This document shows, one piece after another, positions 1 through 56,231 of a stretch of 56,231 bases of DNA. Each line of letters starts with the position of its first letter. The first letter of the stretch is position 1. The position numbers and the translations under genes were made by a program. The notes under the pieces are model-generated. The model was not told the DNA's origin. It made no database searches and was given only the letters and a program-made list of their open reading frames with translations. The stretch comes from Verrucomicrobiota bacterium. GTDB lineage: Bacteria; Verrucomicrobiota; Verrucomicrobiia; Opitutales; Opitutaceae. The stretch is from the NCBI GenBank assembly GCA_016871755.1, contig VHCJ01000019.1, positions 1 to 56,231 on the forward strand. The letters are read 5' to 3'.

Positions 1-2
1 TG

Positions 3-50
3 AAGCTCCACTTCCGCAATGCCAAGCTCTATTCCTTCCAGTTCCGCTAG
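3..50 (+). CDS. C-terminal end of an upstream gene (partial)
   Basis: The first bases read in one frame as KLHFRNAKLYSFQFR followed by a TAG stop at 48-50. This alternation of hydrophobic and aromatic residues resembles the last beta-strand of a concanavalin-like or LamG-like domain, as found in DUF1080-type proteins. Only 15 residues are visible, so the assignment is a guess from composition. If it is real, the next gene's ATG at 19 lies inside it, which would mean a 32-base overlap or a later start for that gene. Confidence 0.4.
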   Translation, partial: KLHFRNAKLYSFQFR

Positions 51-1782
51 GTCGGGCGCACGGTATCCGAACCGACTCCGCGCCGTGGCTTGCCTGCTGC
101 TGCTTGCCGCCCTCGGCCCGATCACCCGCGCTGAGGAACGGCGTGCGCGCCTGCTGTTCGACGAGTATTACCAGATTGATCCCGGGACGGCCGCGTTCTC
201 CCAAGGCGTCGCGCTCGACGGCAGGAACCGCGGTCTGACCTATCATTACTCGCCAGGCGTGAACGCCCTGCCCAACGGCACCTTTACGTTCGCCCACGTG
301 ATCGCGGACCGCTTCCGCCTTGAGACCTCGCGCGAGCCGATCAGCGAGACACTCCTGCGCTCCACCGACGCGTACATGCTGGTGTCACCGATCAAGCCGG
401 AATTCGGCGGACGCGCCGCGCTGACCACTCGCGACGCCGACCTGCTCGAGGCCTTCGTGGCCCGCGGCGGCATGCTCGTCCTCATCCTCAACAGCTCCTC
501 GCCCCAGCGCAACCCCCTCGACTGGGAGGGTGTCAACCGCGTGGCCGCGCGCTTTGGCGTTGAGTTTCTCCATGAGGCCACCGGCACCCTCTCAGTCCCG
601 ATTGCGCCGGACGATCCCGCCTTCGACGGCGTGGATGCCTTCATTTACGGCAATGGTACCACCCTCCGCGTCTCTGCCGCCGCCGGCACTCCGCACCTCC
701 TGATCCGCGATCCGCGCGAAGGTGACCATGCGCCGATCGGCGTGATCGTGTCCCACGGCCGGGGCCGCGTCCTGGCCTTCGGCGACGGCGGAACCTTCGG
801 CAACGCCCATTTGTTCCGTTCCGACCTCGCCCACGCCCGCGCGGTGCGGCAGATGATGGAGGCCCTGCTACCCAACGGTCCGGTCCCCGCCTATGGCTGG
901 AAGGCCGGCCAACGGCTGAAGGTGCGCCTGTCGCACGAGCAGACGGTATCCGGCTATCCGCATCGCAATCGCCTTCTCGGCCTGCCCGTCGCCGCCGGCA
1001 GCGGGCGCATCGTCGCCGAGCCGCGCGATGTCGATCTCGCTGGGTTCGCGGACAAGGAGGAACGGAAGTCGATGGCGCGCTACCTGACCTCCCTGCACCG
1101 CGACACGACCACCCTCACGCTCGTCCTCGGTGAACGGGCCCGCGACGGCAAGTCCCACGCCGTGGAATGGAAGGCTGACGACGGAAAGACGTCGCTGGCG
1201 GCCCGCCTTCTGCCGGGCGGTCGCACCGTGGACCTCTCCCCCGGCGCCAGCGCGCTCGCGACGTGGCAGTGGGCCCTGAGCGGTGAACTGCTCCTCGGTT
1301 CACTGCGCCCGTGGGCGCGGCCCGGCGACGTCTGGCCCGTGACCGCCCCCGCCGCACTGCCTCACGCCCAACTGCACCCGGTCCCCACTCTGCGTCCGGC
1401 CAGCGGCACCCTGCGGTTCGATGGAGAGGTCGAACGCGACGGCGTGCCCTGCTACCTCTTCACCCGGACCCTGTCGCTGGAGGGCCGCGACGCGAGACTC
1501 GATGACTTCGTGCTGCCCGAGGTCAGTTCCCGGCTCGGCAACGGCGGCGTCGAAATGCTCTCGTGGGGAACGCTGCTCGTGACGCAGTACTGGATCCGAC
1601 GCGACACTCTCCTCCCGCTCCGCACGGAGTTACGCGCCAGCGGTGCGCTCTGGTGGTTCGACCGGGATTTCCCCCGCCGCTACGAAGGCACGCATGACTG
1701 GCGCAACTTCGAGACGTGGAGGAACGTCAACTTCGTCGCCACCTTCGGCCGACTCCTTGTCGCCGACTTCGCCGTCGAGTAG
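19..1782 (+). CDS. Secreted protein with DUF4350/GATase-like domain
   Basis: A 587-residue protein with a hydrophobic stretch at about residues 21-36 (ACLLLLAALGPITRA) followed by AEER, which fits a Sec signal peptide with a long N-region. Residues about 40-300 resemble the class I glutamine-amidotransferase-like fold of DUF4350 proteins: FDEYYQIDP at the start, a segment TTRDADLLEAFVARGGMLV that builds the central strand, and GRGRVLAFGDGGTFGN near 250-265. No catalytic Cys-His pair is evident, so it is probably a non-enzymatic binding fold. The C-terminal 290 residues are beta-rich and not recognised. The ATG at 19 overlaps a possible upstream gene end, so the true start may be a GTG/TTG nearer the signal peptide core. 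Function unknown; the location is probably periplasmic. Confidence 0.7.
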   Translation: MPSSIPSSSARSGARYPNRLRAVACLLLLAALGPITRAEERRARLLFDEYYQIDPGTAAFSQGVALDGRNRGLTYHYSPGVNALPNGTFTFAHVIADRFRLETSREPISETLLRSTDAYMLVSPIKPEFGGRAALTTRDADLLEAFVARGGMLVLILNSSSPQRNPLDWEGVNRVAARFGVEFLHEATGTLSVPIAPDDPAFDGVDAFIYGNGTTLRVSAAAGTPHLLIRDPREGDHAPIGVIVSHGRGRVLAFGDGGTFGNAHLFRSDLAHARAVRQMMEALLPNGPVPAYGWKAGQRLKVRLSHEQTVSGYPHRNRLLGLPVAAGSGRIVAEPRDVDLAGFADKEERKSMARYLTSLHRDTTTLTLVLGERARDGKSHAVEWKADDGKTSLAARLLPGGRTVDLSPGASALATWQWALSGELLLGSLRPWARPGDVWPVTAPAALPHAQLHPVPTLRPASGTLRFDGEVERDGVPCYLFTRTLSLEGRDARLDDFVLPEVSSRLGNGGVEMLSWGTLLVTQYWIRRDTLLPLRTELRASGALWWFDRDFPRRYEGTHDWRNFETWRNVNFVATFGRLLVADFAVE

Positions 1783-2147
1783 CCCCAGCCGAATGCGCGT
1801 CGGTCGTTCCGTCGCTTGACCTCCACGCCACCCGCCGAGGCCCGCCACGGCAAGGGATCCGGACCACCGGCACCAATAGTGCCTCCACCGCTGCTGAAAT
1901 ACAGACTCGCCGCACCATCGCGGGCTGAAACCAGCGTCGCTACCGCTTTCGGGTATCCAGTCTCCATGAGCACACCAAATACTTCATCTTCCTTGTGCGC
2001 GCCCGCGAGTTCTGCGCTGAGGGATAACGCCTGCGAACGGAGATCGTCGTAGATGGGAACGGTCTTGTAACGCGGCGTCGCGTCCGCGCCACCAAAGAGC
2101 CGAGAGAACGAGGAGAACAATGCTGCCATGATTAAGAACGTTCGCAT
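1680..2147 (-). CDS. Truncated small conserved protein
   Basis: The first ~95 residues look like a real protein: a hydrophobic start (MRTFLIMAALFSSFSRLFGG), then VPIYDDLRSQALSL, VFGVLMETGYPKAVATLVS and LYFSSGGGTIGAGG. I recognise this pattern from a widespread family of small unknown proteins in which the GGG.IG motif is followed by further conserved sequence. Here, after about position 1880, the frame runs on for some 60 residues of Arg/Ser-rich sequence and ends inside the 3' end of the convergent gene. None of the three frames restores a plausible continuation, so I read this as a 3' truncation by rearrangement and not a simple frameshift. An ATG at 2129 is an equally good start. No function can be assigned. 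Confidence 0.5.
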   Translation of the reverse strand: MRTFLIMAALFSSFSRLFGGADATPRYKTVPIYDDLRSQALSLSAELAGAHKEDEVFGVLMETGYPKAVATLVSARDGAASLYFSSGGGTIGAGGPDPLPWRASAGGVEVKRRNDRRAFGWGYSTAKSATRSRPKVATKLTFLHVSKLRQSCVPS

Positions 2148-2262
2148 GCGAGGTTTTGGCTAACGTCAGCGACCGCGCCCCCGCCCGCACAACGAAAAAC
2201 AGGGCAGGTGACGGAGGCATCTGGCGGCGAGGGTGCCGCAGGCGCCGGTCCACGCCGCCCGC

Positions 2263-2952
2263 TCAACGGAAGAGGTTGTACTTGAGGATCGCATAAAGGG
2301 CGCGAACGCCGTCCTTCCAGCCGATCTTCTTCCCTTCCGCATAAGTGCGCCCGTAGTAACTGATGCCCACTTCGTAGATCGCACAGTTCAGCTTCGCCAC
2401 CTTCGCCGTGATCTCCGGCTCGAACCCGAAGCGGTCCTCCTCCAACCGAATGCGCTGCAGGATGTCCCGACGGAAGACCTTGTAGCAGGTCTCCATGTCG
2501 GTGAGATTCAGGTTCGTCGCCATGTTGGAGACGAGCGTGAGGAACTTGTTTCCCACCATGTGCCAGAAGTAGACGACGCGGTGCGCCTCGCCGCCGGCGA
2601 AGCGGGAGCCAAACACCACGTCGGCCCGCCCCTCGACGATGGGCTTGAGCAACCGCGGATACTCCGCCGGGTCGTACTCAAGGTCGGCATCCTGCACGAT
2701 CACCACGTCTCCGGTCGCTTCCGCAAAGCCCGTCCGCAACGCCGCCCCTTTCCCGCGGTTCACCGGGTGATAAATCACGCGATCGACCAGGGGCTCGATC
2801 TCCGCGCGCAGCAACGCCTGGGTACCGTCGGTCGAGCAATCATCGACGATGATGATCTCCTTGCGCTCCACGGGCGCGGCCCGCACGCGATCCACCACCG
2901 CGCGCAGGGTGGCCACCTCATTGTAGCAGGGGATCACGATGCTGAGCTTCAT
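2263..2952 (-). CDS. Family 2 glycosyltransferase
   Basis: A 229-residue GT2 enzyme of the dolichyl-phosphate mannose synthase type. Seen: the N-terminal strand SIVIPCYNE at 4-12, the nucleotide-binding VDDCSTDGT at about 36-44, the metal-binding DADLEYDP near residue 88-95, the FGSRF segment, and [12 protein letters not shown] followed by an acidic FGFEPEIT acceptor loop. It has no C-terminal membrane segments, so it is the short soluble or peripherally bound form. Such enzymes move a sugar from a nucleotide sugar to a polyprenyl phosphate or to a surface glycan at the inner face of the membrane. The donor cannot be read from the sequence. It is divergent to the methyltransferase at 3107, and together they hint at surface-polysaccharide work. 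Confidence 0.92.
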
Positions 2953-3106
2953 GGGCGGATGGGCAGGCCGACGTTGGCGGGCCCGCGCGCCGGGCGCGAG
3001 CCTCTTCCCGCCGATCCGGGCGCCCTCGCCAACCTCGTTCCCGCAGCGGGCTTGGTCGCGGAGAAACCGATTGCGCCGACGACCGCCCTGTCCGCATGCT
3101 CGAGGG

Positions 3107-4039
3107 ATGAGCGTGCTTGAGGCCGTCCTGCGGCGCTTTCGCTTCGTGCGCCGCCTGGAGCGCCGCGCGGAGGCGGCGGAGCGCGCCCTCGCCGAGGCCG
3201 GGGTCGCATTCCCGCCCGGACACTTCTACTCGCCGCTTCCGTCCCGGGCCGAGATCGCGCGCGCGTTCGCCGAGGCCCCAGGCGAGCCGCCGTTCGCCGC
3301 CGTCGACCTGCGGGGGGCCGAGCAGGACGCGCTGCTCGATCGCTTCGCGCAGTTCTACCACGAACAGCCCTTCCCCGAGCACCCGCGCGCCGGCTGGCGC
3401 TTCCATCTCCGCAATCCGTCCTACGGCTGCTTCGATGCGATCATGCTCTGGGCGATGCTGCGCACGCTCGGCTCACGTCGCGTCATCGAGGTCGGCTCCG
3501 GCTTCAGTTCCGCCGCCATGCTCGACCTCAACGAGCACGTGTTCGGCCGCCGCATGGCACTCACGTTCATCGACCCCGACATGGCCCGGCTCCGCCCCCT
3601 GCTCAAGCCGGAGGATCTCGGTGGAGTCACCCTGCGGGAACAGCGGGTGCAGGAGGTGCCGCTCGAGGTCTTCGATGCGCTGGTCGACGGCGACGTGCTG
3701 TTCATCGACTCGTCGCACGTCAGCAAGATCGGGAGCGACGTGAACCATCTCTTCTTCCGCGTCCTGCCCCGGCTCGCCCCCGGCGTCCGGGTGCACGTGC
3801 ACGATGTCGCGGGCAACTTCGACTACCCGCGGGAGTGGCTCGAGGAGGGCCGCGCGTGGAACGAGCAGTACCTCCTCCGCGCGTTCCTGATGTACAACCG
3901 GGACTTCGCCGTCGAGTTGTTCACCGGCTGGCTCTTCAACCGTCGCCACGCCTTCCTGCAGGAGCGCCTGCCCCTCTGCGCCGAGGGCGGCGGGGGGCAG
4001 ATCTGGCTCCGGCGGACGGCGGTGGCGGCGACCGCTTAG
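3107..4039 (+). CDS. Class I SAM-dependent methyltransferase
   Basis: A 310-residue protein. I chose the ATG at 3107 ([11 protein letters not shown]) because it is preceded by a GAGGG ribosome site; the open frame upstream is Arg/Pro-rich and not protein-like. The SAM-binding motif I is [14 protein letters not shown] at about residues 126-139, followed by FIDPDMARL (motif II acidic residue) and [12 protein letters not shown], which is the motif typical of Methyltransf_24-like enzymes that handle sugars or small surface molecules. A C-terminal block with [13 protein letters not shown] and aromatic residues completes the fold. The substrate is unknown; the neighbouring glycosyltransferase suggests a glycan or its lipid carrier. 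Confidence 0.85.
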
Positions 4040-4206
4040 CCGCAACCCAGCAGCCGGAGGCGGAGTGGCGAGCTACGAGGGCGAACGCATTTAAGAGGCG
4101 AACGATCGAGGATTCCACGGAGGGTATTTCGACGGGAGAGAGCCCCTGCAAGGTGCCGCCCGATCGCCTCGATGCGACCCGCTCGACGGCACGTCTACGG
4201 CTTGGT

Positions 4207-4866
4207 TCAAGGCAGCAGGCGGATGCGAATGTTCCGGTAATGGATCTGGCTCTCCGGGTCGTGTCCCTGCAGCGCGATCGTCCCGGAGCCGATCAATCGC
4301 CCGACGTAAGCCCCTTCCCGGACCGGCTTCTCCTCTTCGGTGTAGTCGGTGATGAGGCGGTCGTTGACCCAGGTGCGGATGCGCTTGCCCTCGACCTTCA
4401 CGCGCAGCGCGAACCACTCGTTGTCCTTCGCGACGGCGTCGAAGTTGTCCCTGATACCGTAAAGACCGGCGGTGCGCTTCGGGTCCTTGTGCGAGTTATT
4501 GACCTGCACCTCATACCCCTTCGAGGGCCAACCCGTGGGCTGGAAGGCGGTGTGGAAGTAGACACCGGAGTTGCCTTTGGGGAAGGTCTTCACGTCAAGC
4601 TTCAGCTCGAAGCTCCGGAAGGTGTGTCCGCCGACAGGTCCTTCGTAGAACAGGTGCGCCCGCGGGCCGAGCACCACGATACAGCCGTCCTTCACCGAGA
4701 AAGTCGCCGTTGCCTCGCTCGCGCGCCAGCCGTTCAGGCTCTTGCCGTCAAAGAGGAGTTGCCAGCCCTCCGCGGCTTCCGCCGAGGTGAGTTGGTTTTG
4801 CGCCGAGGCCGTGGAGAAAAGGCCCGCCGCGAGGAGCAGGCCAACGAGGAAGGGGATTCGTTTCAT
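4207..4866 (-). CDS. DUF1080 (3-keto-disaccharide hydrolase-type) secreted protein
   Basis: A 219-residue protein starting at MKRIPFLVGLLLAAGL, a clear Sec signal peptide cleaved after ASAQ. The mature part begins with EGWQLLFDGKSLNGWR, the hallmark opening of DUF1080, and continues with NSGVYFHT, the tryptophan-rich GYEVQVNN segment, VNDRLITDY and a final GTIALQGHDPESQIHYRNIRIR, all typical. The fold is a concanavalin-like beta-sandwich. Members have been assigned as periplasmic hydrolases of 3-keto-glycosides and are abundant in Planctomycetes and Verrucomicrobia. Here it stands alone on its strand, but the Gfo/Idh/MocA oxidoreductases and the TIM-barrel protein elsewhere in the window are the usual partners of that pathway. 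Confidence 0.92.
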   Translation of the reverse strand: MKRIPFLVGLLLAAGLFSTASAQNQLTSAEAAEGWQLLFDGKSLNGWRASEATATFSVKDGCIVVLGPRAHLFYEGPVGGHTFRSFELKLDVKTFPKGNSGVYFHTAFQPTGWPSKGYEVQVNNSHKDPKRTAGLYGIRDNFDAVAKDNEWFALRVKVEGKRIRTWVNDRLITDYTEEEKPVREGAYVGRLIGSGTIALQGHDPESQIHYRNIRIRLLP

Positions 4867-5089
4867 GCGCGGAGAGATTGAGGCAGCACCCCGGCAGCGG
4901 CGAGCCAATTGACGACCCGCGCCGACCCGGAGGCTGCGGTTGCCGCGACGCACCACCCCGACTGCGCCGTTGCGGCGCACCCGAACGGACGGCTGCTCCA
5001 GCGGCCGCGCGACTCCGCCGGCTGCGACACCGCCCACCCGAAGCAAGGACCAAACGGGGCGGGCCAGACATCGCGCCCTCCCGGGCGCT

Positions 5090-6001
5090 TCACTCCACGC
5101 GCAACCCCTCGTTGTCGGCGGTCAAGGCCCGCGCCACCGAAGCGAGGCCGGCCTGCCGGAACGCGGCGGTCATCGCCGCCGAAACCGCCTCCACCTCCGC
5201 ACGCCGGCACACGCAGAGCACGCTCGAACCGCTGCCGCTCAGCCAACCCGTGAGGGCCCCGGCCGCGCATCCGGCATCGATCGCCGCGCGCGCCCCCGGA
5301 ATCGAGGGCAGTCGGTAGGGCTCATGCATGAAGTCGCCCACCGCGTGACGCAGGCGGTCGAAGTCGCCCGTCGCGAACGCCGCCACGAGATAGCTGGCGC
5401 TGTTGATGCTGCGGACCGAGTCGAAGTACGGCAGCATCGCCGGAAGCACTCCCCGCGCCGCCTTGGTCAGCATTTCCGACTCCGGCGAGACGACCACGAA
5501 CACGAGCTCGGGCGGGATCACCACGCGGATGGTGTCGACGTAAGCCCCGCTCCGGGGATCACAGCGCGACACGCAGAACCCGCCGAGGATGCCCGCCGAC
5601 GCATTGTCCGGGTGTCCCTCCAGCGCCGCGGCCAGCGCGACCAAGCGCTCCCGCGGGAGGCCGGCGCCACGGAGAACGTTGAGGCCAGCCAGGACGCCGG
5701 CGATCACGGTGACGCTCGATCCAAGGCCGCGCGCCGGAGGTACGTCCCCCTCAACGCGAAACGAGAAACCCTCCGGAGCGAGCCCCGACGCCGCCAGGAA
5801 CGCCGCCGCGGTCTCGGCCACCATCTCCGCCGCCCGCGCGTCGGCGGGACGCTCGGGCTGCGGTACGGAGCCCGGAATCCGGGTCAGCGTCACCCGGTTG
5901 TGCACCGAGAGCGCCAGACCCAGCGTGTCGAAGCCGGCACCGCAGTTCGACGTGGTGCCGGGAACTCGGACGGTGACGGAGGCGGGGAAGGAAACGGTCA
6001 T
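5090..6001 (-). CDS. thrB: Homoserine kinase
   Basis: A 303-residue GHMP-family kinase that phosphorylates L-homoserine with ATP on the way to threonine. Seen: the N-terminal RVPGTTSNCGAGFDTLGLAL typical of ThrB, the ATP phosphate-binding loop PPARGLGSSVTV at about residues 88-99, HPDNASAGILGG and the C-terminal GWLSGSGSSVLCV motif 3. Length is normal for the family. Its ATG overlaps the smpB stop codon by one base (ATGA arrangement), so it is translationally coupled to smpB. This unusual partner is a matter of local operon structure and not function. Confidence 0.95.
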   Translation of the reverse strand: MTVSFPASVTVRVPGTTSNCGAGFDTLGLALSVHNRVTLTRIPGSVPQPERPADARAAEMVAETAAAFLAASGLAPEGFSFRVEGDVPPARGLGSSVTVIAGVLAGLNVLRGAGLPRERLVALAAALEGHPDNASAGILGGFCVSRCDPRSGAYVDTIRVVIPPELVFVVVSPESEMLTKAARGVLPAMLPYFDSVRSINSASYLVAAFATGDFDRLRHAVGDFMHEPYRLPSIPGARAAIDAGCAAGALTGWLSGSGSSVLCVCRRAEVEAVSAAMTAAFRQAGLASVARALTADNEGLRVE

Positions 6002-6477
6002 CAGCGACGGAGCTTGAAGGCCTTCTTGATCTCGAGGGCATCGGACCGCGCACGCAAGTCGTCACGCTTGTCGTGCAGCTTCTTGCCTGTGCACAGCGCC
6101 ACCTCGACCTTCACCAGCGCGTCCTTGAAGTACATCCGCAGCGGCACCAAGGCGCGGCCACCGGTGCTCAGCGCCTGCGCGATCTTGCGGATCTGGTGCC
6201 GGTGCAGGAGCAGCTTGCGGACGCGCCGCGCGTCGTGATTGAGCCGATTGCCGAAGGCGTACTCCTCGATGTAGGCATTGTGCAGCCAGAGTTCGCCGCG
6301 CTCAAACCGGCCGAAGGCGTCATTGATCTGCGCCCGGCCCGCCCGGACCGATTTCACCTCGGTGCCCTTCAGCTCGACTCCGGCCTCGAAGCGCTCATCA
6401 ACGGTGAAGTCGCGCAGCGCCTTGGCGTTCCGGATTTCGGTGATCCGGGGAGCTTGGTCTTTCTTGCGAGTGGCCAT
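6001..6477 (-). CDS. smpB: SsrA-binding protein SmpB
   Basis: A 158-residue protein that binds tmRNA and delivers it to stalled ribosomes in trans-translation. I start it at MATRKKDQ (6477); the open frame upstream is low-complexity Arg/Pro. Diagnostic blocks: FEAGVELKGTEVKSVRAGRAQINDAF cut into the beta-barrel strands at about residues 29-54, the W-L-HNAYI segment, HDARRVRKLLLHR near 80-92, and the Lys/Arg-rich C-terminal tail CTGKKLHDKR...AFKLRR that becomes helical in the ribosome. It lies between rpoZ and thrB, with a 94-base gap to rpoZ and a one-base overlap with thrB. Confidence 0.97.
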   Translation of the reverse strand: MATRKKDQAPRITEIRNAKALRDFTVDERFEAGVELKGTEVKSVRAGRAQINDAFGRFERGELWLHNAYIEEYAFGNRLNHDARRVRKLLLHRHQIRKIAQALSTGGRALVPLRMYFKDALVKVEVALCTGKKLHDKRDDLRARSDALEIKKAFKLRR

Positions 6478-6571
6478 CGCGGAACGGGGAAAGGGAGAAA
6501 ACCGGACCCGACCCGCCGCGCGACCCGGGAGCAACCCGCGGCCGCACCCGCGGCCGGAGCACCTCCCCGCA

Positions 6572-6781
6572 TCAGGCCGACTTGGCCGTGCCCAACTCGA
6601 AGCTGATCTTGCCCTCAATCACCTCGCGCAACGCGATATCCTCAGGAGCGAGCTTCTCCAGCGACTCCACAAGCGGACGGTTGCCACGCTTCAACTGCTT
6701 CACGCGCCGCGAAACGACATTGATCAGGATGTTCGGGTCGGGAATCGTCTTGAGCGCTTCCTTGATGTAATCGTCTCTCAT
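6572..6781 (-). CDS. rpoZ: RNA polymerase omega subunit
   Basis: A 69-residue protein starting at MRDDYIKEALKTI. Omega helps assemble the beta-prime subunit of RNA polymerase. Seen: a short first helix, then NILINVVSRRVKQLKRGNRP, which corresponds to the conserved R-A-RQL...G..P core of RpoZ, and the closing ALREVIEGKISFE that matches the family's A..EI..GKI ending. The open frame extends 40 codons further upstream, but that part is Arg/Pro-rich and unlike any RpoZ. It is the first gene of a minus-strand cluster with smpB and thrB. The length is slightly short but typical for Verrucomicrobia and Bacteroidetes types. Confidence 0.85.
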   Translation of the reverse strand: MRDDYIKEALKTIPDPNILINVVSRRVKQLKRGNRPLVESLEKLAPEDIALREVIEGKISFELGTAKSA

Positions 6782-6991
6782 GGGCAGGCGGAACGGGGGC
6801 GTGGAAAACCTCCCACTACGAGGCCACCACCCCACGGCGTCAAGGCGGGATTTCCCTGCCGGGCCTACTCCCTCGTCTCGGAAGGATAACTTCCTTCGCA
6901 AATTTCTGAATAAGAAAAGGAAGCGTCAGCAAAACCTTCGCGATCACCAAGCCGATTGCCGGCACCCGGTCGATCTGTTCTCGTCCTCCTC
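6782..6991. other. Divergent intergenic region between rpoZ and the DUF4412 gene
   Basis: About 210 bases separate two divergent genes, so both promoters should lie here. The part at about 6890-6945 is clearly poorer in G+C than its surroundings and holds a small palindrome (GGAAG-GATAA-CTTCC) near 6879-6893. I see no convincing -35/-10 pair on either strand. Confidence 0.4.
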
Positions 6992-7768
6992 ATGAACTGC
7001 CGACTCCCGTTTCTCCGCCGCCTCCCCCTCTTCGTGTTGTTTCTGGGTCTGGGCGTGGCCGCCTCCGCCGTCGCCGCTCCGAGTTCCGAAGACAGCGCGG
7101 CGAAGAAAGGTGCCGTAAACCAGAAAGGGAAGCCGGCCCCGGTCGAACGGGCCGGGTCGAGCTTTGAAGGCCGCATCCGGATGAAGGTGACCTCGGGACG
7201 CGACACGACCGAGATGCAGTATGCGATGAAGGGCGCCAAGATGCGAATCGACGCGGGCCCTGCCGACGAGCGGATGGCGAGCATCGTTGATCTGCAGACG
7301 AAGCAGATGCTGATGCTCATCGACTCGGAAAAGATGTACATGGTGATGAAGATGCCGGAGGCACCGCAGGGGAAGGCCGAGAAGGAGGAAGGCACGATCG
7401 AGAAGACCTCCGAGACCGCCGTGATCGCCGGCTACACGGCGACGAAGTACCTCGTGCGCAGCAAGGACTCCAAGGAGCCGATCGAGGTCTGGGCCACCGA
7501 GGATCTTGGTGCGTTCTTCAATCCGGATTCGTTCGGCGGACCCTTCGGCGGGAAGTCCAAGCCGCCCGTCTGGGAGTCGCTGCTGCGAAACAAGGGCTTC
7601 TTCCCACTCCGCACGATCATCCGCGAAAAGCGCACCGAGACCCGCATGGAGGTCGTCGCCGTGGAAAAGGCCAGCCTTCCGGACTCGCTCTTCACTCCGC
7701 CGGCAGGCTACACGCGCATGGAGATGCCGGGCATGGGCGGTCTGATCCCCGGACTGCTCAAGCCGTAA
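6992..7768 (+). CDS. Exported DUF4412 domain protein
   Basis: A 258-residue secreted protein. I choose the ATG at 6992, which gives a perfect signal peptide (basic NCRLPFLRRL, then LFVLFLGLGVAASAVAAP); the alternative is a TTG at 6956. The mature region, after a Lys-rich linker, has the DUF4412 features: FEGRIRMKV, a statement-like beta-strand YAMKGAKMRID, SIVDLQTKQMLMLID and KMYMVMKMPE, then a half-way ATKYLVRSKDSKEPIEVWATEDLG. These proteins are periplasmic or outer-membrane-associated beta-rich proteins with an LolA/LppX-like look; no biochemical function is established that I can name. It is convergent with the beta-sandwich protein at 7834. Confidence 0.85.
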   Translation: MNCRLPFLRRLPLFVLFLGLGVAASAVAAPSSEDSAAKKGAVNQKGKPAPVERAGSSFEGRIRMKVTSGRDTTEMQYAMKGAKMRIDAGPADERMASIVDLQTKQMLMLIDSEKMYMVMKMPEAPQGKAEKEEGTIEKTSETAVIAGYTATKYLVRSKDSKEPIEVWATEDLGAFFNPDSFGGPFGGKSKPPVWESLLRNKGFFPLRTIIREKRTETRMEVVAVEKASLPDSLFTPPAGYTRMEMPGMGGLIPGLLKP

Positions 7769-7833
7769 GCGGCGGCGCTCCGCCGGGTGTGCCGAGCGGG
7801 TTCGATCCTTGCCGCAGGTCCGCGTCGCAAGGG

Positions 7834-9336
7834 TCAGGGCAGCACGTAGAGTTCAATGAGGCCCTCACCCGTCGCGCCGGACACTCCGGACAGGTGCACG
7901 GTGTAGGACGATCCGGCTTCCATCTGAACCTCCAGCGCGGCGTCGCGACTGCCGGCGGCAAGCGGAAATGCCCCGGCTTGGGTGAAGCGCTCCGCCAGCG
8001 AAGCGGGCCAGTTGTCGTTCGCGGCAAGGAGGGATGAACCACGGAACACGGCGATCTGCGGATCGCTCAGAGCGCCCGCCACGCCAAAGCCCGCAAGACC
8101 CGGCCCGATGCCGCGGATGAGCAAGCGGAGCGAACCGGATCCTTCGACCACGAACCCGGCGATGAGGATGTCATCCCCCACCCCGACGCGATGCCGGGCC
8201 GAGAGGTTGCGCCACGGGCGTGCCGGGTCTCCCGCCGAGGCATACGCCTCCAGAAGCACGGTCCCCTTGGCGGTACCACCTACGATCTGGGCGGTGATGC
8301 CGCCGCGCACCGTCTCCAACAACGCCGCATCCCGGCTCCCCGCGGGCCAGCCAAACGCCCCAAGACGGGCGAACTCCGCCGCCAGCGCGGGTTCCCAGGT
8401 GTCGTTCAGCTCCGACGGTTGCGTTTCCCCCGCCGGCACGAGCGCGATCGAAGGATCCGGCACCCCCACCAAGCCGAACGCCGCCAGCGCCGGCCCCGCA
8501 GCACGGAAGAGAAACCGCTTGCCACCGCCCGCCACCGTCGTTCCCGCAATGAGCGTCTGCCCCGGCGCGAGACCCGCCCGCACCGAAAGATTGCTCAGCC
8601 TCGCGGAGGCCATCTCCACCGGCGTCAACAACACCTCCAGACGCGTATAGTAAAGGGTGGTGAGACCCTCGAACCCGGAGTCCGTCCCAAAGGTCAACCA
8701 CAGCGCGCCCGCCTCGTCCGTGGTCACCCATTCACCGTCCACCGTCGAGGAGCGCGTGACCCGCTGGTAACCGCTCGTTCCGGCGGGCGTCGCGACCGTG
8801 CCCAGCCCCACGAGATCAACACCGCTGCGGCTCTGGTTGGATTTGTCCAGACTGAGCCGCCACCAGCCGTCGCGGTCCTCGACCCTCTGCGGCTCCGCCA
8901 CGGTGGCCCCCACTTTCACAAAGACGCCGTCGGCCGGTGAACCGCCGATGCCGACCGACCCGGAGGGCGCATCCGAGGCGAACTCAACGACGAAGCGGGC
9001 ACGGTAGGCCGTCCGGGGGGCAAGCCCGGTGACCCGGCGACTCCAGTACATGAAGAGATCGTCGCTGCGATTTTGCCCCGAGATCATCAGCGCCGGAGCG
9101 CCCCCGAGGCTCGCAGGACGCGGGGCGTGCCCGCTGCGCAGATCGTAGAGGGCGGGATCCGCGTTCTTGGGCAAGTCGACAAAGCCCGAGACGAAGCCAT
9201 GCGCCGACTCCGCGAAGTCGTAAACGAGGCGCACCTCGCTCGGGGAATCACCCCCGGCCGCCCACGCCGTCGCTCCCGGCACCAGCAACGCACCGACGAG
9301 CCTCACCCGGTCGCTCGTTCGCGCAATCACCCGCAT
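7834..9336 (-). CDS. Secreted protein with two Opitutaceae-type beta-sandwich repeats
   Basis: About 500 residues from the preferred start at MRVIARTSD (9336), which places a signal peptide (LVGALLVPGATAWAAG) at the N-terminus; the frame is open to 9381. Residues about 30-235 form a concanavalin/CBM-like domain describing a sugar- or surface-binding sandwich (FVSGFVDLP, SVGIGGSPADGVFVKVG). Then come two diverged copies of a ~125-residue unit at about 244-368 and 370-500. Each opens RLSNLSVR / WRNLSARH, followed by LIAGTTV / LIAGFVV, LFRAAGPAL / LIRGIGPGL, DPSIAL / DPQIAV, a W-containing ND.W segment, and AGSRDAALL / AGSRDAALE. This repeat is common in large secreted proteins of Opitutaceae. 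Function unknown; likely cell-surface binding. Confidence 0.75.
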   Translation of the reverse strand: MRVIARTSDRVRLVGALLVPGATAWAAGGDSPSEVRLVYDFAESAHGFVSGFVDLPKNADPALYDLRSGHAPRPASLGGAPALMISGQNRSDDLFMYWSRRVTGLAPRTAYRARFVVEFASDAPSGSVGIGGSPADGVFVKVGATVAEPQRVEDRDGWWRLSLDKSNQSRSGVDLVGLGTVATPAGTSGYQRVTRSSTVDGEWVTTDEAGALWLTFGTDSGFEGLTTLYYTRLEVLLTPVEMASARLSNLSVRAGLAPGQTLIAGTTVAGGGKRFLFRAAGPALAAFGLVGVPDPSIALVPAGETQPSELNDTWEPALAAEFARLGAFGWPAGSRDAALLETVRGGITAQIVGGTAKGTVLLEAYASAGDPARPWRNLSARHRVGVGDDILIAGFVVEGSGSLRLLIRGIGPGLAGFGVAGALSDPQIAVFRGSSLLAANDNWPASLAERFTQAGAFPLAAGSRDAALEVQMEAGSSYTVHLSGVSGATGEGLIELYVLP

Positions 9337-9474
9337 CCAACGCTCCGCTTCACGTGTCACCATGGTCGAGACCCAGCGCACGGCGGGTCGATTCGTTGGT
9401 CAACCTTTCCGACTCGATTGTTCCCCCCGCAATCCGGCCGACCGCCCCCCGCGAGACGCGATGGCACTCCAGCA

Positions 9475-9480
9475 TTGACA
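9475..9480 (+). promoter_or_regulatory. TTGACA -35 box ahead of the leader peptide
   Basis: A perfect consensus -35 hexamer lies 33 bases upstream of the leader-peptide ATG. The -10 at the right distance (about 9497-9503, CCTCTT) is poor, so the promoter is only half convincing. No Shine-Dalgarno sequence precedes the ATG. Confidence 0.3.
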
Positions 9481-9513
9481 AGCCACGGCGTCTTCTCCCT
9501 CTTTCCGACCTTC

Positions 9514-9636
9514 ATGTCCCTCCGCGGCACGACACTTTCGGCAGGCGCCTCCGCCCACGGTCTCTCCGTGGTGGCCTCCGTCATTGTCTCCATTTCCGTC
9601 GCCGTCGTCGTTACGCGCGCACCGCAGGGGGCCTGA
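9514..9636 (+). CDS. Candidate branched-chain amino acid (ilv-type) leader peptide
   Basis: A 40-residue open frame, ATG at 9514, TGA at 9634. Its second half is a run of valine and isoleucine codons: VVASVIVSISVAVVVT at about residues 19-34, followed by the residues RAPQGA. Ten Val/Ile codons in sixteen is the signature of an ilvB/ilvG-type leader peptide, in which ribosome stalling for lack of charged tRNA-Val or tRNA-Ile controls a downstream terminator. A perfect attenuator hairpin follows 19 bases after the stop. The expected ilv or leu gene is not downstream. The peptide itself would have no other role. The assignment rests on codon content plus the RNA structure, not on homology. Confidence 0.6.
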   Translation: MSLRGTTLSAGASAHGLSVVASVIVSISVAVVVTRAPQGA

Positions 9637-9661
9637 CGTCACTCTCAATGACTCGCCCCCT
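9573..9661 (+). promoter_or_regulatory. Alternative pairing of the attenuator leader RNA
   Basis: Three segments can pair in mutually exclusive ways. Segment 1, GGCCTCC at 9573-9579 (inside the Val/Ile codon run), can pair with GGGGGCC at 9627-9633 with one G-U. Segment 2, AGGGGGC at 9626-9632, is the exact complement of GCCCCCT at 9655-9661, which is the left arm of the terminator. A ribosome stalled on the valine codons would cover segment 1, free segment 2 and thereby break the terminator. This is the classical attenuation layout; the pairing is seen, the mechanism is inferred. Confidence 0.55.
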
Positions 9662-9686
9662 CCGGTGCCGCCGGAGGGGGTTTTTT
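9656..9686 (+). terminator. Rho-independent attenuator/terminator
   Basis: A perfect 10-bp GC stem (CCCCCTCCGG at 9656-9665, CCGGAGGGGG at 9671-9680), five-base loop TGCCG, and six T directly after (9681-9686). The T-run exists only on the plus side, so it ends a rightward transcript that starts upstream of 9656. That fits the leader peptide and nothing else here. Confidence 0.85.
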
Positions 9687-9750
9687 GTTTCCCCGTCCGG
9701 CGTCCGCAGCGCAGGGGGTGGTCCCACCCAACCGACCACACCACCCAGCC

Positions 9751-9999
9751 ATGATCACAGACTCAGGACTCACCCTGGAGCGCCAATTCCCGGAGCGGAG
9801 CGACTCCCTGCCGAACTCCACGCCGACGAGACCGCAGGGCCCGCGGCAAACCGGCAAACCCGCCTCCGCCGCAGGGTGGAGTGAAGGCCCCGCCCCCGAG
9901 GTCATGACGCATGACTTCCTGCTGGCCAATCTCCACCCGGAACTGAGCCGCGACGCACTCGCGGCCGAGGAGCGCCGGCTCCGCGCCATCGACCTCTGA
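9751..9999 (+). CDS. Small ORF downstream of the attenuator, unknown
   Basis: An 82-residue open frame from MITDSGLTLERQ. The middle is Pro/Ser/Gly-rich and low in structure; the last 30 residues (MTHDFLLANLHPELSRDALAAEERRLRAIDL, starting about residue 52) could be two helices. No Shine-Dalgarno is visible before the ATG. It is the only plus-strand frame that the attenuator at 9656-9686 could control, but it resembles no biosynthetic enzyme. It could be a remnant of a deleted gene, a small regulator, or not coding at all. Confidence 0.3.
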   Translation: MITDSGLTLERQFPERSDSLPNSTPTRPQGPRQTGKPASAAGWSEGPAPEVMTHDFLLANLHPELSRDALAAEERRLRAIDL

Positions 10000-10041
10000 A
10001 GTCCGATCGCGGGCCAGGGGAGCCGGCGACCGGCGGGTCGA

Positions 10042-11244
10042 TCAGGCGAAGCTGCCCGACTTCGAGAGCCCCGACTCGCGCCGGCGACTCGAACGGTCGC
10101 GGGCCGCCGCCTTCTTGTATCCACTCTTCCGATGCGCGGCGAGCGGGTCGGCGGCGAGGCCGTGCGACCGCCGCCAGGCTTGGAGTGCGGGAGTGACGTC
10201 GGTGAAGAACGCCTTGCGCAGTTCCAGTTCGGCGCTGACCACGTCGTGCCGATCCTGGGCCCGGCGCAACGCCTTGTGGTCGACGAGCGTCGCCTTGGCG
10301 TACAATTCCTGCGCCATCATCACCGTCTGGATCGTGGCCTCGATCTTCGGCTTCTCATTGTGGCACTGGTCGATCATGTACGCGATCTTCGGGGCCCGGC
10401 CGCGCTCGGCCGCGAAGGTGTGGATCTCGTGGAAGATCCGGAACACCTGATAAGGATCGATCGAGCCCAGCGTGAGATCGTCGTCCGCGTACCGCCGGTC
10501 ATTGAAGTGGAAGCCGCCGAGCATGTCCTCATCGAGGAGGAAGGCGACGATCTGCTCGATGTTCTGCCCCGCGTAGTGGTGCCCCGTGTCGACGAGGACC
10601 TTCGCCCGCGGGCCCGCCTTGCGGGCGAGGACGTAGGCCATGCCCCAATCAGCAATGTCCGTCGCGTAGAACGCCGGCTCGAAGGGCTTGTACTCCACGA
10701 GCATCGTCTGCCGCGGCCCGAGACGGCCGTGCAGCGTCGTGAGCGCGTCCTCGAACCGCGCCTTGCGGGCGCGCAGGCTCTCCTGTCCCGGGTAATTCGT
10801 GCCGTCGGCAAACCAGAGCGAAACGTACTCGCTGCCAAGCGCCTTCCCGATCGCCACGGAGTCGAAGCAGTGCTGCAGCGCGCGCTGACGCACTGCCGGA
10901 TCCGCGTGACCGAACGAACCCCACTTGTACTCCTGATCCTGGAAAAGGTTGGGGTTGATCGCACCGATGCGAACGCCATGTCGGCGCGCGAGCTTGGCCA
11001 CTTCCTTCGGGTCCTGCCCGGGCGCAAAGTCCCAGAGCACGTGCACCGCCACCGTGGGGCAGCAACCCGTCAGCGCATGGACATGGCCGGCATCAGCCAG
11101 CTTGTCACCGAGATCGATCGCGGCCGCATCCTGGAAGAACTTGCCAAAGCGGGTGCCGGTGTCGGCAAATCCCCAGGAGGGGGTCTCGACGGCGAAACCG
11201 TCGAGCACGGGAAACAAGCGGGAAGCAAGGGAGGCGGAGGGCAT
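10042..11244 (-). CDS. rhaI: L-rhamnose isomerase, RhaI type
   Basis: A 400-residue TIM-barrel sugar isomerase. It matches the L-rhamnose isomerase / catabolism isomerase group (RhaI, like the Pseudomonas stutzeri enzyme), which converts L-rhamnose to L-rhamnulose with a divalent metal. Motifs in barrel order: GCCPTVAVHVLWDF, INPNLFQDQEYKWGS, VSLWFADGTNYPGQ, the metal-ligand segment MLVEYKPFEPAFY, VLVDTGHHYAGQN, GFHFNDRRYADDDL and AYMIDQCHNEKPK. These supply the Glu, Asp and His ligands expected in the family. The last ~30 residues are basic and Ser-rich. No rhaB or rhaD partner is visible nearby, so it may work with genes elsewhere or act on another 6-deoxy-sugar. Confidence 0.88.
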   Translation of the reverse strand: MPSASLASRLFPVLDGFAVETPSWGFADTGTRFGKFFQDAAAIDLGDKLADAGHVHALTGCCPTVAVHVLWDFAPGQDPKEVAKLARRHGVRIGAINPNLFQDQEYKWGSFGHADPAVRQRALQHCFDSVAIGKALGSEYVSLWFADGTNYPGQESLRARKARFEDALTTLHGRLGPRQTMLVEYKPFEPAFYATDIADWGMAYVLARKAGPRAKVLVDTGHHYAGQNIEQIVAFLLDEDMLGGFHFNDRRYADDDLTLGSIDPYQVFRIFHEIHTFAAERGRAPKIAYMIDQCHNEKPKIEATIQTVMMAQELYAKATLVDHKALRRAQDRHDVVSAELELRKAFFTDVTPALQAWRRSHGLAADPLAAHRKSGYKKAAARDRSSRRRESGLSKSGSFA

Positions 11245-11379
11245 CGGAGGAAGAATCGGAGGGTGATCAAGGAAGGGCCGCGAACGGGGTCGCAGGGCGA
11301 CTCACGCGCACCCTAGCGGATGGGTCGCGGTTGGGGAGCCGAAAAACCGACGGACACGAAAGGATGCAAAGGGACAACC

Positions 11380-13044
11380 CTAGAGCGATTCGCCGGCCGG
11401 GGGCCCCGTCTCGGGCGGCGGCGCGAGGCGCAGCGTCAGGCCGGCGAAGAGCGCCAGCAGCGCGCACGCGAGGACGAACCAGTCCCCGTAGCGGACATAG
11501 ACGCTCTGTTGACCGATCCAGCGGAAGTCCCGCGTGACCTCCACGGCGCGCGCCCCGCGGAAGTAGATGCCCCGCTCGGGATCGGTCACGACCGCCCGGA
11601 CGGCGCCAAATTCGTCGATCCACCCGCTCCAGCCCCCGTTGCCCGCGCGCAGCACCGGGCGCCGGGTTTCAACCGCCCGCAGGACGCTGTGCGCCGCGTG
11701 CTGGTAGGCCGCACCGCCTTCGCCGAACCACGCATTGTTGGTGAGCACGACCAACGCATCCGCGCCGGCCCGCACGCTGCTGCGCGCCAAGCCCGGGAAA
11801 ATGTCCTCGAAGCAGATCAGTGGGCCCAGGGCGACGGGGACGTCCTTGAGCAGGAAGACGATCGGCGCCGGGTCAGTGCCGGGGGCGAAGTCCCCCCCGA
11901 TCGGCACCACCTTCTCCAGCCAGCCGAGGACCGGGCGCAGGGGCACGTACTCGCCGAAGGGGACGAGGTGGCGCTTCGCGTAGGTCTCCGGACGCAGGCC
12001 GGAGCGGGGGTCGACGAGGAAGGCCCCGTTGATCCAGCGCTCGTCGGGCTGGCCGAGATTTTCCACGCCCACCGATCCCAGCAGCAGCGGCGCCTTCGCG
12101 CGCCCGACCAAGTCCTCCGTCCAGCCCCGCACCGAGTCATCGCCCCGCAGCGCCCACGGCGTCGATGCCTCGGGCCAGAGGATCAGGTCGGGCTTCAGCG
12201 TCGCCGCCCGCAGGGTCTGCCGCTCCAGCACCTCCAGAATGCCCGGCCCCCGTGCCGGATCCCATTTCACATCCTGCGGGATGTACGGCTGGACGAACGC
12301 GATCTTTCCGAGTCCGACCGCGTACCGGGCGCGGTTGACGGTCTCCTGCACGTGGATGCTCAGGCAGACCACGAGCAGGAACATGGCTGCGAGGAATTCC
12401 TGACTGCGGCGCTGCAGGCCGCGGCGACCCTCGAGCAGCAGTCGGTGCGCGTAAGCCGCGAAGCCGAGATTCATCGCAACGAGGACGAATGAGACTCCCC
12501 ACGCTCCGGTGTACGCGGAGATCTGCAGCACACTGAGGCGCTGCCACTGGCTGGCGCTGAGCGGCAGCCACGGGAAGCCCGACAACACCCACGTGCGCAG
12601 CCACTCGTTCAACACCCACAGGGCCGCCAGCCCGAACATCAGCGTGAGGCGGGTGACGACAGGTCGGCCGAGCAGTTCCGGGAGCACCGCACGCGCAGCG
12701 AGGAACCAGAGCCCCACCCATGCCCCGATGAACGGTCCCAGGAGCAGCAGGCCGGGCCAAGTGACGTGGTGGAGCCAGCCGAGGATGAAGGTCCACGCCA
12801 CCGCCTGCGCGCCGAGCACCACGGCGGCGAAGCGGCGGATGGGTGGACGCCGGTACGCCCAGAAGGCGGCGGGCGCGGCGAACGCGTACGCCGCCTCCGC
12901 GAGGCCGTAAGGCGGAAAGGAAACGACCGTCAGCGCCGCCGTCGCCACGAACACGGCGAGCGCCGTCAGCGCGTCGGCATGCCGACGCCACCACGAAGGC
13001 GGGCGGTCGTAGGGCAGCGTCGCGAGCAACTCCGCGTTGTTCAT
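11380..13044 (-). CDS. lnt: Apolipoprotein N-acyltransferase
   Basis: A 554-residue inner-membrane enzyme starting at MNNAELLATLPYDRP; it adds the third acyl chain to lipoproteins. The N-terminal ~240 residues hold about seven hydrophobic segments beginning with ALAVFVATAALTVVSF and include the conserved FPPYGLAEAAY and GFPWLPLSASQW motifs. The periplasmic nitrilase domain follows. Its catalytic triad is visible: Glu in LILWPEAST (about residue 290), Lys in YAKRHLVPFGEYVPL (about 357) and Cys in GPLICFEDIFPGL (about 409). A last membrane segment lies near the C-terminus. It starts 13 bases after secA ends, so the two are probably co-transcribed. The two functions, export and lipoprotein maturation, fit together. 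Confidence 0.94.
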   Translation of the reverse strand: MNNAELLATLPYDRPPSWWRRHADALTALAVFVATAALTVVSFPPYGLAEAAYAFAAPAAFWAYRRPPIRRFAAVVLGAQAVAWTFILGWLHHVTWPGLLLLGPFIGAWVGLWFLAARAVLPELLGRPVVTRLTLMFGLAALWVLNEWLRTWVLSGFPWLPLSASQWQRLSVLQISAYTGAWGVSFVLVAMNLGFAAYAHRLLLEGRRGLQRRSQEFLAAMFLLVVCLSIHVQETVNRARYAVGLGKIAFVQPYIPQDVKWDPARGPGILEVLERQTLRAATLKPDLILWPEASTPWALRGDDSVRGWTEDLVGRAKAPLLLGSVGVENLGQPDERWINGAFLVDPRSGLRPETYAKRHLVPFGEYVPLRPVLGWLEKVVPIGGDFAPGTDPAPIVFLLKDVPVALGPLICFEDIFPGLARSSVRAGADALVVLTNNAWFGEGGAAYQHAAHSVLRAVETRRPVLRAGNGGWSGWIDEFGAVRAVVTDPERGIYFRGARAVEVTRDFRWIGQQSVYVRYGDWFVLACALLALFAGLTLRLAPPPETGPPAGESL

Positions 13045-13057
13045 CCGCGACGGCCGC

Positions 13058-16012
<2,955 letters not shown>

Positions 16013-16088
16013 GGGGAGCCTGAAACCCTAGGCGGAGGACCGCCTATGGCAAACGACAAATCACCCGGCCCTGACCGGCGCGCGCCGC

Positions 16089-17015
16089 TCAGACCTGCGT
16101 GCGAAAGTAGGCGATCGTGCGCTCCAACCCCTCCTCGAGCGCCACCTTGGGCTCCCAGCCGAGCACCCGACGCGCCACCGAGATGTCCGGCCGCCGCTGG
16201 CGCGGGTCGTCCGCCGGGAGGGGGCGGTGCACGATCCGGGACTTGCCCCCCACGAGCTTCAGCGTTAGCTCGGCCAGTTCGAGCATCGTGAACTCTCCGG
16301 GGTTGCCGATGTTCACCGGGCCCACCGTCTCAGTCTGGTTCATCAGCCGCACGCAGCCTTCGATCAGGTCGTCCACGTAGCAGAACGAGCGGGTCTGGGT
16401 GCCGTCGCCGTAAACCGTCAGGTCTTCGCCCCGGAGGGCCTGGACCACGAAGCTGGAGACGACGCGGCCGTCGTCAGGGTTCATCCGCGGGCCGTAGGTG
16501 TTGAAGATCCGCACGACCCGGATGTCGACGCGGTTCTCCCGGTGGTAGTCGAAGAACAGGGTCTCGGCGCAGCGCTTGCCTTCGTCATAACACGACCGCC
16601 TCCCGATCGGATTCACGTTGCCCCAGTAGGTCTCCGGCTGGGGGTGCACGTGCGGGTCGCCATAGACCTCGCTCGTGCTCGCCTGAAAGACGCGGGCCTT
16701 GACCCGCTTCGCGAGGCCGAGGCAGTTGATTGCGCCCATCACCGAGGTCTTGGTGGTCTTGATGGGGTTGAACTGGTAGTGCGGGGGCGACGCCGGACAG
16801 GCGAGGTTGTAGATCTGGTCGACCTCGAACTTGAACGGATCGATCACGTCATGCCGCACCCACTCGAATGACGGATGCCCCCGCAGATGCGCGATGTTCG
16901 CCTTCCGGCCCGTGAAGAAGTTGTCGAGGCAGATCACCTCGTGGCCCTCGCCGAGGAGGCGATCGCAGAGGTGCGAGCCAAGAAAACCCGCTCCGCCAGT
17001 GATCAGGATGCGCAT
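16089..17015 (-). CDS. uxs: UDP-glucuronate decarboxylase (UDP-xylose synthase)
   Basis: A 308-residue short-chain dehydrogenase/epimerase of the UXS1 type, which decarboxylates UDP-glucuronate to UDP-xylose with bound NAD. Seen: the Rossmann glycine motif [10 protein letters not shown] at residues 7-16, [14 protein letters not shown], the characteristic [18 protein letters not shown] segment that marks UXS rather than gal[11 protein letters not shown], the catalytic Tyr-X3-Lys in SCYDEGKR, and [10 protein letters not shown]. The length (about 310) is that of soluble bacterial UXS. The product would feed xylose into surface polysaccharides or glycoconjugates, in line with the two glycosyltransferases in the window. 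Confidence 0.95.
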
Positions 17016-17090
17016 GCTGGCCCGATGCTTGCCGGAAGGTGCCGGGCTTGGCCAGCAAAACGCACGGGCCGCGGCACCCTGGCCGGACGC

Positions 17091-18227
17091 CTAGCGGGCC
17101 GCCTCACCGGCCTCGTAGCGTTCGATCCAGCCGCGGCTCCACGCCGCGAAGTCGCCTGCCTCCAGGTGGGACCGCGCCTGCGCCATCAAATCGAGATAGA
17201 AATGCAGGTTGTGGATGCTCAGCAGCGTCCCGGCCAGCATCTCGCCCGCCAACTCGAGGTGGCGCAGATAGGCGCGGGAGAACCCAGCCGTGTAGTTGTC
17301 GAGTCCCTCCACCAGCGGACGCGGATCGGTCCGAAAGCGTTCGTTGCGCACGTTGATCGGACCGTCCGGCGTGAAGGCCAGCCCGTTCCGGGCCACGCGC
17401 GTCGGCATCACGCAGTCGAACATGTCGACCCCCAGCGCGATCATCTTGAGCAGCTGGGGCGGCGTCCCGAGCCCCATCGCGTAGCGCGGCCGATCCGCCG
17501 GAAGGAAGGGCGTGGTCGCCCCGACCTGCTTGAGCATCTCTGGCTCCGGTTCACCCACACTGACCCCGCCGACCGCGTAGCCGGGGAAATCCAACGCCAC
17601 GAGCGACTCCGCCGCCTCGCGCCGCAGGTCGTCGAAGGTCGAGCCCTGCACGATCGGGAAAACGTGATGCCCCGCCGCGAGAAACCCGCTGTCCTGCGCT
17701 TCCCGCAGGCACTGCTCCGCCCAGCGCCGGCTCCGCGCCACCGCCCGCGCGCAGGCGTCACGCTCGCACGGCCACGGGGGACACTCATCCAGCACCATCG
17801 CGATGTCGCTCCCGAGATTACGCTGGATCGTCATGACCTCGCGCGGTCCGAGGAACAGGCGCGCCCCGTCCAGATGGGACTGGAAGGCCACGCCGTCGTC
17901 ACGCACCTCGCGCAACTTCGCGAGGGAGAAGACCTGAAATCCGCCGCTGTCGGTCAGGATCGGGCCATCCCACCCCATGAAGCGATGCAGCCCTCCCAGC
18001 TCCCGCACGAGTTCGCTGCCTGGGCGCAGGTTGAGGTGGTAGGTGTTTCCGAGGATGATCTGGGCGCCGATCTCCCGCAGCTGGCGCGGTGTCACCGCCT
18101 TCACCGTGCCCTGCGTGCCGACCGGCATGAAGATCGGCGTCTCAATCACGCCATGACGCGTGCGGAGCCGTCCGCGGCGGGCCGCCGTGGTGCGATCGGT
18201 GAGCAGGAGGTCGAAGTGCGAAGTCAT
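17091..18227 (-). CDS. tgt: tRNA-guanine transglycosylase without the zinc cysteines
   Basis: A 378-residue Tgt that exchanges guanine 34 of GUN-anticodon tRNAs for a queuosine precursor. The catalytic residues are kept: Asp93 in [13 protein letters not shown], the DEC of [12 protein letters not shown] and the nucleophile Asp271 in [12 protein letters not shown]. The substrate loop reads GGVSVGE at 220-226, unlike the E. coli GGLAVGE. The zinc site is altered: where E. coli has the CDCYTC cluster before NYSRAYLHHL, this protein has [15 protein letters not shown] at about 307-321, with no cysteine. The fourth ligand, the His of SIHNLHFY (339), is still there. So the fold is probably intact without zinc, or stabilised another way. 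It starts a minus-strand run and is divergent to trpG. Confidence 0.93.
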
Positions 18228-18269
18228 GCGGAAGACCCGGGCGGGAGGAACTCCACCCTACCCGCACGC

Positions 18270-18299
18270 TTGACCCCCCTGTCAATCCACCGGTTTACT
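18270..18299 (+). promoter_or_regulatory. Possible trpG promoter
   Basis: TTGACC at 18270-18275 and TTTACT at 18294-18299 are spaced 18 bases. They match the sigma-70 consensus at five and four of six positions. With the -10 so near the GTG at 18306, transcription would begin at about the start codon, giving a leaderless message. No Shine-Dalgarno is visible, which agrees. Confidence 0.35.
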
Positions 18300-18305
18300 G
18301 CCGCC

Positions 18306-18872
18306 GTGCTGCTGGTCATCGATAACTTCGATTCCTTCACCTACAACCTGGTCCAGTACTTCGGACAACTGGGCGTGGCGCAGCGCGTCTACCGGAACAA
18401 TGAGATCACCCCCGAGCAGGCCGTCGCGCTGAATCCCGACCGCGTGCTCATCTCCCCCGGACCGTGCTCACCGACGGAGGCCGGCGTCTCCCTCGACGTG
18501 ATCCGCGCCTTCGCGGGCCGCAAACCGCTCTTCGGCGTCTGCCTTGGCCACCAGTCGATCGGCCACGCCTACGGGGGCAAGGTGGTCCGGGCGGACCGCC
18601 TGATGCACGGCAAGACGTCGCCAATCCTGCACCGCAACACCGATCTCTTCCGCGGCCTCCCCCAAGGCTTCCGCGCGACCCGTTACCACTCGCTGGTGGT
18701 CGAACAAGCCTCGTTTCCAGCCGAGCTGGAAATCACCGCCGAGACGGCCGAGGGCGAGATCATGGGCCTGCGCCACCGAACCCTGCCGATCTGGGGCGTC
18801 CAGTTCCACCCCGAGAGCATCGCCACCGACGGGGGAATGCAGATCCTCCGCAATTTCCTCGAACTTCGCTGA
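18306..18872 (+). CDS. trpG: Anthranilate/aminodeoxychorismate synthase glutamine amidotransferase
   Basis: A 188-residue class I glutamine amidotransferase, starting with GTG at 18306 ([19 protein letters not shown], the standard start of TrpG/PabA). It supplies ammonia to the synthase component for tryptophan or folate. The triad is present: Cys in [15 protein letters not shown] (about residue 79), and His-Pro-Glu in [11 protein letters not shown]. The oxyanion element [11 protein letters not shown] is also kept. TrpG and PabA cannot be told apart by sequence; many bacteria use one for both. No trpE or pabB is next to it. It leads a run with nrdR, an unknown gene and a HIT protein. Confidence 0.93.
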
Positions 18873-18894
18873 GCTCCGCCGGTCCCATCCGTCC

Positions 18895-19371
18895 ATGCGC
18901 TGCCCGAAATGCACTTCGATTGAGGACAAGGTGATCGACTCCCGGATCGGCCGGGAGGGTTCCACCATCCGCCGCCGGCGCGAGTGCCTCGAATGCGGCC
19001 ACCGCTACACCACCACCGAGACGCACGTGCGTGACGGGATCGTGGTGCTCAAGCGCGACGGCCGGCGCGAGGACTTCGACCGCGACAAGCTGGTCCGTGC
19101 TGTCCGCGCCGCCTGTCACAAGCGCCCCGTCGACGCCGAGCAGATCGCCATGTTGATCGAGGACGTGCTCGATGCACTGGAGGCCCGCTTCGAATCGGAA
19201 ATCCCGTCCCAAGCCATCGGCGACGGGGTGATGCAGCGGCTGCGCAAGATCGACCAGGTCGCCTACGTCCGCTTCGCCAGCGTTTACAAGGAATTCCGCG
19301 ACGTGACGGAATTCGTCGACGAGATCAGCTCCCTCCGGCGACCCGCGTCCGATCTTCCCGAGCCGTCCTGA
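18895..19371 (+). CDS. nrdR: Transcriptional repressor NrdR
   Basis: A 158-residue NrdR that senses ATP/dATP and represses ribonucleotide reductase genes. The N-terminal zinc ribbon is complete: MRCPKC at the start and RRRECLECGHRYTTTE with the second Cys-X2-Cys. The ATP-cone domain follows: VVLKRDGRREDFDRDKLVRAV and later VAYVRFASVYKEFRD, both diagnostic. Length is the family standard. It begins 22 bases after trpG ends and is followed closely by an unknown gene, so co-transcription is likely. The binding motif (NrdR box) would be upstream of the nrd genes, which are not in this window. Confidence 0.97.
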   Translation: MRCPKCTSIEDKVIDSRIGREGSTIRRRRECLECGHRYTTTETHVRDGIVVLKRDGRREDFDRDKLVRAVRAACHKRPVDAEQIAMLIEDVLDALEARFESEIPSQAIGDGVMQRLRKIDQVAYVRFASVYKEFRDVTEFVDEISSLRRPASDLPEPS

Positions 19372-19402
19372 GCCGGACGCCGGATCGCGCCCCGCCGCCG
19401 CC

Positions 19403-19912
19403 ATGCCGAGTCCTTCGCGCGCCGAATTGCGCCGGCTGCAGCTGGTCAACTCACTCTTCGCTTCGCTCACGGGGAACGACCTCTACCTCGCGCAGCAGAT
19501 CAAGGAGGCGATCCGCTTCCGCCTCGCCGACCTCGCCGAGGAGGCCGCCAAAGGGGACGCCCGCGACGCCCTCGCCTACGATCAAGCCTTCAACGCCGCC
19601 GCCGCCGATCTTCTCGCGCGGCTCTTCCGCGACCGCCCGCGGCACGGCTTCTACCACTGGGATGCCTCGCTCGGCGTCGCCGCGTCGACCCCACTGTTCA
19701 CCCGCGCGGAGATCATTCAGGGCCTGCGCCACCTCGCCGGTTTCCGGGAGTCCACCCTGCTCATCACGAACCTCCGCGCCGCCCTGATTCCACCCGGACG
19801 CCGGACCACCCCACGCCGCCAGCGGGACTACGAGGATTCCCTCGCCTTCATCCGCGAACTCGCCGCCACGCGCGTTGCCCGCTCCAGTTCGCTGCACCTC
19901 CTGCTCCTCTAG
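19403..19912 (+). CDS. Unknown protein in the trpG-nrdR run
   Basis: A 169-residue protein I do not recognise. It starts MPSPSRAELRRLQLVNSLF and is mostly helical by composition (ALA/Glu-rich at residues 25-75, LAEEAAKGDARDALAYDQAF). A mid-part HGFYHWDASLGVAAS breaks the helices, and a C-terminal helix DYEDSLAFIRELAA ends the protein. There is no signal peptide or membrane segment. The spacing (31 bases after nrdR, 22 before the HIT gene) says it belongs to the same transcript. GC use is like the neighbours. Confidence 0.7.
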   Translation: MPSPSRAELRRLQLVNSLFASLTGNDLYLAQQIKEAIRFRLADLAEEAAKGDARDALAYDQAFNAAAADLLARLFRDRPRHGFYHWDASLGVAASTPLFTRAEIIQGLRHLAGFRESTLLITNLRAALIPPGRRTTPRRQRDYEDSLAFIRELAATRVARSSSLHLLLL

Positions 19913-19934
19913 TCACACCCCATCCGACCTCGCC

Positions 19935-20279
19935 ATGTCCTCACCTTCCCTCTTCGAACGCATCATCGCCCGCGAGATTCCCGCCCGCATCGAGCACGAG
20001 GACGACCAGTGCATCGCGATTCACGACATCAATCCTCAGGCCCCGGTGCACGTGCTCGTCATCCCCAAGCGGCGGATCGTGCGGCTCGGGCTCGCCCAGC
20101 CGGGCGACGAGGCCCTGCTCGGCCATCTGCTCCTCACCGCCGGACAACTGGCGGCCCGACTGCAGCTGACCCAGGGGTTCCGCGTCGTCATCAATCACGG
20201 TCCGCACGGCGGCGAAAGCGTGCCGCACCTGCACGTCCACCTCCTCGGAGGGCGCGCGCTCCAGTGGCCCCCGGGCTAA
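19935..20279 (+). CDS. HIT family protein
   Basis: A 114-residue histidine-triad protein (HINT/protein kinase C inhibitor-like) starting at MSSPSLFERIIAREI. The opening LFERIIAREIPA and the block HDINPQAPVHVLVIPKR are characteristic, and the active-site triad HLHVHLLGGR is at about residues 98-107. Such enzymes hydrolyse AMP-amide or acyl-adenylate bonds; the natural substrate in bacteria is often unclear. Length is normal. It is the last gene of the trpG run. A short GC hairpin with TTT follows at about 20269-20290 but is too weak to call as a terminator. Confidence 0.95.
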   Translation: MSSPSLFERIIAREIPARIEHEDDQCIAIHDINPQAPVHVLVIPKRRIVRLGLAQPGDEALLGHLLLTAGQLAARLQLTQGFRVVINHGPHGGESVPHLHVHLLGGRALQWPPG

Positions 20280-20378
20280 GCCGGGGCTTTCCCGTCGTTC
20301 CCGTTTCCAGCTACGGTTCCCCCCGACGGCCGCACCGTCCCCACCCGCGCGGAGGTCAGCTCCTACTCTTCTCCGGCC

Positions 20379-21758
20379 ATGCCCCACTCTTCGTCGCGCC
20401 TGCTCCCGACGTCCCCGCGCCGCCTCGTCCTCAGCACCCTGCTCGTCGCCTTTACGGGCGCGGTGCCCGCCACGGCCCAGTCCCTGCCCGACTACGAGCG
20501 GTACCCGCTGCGTTACTCGGCCTCCGCCACGCAGGATCGGTTTGCCTCGCTCAAGGAACGCATCGCCAACGGTTCGTTCGTGCTGCCTCACGAGGAGAAG
20601 GCCGCGCTGCGGGCCTTGCTGGCGGAACTGCAGGTTCCGGAATGGACGCAGGTGCTCGTCTTTTCCCGCACCAGCCTACAACGCAGCCGGATCCGCCCGG
20701 AGCATCCGCGCGCCCTCTATTTTTCCGACTCCGTCTATGTTGGCTGGGTGCCCGGCGGTCTTGTCGAGATCGCCGCCATCGATCCCCGCCTCGGTCCGGT
20801 GTTCTACACGCTGGATACGCGCCCGACCACCGCCGCGGCAAGACGCGCGCGCCGCGATGCGGATTGCCTCAGCTGCCACGGCGGCGACTTCGTCCGGGAC
20901 ATCCCGGGAGTCTTCGCCCGCTCGTTGTTCACCGACGCGTCGGGCGACCCTCTGCTCCGGCATGGCACGATGCTGGTCACCGACGAAACCCCGTTCACGG
21001 AGCGCTGGGGAGGATGGTACGTGACCGGATACCACGGCCTCGAACCCCACCGCGGCAATGCCTTTGCGGCGGAGAAGGCAGACCGCTTGGTGTTCACCCC
21101 TCACGAGGCGCGCCCCGACGAACTGTCTGCGTTCTTTCGCACGCAGGACTACCTGCGCGCCACCAGTGACGTGGTCGCCCTGCTGCTGCTGGAGCACCAG
21201 ATGACCGTGAACAATGCCCTGACCCGCGCCAGCCACGCGGCTCAGCGGATGATCGCCTACCAGCACGGTCTGCAGGCGGCCTTCAAGGAACCCATCACGG
21301 ACGAGCCGGCCTACGACAGCGTGCGCAGCGTCTTCGCGAGCACGATCGAAGAGGTCATCGACCGCCTGCTGTTCCGCGGCGCCGCGCCCCTGCCGGCCGG
21401 AATCCGCGGCGACCCGGACCTGATCCGGCAGTTCGCCCAGGGGGTGCCGCCTACGCCGGAGGGACGCTCACTCAAGCAGTTGAGCCTCGACGGACGCCTG
21501 CTCCAGTTGCGGTGCAGCTACCTCATCTACTCGGACTCGTTCCGGTCTCTGCCGGTTTCTCTGCGCAACCGCCTCATCGACCGCCTCGGCGCCGTGTTGG
21601 AGGGCCGCGCCGGCTCGGACCGCTACGCTTACTTGCCCGCCGGGGAGCGCGCCGCCATTCGGGATGTCCTTCTCGCCACGCTCCCGATCGCGCGGGAACG
21701 ATGGCTGAACGCCCCCGGCTCAGCGCCGTCCACCGCCGCCGATTCCGGCGCCGAGTGA
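20379..21758 (+). CDS. Secreted cytochrome-c-like protein
   Basis: A 459-residue exported protein with a signal peptide (RRLVLSTLLVAFTGAVPATAQ, residues 15-35). It has a single heme-attachment motif, CLSCH at residues 163-167, followed by GGDFVRDIPGVF. The preceding 120 residues are not a typical cytochrome c domain, and the rest contains no recognisable enzyme motif. Several features suggest a redox or electron-carrier-linked secreted protein of the type common in Planctomycetes and Verrucomicrobia: a WGGWYVTGYHG segment, many aromatic residues and two long helical stretches at about 260-330. I cannot assign a partner. It overlaps no neighbour; the protease gene ends convergent, 9 bases away. 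Confidence 0.7.
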   Translation: MPHSSSRLLPTSPRRLVLSTLLVAFTGAVPATAQSLPDYERYPLRYSASATQDRFASLKERIANGSFVLPHEEKAALRALLAELQVPEWTQVLVFSRTSLQRSRIRPEHPRALYFSDSVYVGWVPGGLVEIAAIDPRLGPVFYTLDTRPTTAAARRARRDADCLSCHGGDFVRDIPGVFARSLFTDASGDPLLRHGTMLVTDETPFTERWGGWYVTGYHGLEPHRGNAFAAEKADRLVFTPHEARPDELSAFFRTQDYLRATSDVVALLLLEHQMTVNNALTRASHAAQRMIAYQHGLQAAFKEPITDEPAYDSVRSVFASTIEEVIDRLLFRGAAPLPAGIRGDPDLIRQFAQGVPPTPEGRSLKQLSLDGRLLQLRCSYLIYSDSFRSLPVSLRNRLIDRLGAVLEGRAGSDRYAYLPAGERAAIRDVLLATLPIARERWLNAPGSAPSTAADSGAE

Positions 21759-21767
21759 TTCGCCCGT

Positions 21768-22559
21768 CTACGGACGACGCTCCGCCTCGGCGATGAGACT
21801 CGCCACGACGTCCGGGAAGGGACGATAGGCCCACGCGCCCAGTCTCCATCCAATCCCCGGCAGGATCACGCGCCGCGCCGTGGCATACGTCACCGCGATG
21901 AGTCGGCCATCCCCATCGACCACTGGTCCGCCGCTGTCACCCGGCTGCAGCGGGGCGTCATGCTCGATCCGCCAACCACCCTCCCTGAACGACTCCGCCC
22001 TCACGCGCGAAAGCCGGTCCGAAAGCGGAAGCAGCGCGGCCGGCGGTCCCGGAGCCTCATGCGGCTGCGAGCCGAGAACAAAGGCCGGGGTCCCCGGAGC
22101 CGGTGCGGCGGACCAGACAAAGACGGCGTCCAACGGCCGCCTCACCCGCAGCAGCGCAAGGTCCGGGCCACCTTGATCCACCTCACCCCGCCACACGACC
22201 TGCGCGCGTTCGGAGTGGACCCGGGCGCCTCCCGCAAACTGCAGGAGCAGGACCTCGGAGCCGTTCGCCAAACCGTGGGCCGACGTCAGGAAGTACCCGC
22301 GCGCATCGATCGCGCTGGCGCATCCGATCCCACCCCAGGGCATGACCAGGACTGCGGTGCGCCGGCGCACGTAGTCGAGCAGCGGCTGTCGCTCCACCTC
22401 GCGGCCCAACCACGCCTCACCCGAGGCCCGACGGTCAAGGGGCGACGGTCGGTACTGGCAACCCGCCAGCCAGGCGAGAGCAACCACCCACGCAACCGCG
22501 CGCACGGAACGGCCTCCGCCCAGACACCGCACCCAAGAGGCAAAGGAAAAGCGTTTCAC
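21768..22559 (-). CDS. Trypsin-like serine protease lipoprotein
   Basis: A 263-residue protein with a lipoprotein signal: a hydrophobic stretch AVAWVVALAWLAGC with the lipobox LAGC and modified Cys34. The chymotrypsin-fold catalytic triad is complete: His95 in LTSAHGLANG, Asp133 in GPDLALLRV, and Ser209 in LQPGDSGGPVVDG. There is no PDZ domain, so it is a short DegP/trypsin-like 'HtrA-lite' protease held in a membrane by its lipid. It is divergent to the MFS gene at 22700 with a 140-base gap. Substrates are unknown. Confidence 0.85.
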   Translation of the reverse strand: MKRFSFASWVRCLGGGRSVRAVAWVVALAWLAGCQYRPSPLDRRASGEAWLGREVERQPLLDYVRRRTAVLVMPWGGIGCASAIDARGYFLTSAHGLANGSEVLLLQFAGGARVHSERAQVVWRGEVDQGGPDLALLRVRRPLDAVFVWSAAPAPGTPAFVLGSQPHEAPGPPAALLPLSDRLSRVRAESFREGGWRIEHDAPLQPGDSGGPVVDGDGRLIAVTYATARRVILPGIGWRLGAWAYRPFPDVVASLIAEAERRP

Positions 22560-22699
22560 CGGTGTCCGGGAACATGGACCCCAAACCGTCGCAACTCAAC
22601 GTCCGGGCAAAGTCGGAGTTGCCGAGTCGGCGGGGATGCGTTGGCGTAGCGTGCCCCTCCACCCCCAGCCCCCACTACCGTCTTCCGAGTCCTCCTTTC

Positions 22700-23935
22700 A
22701 TGAACTCCTCCATCCGCAACCGCCTGTTTTTCATGATGCTCCTGGAGATCGCCATTTGGGGAGCATGGCAGATCAAGATCTTCCCCTACATGGGCATGCT
22801 CGGCTTCAGCGCCGGTCAACAGGCGTGGATCGGGAGCGTCTTCGGGATCGCGTCCGTGATCGGTTTGTTCTTCAGCAACCAGTTTGCCGACCGCAACTTC
22901 TCCGCTGAGCGATTCCTCGCCTTCAGCCATCTCGTCGGCGGCATCGCGCTCGTGGCCACCGCATTCACGACCTCCTTCGCGACGTTCTTCACGCTCTTCC
23001 TGATCTACGGTCTGCTCTACGTGCCCACCCTGTCGGTCACCAACTCGCTCGCCTTCGCCCATCTCCAGAACCCGGCCCGGGACTTCGGCTTCGTCCGCAT
23101 GGGCGGCACCGTCGGCTGGATCGTGGTCAGCTGGCCCTTCATCTTCCTGCTCGGGGACAAGGCCGACGCCGCCGATACACGCTGGGTCTTCATCGTCGCC
23201 GGCCTGATCTCCTTCGTCCTTGCCGCCTACAGCCTCACGCTTCCCCACACGCCGCCGCGTCGCGACGCCGTGGGGCTTGATCGCTTCGCCTGGATGCGCG
23301 CCGCCAAGCTGCTCCGACAGCCTTTCGTCGCCATCCTCTTCCTCGTCACCTTCCTCGACTCGGTTATTCACAACGGATACTTCGTCGTGATCGACGGCTT
23401 CCTCACCCACGTGGGCATTTCAGCCAAGATGACCATGGTCGTCAGCAGCATCGGCCAAGTCGCGGAGATCGTAACCATGCTCGTGCTCGGAGCCGTCCTG
23501 ACGCGGCTGGGTTGGAAGTGGACCATGATCTGCGGCATCCTCGGCCACGCGATCCGCTACGGCGTGTTCGCGGTCTTCGCCGACTCAAACCACACGTGGC
23601 TGATCATCGCGGTGCAGGTTCTCCACGGGGTCTGCTACGCGTTCTTCTTCGCGACGGTTTACATCTTCGTCGACGCCGTCTTCCCGAAGGACGTTCGCGC
23701 CAGCGCCCAGGGTGCCGCCAACCTGCTCATCCTCGGTCTGGGCATGGTGGTGGCCAGCCAACTCTTCCCGCGCCTCGTCGCGACGTTCACGCCGGCCGGG
23801 GGGGAGATCGACTACCAGCGGCTTTTCCTGGTGCCGACCGTCATCGCCATCGTCGGCATCGCCCTCCTGCTCTTCTTCTTCCGTCCGCCGACCCACGGGC
23901 CGGACAACGCAGGATCCCCTCCGGCGCCGCACTGA
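22700..23935 (+). CDS. MFS transporter, nucleoside:H+ symporter type
   Basis: A 411-residue membrane protein with about 12 hydrophobic segments. The start MNSSIRNRLFFMMLLEIAIWGAW is typical of the Nuc_H_symport group (NupG/XapB-like), and the loop SNQFADRNFSAERFLAFSHL takes the place of the MFS signature. A charged FVRMGGTVGWIV segment follows. Members import nucleosides or, in Planctomycetes and Verrucomicrobia, are often next to sugar dehydrogenases and may carry sugars. The next gene, 40 bases downstream, is a Gfo/Idh/MocA dehydrogenase, which makes uptake of a sugar or cyclitol followed by oxidation the more likely role. Confidence 0.88.
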   Translation: MNSSIRNRLFFMMLLEIAIWGAWQIKIFPYMGMLGFSAGQQAWIGSVFGIASVIGLFFSNQFADRNFSAERFLAFSHLVGGIALVATAFTTSFATFFTLFLIYGLLYVPTLSVTNSLAFAHLQNPARDFGFVRMGGTVGWIVVSWPFIFLLGDKADAADTRWVFIVAGLISFVLAAYSLTLPHTPPRRDAVGLDRFAWMRAAKLLRQPFVAILFLVTFLDSVIHNGYFVVIDGFLTHVGISAKMTMVVSSIGQVAEIVTMLVLGAVLTRLGWKWTMICGILGHAIRYGVFAVFADSNHTWLIIAVQVLHGVCYAFFFATVYIFVDAVFPKDVRASAQGAANLLILGLGMVVASQLFPRLVATFTPAGGEIDYQRLFLVPTVIAIVGIALLLFFFRPPTHGPDNAGSPPAPH

Positions 23936-23975
23936 GTTCAGGCATCCCTCGTTTTTCCCTTCTCTTCGCTTTCTC

Positions 23976-25055
23976 ATGCCTTCCCGTCTTCGCGTCCTCG
24001 TCGTTGGCTGCGGCCACATGGGCACCTCGCACGCATTGGCCTATCACGCGCTGCCCGATGACTTTGAGATCGTCGGACTCGTCAGCCGCGGAGCCGAGTC
24101 CCGCGGCGCGCTCAACCGCCAGCTGGGCGGGGGCATCGCGGAATTCTCCGACTACACCCACGCCCTCGCCACCACCAAGCCGGATGCGGTCTGCATCAGC
24201 ACCTACCCGGACACCCACGCCGCCTATGCCATCGCCGCGATGGAGGCCGGCGCCCATGTCTTCCTCGAAAAACCGGTCGCCGAAACCGTCGCCGAATGCG
24301 AGCGCGTGGTCGCCACCGCTCACCGGCTGCGGCGCAAGCTGGTCGTCGGCTACATCCTCCAGGTCCACCCATCGTGGCTGCGTTTCGTCGAGCTTGCCCA
24401 GACGCTCGGCAAACCGCTCGTGATGCGGATGAACCTCAACCAGCAGAGTTCCAACGCCAACTGGCGCACGCACCGCAACCTGTTGTCGTCGCTCTCGCCC
24501 ATCGTCGACTGCGGCGTGCACTACATCGAGGTGATGTGCCGCATGACCAAGGCCCGGCCCGTCCGGGTGAGCGGTCTGCGCGCGCGCCTCACCGACGATC
24601 TGCCCGCCGGTCGCGTGAACTACGGCCATCTGCAGGTGACGTTCGATGACGGTTCGGTCGGCTGGTACGAGGCGGGCTGGGGTCCAATGATGAGCGAGAC
24701 CGCGTTCTTCGTCAAAGACGTGGTCGGTCCCAAGGGCTGCGTGAGCATCATGGCCCGCAAGGCCGCCAGCGCGGGGAAGTCTGCCGACGTGGGGTCGCAC
24801 AGCGCGACTGAATCCCTGCTCCGCCATCACTCCGATCTGGCAGCCGATGGGACGTTCTCGCGCGCGGACGAGTGGATCGATGTCTCCGATGAGCCGTCCC
24901 ACGACGAGCTCTGCCGCCGCGAGCAGGAACTCTTTCTGCGCGCGATCCGCGAGGATCGCGACCTCACCGCACACCTCCAGAGTGCAATCGACAGCCTCCG
25001 CGTCGTGATCGCCGCGGACCAGGCCGCGATCGAGGGCCGCACCCTCACGCTCTGA
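23976..25055 (+). CDS. Gfo/Idh/MocA family oxidoreductase
   Basis: A 359-residue NAD(P)-dependent oxidoreductase without signal peptide. The Rossmann motif VLVVGCGHMGTSHALAY lies at residues 7-23 and the cofactor-site EKP in HVFLEKPVAET near residue 93. The C-terminal domain has DCGVHYIEVMCRM, which supplies the catalytic Asp-X3-His. These enzymes oxidise inositols, glucose or related sugars at C3 or other positions. It is 40 bases after the MFS gene, so uptake and oxidation are probably one unit. The substrate is not readable. Confidence 0.92.
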   Translation: MPSRLRVLVVGCGHMGTSHALAYHALPDDFEIVGLVSRGAESRGALNRQLGGGIAEFSDYTHALATTKPDAVCISTYPDTHAAYAIAAMEAGAHVFLEKPVAETVAECERVVATAHRLRRKLVVGYILQVHPSWLRFVELAQTLGKPLVMRMNLNQQSSNANWRTHRNLLSSLSPIVDCGVHYIEVMCRMTKARPVRVSGLRARLTDDLPAGRVNYGHLQVTFDDGSVGWYEAGWGPMMSETAFFVKDVVGPKGCVSIMARKAASAGKSADVGSHSATESLLRHHSDLAADGTFSRADEWIDVSDEPSHDELCRREQELFLRAIREDRDLTAHLQSAIDSLRVVIAADQAAIEGRTLTL

Positions 25056-25228
25056 ACGGCCGCCAGCCGCTCCGGCAGCGTCGGGACGGTCACTCGGTCA
25101 ACGCATCGGGCAGGGCATCACGGCCCGTCGCTGACCGGGCGCTCGGGCAGCCCGCATCGGGCGACGCACCCGTGCACGCCACCCGCGGGCACGGATTCGA
25201 ATCGGCAGCCCGGCACGGAACCCGCCGC

Positions 25229-26083
25229 TCAGACAAAGCGGCGCAGCCGCTCCTGCACGTCGCGACGGAATTGATCCACCTGCGCGAGCGTGAAGGCTTC
25301 GAGAGTCGGTCCGTTCTCGGCCAATACGGGTGTCAGATCCCACGCCCACGTGATGCCAGCCAGTTGATCCGTGGCCCGCGGCGTGCTGTACGTCGCATTC
25401 GCGGTCCGGCGCCCCTGCGAGGCAAGGTCGTAGCGTTTGCCTCCCGTGACCTGCGAATCGAAGGCCCGCACCAGCTCCAGCGCGAGTTCCGGACGACGTC
25501 CCGCGTCGAGCGCGACCTTTACGCCGTCATCCAGCCAATCGAGATCGCGCCACACCTCGACGCCGAGGACGCGGCGGGGACGGCGCTCCGGAGGCAAGCC
25601 GCGCAGGGCCTCAAGGCAACGCTGCAACACCGCGATGTGCGTGTCGTGCTTGTCCGCCGGGTTGTGCACGTACACCACCTCGGGTGAACACCCCCCGAAG
25701 ATCGCCACGAGGTCCGCGGCGACGTCGGGCTGGCGCGGCTGCTTCACCCGCGCACTCGGATGAGCGAGCTGGATCTGGACCCGGTAACGGCCCAGTTCGG
25801 CCGCACGACGCTGCTCCTGCCGACGCACGCCCTTCATCTGCTCGTCGGTCAGGTGCGCATACGGCCCGGTCCGCGGTGAACCCGCACCATCGGTGACGAC
25901 GACACCGCCAAACGCGCGCCGGTCGGGCGCGTCGAGGCAATCACAGATGCCATCGTGCGCCATGATCTCGATGTCATCCTGATGCGCCGCGACGCAGAGG
26001 TGCGTCACCTGGCGCAGCGCCTCCGCCGGGGAGAGAGCGCCGGCGGGGACGTACACATCTGCCATCGGATCGGAAAAGCGCAT
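25229..26083 (-). CDS. PIG-L/LmbE family N-acetylglucosamine deacetylase
   Basis: A 284-residue zinc deacetylase of the LmbE type, which removes acetyl from GlcNAc-like groups. The first zinc motif is VAAHQDDIEIMAHDG (His and Asp ligands; Gln replaces the usual Pro), and the third ligand is the His of NPADKHDTHIAVL at about residue 150. The fold ends with a helical WDLTPVLAENGPTLEA. It follows the NagB fusion gene after 56 bases, on the same strand. In the fusion protein the deacetylase half has lost its ligands, while this separate copy keeps them. That suggests a division of labour in amino-sugar use. Confidence 0.92.
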   Translation of the reverse strand: MRFSDPMADVYVPAGALSPAEALRQVTHLCVAAHQDDIEIMAHDGICDCLDAPDRRAFGGVVVTDGAGSPRTGPYAHLTDEQMKGVRRQEQRRAAELGRYRVQIQLAHPSARVKQPRQPDVAADLVAIFGGCSPEVVYVHNPADKHDTHIAVLQRCLEALRGLPPERRPRRVLGVEVWRDLDWLDDGVKVALDAGRRPELALELVRAFDSQVTGGKRYDLASQGRRTANATYSTPRATDQLAGITWAWDLTPVLAENGPTLEAFTLAQVDQFRRDVQERLRRFV

Positions 26084-26139
26084 CGGGGAAAGGAAACGGA
26101 GGACGAATCAGGGAAGACGCGGAAACAACGCCGATCGGA

Positions 26140-28059
26140 TCACGCGGACGCGGGCCGCCACCGTTGGAAGGCCTCGATCGCCTCGTAATTCGCGAGACCG
26201 AGGGCGTCGTAAACGGAGGCGAGGCCGCGGTTGTGCTGCTCGGCCTGCTGCCACGGTTCGCGCAGCCCGGCCGCCACCGGGGTCTGACTGCGCTGGCTCT
26301 GGTGATGGAAGATGGCCTGCGTCTTCTGCTCAAGCTCGCGCGGACTGAACGGCACCGCCATGTCGATCTCCGCCGCGTCCCACGCGGTCTCCACGCCGCG
26401 GTACAGCCAGACGCGGCACGCGGCGAACCACGCCTCGTCCTGAAGTTCCGCGCAGGCCCGCCGGATGAGGTCGAAGCACACCGCCGTGATCGAGGATGGG
26501 TCGTCCCGGTCGCCGGTGGCGAAAATCTGGTGCGGGCGAAGCTCGCGCAGGATCGCGACGACCGCGGCGGCATCCGTCGCGTCGGGACGGAACTGCCGGT
26601 AACGTCCGCGCTCGTAGAAGGCGAGGTCCGCAAATCGCACCCGCTCGCGCCCGAGTCCGCAGGCCGCCAGCGCCGCCCGTTCCTCGCAGCGCCGGACGAG
26701 ACCCTTGAGGCGCCGGATCTCCGGGGTGTCGCCGGCGAAGGCCGCCTTGGCTCGGAGCTGCCGCCCGACATCGGCGGCGAAACCCGCCGCCGGACCGCCG
26801 CTCAACTCAAACGCCCCGGAAAGCTCCCCGACCAGATCAACGGCCAGCAGTGCCTCCTCGTCCGGCAGCGCCAAGCTTCCCGACGTCTGGCAGATGACCG
26901 TCACGTCATGGCCCTGATCGACGAGGCGACGCAGCGTGCCACCCATGCCGAGGACCGCGTGCGACGGCTCGGGGCTGAATACGACCACCCGCTTGGGATG
27001 CGGAGAGGCGCGCTCGGGGCGGTGTGAATCATCCGCGTTGGGCTTGCCCCCCGGCCACCCGGTGATCGTGTGCTGCAGCTCGTTGAACACATCGATGTTC
27101 AAGCCGTAGGCGGGGCCGCGTTCGGTGAGGAGGTCCGCCATGCCGTGCTCGCTGTAGTCCTCGTCGAGGAGCTTCAACACCGGCTTTTTCACGTGCTGCG
27201 AGAGCCAGACCACCGACTGGCGCACCCGCGGCGCCGTCCATTCAATCGAGCCCACCAGCCAGGGATAGCGCACGCGCGTCAGGGCGGACGCCGCGGCGCG
27301 ATCGATCAGGAAACGCGCCCGCGGGTGCCCCTGCAGGAAACTCGCCGGGAGCGCCTCGGTCGGCGGCTGCTCGACTGCCTGCGCAATGATGGCCGCCTTG
27401 GCCTCACCCCAAGCGAGCAGGACGATCGAGCGGGCGTCGAGAATGGTGCCGACGCCCATGGTGATGGCATGGCGCGGCACGTTGGCTTCGCCAAGGAAGT
27501 CCCGCGCCGCATCCCGCCGCGTCAGGCCATCGAGCGTGACCAAGCGCGTGCGCGATTCACGGGTCGAACCCGGCTCGTTGAAACCGATGTGTCCCGTGCG
27601 TCCGATGCCGAGGATCTGGAGATCTAGTCCACCCGCCGCACGGATGCGCTCCTCATAGCTCCGGCACCACGCAAACACATCGCTCCGCGCCACCGAACCA
27701 TCGGGCACGTTCACGTTCTCCGCCGGAATGTCGAGGTGCGAGAAGAGCTGCTCGTGCATGAACCGCCAGTAGCTCTCCGGGTGGGTCCGCGGCAGGCCGT
27801 AATACTCGTCGAGATTGAAGGTGATGACCCGTTTGAAACTGAGGCCCGTCTCCCGATGCAAACGGATCAGCTCCCGGTAAAGCCGCACCGGCGTCGAACC
27901 CGTGGCCAGACCCAGCACCGTGTTGCGACCCGCCTGTTCGTTGCGATGGATGAGTTCGGCGATCTCGGCCGCCAACTGGGTGCAGGCCTCATCGGCACTC
28001 GCGCAGACGGTCGTGGGGATGCGTTCGCGCTGCTGGGACTCAAGCGAGGGAGCGTTCAT
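26140..28059 (-). CDS. nagB: NagB-like deaminase fused to a degenerate PIG-L domain
   Basis: A 639-residue two-domain protein. Residues 15-330 form a glucosamine-6-phosphate deaminase/isomerase: LGLATGSTPVRLYREL at 49-64, FNLDEYYGLP with the catalytic Asp84, ILGIGRTGHIGFNEPGS at about 149-165 and VGVGTILDARSI. The Asp of E. coli NDGH is a Thr here; as far as I recall, this is the norm for the fused group. Residues 356-630 are LmbE/PIG-L-like. The zinc motif that should read HPDD is EPSH in VVVFSPEPSHAVLGMGG (362-367), and the later D-P-H-G-T-H-type site is DDPSSITAV (519-527). All ligands are changed, so the domain is probably not catalytic. Fusions of this kind occur in Bacteroidetes and Verrucomicrobia. 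Confidence 0.9.
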   Translation of the reverse strand: MNAPSLESQQRERIPTTVCASADEACTQLAAEIAELIHRNEQAGRNTVLGLATGSTPVRLYRELIRLHRETGLSFKRVITFNLDEYYGLPRTHPESYWRFMHEQLFSHLDIPAENVNVPDGSVARSDVFAWCRSYEERIRAAGGLDLQILGIGRTGHIGFNEPGSTRESRTRLVTLDGLTRRDAARDFLGEANVPRHAITMGVGTILDARSIVLLAWGEAKAAIIAQAVEQPPTEALPASFLQGHPRARFLIDRAAASALTRVRYPWLVGSIEWTAPRVRQSVVWLSQHVKKPVLKLLDEDYSEHGMADLLTERGPAYGLNIDVFNELQHTITGWPGGKPNADDSHRPERASPHPKRVVVFSPEPSHAVLGMGGTLRRLVDQGHDVTVICQTSGSLALPDEEALLAVDLVGELSGAFELSGGPAAGFAADVGRQLRAKAAFAGDTPEIRRLKGLVRRCEERAALAACGLGRERVRFADLAFYERGRYRQFRPDATDAAAVVAILRELRPHQIFATGDRDDPSSITAVCFDLIRRACAELQDEAWFAACRVWLYRGVETAWDAAEIDMAVPFSPRELEQKTQAIFHHQSQRSQTPVAAGLREPWQQAEQHNRGLASVYDALGLANYEAIEAFQRWRPASA

Positions 28060-28141
28060 GCGGGTCCCGACCTTAGCAGGATCAGGCCCGCTGCCAATCC
28101 CTCATCGCGAGGCCCTTCCGCCTGCCCCGCGTTTCTTTTCT

Positions 28142-29035
28142 TCACTTCGACCCCAGCTTGTCCGGATACTCCCCGGCCGCCACCAAGGCGCGCAGGGCCG
28201 ACTCGACCGCCGCCCGGTCCTCGCGGTAGGTCACGCCAAACCACGACGACGTCGTCTCCAGGACGTCCACGGTAGCCTCCCCCGCCGACACCATCCCGGA
28301 AATCGCCTCGGGCAGGTAGAACTCCGCCTTCACGTCACTGCCCCGTTCGGCAAGAAAGACCCTCAGCCGTCGGTCGAGAAGCGGCAGGACCGCCGGACTG
28401 AAGCCCCAGCAGTTCAGGGACACCACCTCCTCGCCCGAGTAGCGACGACCCTCTCCCACCTCCGCCACCGCGATTCCGGTATGCTCGGTCACCCGGGTCA
28501 GGCGCCGTCCTTCCAGCTCGCACACGCCTCGTGAGACCGTGCCGTGCTCCGAAAGTGTCTTGGCCAAGTGAAATCCCACCATCGCGCACCGCGCGGGGCC
28601 CGGAGCGACGGCGCCGGGATCCGCGGCGAGGAAGCGCGCCAACTGGACGAACGAATCGCGGCCGTAGAAGTCATCCGCGTTGATCACCGCAAAGGGTCCG
28701 TCGAGCTGAGCCCGGGCGCACCACAACGCGTGACCAGTGCCCCAGGGACGCGCCCGATCAGCCGGGGGCACACGCCCGTCGGGAAGATCCGTCACGGCCT
28801 GGAACGCATAGTCGACTTCAAGCACTCCGGCGTAACGCGCGCCGATCTGCGCGCGGAACTGATCCGCAAAGTCGCGCCGGATGACGAACAGCACGCGCGT
28901 GAACCCGGCCCGGCAGGCGTCGAACACAGCGTAGTCCAGGACGGTCTCGCCGGACGGACCCACCGCATCCAGCTGCTTCAGGCCGCCGTACCGGCTGCCC
29001 ATCCCCGCCGCGAGGATCACCAGAGTCAGGCGCAT
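28142..29035 (-). CDS. Sugar nucleotidyltransferase
   Basis: A 297-residue nucleotidyltransferase starting at MRLTLVILAAGMGSRYGGLKQL, which holds the G-X-G-T/S-R nucleotide-binding signature in the variant AAGMGSRYGGLKQ. A second motif, FAVINADDFYGRD at about residue 105-117, carries the metal-binding Asp pair. The rest matches the Bacteroidetes/Verrucomicrobia group of free NTP_transferase proteins. They activate a sugar 1-phosphate with a nucleoside triphosphate; which sugar is unknown. It is flanked by the NagB fusion (82 bases downstream) and the TIM-barrel protein (16 bases upstream), both on the same strand. Confidence 0.88.
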   Translation of the reverse strand: MRLTLVILAAGMGSRYGGLKQLDAVGPSGETVLDYAVFDACRAGFTRVLFVIRRDFADQFRAQIGARYAGVLEVDYAFQAVTDLPDGRVPPADRARPWGTGHALWCARAQLDGPFAVINADDFYGRDSFVQLARFLAADPGAVAPGPARCAMVGFHLAKTLSEHGTVSRGVCELEGRRLTRVTEHTGIAVAEVGEGRRYSGEEVVSLNCWGFSPAVLPLLDRRLRVFLAERGSDVKAEFYLPEAISGMVSAGEATVDVLETTSSWFGVTYREDRAAVESALRALVAAGEYPDKLGSK

Positions 29036-29051
29036 GCGAAGGGGCGGGCGT

Positions 29052-29879
29052 TCAGCGGGCCGTCTTGGTCGCGAAGTAAGTCTTGGCCTCCGCAACGAGG
29101 CGGTTCGGATCCGAGGCGAACGCCTTGCTGTCCGTCTCGATCGCCATCACGCCCGACCAGCCCGAGCGACGGATCTCGGCAAACAGGCCGTCATAATTGG
29201 CGTGGCCACGTCCGATCTCCGTATCGATCGCCACCACTTTTCCGTCCACCACCTCGCGGGTCTTGTCCTTGAAGTGCATGTCGTAGACGCGGCCCCCGTA
29301 ACTGCGGAAAACTTCCGCCGCATCAAAACCCGCGGCGGTGATCCAGCCGACATCCAGGCAGACGCCGATCCGCGGGTCGCGCGCGGCGAGCACCGCCCGC
29401 ACCGTCGCCGGATCGCCGTACACCGTCCCGGTGCCATGGTTGTGGATCGCGAGGCGGATGTCATACTCCTTCACCAGTTGCTCAAGATTGTCCCACTCGG
29501 CGAGATCCCGCGGCTCGACGACGATCAACTTGATGCCCATCAGGCGCGCAAACTCAAAGAGGCGGCGGTTCTTTTCCTTGTCCAGCGAGGTGCCGGCGAC
29601 ACCAAACGTGTAGGCGACCAACCCGTGCTTTTCGAGGATGGCTTTCTTGCGCAGGGTCTCCTCGCGCGGGGCCATGGGATCGAGGTGCGATCCGATCAGC
29701 TGCAGGTTGCGGATGCCGTGCTTGACCGCAAAGCTCACGACCTCGTCAAAGGTCATGTTGCGGCAGGTCCAGGTCTGCAGGCCGAGGGATGGGCCAGTCG
29801 GCGAATCGGCCGCGACCGCGGCCGTCATCCACGGGCCGACACTGAGGGCGAGGAGGAGTGAGAGCAGGGAGCGTGACAT
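29052..29879 (-). CDS. Secreted TIM-barrel sugar isomerase/epimerase-like protein
   Basis: A 275-residue protein with a Sec signal peptide (MSRSLLSLLLALSVGPWMTAAVAA). The mature part is an AP-endonuclease-2-type TIM barrel: LGLQTWTCRNMTFDEVVSF, the metal-ligand Glu in VVEPRDLAEW, IHNHGTG, VCLDVGWITAAG, DMHFKDK and a last MAIETDS. Such exported barrels in Verrucomicrobia and Bacteroidetes work with Gfo/Idh/MocA oxidoreductases on 3-keto-glycosides. The adjacent upstream gene is exactly that, 73 bases away. Export of both argues for periplasmic action. Confidence 0.88.
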   Translation of the reverse strand: MSRSLLSLLLALSVGPWMTAAVAADSPTGPSLGLQTWTCRNMTFDEVVSFAVKHGIRNLQLIGSHLDPMAPREETLRKKAILEKHGLVAYTFGVAGTSLDKEKNRRLFEFARLMGIKLIVVEPRDLAEWDNLEQLVKEYDIRLAIHNHGTGTVYGDPATVRAVLAARDPRIGVCLDVGWITAAGFDAAEVFRSYGGRVYDMHFKDKTREVVDGKVVAIDTEIGRGHANYDGLFAEIRRSGWSGVMAIETDSKAFASDPNRLVAEAKTYFATKTAR

Positions 29880-29952
29880 AAGGGAAACGGGTGTGCGCAG
29901 GATCAAGCCGCCCGCGCACGCTGTCCACCCCGTTTCCACCGCCCGCGCCGCG

Positions 29953-31386
29953 CTAGGACTGCGGATACTCCCAGCCGGAGCGGTACGGACGGGAAAGCAG
30001 CGCATTGGCCGCCGCGTCGCCGACCACGTCCTCGCGGGCGCCGTCCCACTCGAGGCTGCGGCCGCAGCGGAGCGAGACCATGCCGAGCAGCGCCAGATTG
30101 CTTGAGACATGCAGGTCCGCGAGGTCGCACACCGGCTTGCGTCCGGTGCGGATCGCATCGAGGAAATCGGCCCAGAGCTCCCGGATGTTCTGCCCATCCG
30201 GCTGCCCCAGTTGCGCCGCCTCGCGCACGACGGCGGCCTTGGGATCGTTCGGATAGAACACCCATCCGTCGCGCCATCCGAGATGCAGCACGCCCTTCGT
30301 GCCTTGGAAGTGGCAGCCCACGCTCTCGCCTTGGAAAGGCCCGGTGCCCCCGAACCGCCGATGCTCCCACAGCACCGTGAAGCGGGGGAAGCGGTACGTC
30401 GCCACCTGATGATCCGGGGCGTCCGGAGTCTGCCCCTCGGGCGTGAGCACCGCCGGCCCGGCAATCGGGCGTCCGCCGGTCGAGTAGATGTGCGTCGGTT
30501 GATCCTCGCCGGTGATCCAGCGCACCTGATCCAGCCAATGAATTCCCCAGTCACCCAGGGTCCCGTTGGCGTAGTCGAGGTAGTTGCGGAAGCCCCGGGG
30601 ATGGATCGCCCCGGACCACGCTCCGCGGGCATCCCGGGGATCGCCGCCGTTGTAAGGACGCAGCGGAGCCGGACCACACCAGAAGTCCCAGTCCAGCTCC
30701 GGGGGCACGTCACGGGTCGTCAGGATCCGGTCCGGACCGCCGCCGGAATTGACGAAGCAGCGCACCATGCCGATCTCACCCACCCCTCCCCGACGGACGA
30801 ACTCCCGCGCGCTCAGATTGTGCGGGGAGATGCGCCGGTGGGTGCCGACCTGCACCACGCGTCCGGCGGCGGCCGCCGCCCGGACCATCGCCCGGCCTTC
30901 GCGGACGGTGTGGGCGATGGGTTTCTCGACGTAGACATGCGCGCCCGCGCGCACCGCCGCGATCGTCGGCAGCGCATGCCAGTGATCCGGGGTCGCCACG
31001 ATCGCGATCTCCGGCTTCGTCTGGGCGAGCAGTTCCCGGTAATCCTTGAAGAGCCGCGGCGTGTCGCCCGTGCCCTCCTGCACGCGTTGCAGGGTCGCGG
31101 GAAACTGGCGCGCATCGACGTCGCAAAGCCCGACGATCTCGCAGGCCTTGCTGGCCATCGCCTCGCGGAGGATGTTGCCGCCCCACCAGCCGCAGCCGAT
31201 CAGCACGGTGCGGTAGCGACGACCCGTCGGCTCGCCGGCGCGCAGCCGCGCGGGCATCGTCGCCCACGCTCCCGCCGCCAGCGCGGTGCCAAGGAAAGCC
31301 CGGCGGCCCGTGGCGCCAGCCGCGATGCCGGAGCCGGTCGCCGCCGCGGAGCGCGGAGTGTCAGAGGGTGATTCCAGGGAGTTCAT
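29953..31386 (-). CDS. Tat-exported Gfo/Idh/MocA oxidoreductase
   Basis: A 477-residue oxidoreductase with a twin-arginine signal: GRRAFLGTALAAGAWATM at about residues 27-44. Export in folded form is needed because it carries NAD(P). The Rossmann motif VLIGCGWWGGNILREAM is at about 60-76, the cofactor-site EKP in HVYVEKPIAHTV near residue 150, and the catalytic Asp/His in TLGDWGIHWLDQ at about 278-289. The domain order and length fit the Planctomycetes/Verrucomicrobia subgroup. It overlaps the gene upstream (adaptor, 31383) by four bases and precedes the TIM-barrel gene. The same transcript therefore couples an exporter and a periplasmic sugar oxidation pair. Confidence 0.9.
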   Translation of the reverse strand: MNSLESPSDTPRSAAATGSGIAAGATGRRAFLGTALAAGAWATMPARLRAGEPTGRRYRTVLIGCGWWGGNILREAMASKACEIVGLCDVDARQFPATLQRVQEGTGDTPRLFKDYRELLAQTKPEIAIVATPDHWHALPTIAAVRAGAHVYVEKPIAHTVREGRAMVRAAAAAGRVVQVGTHRRISPHNLSAREFVRRGGVGEIGMVRCFVNSGGGPDRILTTRDVPPELDWDFWCGPAPLRPYNGGDPRDARGAWSGAIHPRGFRNYLDYANGTLGDWGIHWLDQVRWITGEDQPTHIYSTGGRPIAGPAVLTPEGQTPDAPDHQVATYRFPRFTVLWEHRRFGGTGPFQGESVGCHFQGTKGVLHLGWRDGWVFYPNDPKAAVVREAAQLGQPDGQNIRELWADFLDAIRTGRKPVCDLADLHVSSNLALLGMVSLRCGRSLEWDGAREDVVGDAAANALLSRPYRSGWEYPQS

Positions 31387-32318
31387 TCTTCAATGTAGAG
31401 ATCGAGTTGCTGGCCAACGTACACCGTGCGGTCCGCCGACTTGGGAAAGCGGTAGATCACCTGAAGCACTCTCGTATCCACTCGTTCCGTACTTGCTCCG
31501 GTCAGGGAGCGCTTCGGCACGACGTAGGGTTCGATGCGCACGAACTCCATCGCGATGGGGCGACTGGTGTCGCCCTTCAGGTAGCCCACGGCCCGGGCCC
31601 CGGTCCGCACCCGCGGCGCGACCTGCTCGTCGACGTCGGCCCGGACCTGGATCTCGTCGATGTCGCCAAGCACGAGGGGCGGCGTCGCGGCGCCGGCGGC
31701 GACGAATTCTCCGGCGCGCACGTTGACCTGGAGGATCGTGCCATCGATCGGCGCGCGGATGACGAGGCGCTCCAGCAGGGTCTCGGTCTGGGCCACCGCC
31801 GCCCGCGCCGCCTCCCGCTGCGCCTCGGCCGTTGCCACCTGCGCCTCCACCACGGCGAACTCGTTCCGAGCGGACTCCAGCGCCTCGGCCGAGGCCACGC
31901 TCCCCTCGCGGAGCTTCTCCACGCGGGCCATCGAGTCACGCACCCGCCGCAGCGATGCGCGCGCTGTAGCCACCTGGGCCTCGGCGACACCGACCTGGGC
32001 CCGCTGCGCCCCCAGCGCGGCACGCGCTTCGCGGTCATCCAACTCCAGCAGCACCGCCCCCGCCGCCACACGCTCCCACACCGCGACCCGCACGGCCTTG
32101 ACGACACCCGGGAGAGGCACACCGACCAGGGTGTTCTCACGCCGCGCCTCCACGAGGCCACTCGCCCCGACGGCCTTCGCAAAGGGCTTCGCGGCCGGCG
32201 CATGCGGCGGCGGTGGGATCGGGACGTTCGAGGTCGCGCGCAGGCGCAGCACGAACGTGGTGATGCCGACCGCACCGAGGAGAGCGAGGTAGACCGAGAC
32301 TTTACGCAGGAGGATCAT
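31383..32318 (-). CDS. HlyD-family efflux adaptor (DevB-like)
   Basis: A 311-residue membrane fusion protein. One N-terminal membrane segment (LALLGAVGITTFVLRL, 11-26) anchors it. A lipoyl-like half (VVKAVRVAVWERVAAGAVLLELDD), a coiled coil of about 110 residues rich in Ala/Glu/Gln, then the second lipoyl half APIDGTILQVNVRAGEFV and a beta-barrel follow. It would join an ABC exporter to the outer membrane channel. The upstream gene is the chimeric ABC remnant, so this adaptor has probably lost its working partner. It overlaps the downstream oxidoreductase by four bases. Confidence 0.9.
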   Translation of the reverse strand: MILLRKVSVYLALLGAVGITTFVLRLRATSNVPIPPPPHAPAAKPFAKAVGASGLVEARRENTLVGVPLPGVVKAVRVAVWERVAAGAVLLELDDREARAALGAQRAQVGVAEAQVATARASLRRVRDSMARVEKLREGSVASAEALESARNEFAVVEAQVATAEAQREAARAAVAQTETLLERLVIRAPIDGTILQVNVRAGEFVAAGAATPPLVLGDIDEIQVRADVDEQVAPRVRTGARAVGYLKGDTSRPIAMEFVRIEPYVVPKRSLTGASTERVDTRVLQVIYRFPKSADRTVYVGQQLDLYIEE

Positions 32319-32388
32319 GGCCGAGAGGGACCGAAAGAGGAACGATGGCGGAGGAGCAGCGGAGCGAGGGACGAGCGAGGTCGGCGAA

Positions 32389-33282
32389 TCAGAGTTTCTC
32401 GGTGTGGACCGCGGCGATCTCCGCCGGCGTCTGGAGCACGCGAAGGATGCGCCCGTCCTCCATCTCGCTCATGCGGTCCGCGAACGGATACGTGCGCGGA
32501 TCATGGGTCACCACCACGACGCAGCGCTGCGGATCCCGCACGACGTCGCGCAGCAGCGCCATCACCCGCTGACCATTCTCGCGGTCGAGCGAGGCAGTGG
32601 GTTCATCGCAGATGATCACGCGGGGCTCATGCACGAGAGCCCGGGCGATGGCGACCCGCTGCTGCGGCGCGTAGAGCACGGCGCGATCGTACGTCGTGAA
32701 GACAAAAGGGCCGCCGGTGAAGCTGCGCCGGGTCTTCGCCACGCCCACGATGCGGTCCTCCCGGTCGTTGATCTCAATGGTATCGCCCAGCCCGATCCGC
32801 CGCGGCGCACCGTCCGGGTACTGCTGCCCCTCAGAGAAGCGGTCGAGGCCGAACTCGTCGGTGATGACGGTGTTGGGCAGGCGCAGTTCGTCGAGGCTCC
32901 CCTGCAGCAGGAGGGCGGGCGCGCCCGCCAGCGTGGTCGCATCGAGACCCACGAGCGTGACGAGCTTGAAGTTCCCGTCCGGCATCCGGGCCTGCAAGGT
33001 GCCCTGAAAATACGGCGCCGCCCACGCCACGCCGGCCACCGAGCGCACGCGGTTCACGTCGGTATCCCGCAGCGGCTTGCTGTCGAGGGACTGCTCCGCC
33101 TTCGGATCCATCACCCAGATGTGCGAGCGCGAGTTGAACATGTTCGCGTAGGTCCACGTCATCAGCCCGCAGAAGACGCTGGGAAACTGCGTCATCAGCA
33201 GCGTCGAGAACGTCAGCCCGCTCACCAGCAGCAGGTACTTGCCGCGGTCGCCGAACAGCATCCTGAGCGCGAGTCGGATCAT
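32389..33282 (-). pseudogene. Chimera of DevC-like permease and DevA-like ABC ATPase
   Basis: A 297-residue frame built of two broken genes. Residues 1-206 are the front of a FtsX/DevC-type permease: MIRLALRMLFGDRGKYLLLV with the first membrane segment, a periplasmic domain with GLDATTLAG, and FTTYDRAVLYAP. At about residue 207 (nucleotide ~32660) the sequence jumps into the back of an ABC ATPase: QQRVAIARALVHEPRVIICD, Walker B VIICDEPTASLD and the H-loop VVVVTHD. Missing are the permease's last membrane segments, and the ATPase's Walker A and most of the LSGGQ signature. The reading frame is kept across the join. The expected operon is devC-devA-devB with the adaptor next; an internal deletion or an assembly error explains the join. 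It cannot hydrolyse ATP or form a pore as it stands. Confidence 0.85.
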
Positions 33283-33312
33283 CGGGAAACGCGGCCGGGA
33301 AGGCGGAACCCG

Positions 33313-34563
33313 CTAGCGGACGCCGCCGGCGCGCGGCAGCCGCAGGGCCAGGACGACGCCGAGACCGGCGAGGAAGAAGCCTCCATTCGCGAGGACGGCG
33401 ACGCGGAAGCCGTGCGCCGTCGCAAGTTCACCCATGACCAGCGGCCCGATCACCCCGCCAAGACGCGCGAAAAGGCTCCAGAAGCCGAAGAATTCACCCG
33501 CGCGGCCGGTCGGCGTGAGCGCGGAGACCACGGCGCGGCTGGCCGACTGGATTGACCCGATGCCGAGACCCGCAATGGCTCCGATCACGAAGAACTCCGT
33601 CTTGGTGCGGCAGAACGCGGCCCACCCGCAGACGACGATCCACAGCAGGAGCGATGCGACCAGCGCCGGCTTGGCACCGAGGCGATCCTGCAGGACGCCA
33701 AAAGCCAGGGCCCCGAGAGCGCTTGAGATCTGCAAGCCGGCAAAGAGCAGGAGGTTCTCGGTCGCAGTGAGATGCAGGACCTCGGCCCCGAAGAGGGAGG
33801 CGAACGTGATGATCGCCATCAGGCCGGAGAGGAAAAGCGTGAAGGCGACGAAGAACAGGGCGAGCGTGCGATGCTGCGGCAACTCCCGGGCGGTCCTCAG
33901 CATCGTCCGCCACCCCGCCGTCGCGAAGCCCTCGCCTGCAGGGAGGGCGCGCGGCTGCGCCCGCTCGCGGAGAAACAGGAGCGTCGGCAGCGTCGCCACC
34001 ATGAAGAACACGCCGGTCATGAGGAACGTCCACCGCGCCGAAGCCCCCAGTCCCACGATGAGCCCCAGCGCGAGCGCAAGGCTCAGGAGGCCGCCCATGT
34101 ACCCAAAGCTCCAGCCGTAGGCGGAGATTCTTCCGACGTTCTCCGGGGTGCTGATCTCCGGGAGGAAACTCGCGCAGGCGGATTCGCTCAGGCAGAAGGC
34201 GAGGTTCGCCGCCGCGACCAGCGTCACCGCCAGCCACAGGTCCCCCGGACCCGTCACGGTGAGCAGGGCCGTCGCCAGGGAACAGGCCGCCGCCGAACCC
34301 AGCAGCAACCGCTTCTTGCGACCCGTAAAGTCCGCCATCGCCCCGAGCCACGGCGCCAGAACGATCACCGCCGCCTGCGAGAGAGCCAGCGTGCGACCCC
34401 ACCACCCTGCCGCCTCCGGCGCTCCGCCCGCGACCACGTCCTTGAAATACACCGCATAGACGACGGTGACGATGATCGTCGTGAACGCCGAGTTGGCGAA
34501 GTCGAAGCAGCACCAGCCGAAGATCTCTCGCCGCGTAACCGGCGATGACTGCGGAGAACCCAT
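33313..34563 (-). CDS. MFS transporter (Atg22/UMF1-like)
   Basis: A 416-residue membrane protein with about 12 segments, starting MGSPQSSPVTRREIFGWCCFDFANSAF. The WCCFDFANSAFTTIIVTVVY opening is the signature of the UMF1/Atg22 group, and ISAYGWSFGYMGGLLSL near residue 140 is another. These are permeases of the vacuole-effluxer type; the substrate in bacteria is unknown, amino acids having been suggested from the yeast member. The open frame runs far upstream on the same strand, but this is only antisense GC-rich sequence of the desaturase and FAD genes. It ends 30 bases before the ABC chimera starts. Confidence 0.88.
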   Translation of the reverse strand: MGSPQSSPVTRREIFGWCCFDFANSAFTTIIVTVVYAVYFKDVVAGGAPEAAGWWGRTLALSQAAVIVLAPWLGAMADFTGRKKRLLLGSAAACSLATALLTVTGPGDLWLAVTLVAAANLAFCLSESACASFLPEISTPENVGRISAYGWSFGYMGGLLSLALALGLIVGLGASARWTFLMTGVFFMVATLPTLLFLRERAQPRALPAGEGFATAGWRTMLRTARELPQHRTLALFFVAFTLFLSGLMAIITFASLFGAEVLHLTATENLLLFAGLQISSALGALAFGVLQDRLGAKPALVASLLLWIVVCGWAAFCRTKTEFFVIGAIAGLGIGSIQSASRAVVSALTPTGRAGEFFGFWSLFARLGGVIGPLVMGELATAHGFRVAVLANGGFFLAGLGVVLALRLPRAGGVR

Positions 34564-34710
34564 GCCCGAGCGTCGGACCTCCCGGGAAGCAACGCAAGCG
34601 AACAGCGGATTCCCGCGACCCGCGCCACCCGAACAACATCCGCAGGCGCGTCCAAGGCACCCGAAAACGCCGCTTGCCTCGTCTCCTTTCCCGGCAATTC
34701 TTGTCCTTGA

Positions 34711-35925
34711 ATGCCTGAGTCCGTCTCGTCCGCCGTCCCGCCGTCCTTGCTGCAGCGCCTCTCCCGCGCCCTGATCCAGTGGATCGATTCCGATTACTGC
34801 CCGGAGGGTGCCGCGCGCCTCCGGGAGCAGCCCGACCGCGTTGACTGGCTCCGCGTGATGCCGTTCATCTTCCTTCACGCCGGATGCCTCGGCGTTCTCT
34901 GGGTCGGCTGGAGCCCCGTCGCCGTCTGGTCCGCAGTCGCACTTTATTTCATCCGCATGTTCGCGGTGACGGGCATCCACCATCGGTATTTCTCGCACAA
35001 GACCTACAGCACGTCCCGCTTCGGCCAGTTCCTGCTCGCGGTCTTCGCCGGCACCACGGTGCAGCGCGGATCGCTCTGGTGGGCCTACCACCATCGGCAT
35101 CACCACCAGCACTCGGACCAGCCCGAGGATGCCCACTCGCCGCACGTCCATGGATTCCTTTGGTCGCACATCGGCTGGATCACCAGTCGCCGGAACTTTC
35201 CGACCGACTACACGAAGATCCGCGACCTGGTGCGCTTTCCCGAACTGGTCTGGCTGAACCGCTTCGACCTCGTGGTGCCCGCCCTTTTCGCCGTCGCCCT
35301 CTTCGGCATCGGCGCCCTGCTGGAAGCCTTCGCCCCCTCCCTCGGCACCACGGGCCCGCAGATGCTCGTCTGGGCCTTCTTCATCAGCACGACCGTCCTG
35401 TTCCACGGCACGGCCTGCATCAATTCCATGGCCCATCTCATGGGCCGGCGCCGTTTCCGGACCGAGGACGATTCCCGCAACAGCTTCATCCTCGCGATCA
35501 TCACGCTGGGGGAAGGCTGGCACAATAACCACCACCGCTACCAGTCCTCGACGCGCAACGGGTTCTACTGGTGGGAGATCGATCCCACCTATTACGTGCT
35601 GAAGGTCCTGTCGTGGACGGGCTTCATCTGGGGCCTCAAGCCCGTGCCGCAGGCGATCCTCAACGAAGGCGCGCGCGCCGAGCACGCCGCGTCGGTGGCC
35701 GCGGCCGAGTCCGCCGCCCGCGCCCGCCGCGAACACGGCCACTCGCCGCTCAAGCAGGTCATCCCGGCCGCCGCCGCCATCGCGGTCGCCACCGTCCAAG
35801 CCGCCAACACCGAGGCCCCGCGCAAGACGGAGTCGCCCGCCGTGCACAAGGACGTCACCGAGTTGGCGCACGAGTTGAAGTCGGCTCAGGACTCGCCGGG
35901 CACGCCGCGGGCTCCAGGGGCCTGA
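34711..35925 (+). CDS. Acyl-CoA/acyl-lipid desaturase with an Ala-rich tail
   Basis: A 404-residue membrane desaturase. Its three histidine boxes are complete: HHRYFSH at 90-96, HHRHHHQHSD at 127-136 and HNNHH at 271-275, with the Delta-9 pattern of stearoyl-CoA desaturases (membrane segments around 50-83, 105-120 and 185-245). Di-iron, oxygen and an electron donor would put a double bond into a fatty acid. The family normally ends near residue 320. Here a further 85-residue tail, rich in Ala, Glu and charged residues (EHAASVAAAESAARARREHG...), continues without membrane segments. The FAD oxidoreductase 27 bases downstream may serve the same lipid pathway. Confidence 0.92.
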   Translation: MPESVSSAVPPSLLQRLSRALIQWIDSDYCPEGAARLREQPDRVDWLRVMPFIFLHAGCLGVLWVGWSPVAVWSAVALYFIRMFAVTGIHHRYFSHKTYSTSRFGQFLLAVFAGTTVQRGSLWWAYHHRHHHQHSDQPEDAHSPHVHGFLWSHIGWITSRRNFPTDYTKIRDLVRFPELVWLNRFDLVVPALFAVALFGIGALLEAFAPSLGTTGPQMLVWAFFISTTVLFHGTACINSMAHLMGRRRFRTEDDSRNSFILAIITLGEGWHNNHHRYQSSTRNGFYWWEIDPTYYVLKVLSWTGFIWGLKPVPQAILNEGARAEHAASVAAAESAARARREHGHSPLKQVIPAAAAIAVATVQAANTEAPRKTESPAVHKDVTELAHELKSAQDSPGTPRAPGA

Positions 35926-35952
35926 GGTCGGGGCCGGTCCGCCCGCGCCACC

Positions 35953-37287
35953 ATGGCCCGCATCGCGATCATCGGCACCGGCATCGCCGGACTCGGCTGC
36001 GCGCACTTCCTTCACCGGCGCCATGACCTGACGCTCTTCGAGCGCAACCGCCACGTCGGCGGACACACCCACACGGTCGAGATCAGCGAGCCCGCATCGG
36101 CGCTCGGCCCGGCCCGCATCCGTCCCGTGGACACCGGGTTCATGGTCTACAACGAGGTCACCTACCCCCTGCTGACCCGCTTGTTCCGTGAACTCGCGGT
36201 CCCGACAAAGCCGACGAACATGTCGTTCGCGGTGAAGCACACGGCCGAGAACATTGAATTCTCCGGCTCGTCGCTGAACCACCTCTTCGCCCAGCGCCGC
36301 AACCTCCTGCGCCCGCGCTTCGTCCGCATGCTGCTGCAGATCAACCGCTTCAACCAGGAGGCGGTGGCTGCGCTCGGCCGGCCGGAGACGGCGCCGATGA
36401 CCTTGGGCGAGTACGTCCGCGCCCGGGGCTACGGCGACGACTTCTTCAATCTGTACCTCGTACCGATGAGTTCGGCGGTCTGGAGCACGCCGCCGGAGCT
36501 CATGCTGACCTTCCCGGCGGCCACCCTCCTGCGTTTCTTCCACAATCACGGCTTTCTCGGGCTCCATACCCAGCATCCGTGGCGGACGGTGGACGGCGGT
36601 TCGCGGGAGTACGTCCGCCGACTGACCGCCCCGTGGCGCGACCGCATCTTGGTCGGCGACGCCGCGACGCGCGTCCGCCGGGAGCCCGGCCGCGTCATCA
36701 TCGAGACCGCGGCCGGAGCCACGCAGGCCTTTGACCGTGTCATCGTGGCCACTCACGCCGACGAGGCGCTGGGGCTGCTCGGGGACGCAACGCCCGCCGA
36801 GCGCGAAATCCTGGGGGAGTTCCAGTACCAGCCGAACACCGCCACGCTGCACACGGACGCCCGCGTGATGCCGAAGACCCGCCTGGCGTGGTCATCCTGG
36901 AACTACGAGCTGACGTCGCGGACGGGCGGCCCGGGCACCACCGCGACGCATTACTGGATGAACCGCCTGCAGGGCGTCAGTGACCGGGAGAACTACTTCG
37001 TTTCCATCGGCCGGCCCGAAGCAATCGATCCGGCCCGGGTGCTCCAGCGCATCGAAACCTCGCACCCGCTCTTCAGCCTCGGCGCGATCCAGGCGCAGGC
37101 GGCGCTGCCCGGGCTGAACGCCTCGGCCCGGGGCGGTACTGAGACCTACTTCTGCGGGAGCTACTTCCGCTTCGGCTTTCACGAGGACGCCCTGCTGAGC
37201 GCGTGCACGCTGAGCGAACTCCTGCTTGGTGAGGACCCGTGGTCGGTCGCGACCGCGTCGGCGGGACCGCTTGCGCCAACGCGCTAA
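35953..37287 (+). CDS. FAD-dependent amine oxidase-like oxidoreductase
   Basis: A 444-residue flavoprotein. The dinucleotide-binding motif IAIIGTGIAGLGCAHFL is at residues 4-20, with the acidic end FERNRHVGGHTHTVE. The C-terminal FAD element GTETYFCGSYFRFGFHEDALLSA closes the fold. This subgroup usually sits with cyclopropane-fatty-acid synthases, DUF1365 and desaturases and is thought to act on membrane lipids. Only the desaturase is near here, 27 bases upstream on the same strand, so a lipid-modifying pair is the best reading. The substrate is not established. Confidence 0.9.
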   Translation: MARIAIIGTGIAGLGCAHFLHRRHDLTLFERNRHVGGHTHTVEISEPASALGPARIRPVDTGFMVYNEVTYPLLTRLFRELAVPTKPTNMSFAVKHTAENIEFSGSSLNHLFAQRRNLLRPRFVRMLLQINRFNQEAVAALGRPETAPMTLGEYVRARGYGDDFFNLYLVPMSSAVWSTPPELMLTFPAATLLRFFHNHGFLGLHTQHPWRTVDGGSREYVRRLTAPWRDRILVGDAATRVRREPGRVIIETAAGATQAFDRVIVATHADEALGLLGDATPAEREILGEFQYQPNTATLHTDARVMPKTRLAWSSWNYELTSRTGGPGTTATHYWMNRLQGVSDRENYFVSIGRPEAIDPARVLQRIETSHPLFSLGAIQAQAALPGLNASARGGTETYFCGSYFRFGFHEDALLSACTLSELLLGEDPWSVATASAGPLAPTR

Positions 37288-37354
37288 GCGGGCAGACTGC
37301 CGGGGCTTCTTCGCGCCGGCGCCGCGCCCGCCCCGGCCGAAGTCCCGCCGCCCC

Positions 37355-38137
37355 ATGAGTGACCCCAAGCCCGACCCCGCCTCCGCCGAGCCTGCGGCGG
37401 ACTCCCCGCCGGAACTGAGCGTCGTCATTCCGTTTTACAACGAGTCTCCGAACATCCCTCCCCTGCTGGCGGAGTTGCGGGAAACCCTCAGGCGCCTTGG
37501 GATCCGGGCCGAGGTGATCGCGGTTGAAGACGGGAGCACGGACGACTCCCGTGCCGTCTTGGAACGTGCGGCGGCGAGCTGGCCGGACCTCCGCGTCGTC
37601 CCGCTCCCGCGCAACCGCGGGCAGGCCGTCGCGCTCTGGCGCGGGCTGGAGCGGGTGCGGGCCCCGTGGATCGCGACGCTCGACGGCGACGGCCAGAATC
37701 CTCCCGGCGAACTGGCGCGTCTCTGGGAACGGCGCGGAGAGGCCGACCTCCTCGTCGGGCGGCGCGTCGGGCGAAGGGACTCGCTCGCGCGCAAGATCAT
37801 GTCGCGGATCGCCAACCACGTCCGTCGCGCGCTGCTCCGCGACGGCGTCACCGACAGCGGCTGCGCGCTCCGGCTATTTCGGCGCGAGGTGCGCGCCTCG
37901 CTGCCCCCGTTTCGCACGCTCTACTCCTTCATTCCGGCCTGCGCCGTCTCCGGCGGATGGCGCGTCCAGGAAGTCCCCGTCGCCCACCGCCCGCGCCTTG
38001 CCGGCACTGCGAACTACACGTTCCGCAAGATGGCGGTCTTTCCCTTCCTCGACACCCTCGCCTTCTGCTGGGTCCTGCGCCGGATGCTCGACCTCTCGCC
38101 GCGGGCCGATGAGCCGGGGGCGAAAATCAGGAAGTAG
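37355..38137 (+). CDS. Family 2 glycosyltransferase (DPM/GtrB-like)
   Basis: A 260-residue GT2 enzyme. I choose the ATG at 37355 (MSDPKPDPASAEP), a short flexible head before the catalytic SVVIPFYNESPNIPPLL. The nucleotide motif is VEDGSTDDSRAVL and the metal site IATLDGDGQNPPGEL with D-X-D-G. The tail VTDSGCALRLFRRE and HRPRLAGTANYTFRK match polyprenyl-phosphate hexosyltransferases of the GtrB type. No C-terminal membrane helices are present beyond one hydrophobic segment (FPFLDTLAFCWVL). It probably charges undecaprenyl phosphate with a sugar for periplasmic transfer. It follows the FAD gene after 67 bases. Confidence 0.9.
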   Translation: MSDPKPDPASAEPAADSPPELSVVIPFYNESPNIPPLLAELRETLRRLGIRAEVIAVEDGSTDDSRAVLERAAASWPDLRVVPLPRNRGQAVALWRGLERVRAPWIATLDGDGQNPPGELARLWERRGEADLLVGRRVGRRDSLARKIMSRIANHVRRALLRDGVTDSGCALRLFRREVRASLPPFRTLYSFIPACAVSGGWRVQEVPVAHRPRLAGTANYTFRKMAVFPFLDTLAFCWVLRRMLDLSPRADEPGAKIRK

Positions 38138-38151
38138 TTCGATTCATAACC

Positions 38152-38183
38152 GAGCAGCAGCCCGCAGATGCGGTCTGCTGCTC
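38152..38183 (+). other. Long hairpin between the glycosyltransferase and the pyrophosphatase
   Basis: GAGCAGCAG (38152-38160) pairs with CTGCTGCTC (38175-38183), and the 14-base loop folds again as CCGC-AGAT-GCGG. That makes a nearly continuous stem of 13 bp with one C/T mismatch. No T-run follows, so it is either a processing or Rho-linked structure at the glycosyltransferase 3' end, or a leader element of the downstream gene. Confidence 0.55.
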
Positions 38184-38347
38184 GTCGGGTCCGCTTCCGA
38201 GGTAGGAGGCCCGCCGCCGCCCCATTAGGCCCGCTTTTCGCCCTTCGCCGCGGAAGAGCGAAAGCCGCCCCTCCGAAGGGACGGCCGGGAAATTGGCTGG
38301 CGATGGACGAGGGGGCGGGACAACAGTCCGCCATTCCCCAACCCCGT

Positions 38348-40807
<2,460 letters not shown>

Positions 40808-41150
40808 GTCCACGGCGCCCCGCGCCTTCACGTTCCAAGGGCACGCGCTTCCGCGCGTGCCCTTTTTCGTGATCCAATCCGGACGTTTCACCGGCTTTGG
40901 CTCAACCCTGGCGGTCGCAACTCCACACGCCGCAGGCTCCGGTCGGCCGCAGCGGTTGCGCGAAGAGCGCTCGCCTCCCGGCGGCTTTGCGGTCTTTCTC
41001 ACTGGAACCCCGGCTTCCGCCATGCGTCCCGCGTTCCCGCTCCCCGCCGGCTTCCGGCAATTCGCCACCACACGGTTCCCGTCCACGGCACCGTCCCGAC
41101 CCTCCGCCGGATCTCCGTCTCCCGAAGAACGCCGGTCCACGGCCGGATCG
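40808..41150. other. Gene-free gap between hppA and ggt
   Basis: About 340 bases. The first 60 hold the hppA terminator (separate entry). The rest is GC-rich, continues the ggt frame upstream to 40668 as a Pro/Arg/Ser-rich shadow, and contains no other credible gene, no tRNA and no clear promoter. The ggt promoter must lie here. Confidence 0.6.
40837..40867 (+). terminator. Rho-independent terminator of hppA
   Basis: AAGGGCACGCGC (40837-40848), loop TTCC, GCGCGTGCCCTT (40853-40864), a perfect 12-bp stem, with the T-run TTTTT at 40863-40867. It starts 30 bases after the hppA stop codon. Confidence 0.9.
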
Positions 41151-42962
41151 ATGACCGCAACCGTATCCCCCCGCCCCGCCCGGACGGCGGCGTCCGCAGG
41201 GTCCGCCGCCCGCGCGCTCGCCGCCGGCCTCGCACTCCTCGGTTCCTGCCCCCGGATCCTCGCCCAGCGCGCCCCATTCGAGGCACCCCACGGGGTCGTC
41301 GTCTCCGCCAGCCTCACCGCCTCCGAAGCGGGGGCGGACATCCTTCGCCGCGGGGGCAACGCCGTTGACGCCGCCGTCGCCACCGGGCTCGCCCTAACCG
41401 TCACCTACCCGCGCGCCGGCAACATCGGCGGCGGCGGTTTCCTCGTGCTCCGGCAGCAGGACGGACGCACCACCGCAATCGACTTCCGCGAGCGCGCTCC
41501 CAGCGGCGCCACCGCCGACATGTACCTAGATGCCGCCGGTCAGGTCGTGCCGGGACGGTCCACCTCGGGACATCTGGCCGCCGGCGTGCCCGGTACCGTC
41601 GCCGGGCTCGCCCTCGCGCTCGAAAAATACGGTTCGGGCAAGTTCTCCTGGGCCGACTTGGTCGAACCGTCGCGCCGGCTCGCCGCCGACGGGATCACGG
41701 TGACCCCGGGACTCGCCCGCGACCTCGCTGCAGGCGAGGGCATCTTCGAACGTTTCCCCGAGTCGCGGCGCGTCTTCCAGCGCAACGGCCGCCTCTACCG
41801 CGCCGGGGAGCGATGGACCCAGCCGGAACTGAGCCGCACGTTCGCCCGGCTCCAGAAGCACGGACCCCGCGAGTTCTACGAAGGCGAGACCGCCGCCCTG
41901 CTGGCCGACGACATGGCCCGCAACGGCGGACTCATCACCCGCGACGACCTGCGCGCTTACCGGCCGGTGGAACGTGAGGTCCTCCGGGGCACCTACCGTG
42001 GGTACGAAATCATCACCATGCCTCCCCCGAGTTCGGGAGGCATCGCCCTGCTCCAGATGCTCGCCATGCTCGAGCCACACCCGTTGGGCGAGCTGGGCCA
42101 CAACTCCACCGCCCGCATCCACCTCGTCACCGAGGTCATGCGCCGGGCCTTCCGCGACCGCGCCGAATACCTTGGGGACCCCGATTTCGTCCGCGTACCG
42201 GTCGCCGGCCTCACCGATCCGGAGTACGCGCGCGGACTGATGAAGACGTTCTCCCCCAAGCGCGCCACGCCCAGCGCCGGTCTCGCGGCCGGGATCCCGG
42301 CCGGGCTCGACGCACCGTCCCTGCCGCCGGCGGTCAAGGAGTCCTCGGAGACCACCCACTACTCAATCGTCGATGCGGCCGGCAACGCCGTGAGCGTGAC
42401 CTACACGCTGAATGGACTCTTCGGCAGCGGGGTAACCGTTCCCGGCGCGGGTTTCCTGCTGAACAACGAGATGGACGACTTCACCTCGAAGGTCGGCGTG
42501 CGCAACATGTTCGGGCTGCTGCAAGGCCCGGCCAACGCCATCGCGCCCGGCAAGCGGCCTCTTTCGTCGATGACGCCCACGATTGTGCTGCGCGACGGCA
42601 AGCTCTTCCTGGTCACCGGCAGCCCCGGCGGACCGAAGATCATCACCACCACGCTGCACGTCATCACCCACGTGATCGACGACGCGATGAGCCTGACCCA
42701 GGCGGTGGACGCCCCGCGCTTCCATCATCAGTGGATGCCGGACGTCATCCGCGTCGAACCGTTTCTGACATCGCGCGACACCGTGCAGTTGCTCGAAGCC
42801 AAGGGGCACTCCCTCGCGCTGCAGCGCCTTTACGCGAACTCGCCGGAGGCATCGGCGCGCTCCTGGGGTGGCGCCGCCAGCGTCCTGATCGAGCCCACAA
42901 ACAAGCTGCGCCTTGGGGCGCCGGACCTGCGCAATCCGGACGCGGGCGCGGCCGGCCACTGA
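41151..42962 (+). CDS. ggt: Gamma-glutamyltransferase
   Basis: A 603-residue exported Ntn-hydrolase precursor that cleaves itself into two subunits and transfers or hydrolyses gamma-glutamyl groups of glutathione and similar compounds. An Ala-rich hydrophobic N-terminus (ARALAAGLALLGSCPRILAQ) serves as signal peptide; ATG at 41151 chosen for that. Seen: GGNAVDAAVATGLALTVTYP, the nucleophile Thr401 of SSETTHYSIVDAAGNAVS, the GFLLNNEMDDF strand of the substrate-binding lid, and PGKRPLSSMTPTIV. The order and length are normal for Ggt. It is located in the periplasm. Confidence 0.95.
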   Translation: MTATVSPRPARTAASAGSAARALAAGLALLGSCPRILAQRAPFEAPHGVVVSASLTASEAGADILRRGGNAVDAAVATGLALTVTYPRAGNIGGGGFLVLRQQDGRTTAIDFRERAPSGATADMYLDAAGQVVPGRSTSGHLAAGVPGTVAGLALALEKYGSGKFSWADLVEPSRRLAADGITVTPGLARDLAAGEGIFERFPESRRVFQRNGRLYRAGERWTQPELSRTFARLQKHGPREFYEGETAALLADDMARNGGLITRDDLRAYRPVEREVLRGTYRGYEIITMPPPSSGGIALLQMLAMLEPHPLGELGHNSTARIHLVTEVMRRAFRDRAEYLGDPDFVRVPVAGLTDPEYARGLMKTFSPKRATPSAGLAAGIPAGLDAPSLPPAVKESSETTHYSIVDAAGNAVSVTYTLNGLFGSGVTVPGAGFLLNNEMDDFTSKVGVRNMFGLLQGPANAIAPGKRPLSSMTPTIVLRDGKLFLVTGSPGGPKIITTTLHVITHVIDDAMSLTQAVDAPRFHHQWMPDVIRVEPFLTSRDTVQLLEAKGHSLALQRLYANSPEASARSWGGAASVLIEPTNKLRLGAPDLRNPDAGAAGH

Positions 42963-43070
42963 GGGCGGGACGCCCGCGACGGCGCTCGAACCCCATGATC
43001 GCTCCGCAGGCAGGGTCGAGAACGTGAAGTTCGTCGCAGCGGCATCGAAAGGGCGCAACCGATCGCCAAC

Positions 43071-43442
43071 ATGATCCCGCCCCTTCTGTTCCTCTCCCCC
43101 GTCCTGATCGCCCTTGAGATGGTGCAGTTGGTCGTCGCGGAGCGGCTGTTCGGGGTGAAGGTGATTCAGCGCGGGGAGGATCCGCGCCGGAGACCGCCGC
43201 CCGGGGGCGTCGCCGCGCTGTGGAGCATCGGCATCCTGATCAACGCGGCATGGATGCTGAGCATGGTGACCACGGGATTCGGCACCGGTCGCGTGGCCTG
43301 CATGCTCGCCGCCTCAATCCTCGGCTACGGGCTTCGCGCCTACCTGCCCTTCCGGTGGACGTTGGTGATTCTGACCTTTGAGGGCGCGATCCGGATGGGC
43401 ATGCACGCCTCGCTGCTGATGCTTGCGTGGCGCCTGCGCTGA
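43071..43442 (+). CDS. Small integral membrane protein, unknown
   Basis: A 123-residue protein with four hydrophobic segments (about 3-24, 50-68, 75-90 and 96-118). A basic loop EDPRRRPPPGG connects the first and second and places that loop in the cytoplasm. There are no known motifs. It is 108 bases after ggt and not tightly linked to it. Codon use is like its neighbours, so I believe it is a real gene. Confidence 0.55.
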   Translation: MIPPLLFLSPVLIALEMVQLVVAERLFGVKVIQRGEDPRRRPPPGGVAALWSIGILINAAWMLSMVTTGFGTGRVACMLAASILGYGLRAYLPFRWTLVILTFEGAIRMGMHASLLMLAWRLR

Positions 43443-43517
43443 GCCGGCGCGGGGCTCCGCGCCAGGCCACTGCCGCGTCACGTCGCGAAGGGTGCGGTCT
43501 CCCCGCGCATCCCTCGC

Positions 43518-43808
43518 TCACCGGCCAAACCGCCGCGTCACCGCCTTGGTCACGGGTTCGCCGAACGAGCGCGCGAAGAACTCCTGGGCCTCGGCGATGA
43601 AGGCGGAATAGCGCCCGTAGTCCCCCGCCCAAGAGTTTGGAACGCACACCCGCTTGAGAACGCCACGGCCCACCTTGTTGGGCGACTCCCGGTCGGGGGC
43701 GAACTCCATCAGGAACTTCGGATCCCGGAGGTGCAGCACGGTGTGCACCGACTGGGTTCCCTCAGCGTCCCGTTCGATGCGGAGAAAGGGGGAGGCCGGC
43801 GAGTCCAT
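43518..43808 (-). CDS. Small protein, unknown
   Basis: A 96-residue protein starting MDSPASPFLRIERDAEGTQSVHTVL. It is mostly soluble, with a strand-like front (VHTVLHLRDPKFLMEF) and a helical C-terminal half (YSAFIAEAQEFFARSFGEPV). It reads like a compact folded protein rather than GC noise, since all hydrophobic residues fall in regular positions. No family is recognised. It is convergent with the small membrane protein upstream. Confidence 0.5.
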   Translation of the reverse strand: MDSPASPFLRIERDAEGTQSVHTVLHLRDPKFLMEFAPDRESPNKVGRGVLKRVCVPNSWAGDYGRYSAFIAEAQEFFARSFGEPVTKAVTRRFGR

Positions 43809-44077
43809 GTCAGAATCCTACCACGGGCCGCAGAAAGGGGAACGGAAAAACACGCCGGGGCCCTGTCCACCCCGACACGACACGCCGCTCGCGGTCCGTC
43901 GCCTGCGGACCCACGGTGCATCGGGAACCGAGATACCGACCCAGCAAGGCGCGGAAACCGGCGCGCGGCTCCACGTTCGGCCTGGCTCCGACCCTCCGCC
44001 ACACCCCCGGTGCATCGGCGCTTGCGGACCTGCCAGGTCTGGGGTCATCATCGCGACGCTCGACCTCCCCGCCACCG

Positions 44078-45538
44078 ATGAACGATCATCCTGAGGTTCC
44101 CCGGCTGCCCAAGTTACCCTTCATCGCCAGCGACCTGTTTCTGCTCCTTGTCGCCGGCTTCATCGCCTACCAAGCCCCCTCCCCGTTCGAGGGCGGCGCC
44201 CTCGTCGCCATCGTCGCCTGCGTCGTCGTCGGCGGCATCCTGCTGGGCATCCCCTTCATCGCCGAGTATGGACGGCGTACCGACGCCCTCCTGCGGGAAC
44301 GTCAGGACGAGATCGCCGCACTGGCGAAGACCACCGCAGCCTGCGCGGAGCAGATCAGCATCGCCACCGCGAGCCTCCACGCGCTCGCCGAGGACCACGC
44401 GCGCAGCGCCCGTGCCCTTGAATCACTGCCCCAAAAACTTCAGGAAAAAGTCGCGGAGTTGAAGAGTCAGCTCAACGAGATCAATGTGGCCCAGAATGAG
44501 GCCCTCGAACAGGAGTTGCAGGCGCTGCGCGCCGCCGAGAGTGACCGCCTGCAGTCAGCCGTCGACGAACTCGCCAAGCTTTCCCGGGAGTTTGCCCGCA
44601 TCGAGGCCGCCGCCGCCCGGATCGTCTCCTCGCTTCCCCAAGCCGGTGAGCAGGCCGCGGCCCAAGTGGGCACCGGCATCGCCCAAGCCTCGGGTAGCGC
44701 CGCCAAGGAACTCGAGGCGACGCTCGCACGGGCGCGGCGGCAACTGACCGAGGAAGCCGGCGAAGCGCAGTCCCGCTCGCTCGCCGCTTGGTCCGCGCGC
44801 ACCACCGAGAGTCTCCGCGAGTTCGAGTCACGCCTCGAGTCGCTTACCCGGCGCCTGAGCCCCCGAGGCCCGGGTCTCGCTCCGTCCCCGGCGAAGACGG
44901 TCGCTCCCGACTCCGCCGCCACGCCCCCGACACCAGCGGCGACCGCAACGGCACCCGCCCCCGCGGCACCGCCGCCGCCAGCACCAGCACCGGCACCGGC
45001 ACCGGCACGAGCGGTGTTACCCGCTCCGGTGTCCGCCCACCCGCCCTCTCCGCCCGCCCCGGCGGTCGCGACCGCCGCGCCGCCTTCACCGGCACCGCCT
45101 GCGCCGCCGACGGCTCCCAGCCCGCCCGCCGCGTCGGAACGGGCTCCGACCACCGCCACGCCCCCGGCCCCAACTCCGGCCAGCACCGTTTCCGCGACGG
45201 ACGCGCCCGCGAGCGCGCCGCGGCGCATCGCCGATCGGCCGGCGGGCGGACGGGCAGTCGAAGCTGCCCTGTCATCCGATGGAGCGACCCGACTCCTCGT
45301 CACGGCCTACATCGGCATCGGCAACAAACTCTTTGTGCGGGGCTCCGGACCGGGACTGAGTTGGGAAAAGGGCGTCCCGCTGAACTTCGTCTCCATCGGC
45401 AAGTGGCGCTGGGACACTCCCGACGCCACCGGCACGATTCAGGTCAAGGTCTACAAGAACGATCAAGTCGAGTGCGTCTCCCTCGGCCTGCTGGAGCTGG
45501 AACCTGGGCGCCAGCACGAGGTCACGGCGACCTTCTAG
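44078..45538 (+). CDS. Membrane-anchored coiled-coil protein with C-terminal beta domain
   Basis: A 486-residue protein of four parts. Residues 14-58 have two membrane segments (FIASDLFLLLVAGFIAYQ and ALVAIVACVVVGGILLGIPF). Residues about 64-255 are a long Ala/Glu/Gln coiled coil (LLRERQDEIAALAKTTA..., KLQEKVAELKSQLNEI). Residues 265-400 are almost only Pro, Ala, Ser and Thr. The last ~88 residues form a compact beta domain (LLVTAYIGIGNKLFVRG, FVSIGKWRWDTPDATG, QVECVSLGLLELEPG). The stop codon TAG coincides with the CTAG flank of the insertion sequence that follows, so the protein appears complete. It looks like a structural or signalling protein of the inner membrane with a domain reaching far away. 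No function known. Confidence 0.75.
   Translation: MNDHPEVPRLPKLPFIASDLFLLLVAGFIAYQAPSPFEGGALVAIVACVVVGGILLGIPFIAEYGRRTDALLRERQDEIAALAKTTAACAEQISIATASLHALAEDHARSARALESLPQKLQEKVAELKSQLNEINVAQNEALEQELQALRAAESDRLQSAVDELAKLSREFARIEAAAARIVSSLPQAGEQAAAQVGTGIAQASGSAAKELEATLARARRQLTEEAGEAQSRSLAAWSARTTESLREFESRLESLTRRLSPRGPGLAPSPAKTVAPDSAATPPTPAATATAPAPAAPPPPAPAPAPAPARAVLPAPVSAHPPSPPAPAVATAAPPSPAPPAPPTAPSPPAASERAPTTATPPAPTPASTVSATDAPASAPRRIADRPAGGRAVEAALSSDGATRLLVTAYIGIGNKLFVRGSGPGLSWEKGVPLNFVSIGKWRWDTPDATGTIQVKVYKNDQVECVSLGLLELEPGRQHEVTATF
44978..45007 (+). repeat. Hexanucleotide repeat encoding Pro-Ala
   Basis: Five copies of CC(A/G)GCA in frame, giving PAPAPAPAPA at residues 301-310 of the coiled-coil protein. 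Such a short tandem tract in a linker can change length by slippage without a frameshift, because the unit is six bases. Confidence 0.8.
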
Positions 45539-45551
45539 TATTACTATGTTA
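45539..45551 (+). repeat. Left inverted repeat of the IS701-type element
   Basis: TATTACTATGTTA, paired with the right end at 46887-46899 (11 of 13 identical). Confidence 0.7.
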
Positions 45552-45573
45552 TATAGTATCGTAGAAGATTCCG

Positions 45574-46848
45574 TCAAACCTCATCCCGCAGCAGGCGCAG
45601 CAGCCGATTGACCGCACCAACCACGGCTGAATCGCGCGCAACACCCGTTCCCACGTAACACCAGGAGTTTTTTTTGGAGCGGAGATGCATGGAGAGGACG
45701 AAGAGATAGGCAACGGCCGAGAGGACGAGATGATGATGGAAGCCGCGCCAGGAGCGACCTTCGTAGTGGTCGAAGCCGAGGTCGGTCTTCTTGCGCTGGA
45801 AGCACTGTTCGATCGGGAAGTGCCCGCGACTCAGACGCAGGCAGCGGGTCGCGGAGGGCGCGCGTTTGAACCATGCGACGTAGAGGTGATAGGGGGCGGC
45901 GTCTCCTTCGGACCAGTCGACGACCAGCCAGGTTTGCGGCCAATCGCCGGTGAGCCGGTCCAGATCGCTGTAGAGGTGGATCGGAACGAACGCGATGCGG
46001 GTGCGGCGCACGCTCTGGTCGGCTGCGCGCCAGCTCACCGGATGCCAGAGGCTCGGGTCGAGCGAGCGGCTGAGCGCCTCGAGGTTCCGGGCCGGGGGCT
46101 GGCCGTCGGCCACATCCCAGTACTTCTTGGCGAAGCGCGTCTTCACCTCTCCGGTCCACGCGTTGAGATCCCCTCCGGCGTTGAGCATGTATTCAATCCC
46201 CCGGCGCCGCAGCAAGGCGCGCAACTCGCCCGAAGCCCCGTACACCTCATCGCCAAGAACCGGGGCCGGCGGCACTCCGTCCGCCAGCGCCTCCTCGATC
46301 AGAGCGCCGGCGATCGCCGGCTTGGTTTGAAACACCACGTCCGCCGGCACCCCCGCCTTCTCCCGTCGGACTGGATCCTCAGCCCACTTCTGCGGCAGAT
46401 AGAGGCGTCCGGCGATCGGGGCGGCGATCTGTCCGTCGCTCACCACCAACTCCACACTCACCTGACAGTTCGCCTGTTTGCCGACCGATCCGCAGTATTG
46501 ATGCGCCACCCCCACCGACTTCTCTCCCTGCTTCACCCAACCCGTCTCGTCGACGATCCATGCCGCGATCGGTTCCAGCGCCGGCACCACTTCTCTTCGG
46601 ATCGCCCGCCACACCTGCGCCTCCTCCCACGGGCTGTCCGCCACGAACTGCTGCAGCTTCTGGCTGTCCACTCCCAGTCTCTGCGCCATCGGCTCGATCG
46701 ACTTACGCTCCCCGGGCAGCAGCAACCCCTGCACGTACAGCGTCGCCCCTTCCCTCCTCTCCGTGCGCCCGAGTTCCCCCACCAACGGTTCAAGGAACTC
46801 CGGGAACTCTTCGATGCTCCTCCTCCATGACTTCATGTTCCAGTCCAT
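45574..46848 (-). CDS. IS701-family transposase
   Basis: A 424-residue DDE transposase; the ATG at 46848 is chosen, with a GTG directly in front of it at 46851. The catalytic triad is visible: Asp in IAAWIVDETGWVKQG (about residue 100), Asp in PVLGDEVYGASGEL (about 200), and Glu in HFPIEQCFQRKKTDLGFDHY (about 345-365). The Y-E-GRSWRGFHHH segment after it is typical of the IS4-like/IS701 group. The frame is uninterrupted, so the element may still move. The start of the gene lies about 50 bases inside the right inverted repeat, the normal arrangement. Confidence 0.93.
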   Translation of the reverse strand: MDWNMKSWRRSIEEFPEFLEPLVGELGRTERREGATLYVQGLLLPGERKSIEPMAQRLGVDSQKLQQFVADSPWEEAQVWRAIRREVVPALEPIAAWIVDETGWVKQGEKSVGVAHQYCGSVGKQANCQVSVELVVSDGQIAAPIAGRLYLPQKWAEDPVRREKAGVPADVVFQTKPAIAGALIEEALADGVPPAPVLGDEVYGASGELRALLRRRGIEYMLNAGGDLNAWTGEVKTRFAKKYWDVADGQPPARNLEALSRSLDPSLWHPVSWRAADQSVRRTRIAFVPIHLYSDLDRLTGDWPQTWLVVDWSEGDAAPYHLYVAWFKRAPSATRCLRLSRGHFPIEQCFQRKKTDLGFDHYEGRSWRGFHHHLVLSAVAYLFVLSMHLRSKKNSWCYVGTGVARDSAVVGAVNRLLRLLRDEV

Positions 46849-46886
46849 CACCCATCGAATCTGGCTCCGGGCGGGCTGTCAACACT

Positions 46887-46899
46887 TAACAGGGTAATA
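46887..46899 (-). repeat. Right inverted repeat of the IS701-type element
   Basis: Reads TATTACCCTGTTA on the minus strand, matching the left end at 11 of 13 positions. Confidence 0.7.
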
Positions 46900-46902
46900 A
46901 TA

Positions 46903-47940
46903 GCCGGCTCGCCTGGCGGCGACCTGTGCGCCGCGCCACCCGCATCAGCCGCCGAAAAGATCACCGACCCCGCCAACCTGCGCGGCGGGGGCGGCGGTGG
47001 ACGGCACCTCGTGTTCCTCACCGGGGACGAGGAGTACCGGGGCGAGGAGGGACTCCCCATGCTGGCCAAGCTTTTCAGCGTGCGGCACGCGTTCCGCTGC
47101 ACGGTCCTGTTTCCGCTCGATCCCGACGGCACCATCAATCCGGACAACGCCGCCAGCCTCGCCGGCAGCGAGGCACTCGAGTCCGCCGACGGGATCGTGA
47201 TGATGCCGCGCTTCCGCCGCTGGCCCGACGCGGTGATGCGGCGGTTCGCCGACGCCGTGGCCCGCGGGGTTCCCATCATCGGCCTGCGCACGAGCACGCA
47301 CGCCTTCCGGTTCCCGGACGACGCACCCACCTCGTTCCGTTCGTTCAACACCTTCGGCCGCGACATCCTTGGAGAGGGCTGGGTCAGCCACTGGGGACCG
47401 AACCGCGAGGGTGCCACGCTCACCGTCGTCGAGGCCGCCCAGGCGCGCCATCCGATCCTCCGCGGCGTGGGTCCGATCCTCGCCGACTCCGGTGTCTACG
47501 AGACCCATCCGGTCGCCGACGCCACCCTCCTGCTGCGCGGGCAGGTGCTGAGCGGAATGAACGCCGCCGACCCACCCGCCACCTACACCAAGGCGCGGCG
47601 CTCCGACGGCATGGAGCAGCCGGTGAACGACCCGATGATGCCCGTGGCATGGTGCCGGGAACTCCCCCGACCGGACGGCAAGCCGCAGCGCATCGTCTGT
47701 ACCACGCTCGGAGCCGCCTCGGATCTCGCCGACGAGGACCTGCGGCGTCTCGTGGTCAAGGCTGTCTACTGGAGCTTCGGACTCTTCGTCCCCGGCCGCG
47801 CCGACGTCCGGGTCGTCGACCCCTACGCGCCCAGCCCCTATCGCTTCGGGGGTTTCCGCCGCGGGCTCCGTCCCGCCGATCACGCCATCGGCAAGGTGCT
47901 CCCCGGCGGCCCGCCGGCGGAATCGGGACCCGCCCCCTGA
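46903..47940 (+). pseudogene. ThuA-like domain protein, 5' end lost to the insertion
   Basis: The open frame continues without a stop from the end of the insertion sequence: AGSPGGDLCAAPPASAAEKI, then a glycine run, RHLVFLTGDEEYRGEEGLP. This is the tail of a signal peptide (small residues before AAEKI) joined to a ThuA-like (trehalose-utilisation, GATase-like) domain; FLTGDEEYR, GLRTSTHAF and the closing VVKAVYWSFGLFVPG are typical. No start codon is left in front of the signal-peptide remnant. An internal GTG at 47011 could start a version without the secretion signal, but it lacks the first strand. These domains occur in secreted Planctomycetes/Verrucomicrobia proteins. The gene probably no longer makes an exported protein. 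Confidence 0.8.
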
Positions 47941-48152
47941 CCGGGCCGGACAGTCGCCGCAGCCAAAGACGGCGCCTCGCGGACGCCCTCGGCGACAAGG
48001 CGTCGGCGATGAAGCCCATCGCAACGCTTCCCGCTGGCACGCGCCTCACCCCTTGGCCGTGCGGGCGAAGAACCTCGCGCCCGGAACGGCGCGGGAGCTT
48101 GAATCGAGGCGCGGGCAGGTCAGCCTGACTGCGCCGCGACTGCGGCTACCCC

Positions 48153-49490
48153 ATGCCGTCCTCCCCTTCCCCAGCACCCACCTTGGTGCGCGGCGTCTCG
48201 CGCTGGCAGATCGTCGGCCTGTCGATCAACGACGTCATCGGCAGCGGCGTCTACCTGCTGCCCGCCGCCGCCGCCGCGCTGCTCGGGCCGTCCAGCGCCT
48301 GGGCCGTCGTCGCCGCCGGGGTGGCCGTGGCGTTCCTCGTACTCTGCTTCGCCGAGGCCTCCAGCTACTTCGACCAGCCGGGGGCGGCGTTCCTCTACAC
48401 CCGCGCCGCCTTCGGGGACTTCGTCGGCTTCGAAGTGGGCTGGATGACGTGGCTGGCCCGCATCGCCTCGCTCGCCTCCCTCGCGAACGGTCTTGCGCTC
48501 GCCTGCGCCTACCTCTGGCCCGATGCCGCCAGCGGCTGGCCGCGCGCCGCGATCATCGTCGTGACGCTGCTCGCCCTCGCGCGCATCAACGTGGTCGGCG
48601 TGACCTCCGGGGCCCGCACGGCCGTCATCCTCACCGTCGCCAAGCTGGTTCCGCTCGTCTTCTTCATCCTCGTGGGCATGTGGTTCGTCGACGGGGCGCG
48701 CCTAGATGCCGTGCCCACCCCGGAGAACGCGTCGCTCGGCGAGGCGGCGCTGCTGCTCCTGTTCGCCTACGCCGGGTTTGAGAACACCGCCGCCGCAGCC
48801 GGGGAGTACCGCAACCCGCGCCGCGACATCCCATTCGCCATGCTCACGATGATCGTGGTGGTGACTGTGATCTACACCGCCGTCCAAGTGATCGCGATGG
48901 GCACCCTCCCGGACGTCGCCTCCGCGAAGGCCCCGCTGGCGCAGGCGGCGGCGGCGTTTGCGGGCGGTGGCGCCGCCACCCTGCTCACGCTGGGTGCCGT
49001 GGTCTCAATCGTGGGAAATCTCGGCAACACGACGCTGATGGGGCCACGCTACCTGTTCGCCCTTGCGCAGAATGGCTACGGTCCACGCGCCCTCGCGGCG
49101 ATCCATCCGCGCTTCCGCACCCCGGCCAACGCGATCGCGTTGCAGACCGCAATCGCCCTTACCCTCGCCCTCTCCGGCTCATTCGTCCAACTCGCGATGT
49201 TGTCCGTCATCGCACGCCTGACGACCTATATCGGCACCGCTGCGGCCGTTCCCGTGCTCCGCCGCAAGTTCGCTGGAACCGAGGGAGCAATCCGCCTCCC
49301 GGGAGGCCCCGCGATCCCGGTCATCGCCGTGGCCGTGTCCCTCGCCTTCCTCGCCAGCGCCACGTGGCGGAACCTCGTCGCCGGGGCCTGCGCCCTCGTC
49401 GTCGGCGCCGTGATCTACGCCCTGCGCCGCCACCCGCGCCCGGGCGAAGGGGAGTCGGCGGCGGTCTCCACCGCGACAACCGCACCATGA
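48153..49490 (+). CDS. APC-family amino acid permease
   Basis: A 445-residue transporter with about 12 membrane segments. The first segments include the APC signature VGLSINDVIGSGVYLLPAAA, corresponding to the G-X-G-I/V substrate loop, and AYAGFENTAAAAGEYRNPRRDIP in segment 6, which is also diagnostic. It moves amino acids with protons or by exchange. Its stop codon overlaps the ATG of the next gene (ATGA at 49487-49490), so it is translationally coupled to the beta-lactamase-fold protein. That neighbourhood suggests uptake of amino acids or peptides released from peptidoglycan. Confidence 0.92.
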   Translation: MPSSPSPAPTLVRGVSRWQIVGLSINDVIGSGVYLLPAAAAALLGPSSAWAVVAAGVAVAFLVLCFAEASSYFDQPGAAFLYTRAAFGDFVGFEVGWMTWLARIASLASLANGLALACAYLWPDAASGWPRAAIIVVTLLALARINVVGVTSGARTAVILTVAKLVPLVFFILVGMWFVDGARLDAVPTPENASLGEAALLLLFAYAGFENTAAAAGEYRNPRRDIPFAMLTMIVVVTVIYTAVQVIAMGTLPDVASAKAPLAQAAAAFAGGGAATLLTLGAVVSIVGNLGNTTLMGPRYLFALAQNGYGPRALAAIHPRFRTPANAIALQTAIALTLALSGSFVQLAMLSVIARLTTYIGTAAAVPVLRRKFAGTEGAIRLPGGPAIPVIAVAVSLAFLASATWRNLVAGACALVVGAVIYALRRHPRPGEGESAAVSTATTAP

Positions 49491-50728
49491 TCTCCACCGA
49501 ACTCGCCGCCGCGCTCCTGATCGCGGTCCAGGCGCAGCAGTTCGAGTCAACTCCGGACCGCCTGCGCCAAGGAAGCGCCGTCGCCGTGTTTCCGTCGATC
49601 GACCTCGCCGTCATCGCCTTTCCCGACTCCGGCCCGCCCGTCGGGGCCAACGTGCTCTTCTCGCGCGACCATCCGCAGGGCCGCGTCGCCGAATTCACCG
49701 GATCGTTCGGCACCGTGCACAATGTCCACTTCCTCGCCGATCAACGCGATGGCGACGGGAACTCAGCCAGCTGGCTCCCGGGCGCCGACTGGGATCGGAT
49801 GGCGTGGCGCACGCTCGGGGGCGACCCCCGCCAGCCGCGTTTCGTCGCCCCCTACCCCGCCTCTCTCGTCAAACTGATGGTGCTCGTCGGCGTGGCCCGG
49901 GAGATCGACGCCGGACGCACCGGCTGGTCCGATCCGTGGAGTCACGGCGGCACCACGCTCCCCGTCCGCGCGTGGGCGGAGCGGATGATGGCCGTCAGCA
50001 GCAACGACGCCACGACCGCGCTCGTCGCCCTGCTGCATCGCACCGGAGCAATCATCCGGGACGGCGATGTCGAACGCCGCAACGCGCTGCACGAAGCGTT
50101 CGAGCGGTACGGACTGCCAACGCTGCGGCTGAGTCGGACTCTGCCCCACGGGGGCTGGATGAACCGGGACGGCGCGGGAGTCGGTGCCCTCCAGATGACG
50201 GCGTGGGACACCGCACGCCTGCTCTGGTTGCTGGACGACGCCGCGCCGTCCGCTCCCTGGCTTCCGGCGGACACGCCGCCGCTCCTCACGGCGGGCAGCC
50301 GGGCCGAGGTGCGCGCCCTGCTGGCCAGCCAGGCGCTGCATGAAGTGCTGTCGAGCACCGCGGTCGCAGGCGTCCCGGGCTGGCTTCCGGGAATCCCCGC
50401 CCAGGTGCCCGCGCCTTGGATCGCCGCCGACGGTTCCGTCGCGGCTTTCGATCTCCGCCGCCCGGCCGACATCCGCCGCGCGCAGGCGGGCGCCGAGGTG
50501 CGCTTCGACCACAAGACCGGCACCACCGAGAATTTCCTCTCCGACGCCGGCATCGTGACGGGGCTGACGCCGCAGCGGCGCCACTACATCATCGCCTTTC
50601 TCTCCAATCTCGGCACGCGCTACGCGCCGACGGAGGCGACGGCCACGACGTGGAAAGTGCCGCAACTGGGGGCGGCGATCGACACGTGGCTGAAGCAGCG
50701 GCTCGAATCCGCCACGCCCAGCCGCTAG
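49487..50728 (+). CDS. Class A beta-lactamase/DD-peptidase-fold serine hydrolase
   Basis: A 413-residue protein with the three motifs of the penicillin-recognising fold: Ser126-X-X-Lys129 in PASLVKLMVLVG, Ser-Ser-Asn at 171-173 in AVSSNDATT (the SDN position), and Lys343-Thr-Gly in DHKTGTTENF. The N-terminus has no typical signal peptide (MISTELAAALLIAVQAQQF has only a weak hydrophobic core), so it may be cytoplasmic. The fold covers class A beta-lactamases, carboxypeptidases and esterases; resistance cannot be concluded. It overlaps the permease gene by four bases and is followed by LD-carboxypeptidase. A role in cleaving murein peptides is therefore reasonable, though unproven. Confidence 0.85.
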   Translation: MISTELAAALLIAVQAQQFESTPDRLRQGSAVAVFPSIDLAVIAFPDSGPPVGANVLFSRDHPQGRVAEFTGSFGTVHNVHFLADQRDGDGNSASWLPGADWDRMAWRTLGGDPRQPRFVAPYPASLVKLMVLVGVAREIDAGRTGWSDPWSHGGTTLPVRAWAERMMAVSSNDATTALVALLHRTGAIIRDGDVERRNALHEAFERYGLPTLRLSRTLPHGGWMNRDGAGVGALQMTAWDTARLLWLLDDAAPSAPWLPADTPPLLTAGSRAEVRALLASQALHEVLSSTAVAGVPGWLPGIPAQVPAPWIAADGSVAAFDLRRPADIRRAQAGAEVRFDHKTGTTENFLSDAGIVTGLTPQRRHYIIAFLSNLGTRYAPTEATATTWKVPQLGAAIDTWLKQRLESATPSR

Positions 50729-50771
50729 CCCCGACGGCCACGCGTCACCCGCCGCAATCCCGGTCCACCCG

Positions 50772-51728
50772 ATGTCCCCGATCGCTCCGGAATCGTCCGC
50801 CTTTGCCGCCCCGCTCCCCACCCTTCCTCCGGGAGCGCTCGTCGGGGTGGTCGCCCCGGCCGGTCCGGCCCCAGAGGAGAAGATCGCGCGCATCCCGGCC
50901 ACCTTGGAGGCGATGGGATACCGCGCCCGGCTTTACCCGAGCTGCCAGGCTCGGAAGGGATTCCTCTCCGGCGACGATGCCCTCCGGGCGACGGACCTGG
51001 AGGCGGCGTTCACCGATCCCGAAATCGCGGCGGTCTTCTCCGTCCGCGGCGGTTACGGCAGCGGACGCCTCCTTGACCGCGTGGCGTGGCCGCGGCTCCT
51101 TGCGCAGCCCAAGCCCTTCGTCGGCTACAGCGACCTCACCGCCCTGCAGGCGCAGTTCACCAACGCCGGTCGGATCGTGCTCCATGGTCCGATGCTCGCC
51201 TCGGACCTCGTCGATTCACCGGTGCCCCCGGATCAGCTCGGCTTCGGCATCCTGCGCAATGGCCTGCGCGCCGGAACCCGCTGGGCTCCCGCGCGGGAGG
51301 CATCGCTCTTCTCCCTCCCCGGCACGGCGGAGGGCCGGGTGATCGGGGGGAACCTCAGCCTGATCGCCTCCCTGCTCGGCACGCCCTACGCGCTGGACGT
51401 GCGCGGCGGCCTTCTCTTCCTCGAGGAGATCGGGGAGGCGCCGTACCGGGTGGATCGCCTCCTGCAGCAGTTGCGCCACGCCGGCGTGCTGGCGGAGGCG
51501 CGCGGATTCATCCTCGGCCGCTTCTCCGGCACGGAGTCGCCGGCGGACGTCCTCGCCGACTACCTCGCCCCGCTCGGACGGCCCGTCCTCAGCGGCTGGC
51601 CCGCCGGCCACGGCCCCGGCGCCCAGATCCTGCCCCTCGGCGCACACGTGACGATGGACGCGTCCGCGGGCAGCCTCACGTTCCGGCAGGACGTGCTCGC
51701 CCCCGCCGCGGGAAGCGGGCACGCATAG
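50772..51728 (+). CDS. ldcA: Muramoyltetrapeptide LD-carboxypeptidase
   Basis: A 318-residue S66-family peptidase that removes the D-Ala from L-Ala-D-Glu-mDAP-D-Ala in peptidoglycan recycling. Seen: VGVVAPAGPAPEEKI (the start of the family), RGGYGSGRLLD, the nucleophile Ser120 in VGYSDLTALQ, GGNLSLIASLLGTPY, the Glu in FLEEIGEAPYRVDRLL and His in AGHGPGAQILPLG near residue 290. All three catalytic residues are in place. It starts 43 bases after the hydrolase and ends four bases before the SpmA-SpmB fusion gene. That tight packing supports a common transcript. Confidence 0.94.
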   Translation: MSPIAPESSAFAAPLPTLPPGALVGVVAPAGPAPEEKIARIPATLEAMGYRARLYPSCQARKGFLSGDDALRATDLEAAFTDPEIAAVFSVRGGYGSGRLLDRVAWPRLLAQPKPFVGYSDLTALQAQFTNAGRIVLHGPMLASDLVDSPVPPDQLGFGILRNGLRAGTRWAPAREASLFSLPGTAEGRVIGGNLSLIASLLGTPYALDVRGGLLFLEEIGEAPYRVDRLLQQLRHAGVLAEARGFILGRFSGTESPADVLADYLAPLGRPVLSGWPAGHGPGAQILPLGAHVTMDASAGSLTFRQDVLAPAAGSGHA

Positions 51729-51732
51729 CACC

Positions 51733-52971
51733 ATGGTCCTGAATCACCTTTGGGTCGCCTTCTTCGCCATCGGTTTCCTCGCCGCGCTCGGGCAGTGGAT
51801 CGCGACCGGCAACGCGGAGGTCTTCAAGACGGTGGTCGACGGCACCTTCACCTCCGCCAAGACGGCGGTGATGGACCTCGCGCTGCCGCTCGCGGGCGTG
51901 ATGACCCTGTGGCTCGGGTTCCTCTCCGTCGCGGAGAAGGCCGGCGCGGTGCAGTGGCTCGCCCGGCTGATCGGTCCATTCTTCGCCCGCATCTTCCCGG
52001 AGATCCCGCGCGGACATCCCGCCAGCGGACAGATCCTGATGAACTTCTCGGCAAACATGCTCGGGCTGGACAACGCTGCGACGCCGATCGGCCTGAAGGC
52101 GATGGAGAGCCTGCAGAGCCTCAATCCCCGCAAGGACGAGGCGAGCAACGCCCAGATCATGTTCCTCGTGCTCCAGACTTCGGGGCTCACGATCATCCCG
52201 ATCTCGATCATCGCCCAGCGCGCCATCCTCGGGGCCGCCAACCCGGCGGACATCTTCCTGCCCATCCTCATCGCAACCTACGCCGCGACCGTCACCGCGC
52301 TCGTCGCGGTCGCGATTCGGCAGGGCATCAACCTCCTCGACCGGGTCATCCTCGGCTGGCTCGGCGGGCTGACGCTCCTCGTCATCGGCGGCGTGTGGGT
52401 GCTCGCCACCCAGCTCTCGCGCCCGCAGATCGAAGCCTTCTCAAAAGTCACGGCGAACGTCACCCTGCTGACCCTGATCGTGGCGCTCCTGCTCATCGCC
52501 GCGAAGCGCCGCGTGAACGTCTACGAGGCGTTCATCGAGGGGGCGAAGGGCGGCATCCAAACCGCGATCACGGTGATCCCCTACCTCGTCGCGATGCTGG
52601 TGGCGATCAGCGTGCTCCGGAATTCCGGGGTGATGGGACTGATCGTGTCCGGCTTCGACGTCGCGCTCCGCGCCGTCGGCTGGCCCACGGACTTCACGGC
52701 CGCCCTGCCGACCGCCCTGATGAAGCCGCTCTCGGGCAGCGGCGCTCGCGCGATGATGATCGATACCATGCAGGCGTACGGAGCCGACTCCTTCGTCGGC
52801 CGCCTGTCCTGCATTTTTCAGGGTGCGACGGACACGACGTTCTACATCATCGCGTTGTACTTCGGATCCGTCGGCGTGAAGCGCACCCGTTACGCCGTGA
52901 CCTACGGCCTGCTCGCGGACTTCGCCGGGGTGGTCGCAGCGATCTTCGTCGCGTACCTTTTCTTCGGGTGA
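51733..52971 (+). CDS. SpmA-SpmB fusion (nucleoside-recognition membrane protein)
   Basis: A 412-residue membrane protein with two homologous halves. Residues 1-200 match SpmA (VMDLALPLAGVMTLWLGFLSVAEKAG, MNFSANMLGLDNAATPIGLKAM), residues 230-412 match SpmB (VYEAFIEGAKGGIQTAITVIPYL, PLSGSGARAMMIDTM, CIFQGATDTTFYIIALYFG). In sporulating Firmicutes these are two adjacent genes needed for spore-core dehydration; fused forms occur widely in Gram-negative bacteria that do not sporulate, function unsettled. Each half carries a 'gate' domain with paired helices. Here the fusion is last in a run with ldcA, only four bases away, so a part in moving murein fragments is an open possibility. Confidence 0.9.
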   Translation: MVLNHLWVAFFAIGFLAALGQWIATGNAEVFKTVVDGTFTSAKTAVMDLALPLAGVMTLWLGFLSVAEKAGAVQWLARLIGPFFARIFPEIPRGHPASGQILMNFSANMLGLDNAATPIGLKAMESLQSLNPRKDEASNAQIMFLVLQTSGLTIIPISIIAQRAILGAANPADIFLPILIATYAATVTALVAVAIRQGINLLDRVILGWLGGLTLLVIGGVWVLATQLSRPQIEAFSKVTANVTLLTLIVALLLIAAKRRVNVYEAFIEGAKGGIQTAITVIPYLVAMLVAISVLRNSGVMGLIVSGFDVALRAVGWPTDFTAALPTALMKPLSGSGARAMMIDTMQAYGADSFVGRLSCIFQGATDTTFYIIALYFGSVGVKRTRYAVTYGLLADFAGVVAAIFVAYLFFG

Positions 52972-53083
52972 CCCACGGCAGCCCGCCGCCGGACGCCTCC
53001 CAGCCCGCCGTCCCGCTCGACGGTTGACAGCCCCGTGGGAGGAAAGGCTTGCTCCATTCCGTCCTCCCCGCCGGATCCACCCC

Positions 53084-54325
53084 ATGTCCTCCTCCCTACC
53101 CCCTGCACCCACGATGGCAGCTCCGGGATCAGCCGGTCGCCTCGCTTCCCTCCCCCTCCGTTTCCCGAGCGCGGTCTCGCTCCGGTCCCTGCGCCGGGTG
53201 GCCGGAGCGCTCGCGCTTTCCGCTGCACTCCAGGCGGTCGCGGCGGACCGCACTGCGGTGACCCCCGCGGCGGGCGCTGCGACGGTTGAAAACCGCATCG
53301 TGGCCGAACCCCGCGCCCGCGACCACCGCCGGGTCGACTACTACATCGACGACGCCGGGAAGGAACAGCCGGTGCGCACCGCCTCCGACTGGGCGAAGCG
53401 GCGGGCCGACATTGTTGTCGGGCTCTGTGCGACGATGGGTGAGGTGCCGGACCGCCGCAGCCTCGGGCCCGTCCGCTACACCTTGGTGGAGGGCAGCCGC
53501 GCCGAGGGTCCGGGCTTCACGCGCGAAAAGATCATGGTCGACGCCGACGACGGCGGCGACCGCATCCCGGCATGGCTGCTCCGCCCGACCAGCGCCACGC
53601 CCGGGAAGCGCGGCCCGGCGGTCATCGCGCTGCACCAAACGCACTTCCGCTTCGGCAAGGACGAGATCATCGGGCTCGCCGGCTCGCCCAACCTCGCCTA
53701 CGCCCGCGAACTCGTTCAGCGGGGCTTCGTCGTCATCGCCCCGGAATTCCCCTCGCTCGGCGAATACAAATACGACTTCTCCAAGGACCGCTACCCCTCC
53801 GGCACGCTCAAGGGCGTGTGGAACCACCTCCGCTGCGTCGACCTGCTCACCGAACTCCCGGAGGTCGATCCGAACCGCATCGCGGCCATCGGCCACTCCC
53901 TTGGAGGCCACAACGCGATCTGGCTCAGCGTCGTGGACGAGCGGATACGGGCGGTCGTCTCCAGCTGCGGCTGGACCGCCATCCCGTTCTACAAGAACGG
54001 CGACCTCACGGGCTGGGAGGGAGAGCGTTACTTCCCCTGGATCCTCGCACGCTACGGCAACGATCCGGCGCGCGTGCCGTGGGACTTCCCGGAGATGCTC
54101 GCGGCACTCGCCCCGCGCGGTTTCTTCTCCAATTCACCGCTCGGCGACACCAACTTCGCCGTCGAGGGCGTGCGCCGCTCCATCGCGGAGGCGTCGAAGA
54201 TCTACGCGCTCTTCGGGGCCACGGAGCGGATTCAGGTGCGCTACCCGGACTGCGGTCACGACTTCCCCCCCGAGGTCCGCGAGGAGGCCTACCGGTTCAT
54301 CGAGGCCACGCTCGCCTCGCCCTGA
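53084..54325 (+). CDS. Secreted alpha/beta hydrolase (dienelactone hydrolase/esterase-like)
   Basis: A 413-residue hydrolase; start at MSSSLPPAP (53084), with ATG at 53114 as alternative. A hydrophobic stretch RVAGALALSAALQAVAAD follows a long basic head and should be the signal peptide. The fold has VIALHQTHFRFGKDEIIG with an oxyanion hole, the nucleophile Ser in AAIGHSLGGHNAIWL, and the His in YPDCGHDFPPEVREEAYRF near the end. It belongs to the large group of acetyl-xylan-esterase/dienelactone-hydrolase-like exported proteins in Verrucomicrobia, which act on esters of sugars or aromatics. The substrate is unknown. It is 112 bases after the SpmAB gene and so may be a separate transcript. Confidence 0.88.
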   Translation: MSSSLPPAPTMAAPGSAGRLASLPLRFPSAVSLRSLRRVAGALALSAALQAVAADRTAVTPAAGAATVENRIVAEPRARDHRRVDYYIDDAGKEQPVRTASDWAKRRADIVVGLCATMGEVPDRRSLGPVRYTLVEGSRAEGPGFTREKIMVDADDGGDRIPAWLLRPTSATPGKRGPAVIALHQTHFRFGKDEIIGLAGSPNLAYARELVQRGFVVIAPEFPSLGEYKYDFSKDRYPSGTLKGVWNHLRCVDLLTELPEVDPNRIAAIGHSLGGHNAIWLSVVDERIRAVVSSCGWTAIPFYKNGDLTGWEGERYFPWILARYGNDPARVPWDFPEMLAALAPRGFFSNSPLGDTNFAVEGVRRSIAEASKIYALFGATERIQVRYPDCGHDFPPEVREEAYRFIEATLASP

Positions 54326-54457
54326 TCCAGCCCGCCGGCGATCCGCGGCCGGCCCGCGCGCGATGGACGCGGAGGGACTCGCCGCAGTCGCGTGGTTGAA
54401 CCGCCCTCGGAGGAACCCGCCGCAACGGCGCCTGTGCGCCCGCGCGCCCGCCGCCCG

Positions 54458-55798
54458 CTACACGCCCCAACCGGGACGGTAGGTCTTCGTCAGCAGGGCA
54501 TTCGCCGCGGGAAGGTTGGTGATGTGGAAGGCGTCGGAGTCCCATTCGATCCGGCGCCGGGCCCGGAGGGCGACGTTGCCCAGCAACACCATCTCGGTCA
54601 GCGGCCCCGAATAGCTGAACTGCGATCCGGCCGGCGTCCCTCCCTTGCAGGCGCTGATCCACTCCGCGAAGTGATCCCCGCCCGGGATGCGGGGCAGCGT
54701 CCTGGGCGGAAGCGTCGGCGCCAACTCGCGCATCCGCACCTCGGGAATGATGCGCACCGTGAAGTAGTTCCCCTGGGCGATGACCGAGGCCTTCGTGCCG
54801 ACGATCAGCGTGCTGTTCTCCGGCAGGGCGCGTCCCTCCTCCAATTCCGCAGGCAGCGCCGGACCGAGATTGCCGTCGTACCACGTCCACGGGATCGCCG
54901 GCCGCGCCCCGCGGGCGGGGAACCCGTAGCGGACGATCGACGCGGTCGGCGCGCTGAGTTCGGTCGCGTTCGCGCTCACCGGCTCGACCCACGCGGGCGC
55001 GCCGAGGTCAAAGGCCCAAAACGCGCCATCCATCTGATGGCAGCCCATGTCGCCGAGCGCCCCGGTGCCGAAGTCCCAGAAGCCCCGCCAGTTGAACGGA
55101 AGGTAGCCCGGGTCATAGGCGCGCGCCGCCGCCACGCCCAGCCAGCCGTCCCAATCGAGCGTCTCGGGCACCACCGGTCGGCGCTGGCTGTGATCAATGC
55201 CCTTCACGCCCTGCGGCCAGATCGGGCGATCCGTCCATGAGTGAATCTCGCGGATCTCGCCCAGCACGCCCGCGCGATACCACTCGCGCAGCAGCCGCAT
55301 GCCCTCGGCCGCATGACCTTGGTTGCCCATCTGAGTCGCCAAGGGCTTCGCGCTCGCCAGCCGGCTGAGATCCCGCGCCTCCCATACCGTGTGACCCAGC
55401 GGTTTCTCCACGAACACGTGCTTGCCGAGTTCCAGCGCCGCCCGCGCGATCGGGTAATGCATGTGGTCCGGCGTCGACACGGTCACCGCATCGATTTCCC
55501 TGCCCATCCGTTCGAACATCACCCGATAGTCACGAAATCGCGGAACATCGGGGTGCTCGCGGAACGTGCGCGCCGCCCGGGCGTCATCGACGTCCGCGAA
55601 CGCCACGAGATTCTGGCTGCTCACTCCCTGGACCGCGGCCCAGCCACGTCCGCCCACGCCCACACAGGCAACATTGAGGCGTTGATTCGGCGAGCCTCCC
55701 GGACTGCTCCGGAGCACGGCGGGGAACGCCCAAGCGGCCGAAACGGATGCACCCGCACGAAGAAAGCGGCGGCGCGAGAGAGGAGCAGTGGTGGACAT
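54458..55798 (-). CDS. Tat-exported Gfo/Idh/MocA oxidoreductase
   Basis: A 446-residue oxidoreductase starting at MSTTAPLSRRRFLRAGASVSA, a strong twin-arginine signal. The Rossmann motif NVACVGVGGRGWAAV is at about 43-57, the cofactor-site EKP in HVFVEKPLGHTV, and the catalytic block GALGDMGCHQMDGAFWAF. The C-terminus (TKTYRPGWGV) closes in the same way as the copy at 29953 (RPYRSGWEY), so both belong to one Verrucomicrobia/Planctomycetes subgroup with a periplasmic role on sugars. No partner is adjacent. It is convergent with the alpha/beta hydrolase gene, 132 bases away. Confidence 0.92.
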   Translation of the reverse strand: MSTTAPLSRRRFLRAGASVSAAWAFPAVLRSSPGGSPNQRLNVACVGVGGRGWAAVQGVSSQNLVAFADVDDARAARTFREHPDVPRFRDYRVMFERMGREIDAVTVSTPDHMHYPIARAALELGKHVFVEKPLGHTVWEARDLSRLASAKPLATQMGNQGHAAEGMRLLREWYRAGVLGEIREIHSWTDRPIWPQGVKGIDHSQRRPVVPETLDWDGWLGVAAARAYDPGYLPFNWRGFWDFGTGALGDMGCHQMDGAFWAFDLGAPAWVEPVSANATELSAPTASIVRYGFPARGARPAIPWTWYDGNLGPALPAELEEGRALPENSTLIVGTKASVIAQGNYFTVRIIPEVRMRELAPTLPPRTLPRIPGGDHFAEWISACKGGTPAGSQFSYSGPLTEMVLLGNVALRARRRIEWDSDAFHITNLPAANALLTKTYRPGWGV

Positions 55799-56053
55799 GA
55801 AAAGACGAGGGCGCGACCGCACCACGCGGCCGAACCCCGGCCCCCGCACTCCAACACCTCCGCCCCGCCGCCGCGAGTCCGAGATTCAGATCCACCACGC
55901 CCCGCTGAAATTTCAGCATCCCTGAACGGGCGCCGCGTCTCCGACCTCCGCCGCAGTGGCGGGCGGGCGCGCGGGGAAGCGTGTCGACGCGAAGGCGCAG
56001 GCCGGGACGCGGGTGACGTGATCCCGGAAATTCGAGCCGCTTGAAGGTTCGGT

Positions 56054-56077
56054 CTGGGTCCAACAGAAAGGACCCAG
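56054..56077 (+). repeat. Hairpin ahead of the IS3-family orfA
   Basis: CTGGGTCC (56054-56061), eight-base loop, GGACCCAG (56070-56077): a perfect 8-bp stem directly in front of the ATG at 56081. It may hold down read-through transcription or expose the start codon only in the element's own message. Confidence 0.7.
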
Positions 56078-56080
56078 ATC

Positions 56081-56231
56081 ATGAAAGGGAAACGCTACAG
56101 TACGGAGGAGAAAGTCCGCATCCTGCGGGACGTGGATGCGGGCAGGAGCATCGTGGACATCTGTCGGGAGAAAAACATCTCCGACGTGACGTACCACCGT
56201 TGGCGAAAGCAGTTCGGGCACCTGAACCTCA
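56081..56231 (+). CDS. IS3-family transposase OrfA (partial)
   Basis: Fifty residues are visible, starting MKGKRYSTEEKVRILRDVDA and going on to GRSIVDICREKNISDVTYHR, WRKQFG. This is the HTH_Tnp_1 (IS3/IS911 OrfA) helix-turn-helix: the opening K-R-Y-S-T-EEKV-ILR, the I-DICREK-IS turn and the W-KQFG end are diagnostic. It should bind the terminal repeats and be joined with OrfB by frameshifting. The frame is open at the edge of the window. Confidence 0.9.
   Translation, partial: MKGKRYSTEEKVRILRDVDAGRSIVDICREKNISDVTYHRWRKQFGHLNL

Follow-up and report, generated by a model that had tools for sequence, protein, structure and literature searches.

What does an amino acid-sensing switch control when no biosynthetic gene follows it? 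The question is raised by an Opitutaceae genome (assembly GCA_016871755.1, here G000), in which a stretch of 56,231 nucleotides (the window; contig VHCJ01000019.1) contains a valine- and isoleucine-rich leader frame and a terminator that a preliminary description had likened to the layout of ilv attenuators, followed only by an 82-codon frame and a gene on the opposite strand. That description had left two explanations standing: either the regulated operon was deleted and left its switch behind, or an unknown small gene is under branched-chain control. Amino acid attenuators are familiar from the control of biosynthetic operons and aminoacyl-tRNA synthetases. The analysis presented here makes it probable that the element is a ribosome-mediated attenuator sensing charged valine tRNA, and perhaps also isoleucine tRNA, that at least 23 genera have put to a new use, the control of an undescribed small protein absent from the libraries searched.

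Anatomy of the attenuator

The leader peptide ORF (MSLRGTTLSAGASAHGLSVVASVIVSISVAVVVTRAPQGA; 9514..9636, plus strand) is read from the sequence as 40 codons between an ATG at 9514 and a TGA at 9634-9636, and its regulatory Val/Ile codons (9568..9612) account for 10 of 15 codons, or ten of sixteen over 9568-9615 (V V A S V I V S I S V A V V V T), letter for letter as previously noted. The intrinsic terminator downstream of the leader stop (9656..9686), which is seen in the sequence, the terminator scan and the alignment, likewise bears out the earlier account, with a 10-bp stem (9656-9665 with 9671-9680), a loop of 5 and six T at 9681-9686. The final leader codons form segment 2 (9619..9632), the 5' arm of the antiterminator, which stops just short of the leader stop and pairs with segment 3 (9655..9668; alignment A3), common to antiterminator and terminator. 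This pairing, originally proposed for 9626-9632 with 9655-9661, is present and extends further, with 13 of 14 positions paired. The predicted folding energy of 9514-9690 (-77.9 kcal/mol) lies well below the mean of 200 shuffled sequences (-64, sd 3.7; z -3.7, none as low), and in the minimum-energy fold segment 2 is paired with segment 3 and the terminator is unformed.

Pairing between segments 2 and 3 is also the preferred register across relatives, with 80% of cells pairing over 30 aligned sequences against 59% for the next best register, and in the same alignment antiterminator and terminator contend for one segment. Covariation gives little support to either structure because most attenuator columns hardly vary. 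A protector pairing between segments 1 and 2 is a textbook part of such attenuators and had been proposed here as well. It can form in the window (9573-9579, GGCCTCC, with 9627-9633, GGGGGCC; seven pairs, one of them G-U), but in the leaders of 127 relatives it does no better than in codon-shuffled versions (mean z -0.25, 9% at p<=0.05), and it is not supported as an element of the switch. Segment 2 begins just 6 bases past the last Val codon, so that a ribosome stalled at the last Val codons would mask it, and the early codons should therefore matter most.

A -35-like TTGACA (9475..9480, plus strand) can be read in the sequence upstream of the window leader, with a weak -10. In relatives, a TTGAC precedes the leader ATG by 36-51 nt in 110 of 127 cases, compared with a chance expectation of about 8 of 127 in the 90-nt stretch searched (a rough estimate from composition), and is followed 17-18 bases on by a T-rich, -10-like stretch. 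Its position suggests that transcription starts within a few bases of the leader ATG. A generic sigma-70 scan of the window leader region yields no promoter-like site at threshold, and a generic terminator scan finds one site where 0.7 are expected in shuffled sequence; taken alone, these features are not unusual, and it is their conservation that sets the locus apart. The window has no match at the gathering threshold in Rfam 15, with only RF02837 and RF02399 appearing locally, far below their thresholds.

Conservation and distribution of the switch

Two genomes of the same genus as the window genome (G005 and G003) both have the locus. Identity to the window in these relatives is 43% upstream of the leader, 89% in the leader (109 of 123 positions in each), 100% in the spacer, 97-100% in the terminator and 72% in the linker, and within the small ORF it amounts to 44-45% in the N-terminal half and 81% in the C-terminal half. 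Over the last 23 leader codons there are 2-3 synonymous differences in 21.7 sites, compared with a pS of 0.43-0.50 in the neighbouring isomerase gene, and synonymous sites that are so nearly frozen point to selection on the RNA, beyond the peptide alone.

At the level of the family (Opitutaceae, as defined by named records), a covariance model built from 30 sequences (R1) finds matches in 142 of 252 genomes, spread over 36 of 49 genera; the window genome has a single copy. A DNA search of 150 family genomes gives matches, some of them short, in 77. Scanned by pattern, named genomes yield 16 stretches, 13 of them titled Opitutaceae, Opitutae or Opitutus and the rest Cephaloticoccus, Verrucomicrobia and Verrucomicrobiota. 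Of 288 genomes from the phylum as a whole, 21 match at E<=1e-4, 15 inside the family and six outside. Among the five outside matches examined (G388 was left out), four look like chance, and only G382 (L217), from another family of the same order and the strongest match outside the family (E 1e-7), has a Val-rich leader and terminator before an ilvB gene resembling the attenuated type, which suggests that ilvB was the original target. Among the titles and opening lines of abstracts in the literature searched, no earlier description of this element was found.

Genes downstream of the switch

Among the matches listed, 146 loci were classified, of which two (L026 and L075) are the same place, leaving 145 distinct. 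With the small-ORF class picked by motif and the ilvB class by RHEQG[AG]G, these matches comprise 103 small ORFs with an [HNTA]D[FLM]L core, 31 ilvB genes (30 distinct) and 12 others, namely four MFS transporters, one ilvN, one HEFL-variant ORF, one HGLL-variant ORF and five contig ends. Counted by distinct locus among the same matches, ilvB lies behind the switch in 30 of 145, and a complete ORF of 58-111 codons, the class to which the 82-codon frame of the window belongs, in 105. The comparison with relatives that the preliminary description had called for does place ilvB behind the same switch.

The identity of the ilvB class was checked with NCBIfam at L138, the gene of which scores above the TIGR00118 cut-off and has its best score with PRK08155, below the curated cut-off (813 vs 870 bits), and five more places of the class are also above the TIGR00118 cut-off. 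Behind ilvB comes an ilvN-like frame in 19 of the 22 loci that are complete, and both of those tested match the ACT domain of the AHAS small subunit; that of L107 scores best with PRK08178, again below the curated cut-off (105.5 vs 128 bits). By name, PRK08155 and PRK08178 are the large and small subunits of acetolactate synthase, and we take them to denote the type I enzyme. A few loci depart from both classes: L161, L166, L172 and L181 have a model-matched attenuator before an MFS transporter (PF07690), with leaders that look shorter, and L175 (G013) has one directly before an ilvN-like gene without ilvB.

Valine makes up 20% of all leader residues in relatives, and the leaders of the two classes arrange it in their own ways. 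Of the 30 in the ilvB class, 27 contain runs of 4-8 Val, and the class has means of 7.2 Val and 2.9 Leu in the last 22 codons, while those of the small-ORF class average 6.4 Val and 0.6 Leu over the same length and have their Val codons split by Ser and Ala, the longest run being of 2-3 in 88 of 103. Both leader classes occur together in three genomes (G050, G142 and G002). In the window genome, the one full ilvB (G000:C11:69085-70812) has an N-terminus that reads unlike the attenuated type and no attenuator in the 500 bases upstream, and model R1 finds no second copy of the switch in the genome.

The small protein

In the window, the small-protein gene occupies 82 codons (9751..9999, plus strand), with a variable N-terminal half and a conserved C-terminal half. 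The conserved part (MTHDFLLANLHPELSRDALAAEERRLRAIDL; 9904..9999, plus strand) includes the HDFLLANLHPEL motif (9910-9945), and over residues 48-82 the proteins of G005 and G003 each share 77% identity with that of the window. Between the window and G005, 10.5 of 22.8 synonymous and 5.5 of 70.2 nonsynonymous sites have changed in this part, and its pN/pS is 0.17 against both relatives. Across genera, the commonest pattern is a Pro-rich N-terminal half followed by HD[FL]L[VL]xNxxP[DE]L, and the dN/dS of the small ORF ranges from 0.26 to 0.52 in 13 genera, as computed from non-independent pairs with identities of 50-97% and with genera g30 and g50 resting on one pair each.

Taking the first ORF blindly avoids the bias of selecting by motif. 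In 110 loci (ilvB, the four MFS and the ilvN loci excluded), of which four are cut off, the first ORF of at least 50 codons contains [HN]D[FLM]L in 101 of the remaining 106 and in 23 of 24 genera, compared with none (0 of 442) of the similarly sized ORFs taken as controls from other parts of these loci, a set that includes non-gene frames. The five misses are L034, at a contig end, and four variants (THEFL, TDFL twice and HGLL). A conserved small-protein gene thus lies behind the switch in 23 genera, which bears out part of the second of the initial explanations; its control would probably be by valine itself.

The window protein has no match in Pfam, NCBIfam or PADLOC, and those of relatives none in Pfam (0 of 4) or PADLOC (0 of 13), with chance-level NCBIfam hits in 2 of 4 (best E 0.14). 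The predicted structure, of low confidence (mean pLDDT 61.5), is mostly without secondary structure, apart from one C-terminal helix. A resemblance to the IlvB N-terminus is seen at p<=0.01 in 12 of 103 members, with 32 of the 103 giving no score, and is not significant for the window's own protein (p 0.13). A by-eye search for the source of the HDFL core in the IlvB C-terminus or the start of ilvN gave no convincing link. At the level of the nucleotides, CACGAYTTYCTCGTG in the HDFLV codons of relatives (CACGA..TCGTG) could form a 5-bp hairpin, and GTG is the preferred Val codon; complete in only 50 of 101 loci, this hairpin was judged secondary to the protein motif and rejected as an element.

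The aminotransferase partner and its loss

A PLP aminotransferase comes next after the small ORF in 18 of the 109 loci, belonging to seven genera. The other 91 loci have no aminotransferase within 700 bases (11 of them have fewer than 700 bases left), and their neighbours, picked by codon-position GC independently of databases, vary between genera and are often convergent. The enzyme of L025 has solved relatives in 1x0m, 1wst and 2egy (E 6e-102, 1.9e-100 and 4.5e-91), and these best matches are multiple-substrate and alpha-aminoadipate (LysN) aminotransferases; the enzymes of L159 and L045 match PF00155. Of the 17 aminotransferase loci that have the motif, 16 close the small ORF with ATGA (8) or GTGA (8), so that its stop can overlap the next start.

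In the genus of the window, the enzyme is present in seven of ten genomes (E<=1e-30), six times directly behind the small ORF and once, in G004, in a locus split by contig ends. At the same threshold, neither the window genome nor G003 nor G005 yields a match, and in these three the small ORF ends in ATCGACCTC and a stop codon, while L024 reads ATCGACCTCCCATGA into the aminotransferase. The presence of the enzyme in seven genomes of the same genus indicates that an operon gene was lost in the lineage of the window. The first of the initial explanations therefore captured part of the history, since a gene behind the switch has disappeared, yet the switch and the small ORF are still conserved. 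Nor is the term orphan supported, if by that a functionless leftover is meant, for strong constraint on the switch continued once the gene was gone.

A model for attenuation and its alternatives

In the mechanism that we propose, RNA polymerase would start a few bases upstream of the leader ATG. With valine ample, the ribosome would reach the stop codon at 9634 and cover segment 2, leaving segments 3 and 4 to form the terminator and end the RNA near 9686. With valine short, it would stall in the early Val codons, and pairing of segment 2 (9619-9632) with segment 3 (9655-9668) would then permit read-through and synthesis of the 82-codon gene product. The ancestral target was probably ilvB, with the class that drives the small protein being derived; in seven genera the small protein would be driven together with the aminotransferase, and the lineage of the window would have dropped the enzyme and kept the switch and the small protein. 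The small protein itself may have arisen by replacing ilvB behind the switch, given the 12 of 103 members that resemble the IlvB N-terminus. As to its function, our guess is that it adjusts branched-chain amino acid metabolism, a guess prompted by the switch, by the operon partner in some genera and by the IlvB-like N-terminus of those same members, the window's not among them. The full scheme, in which the attenuator is dedicated to a mostly stand-alone, HDFL-core small protein that is produced when valine runs short and works on branched-chain enzymes or on some other target in starvation, is put forward tentatively, its chances being somewhat less than even.

Other accounts of the locus are less favoured. 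That a Val-rich frame in GC-rich DNA should by chance lie beside an ordinary terminator, of which a generic scan expects 0.7 in the region, is refuted by the homology results of the DNA search, model R1 and the blind first-ORF count, and retains only a negligible probability. A relic, in which deletion of the regulated operon left behind a switch and a short ORF that are now decaying junk, would account for the aminotransferase missing from the window genome, G003 and G005, and for the ATCGACCTC-stop ending where L024 continues through ATCGACCTCCCATGA into the enzyme. Decay is, however, hard to reconcile with a terminator and spacer 97-100% identical and a leader 89% identical in relatives with an isomerase pS of 0.43-0.50, with a pN/pS of 0.17 at the end of the small ORF, and with the 91 of 109 loci that show no aminotransferase and still have the ORF; this reading, largely refuted by conservation, was rejected as very improbable.

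Scarcely more probable is a role for the small ORF as a mere translational coupler, or second leader, for the aminotransferase: the ATGA or GTGA with which 16 of the 17 motif-bearing small ORFs before the enzyme end makes overlap possible, but in the 91 of 109 loci without the enzyme within 700 bases (11 of them shorter) the neighbours differ and the motif persists. The alternative to which we grant most, although still an unlikely one, is that the locus acts in trans, through the terminated leader RNA of about 170-180 nt or through the leader peptide, and that the small ORF is secondary, since conservation is higher in leader and terminator than in the small ORF, synonymous sites included, and a trans-acting leader peptide has been reported elsewhere (PMC7298713). 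The frozen parts are, nonetheless, the antiterminator and terminator, which attenuation in cis explains, and the small ORF is under constraint at the protein level and recognisable behind 101 of 106 non-ilvB copies.

Relation to known systems

Attenuation controlling a small protein finds partial parallels in several systems. In E. coli, ivbL is the attenuator of ilvBN, the operon for acetolactate synthase I, and the loci of the ilvB class resemble it in layout, with a Val-rich leader before ilvB and ilvN; unlike ivbL, the window copy and 105 of the 145 loci among the matches listed drive a small ORF. IlvX of E. coli is also a small protein, from the ilvL-ilvG region of the ilv operon, and it is likewise encoded after a branched-chain attenuator, but it is much shorter than the window protein and lies within an ilv operon. 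The enzyme behind the small ORF in L025 is akin to LysN and the multiple-substrate aminotransferases (1x0m, 1wst and 2egy); no such enzyme was found in the window genome.

In Corynebacterium, Mycobacterium and Streptomyces, candidate leader peptides and terminators are described before ilvB (PMC1262725), with the same succession of short ORF, runs of Ile, Val and Leu codons and terminator; they differ from the present element in that most copies read here precede a small protein. The trp leader peptide of Sinorhizobium meliloti, peTrpL, is reported to act in trans (PMC7298713), which makes it conceivable that the product of an attenuator locus has a role beyond its own operon, but in that system the leader peptide itself acts, whereas the conserved product here lies downstream of the terminator. 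More generally, an attenuator that looks like an orphan can lead to a small gene that has escaped notice, and the tie to a valine sensor hints at when the small protein is made, so that its role becomes testable.

Linker and upstream region

Between the terminator and the small ORF, a putative hairpin (GTGGTC with GACCAC; 9718..9739, plus strand) is weakly to moderately supported. Linker hairpins of differing sequence recur at a similar place in many genera, with a mean z of -1.18 in the 103 small-ORF loci and -0.46 in the 30 ilvB loci, the window's own having a z of -0.6, and they may serve to bring a distant Shine-Dalgarno sequence close to the start codon. At positions -14 to -4, a classical Shine-Dalgarno word is absent in all 133 loci inspected. 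A GGAG-like word occurs upstream of the linker hairpin in 99 of these 133.

The convergent neighbour downstream, a xylose isomerase-like TIM barrel protein (PF01261; 10042..11244, minus strand), lies outside the switch and also adjoins the locus in G003 and G005. On the upstream side, the window has a minus-strand frame of 515 codons (7834-9513) with no match in Pfam, and in G005 an FMN reductase gene (PF03358; L002:422-994) stands upstream of the leader.
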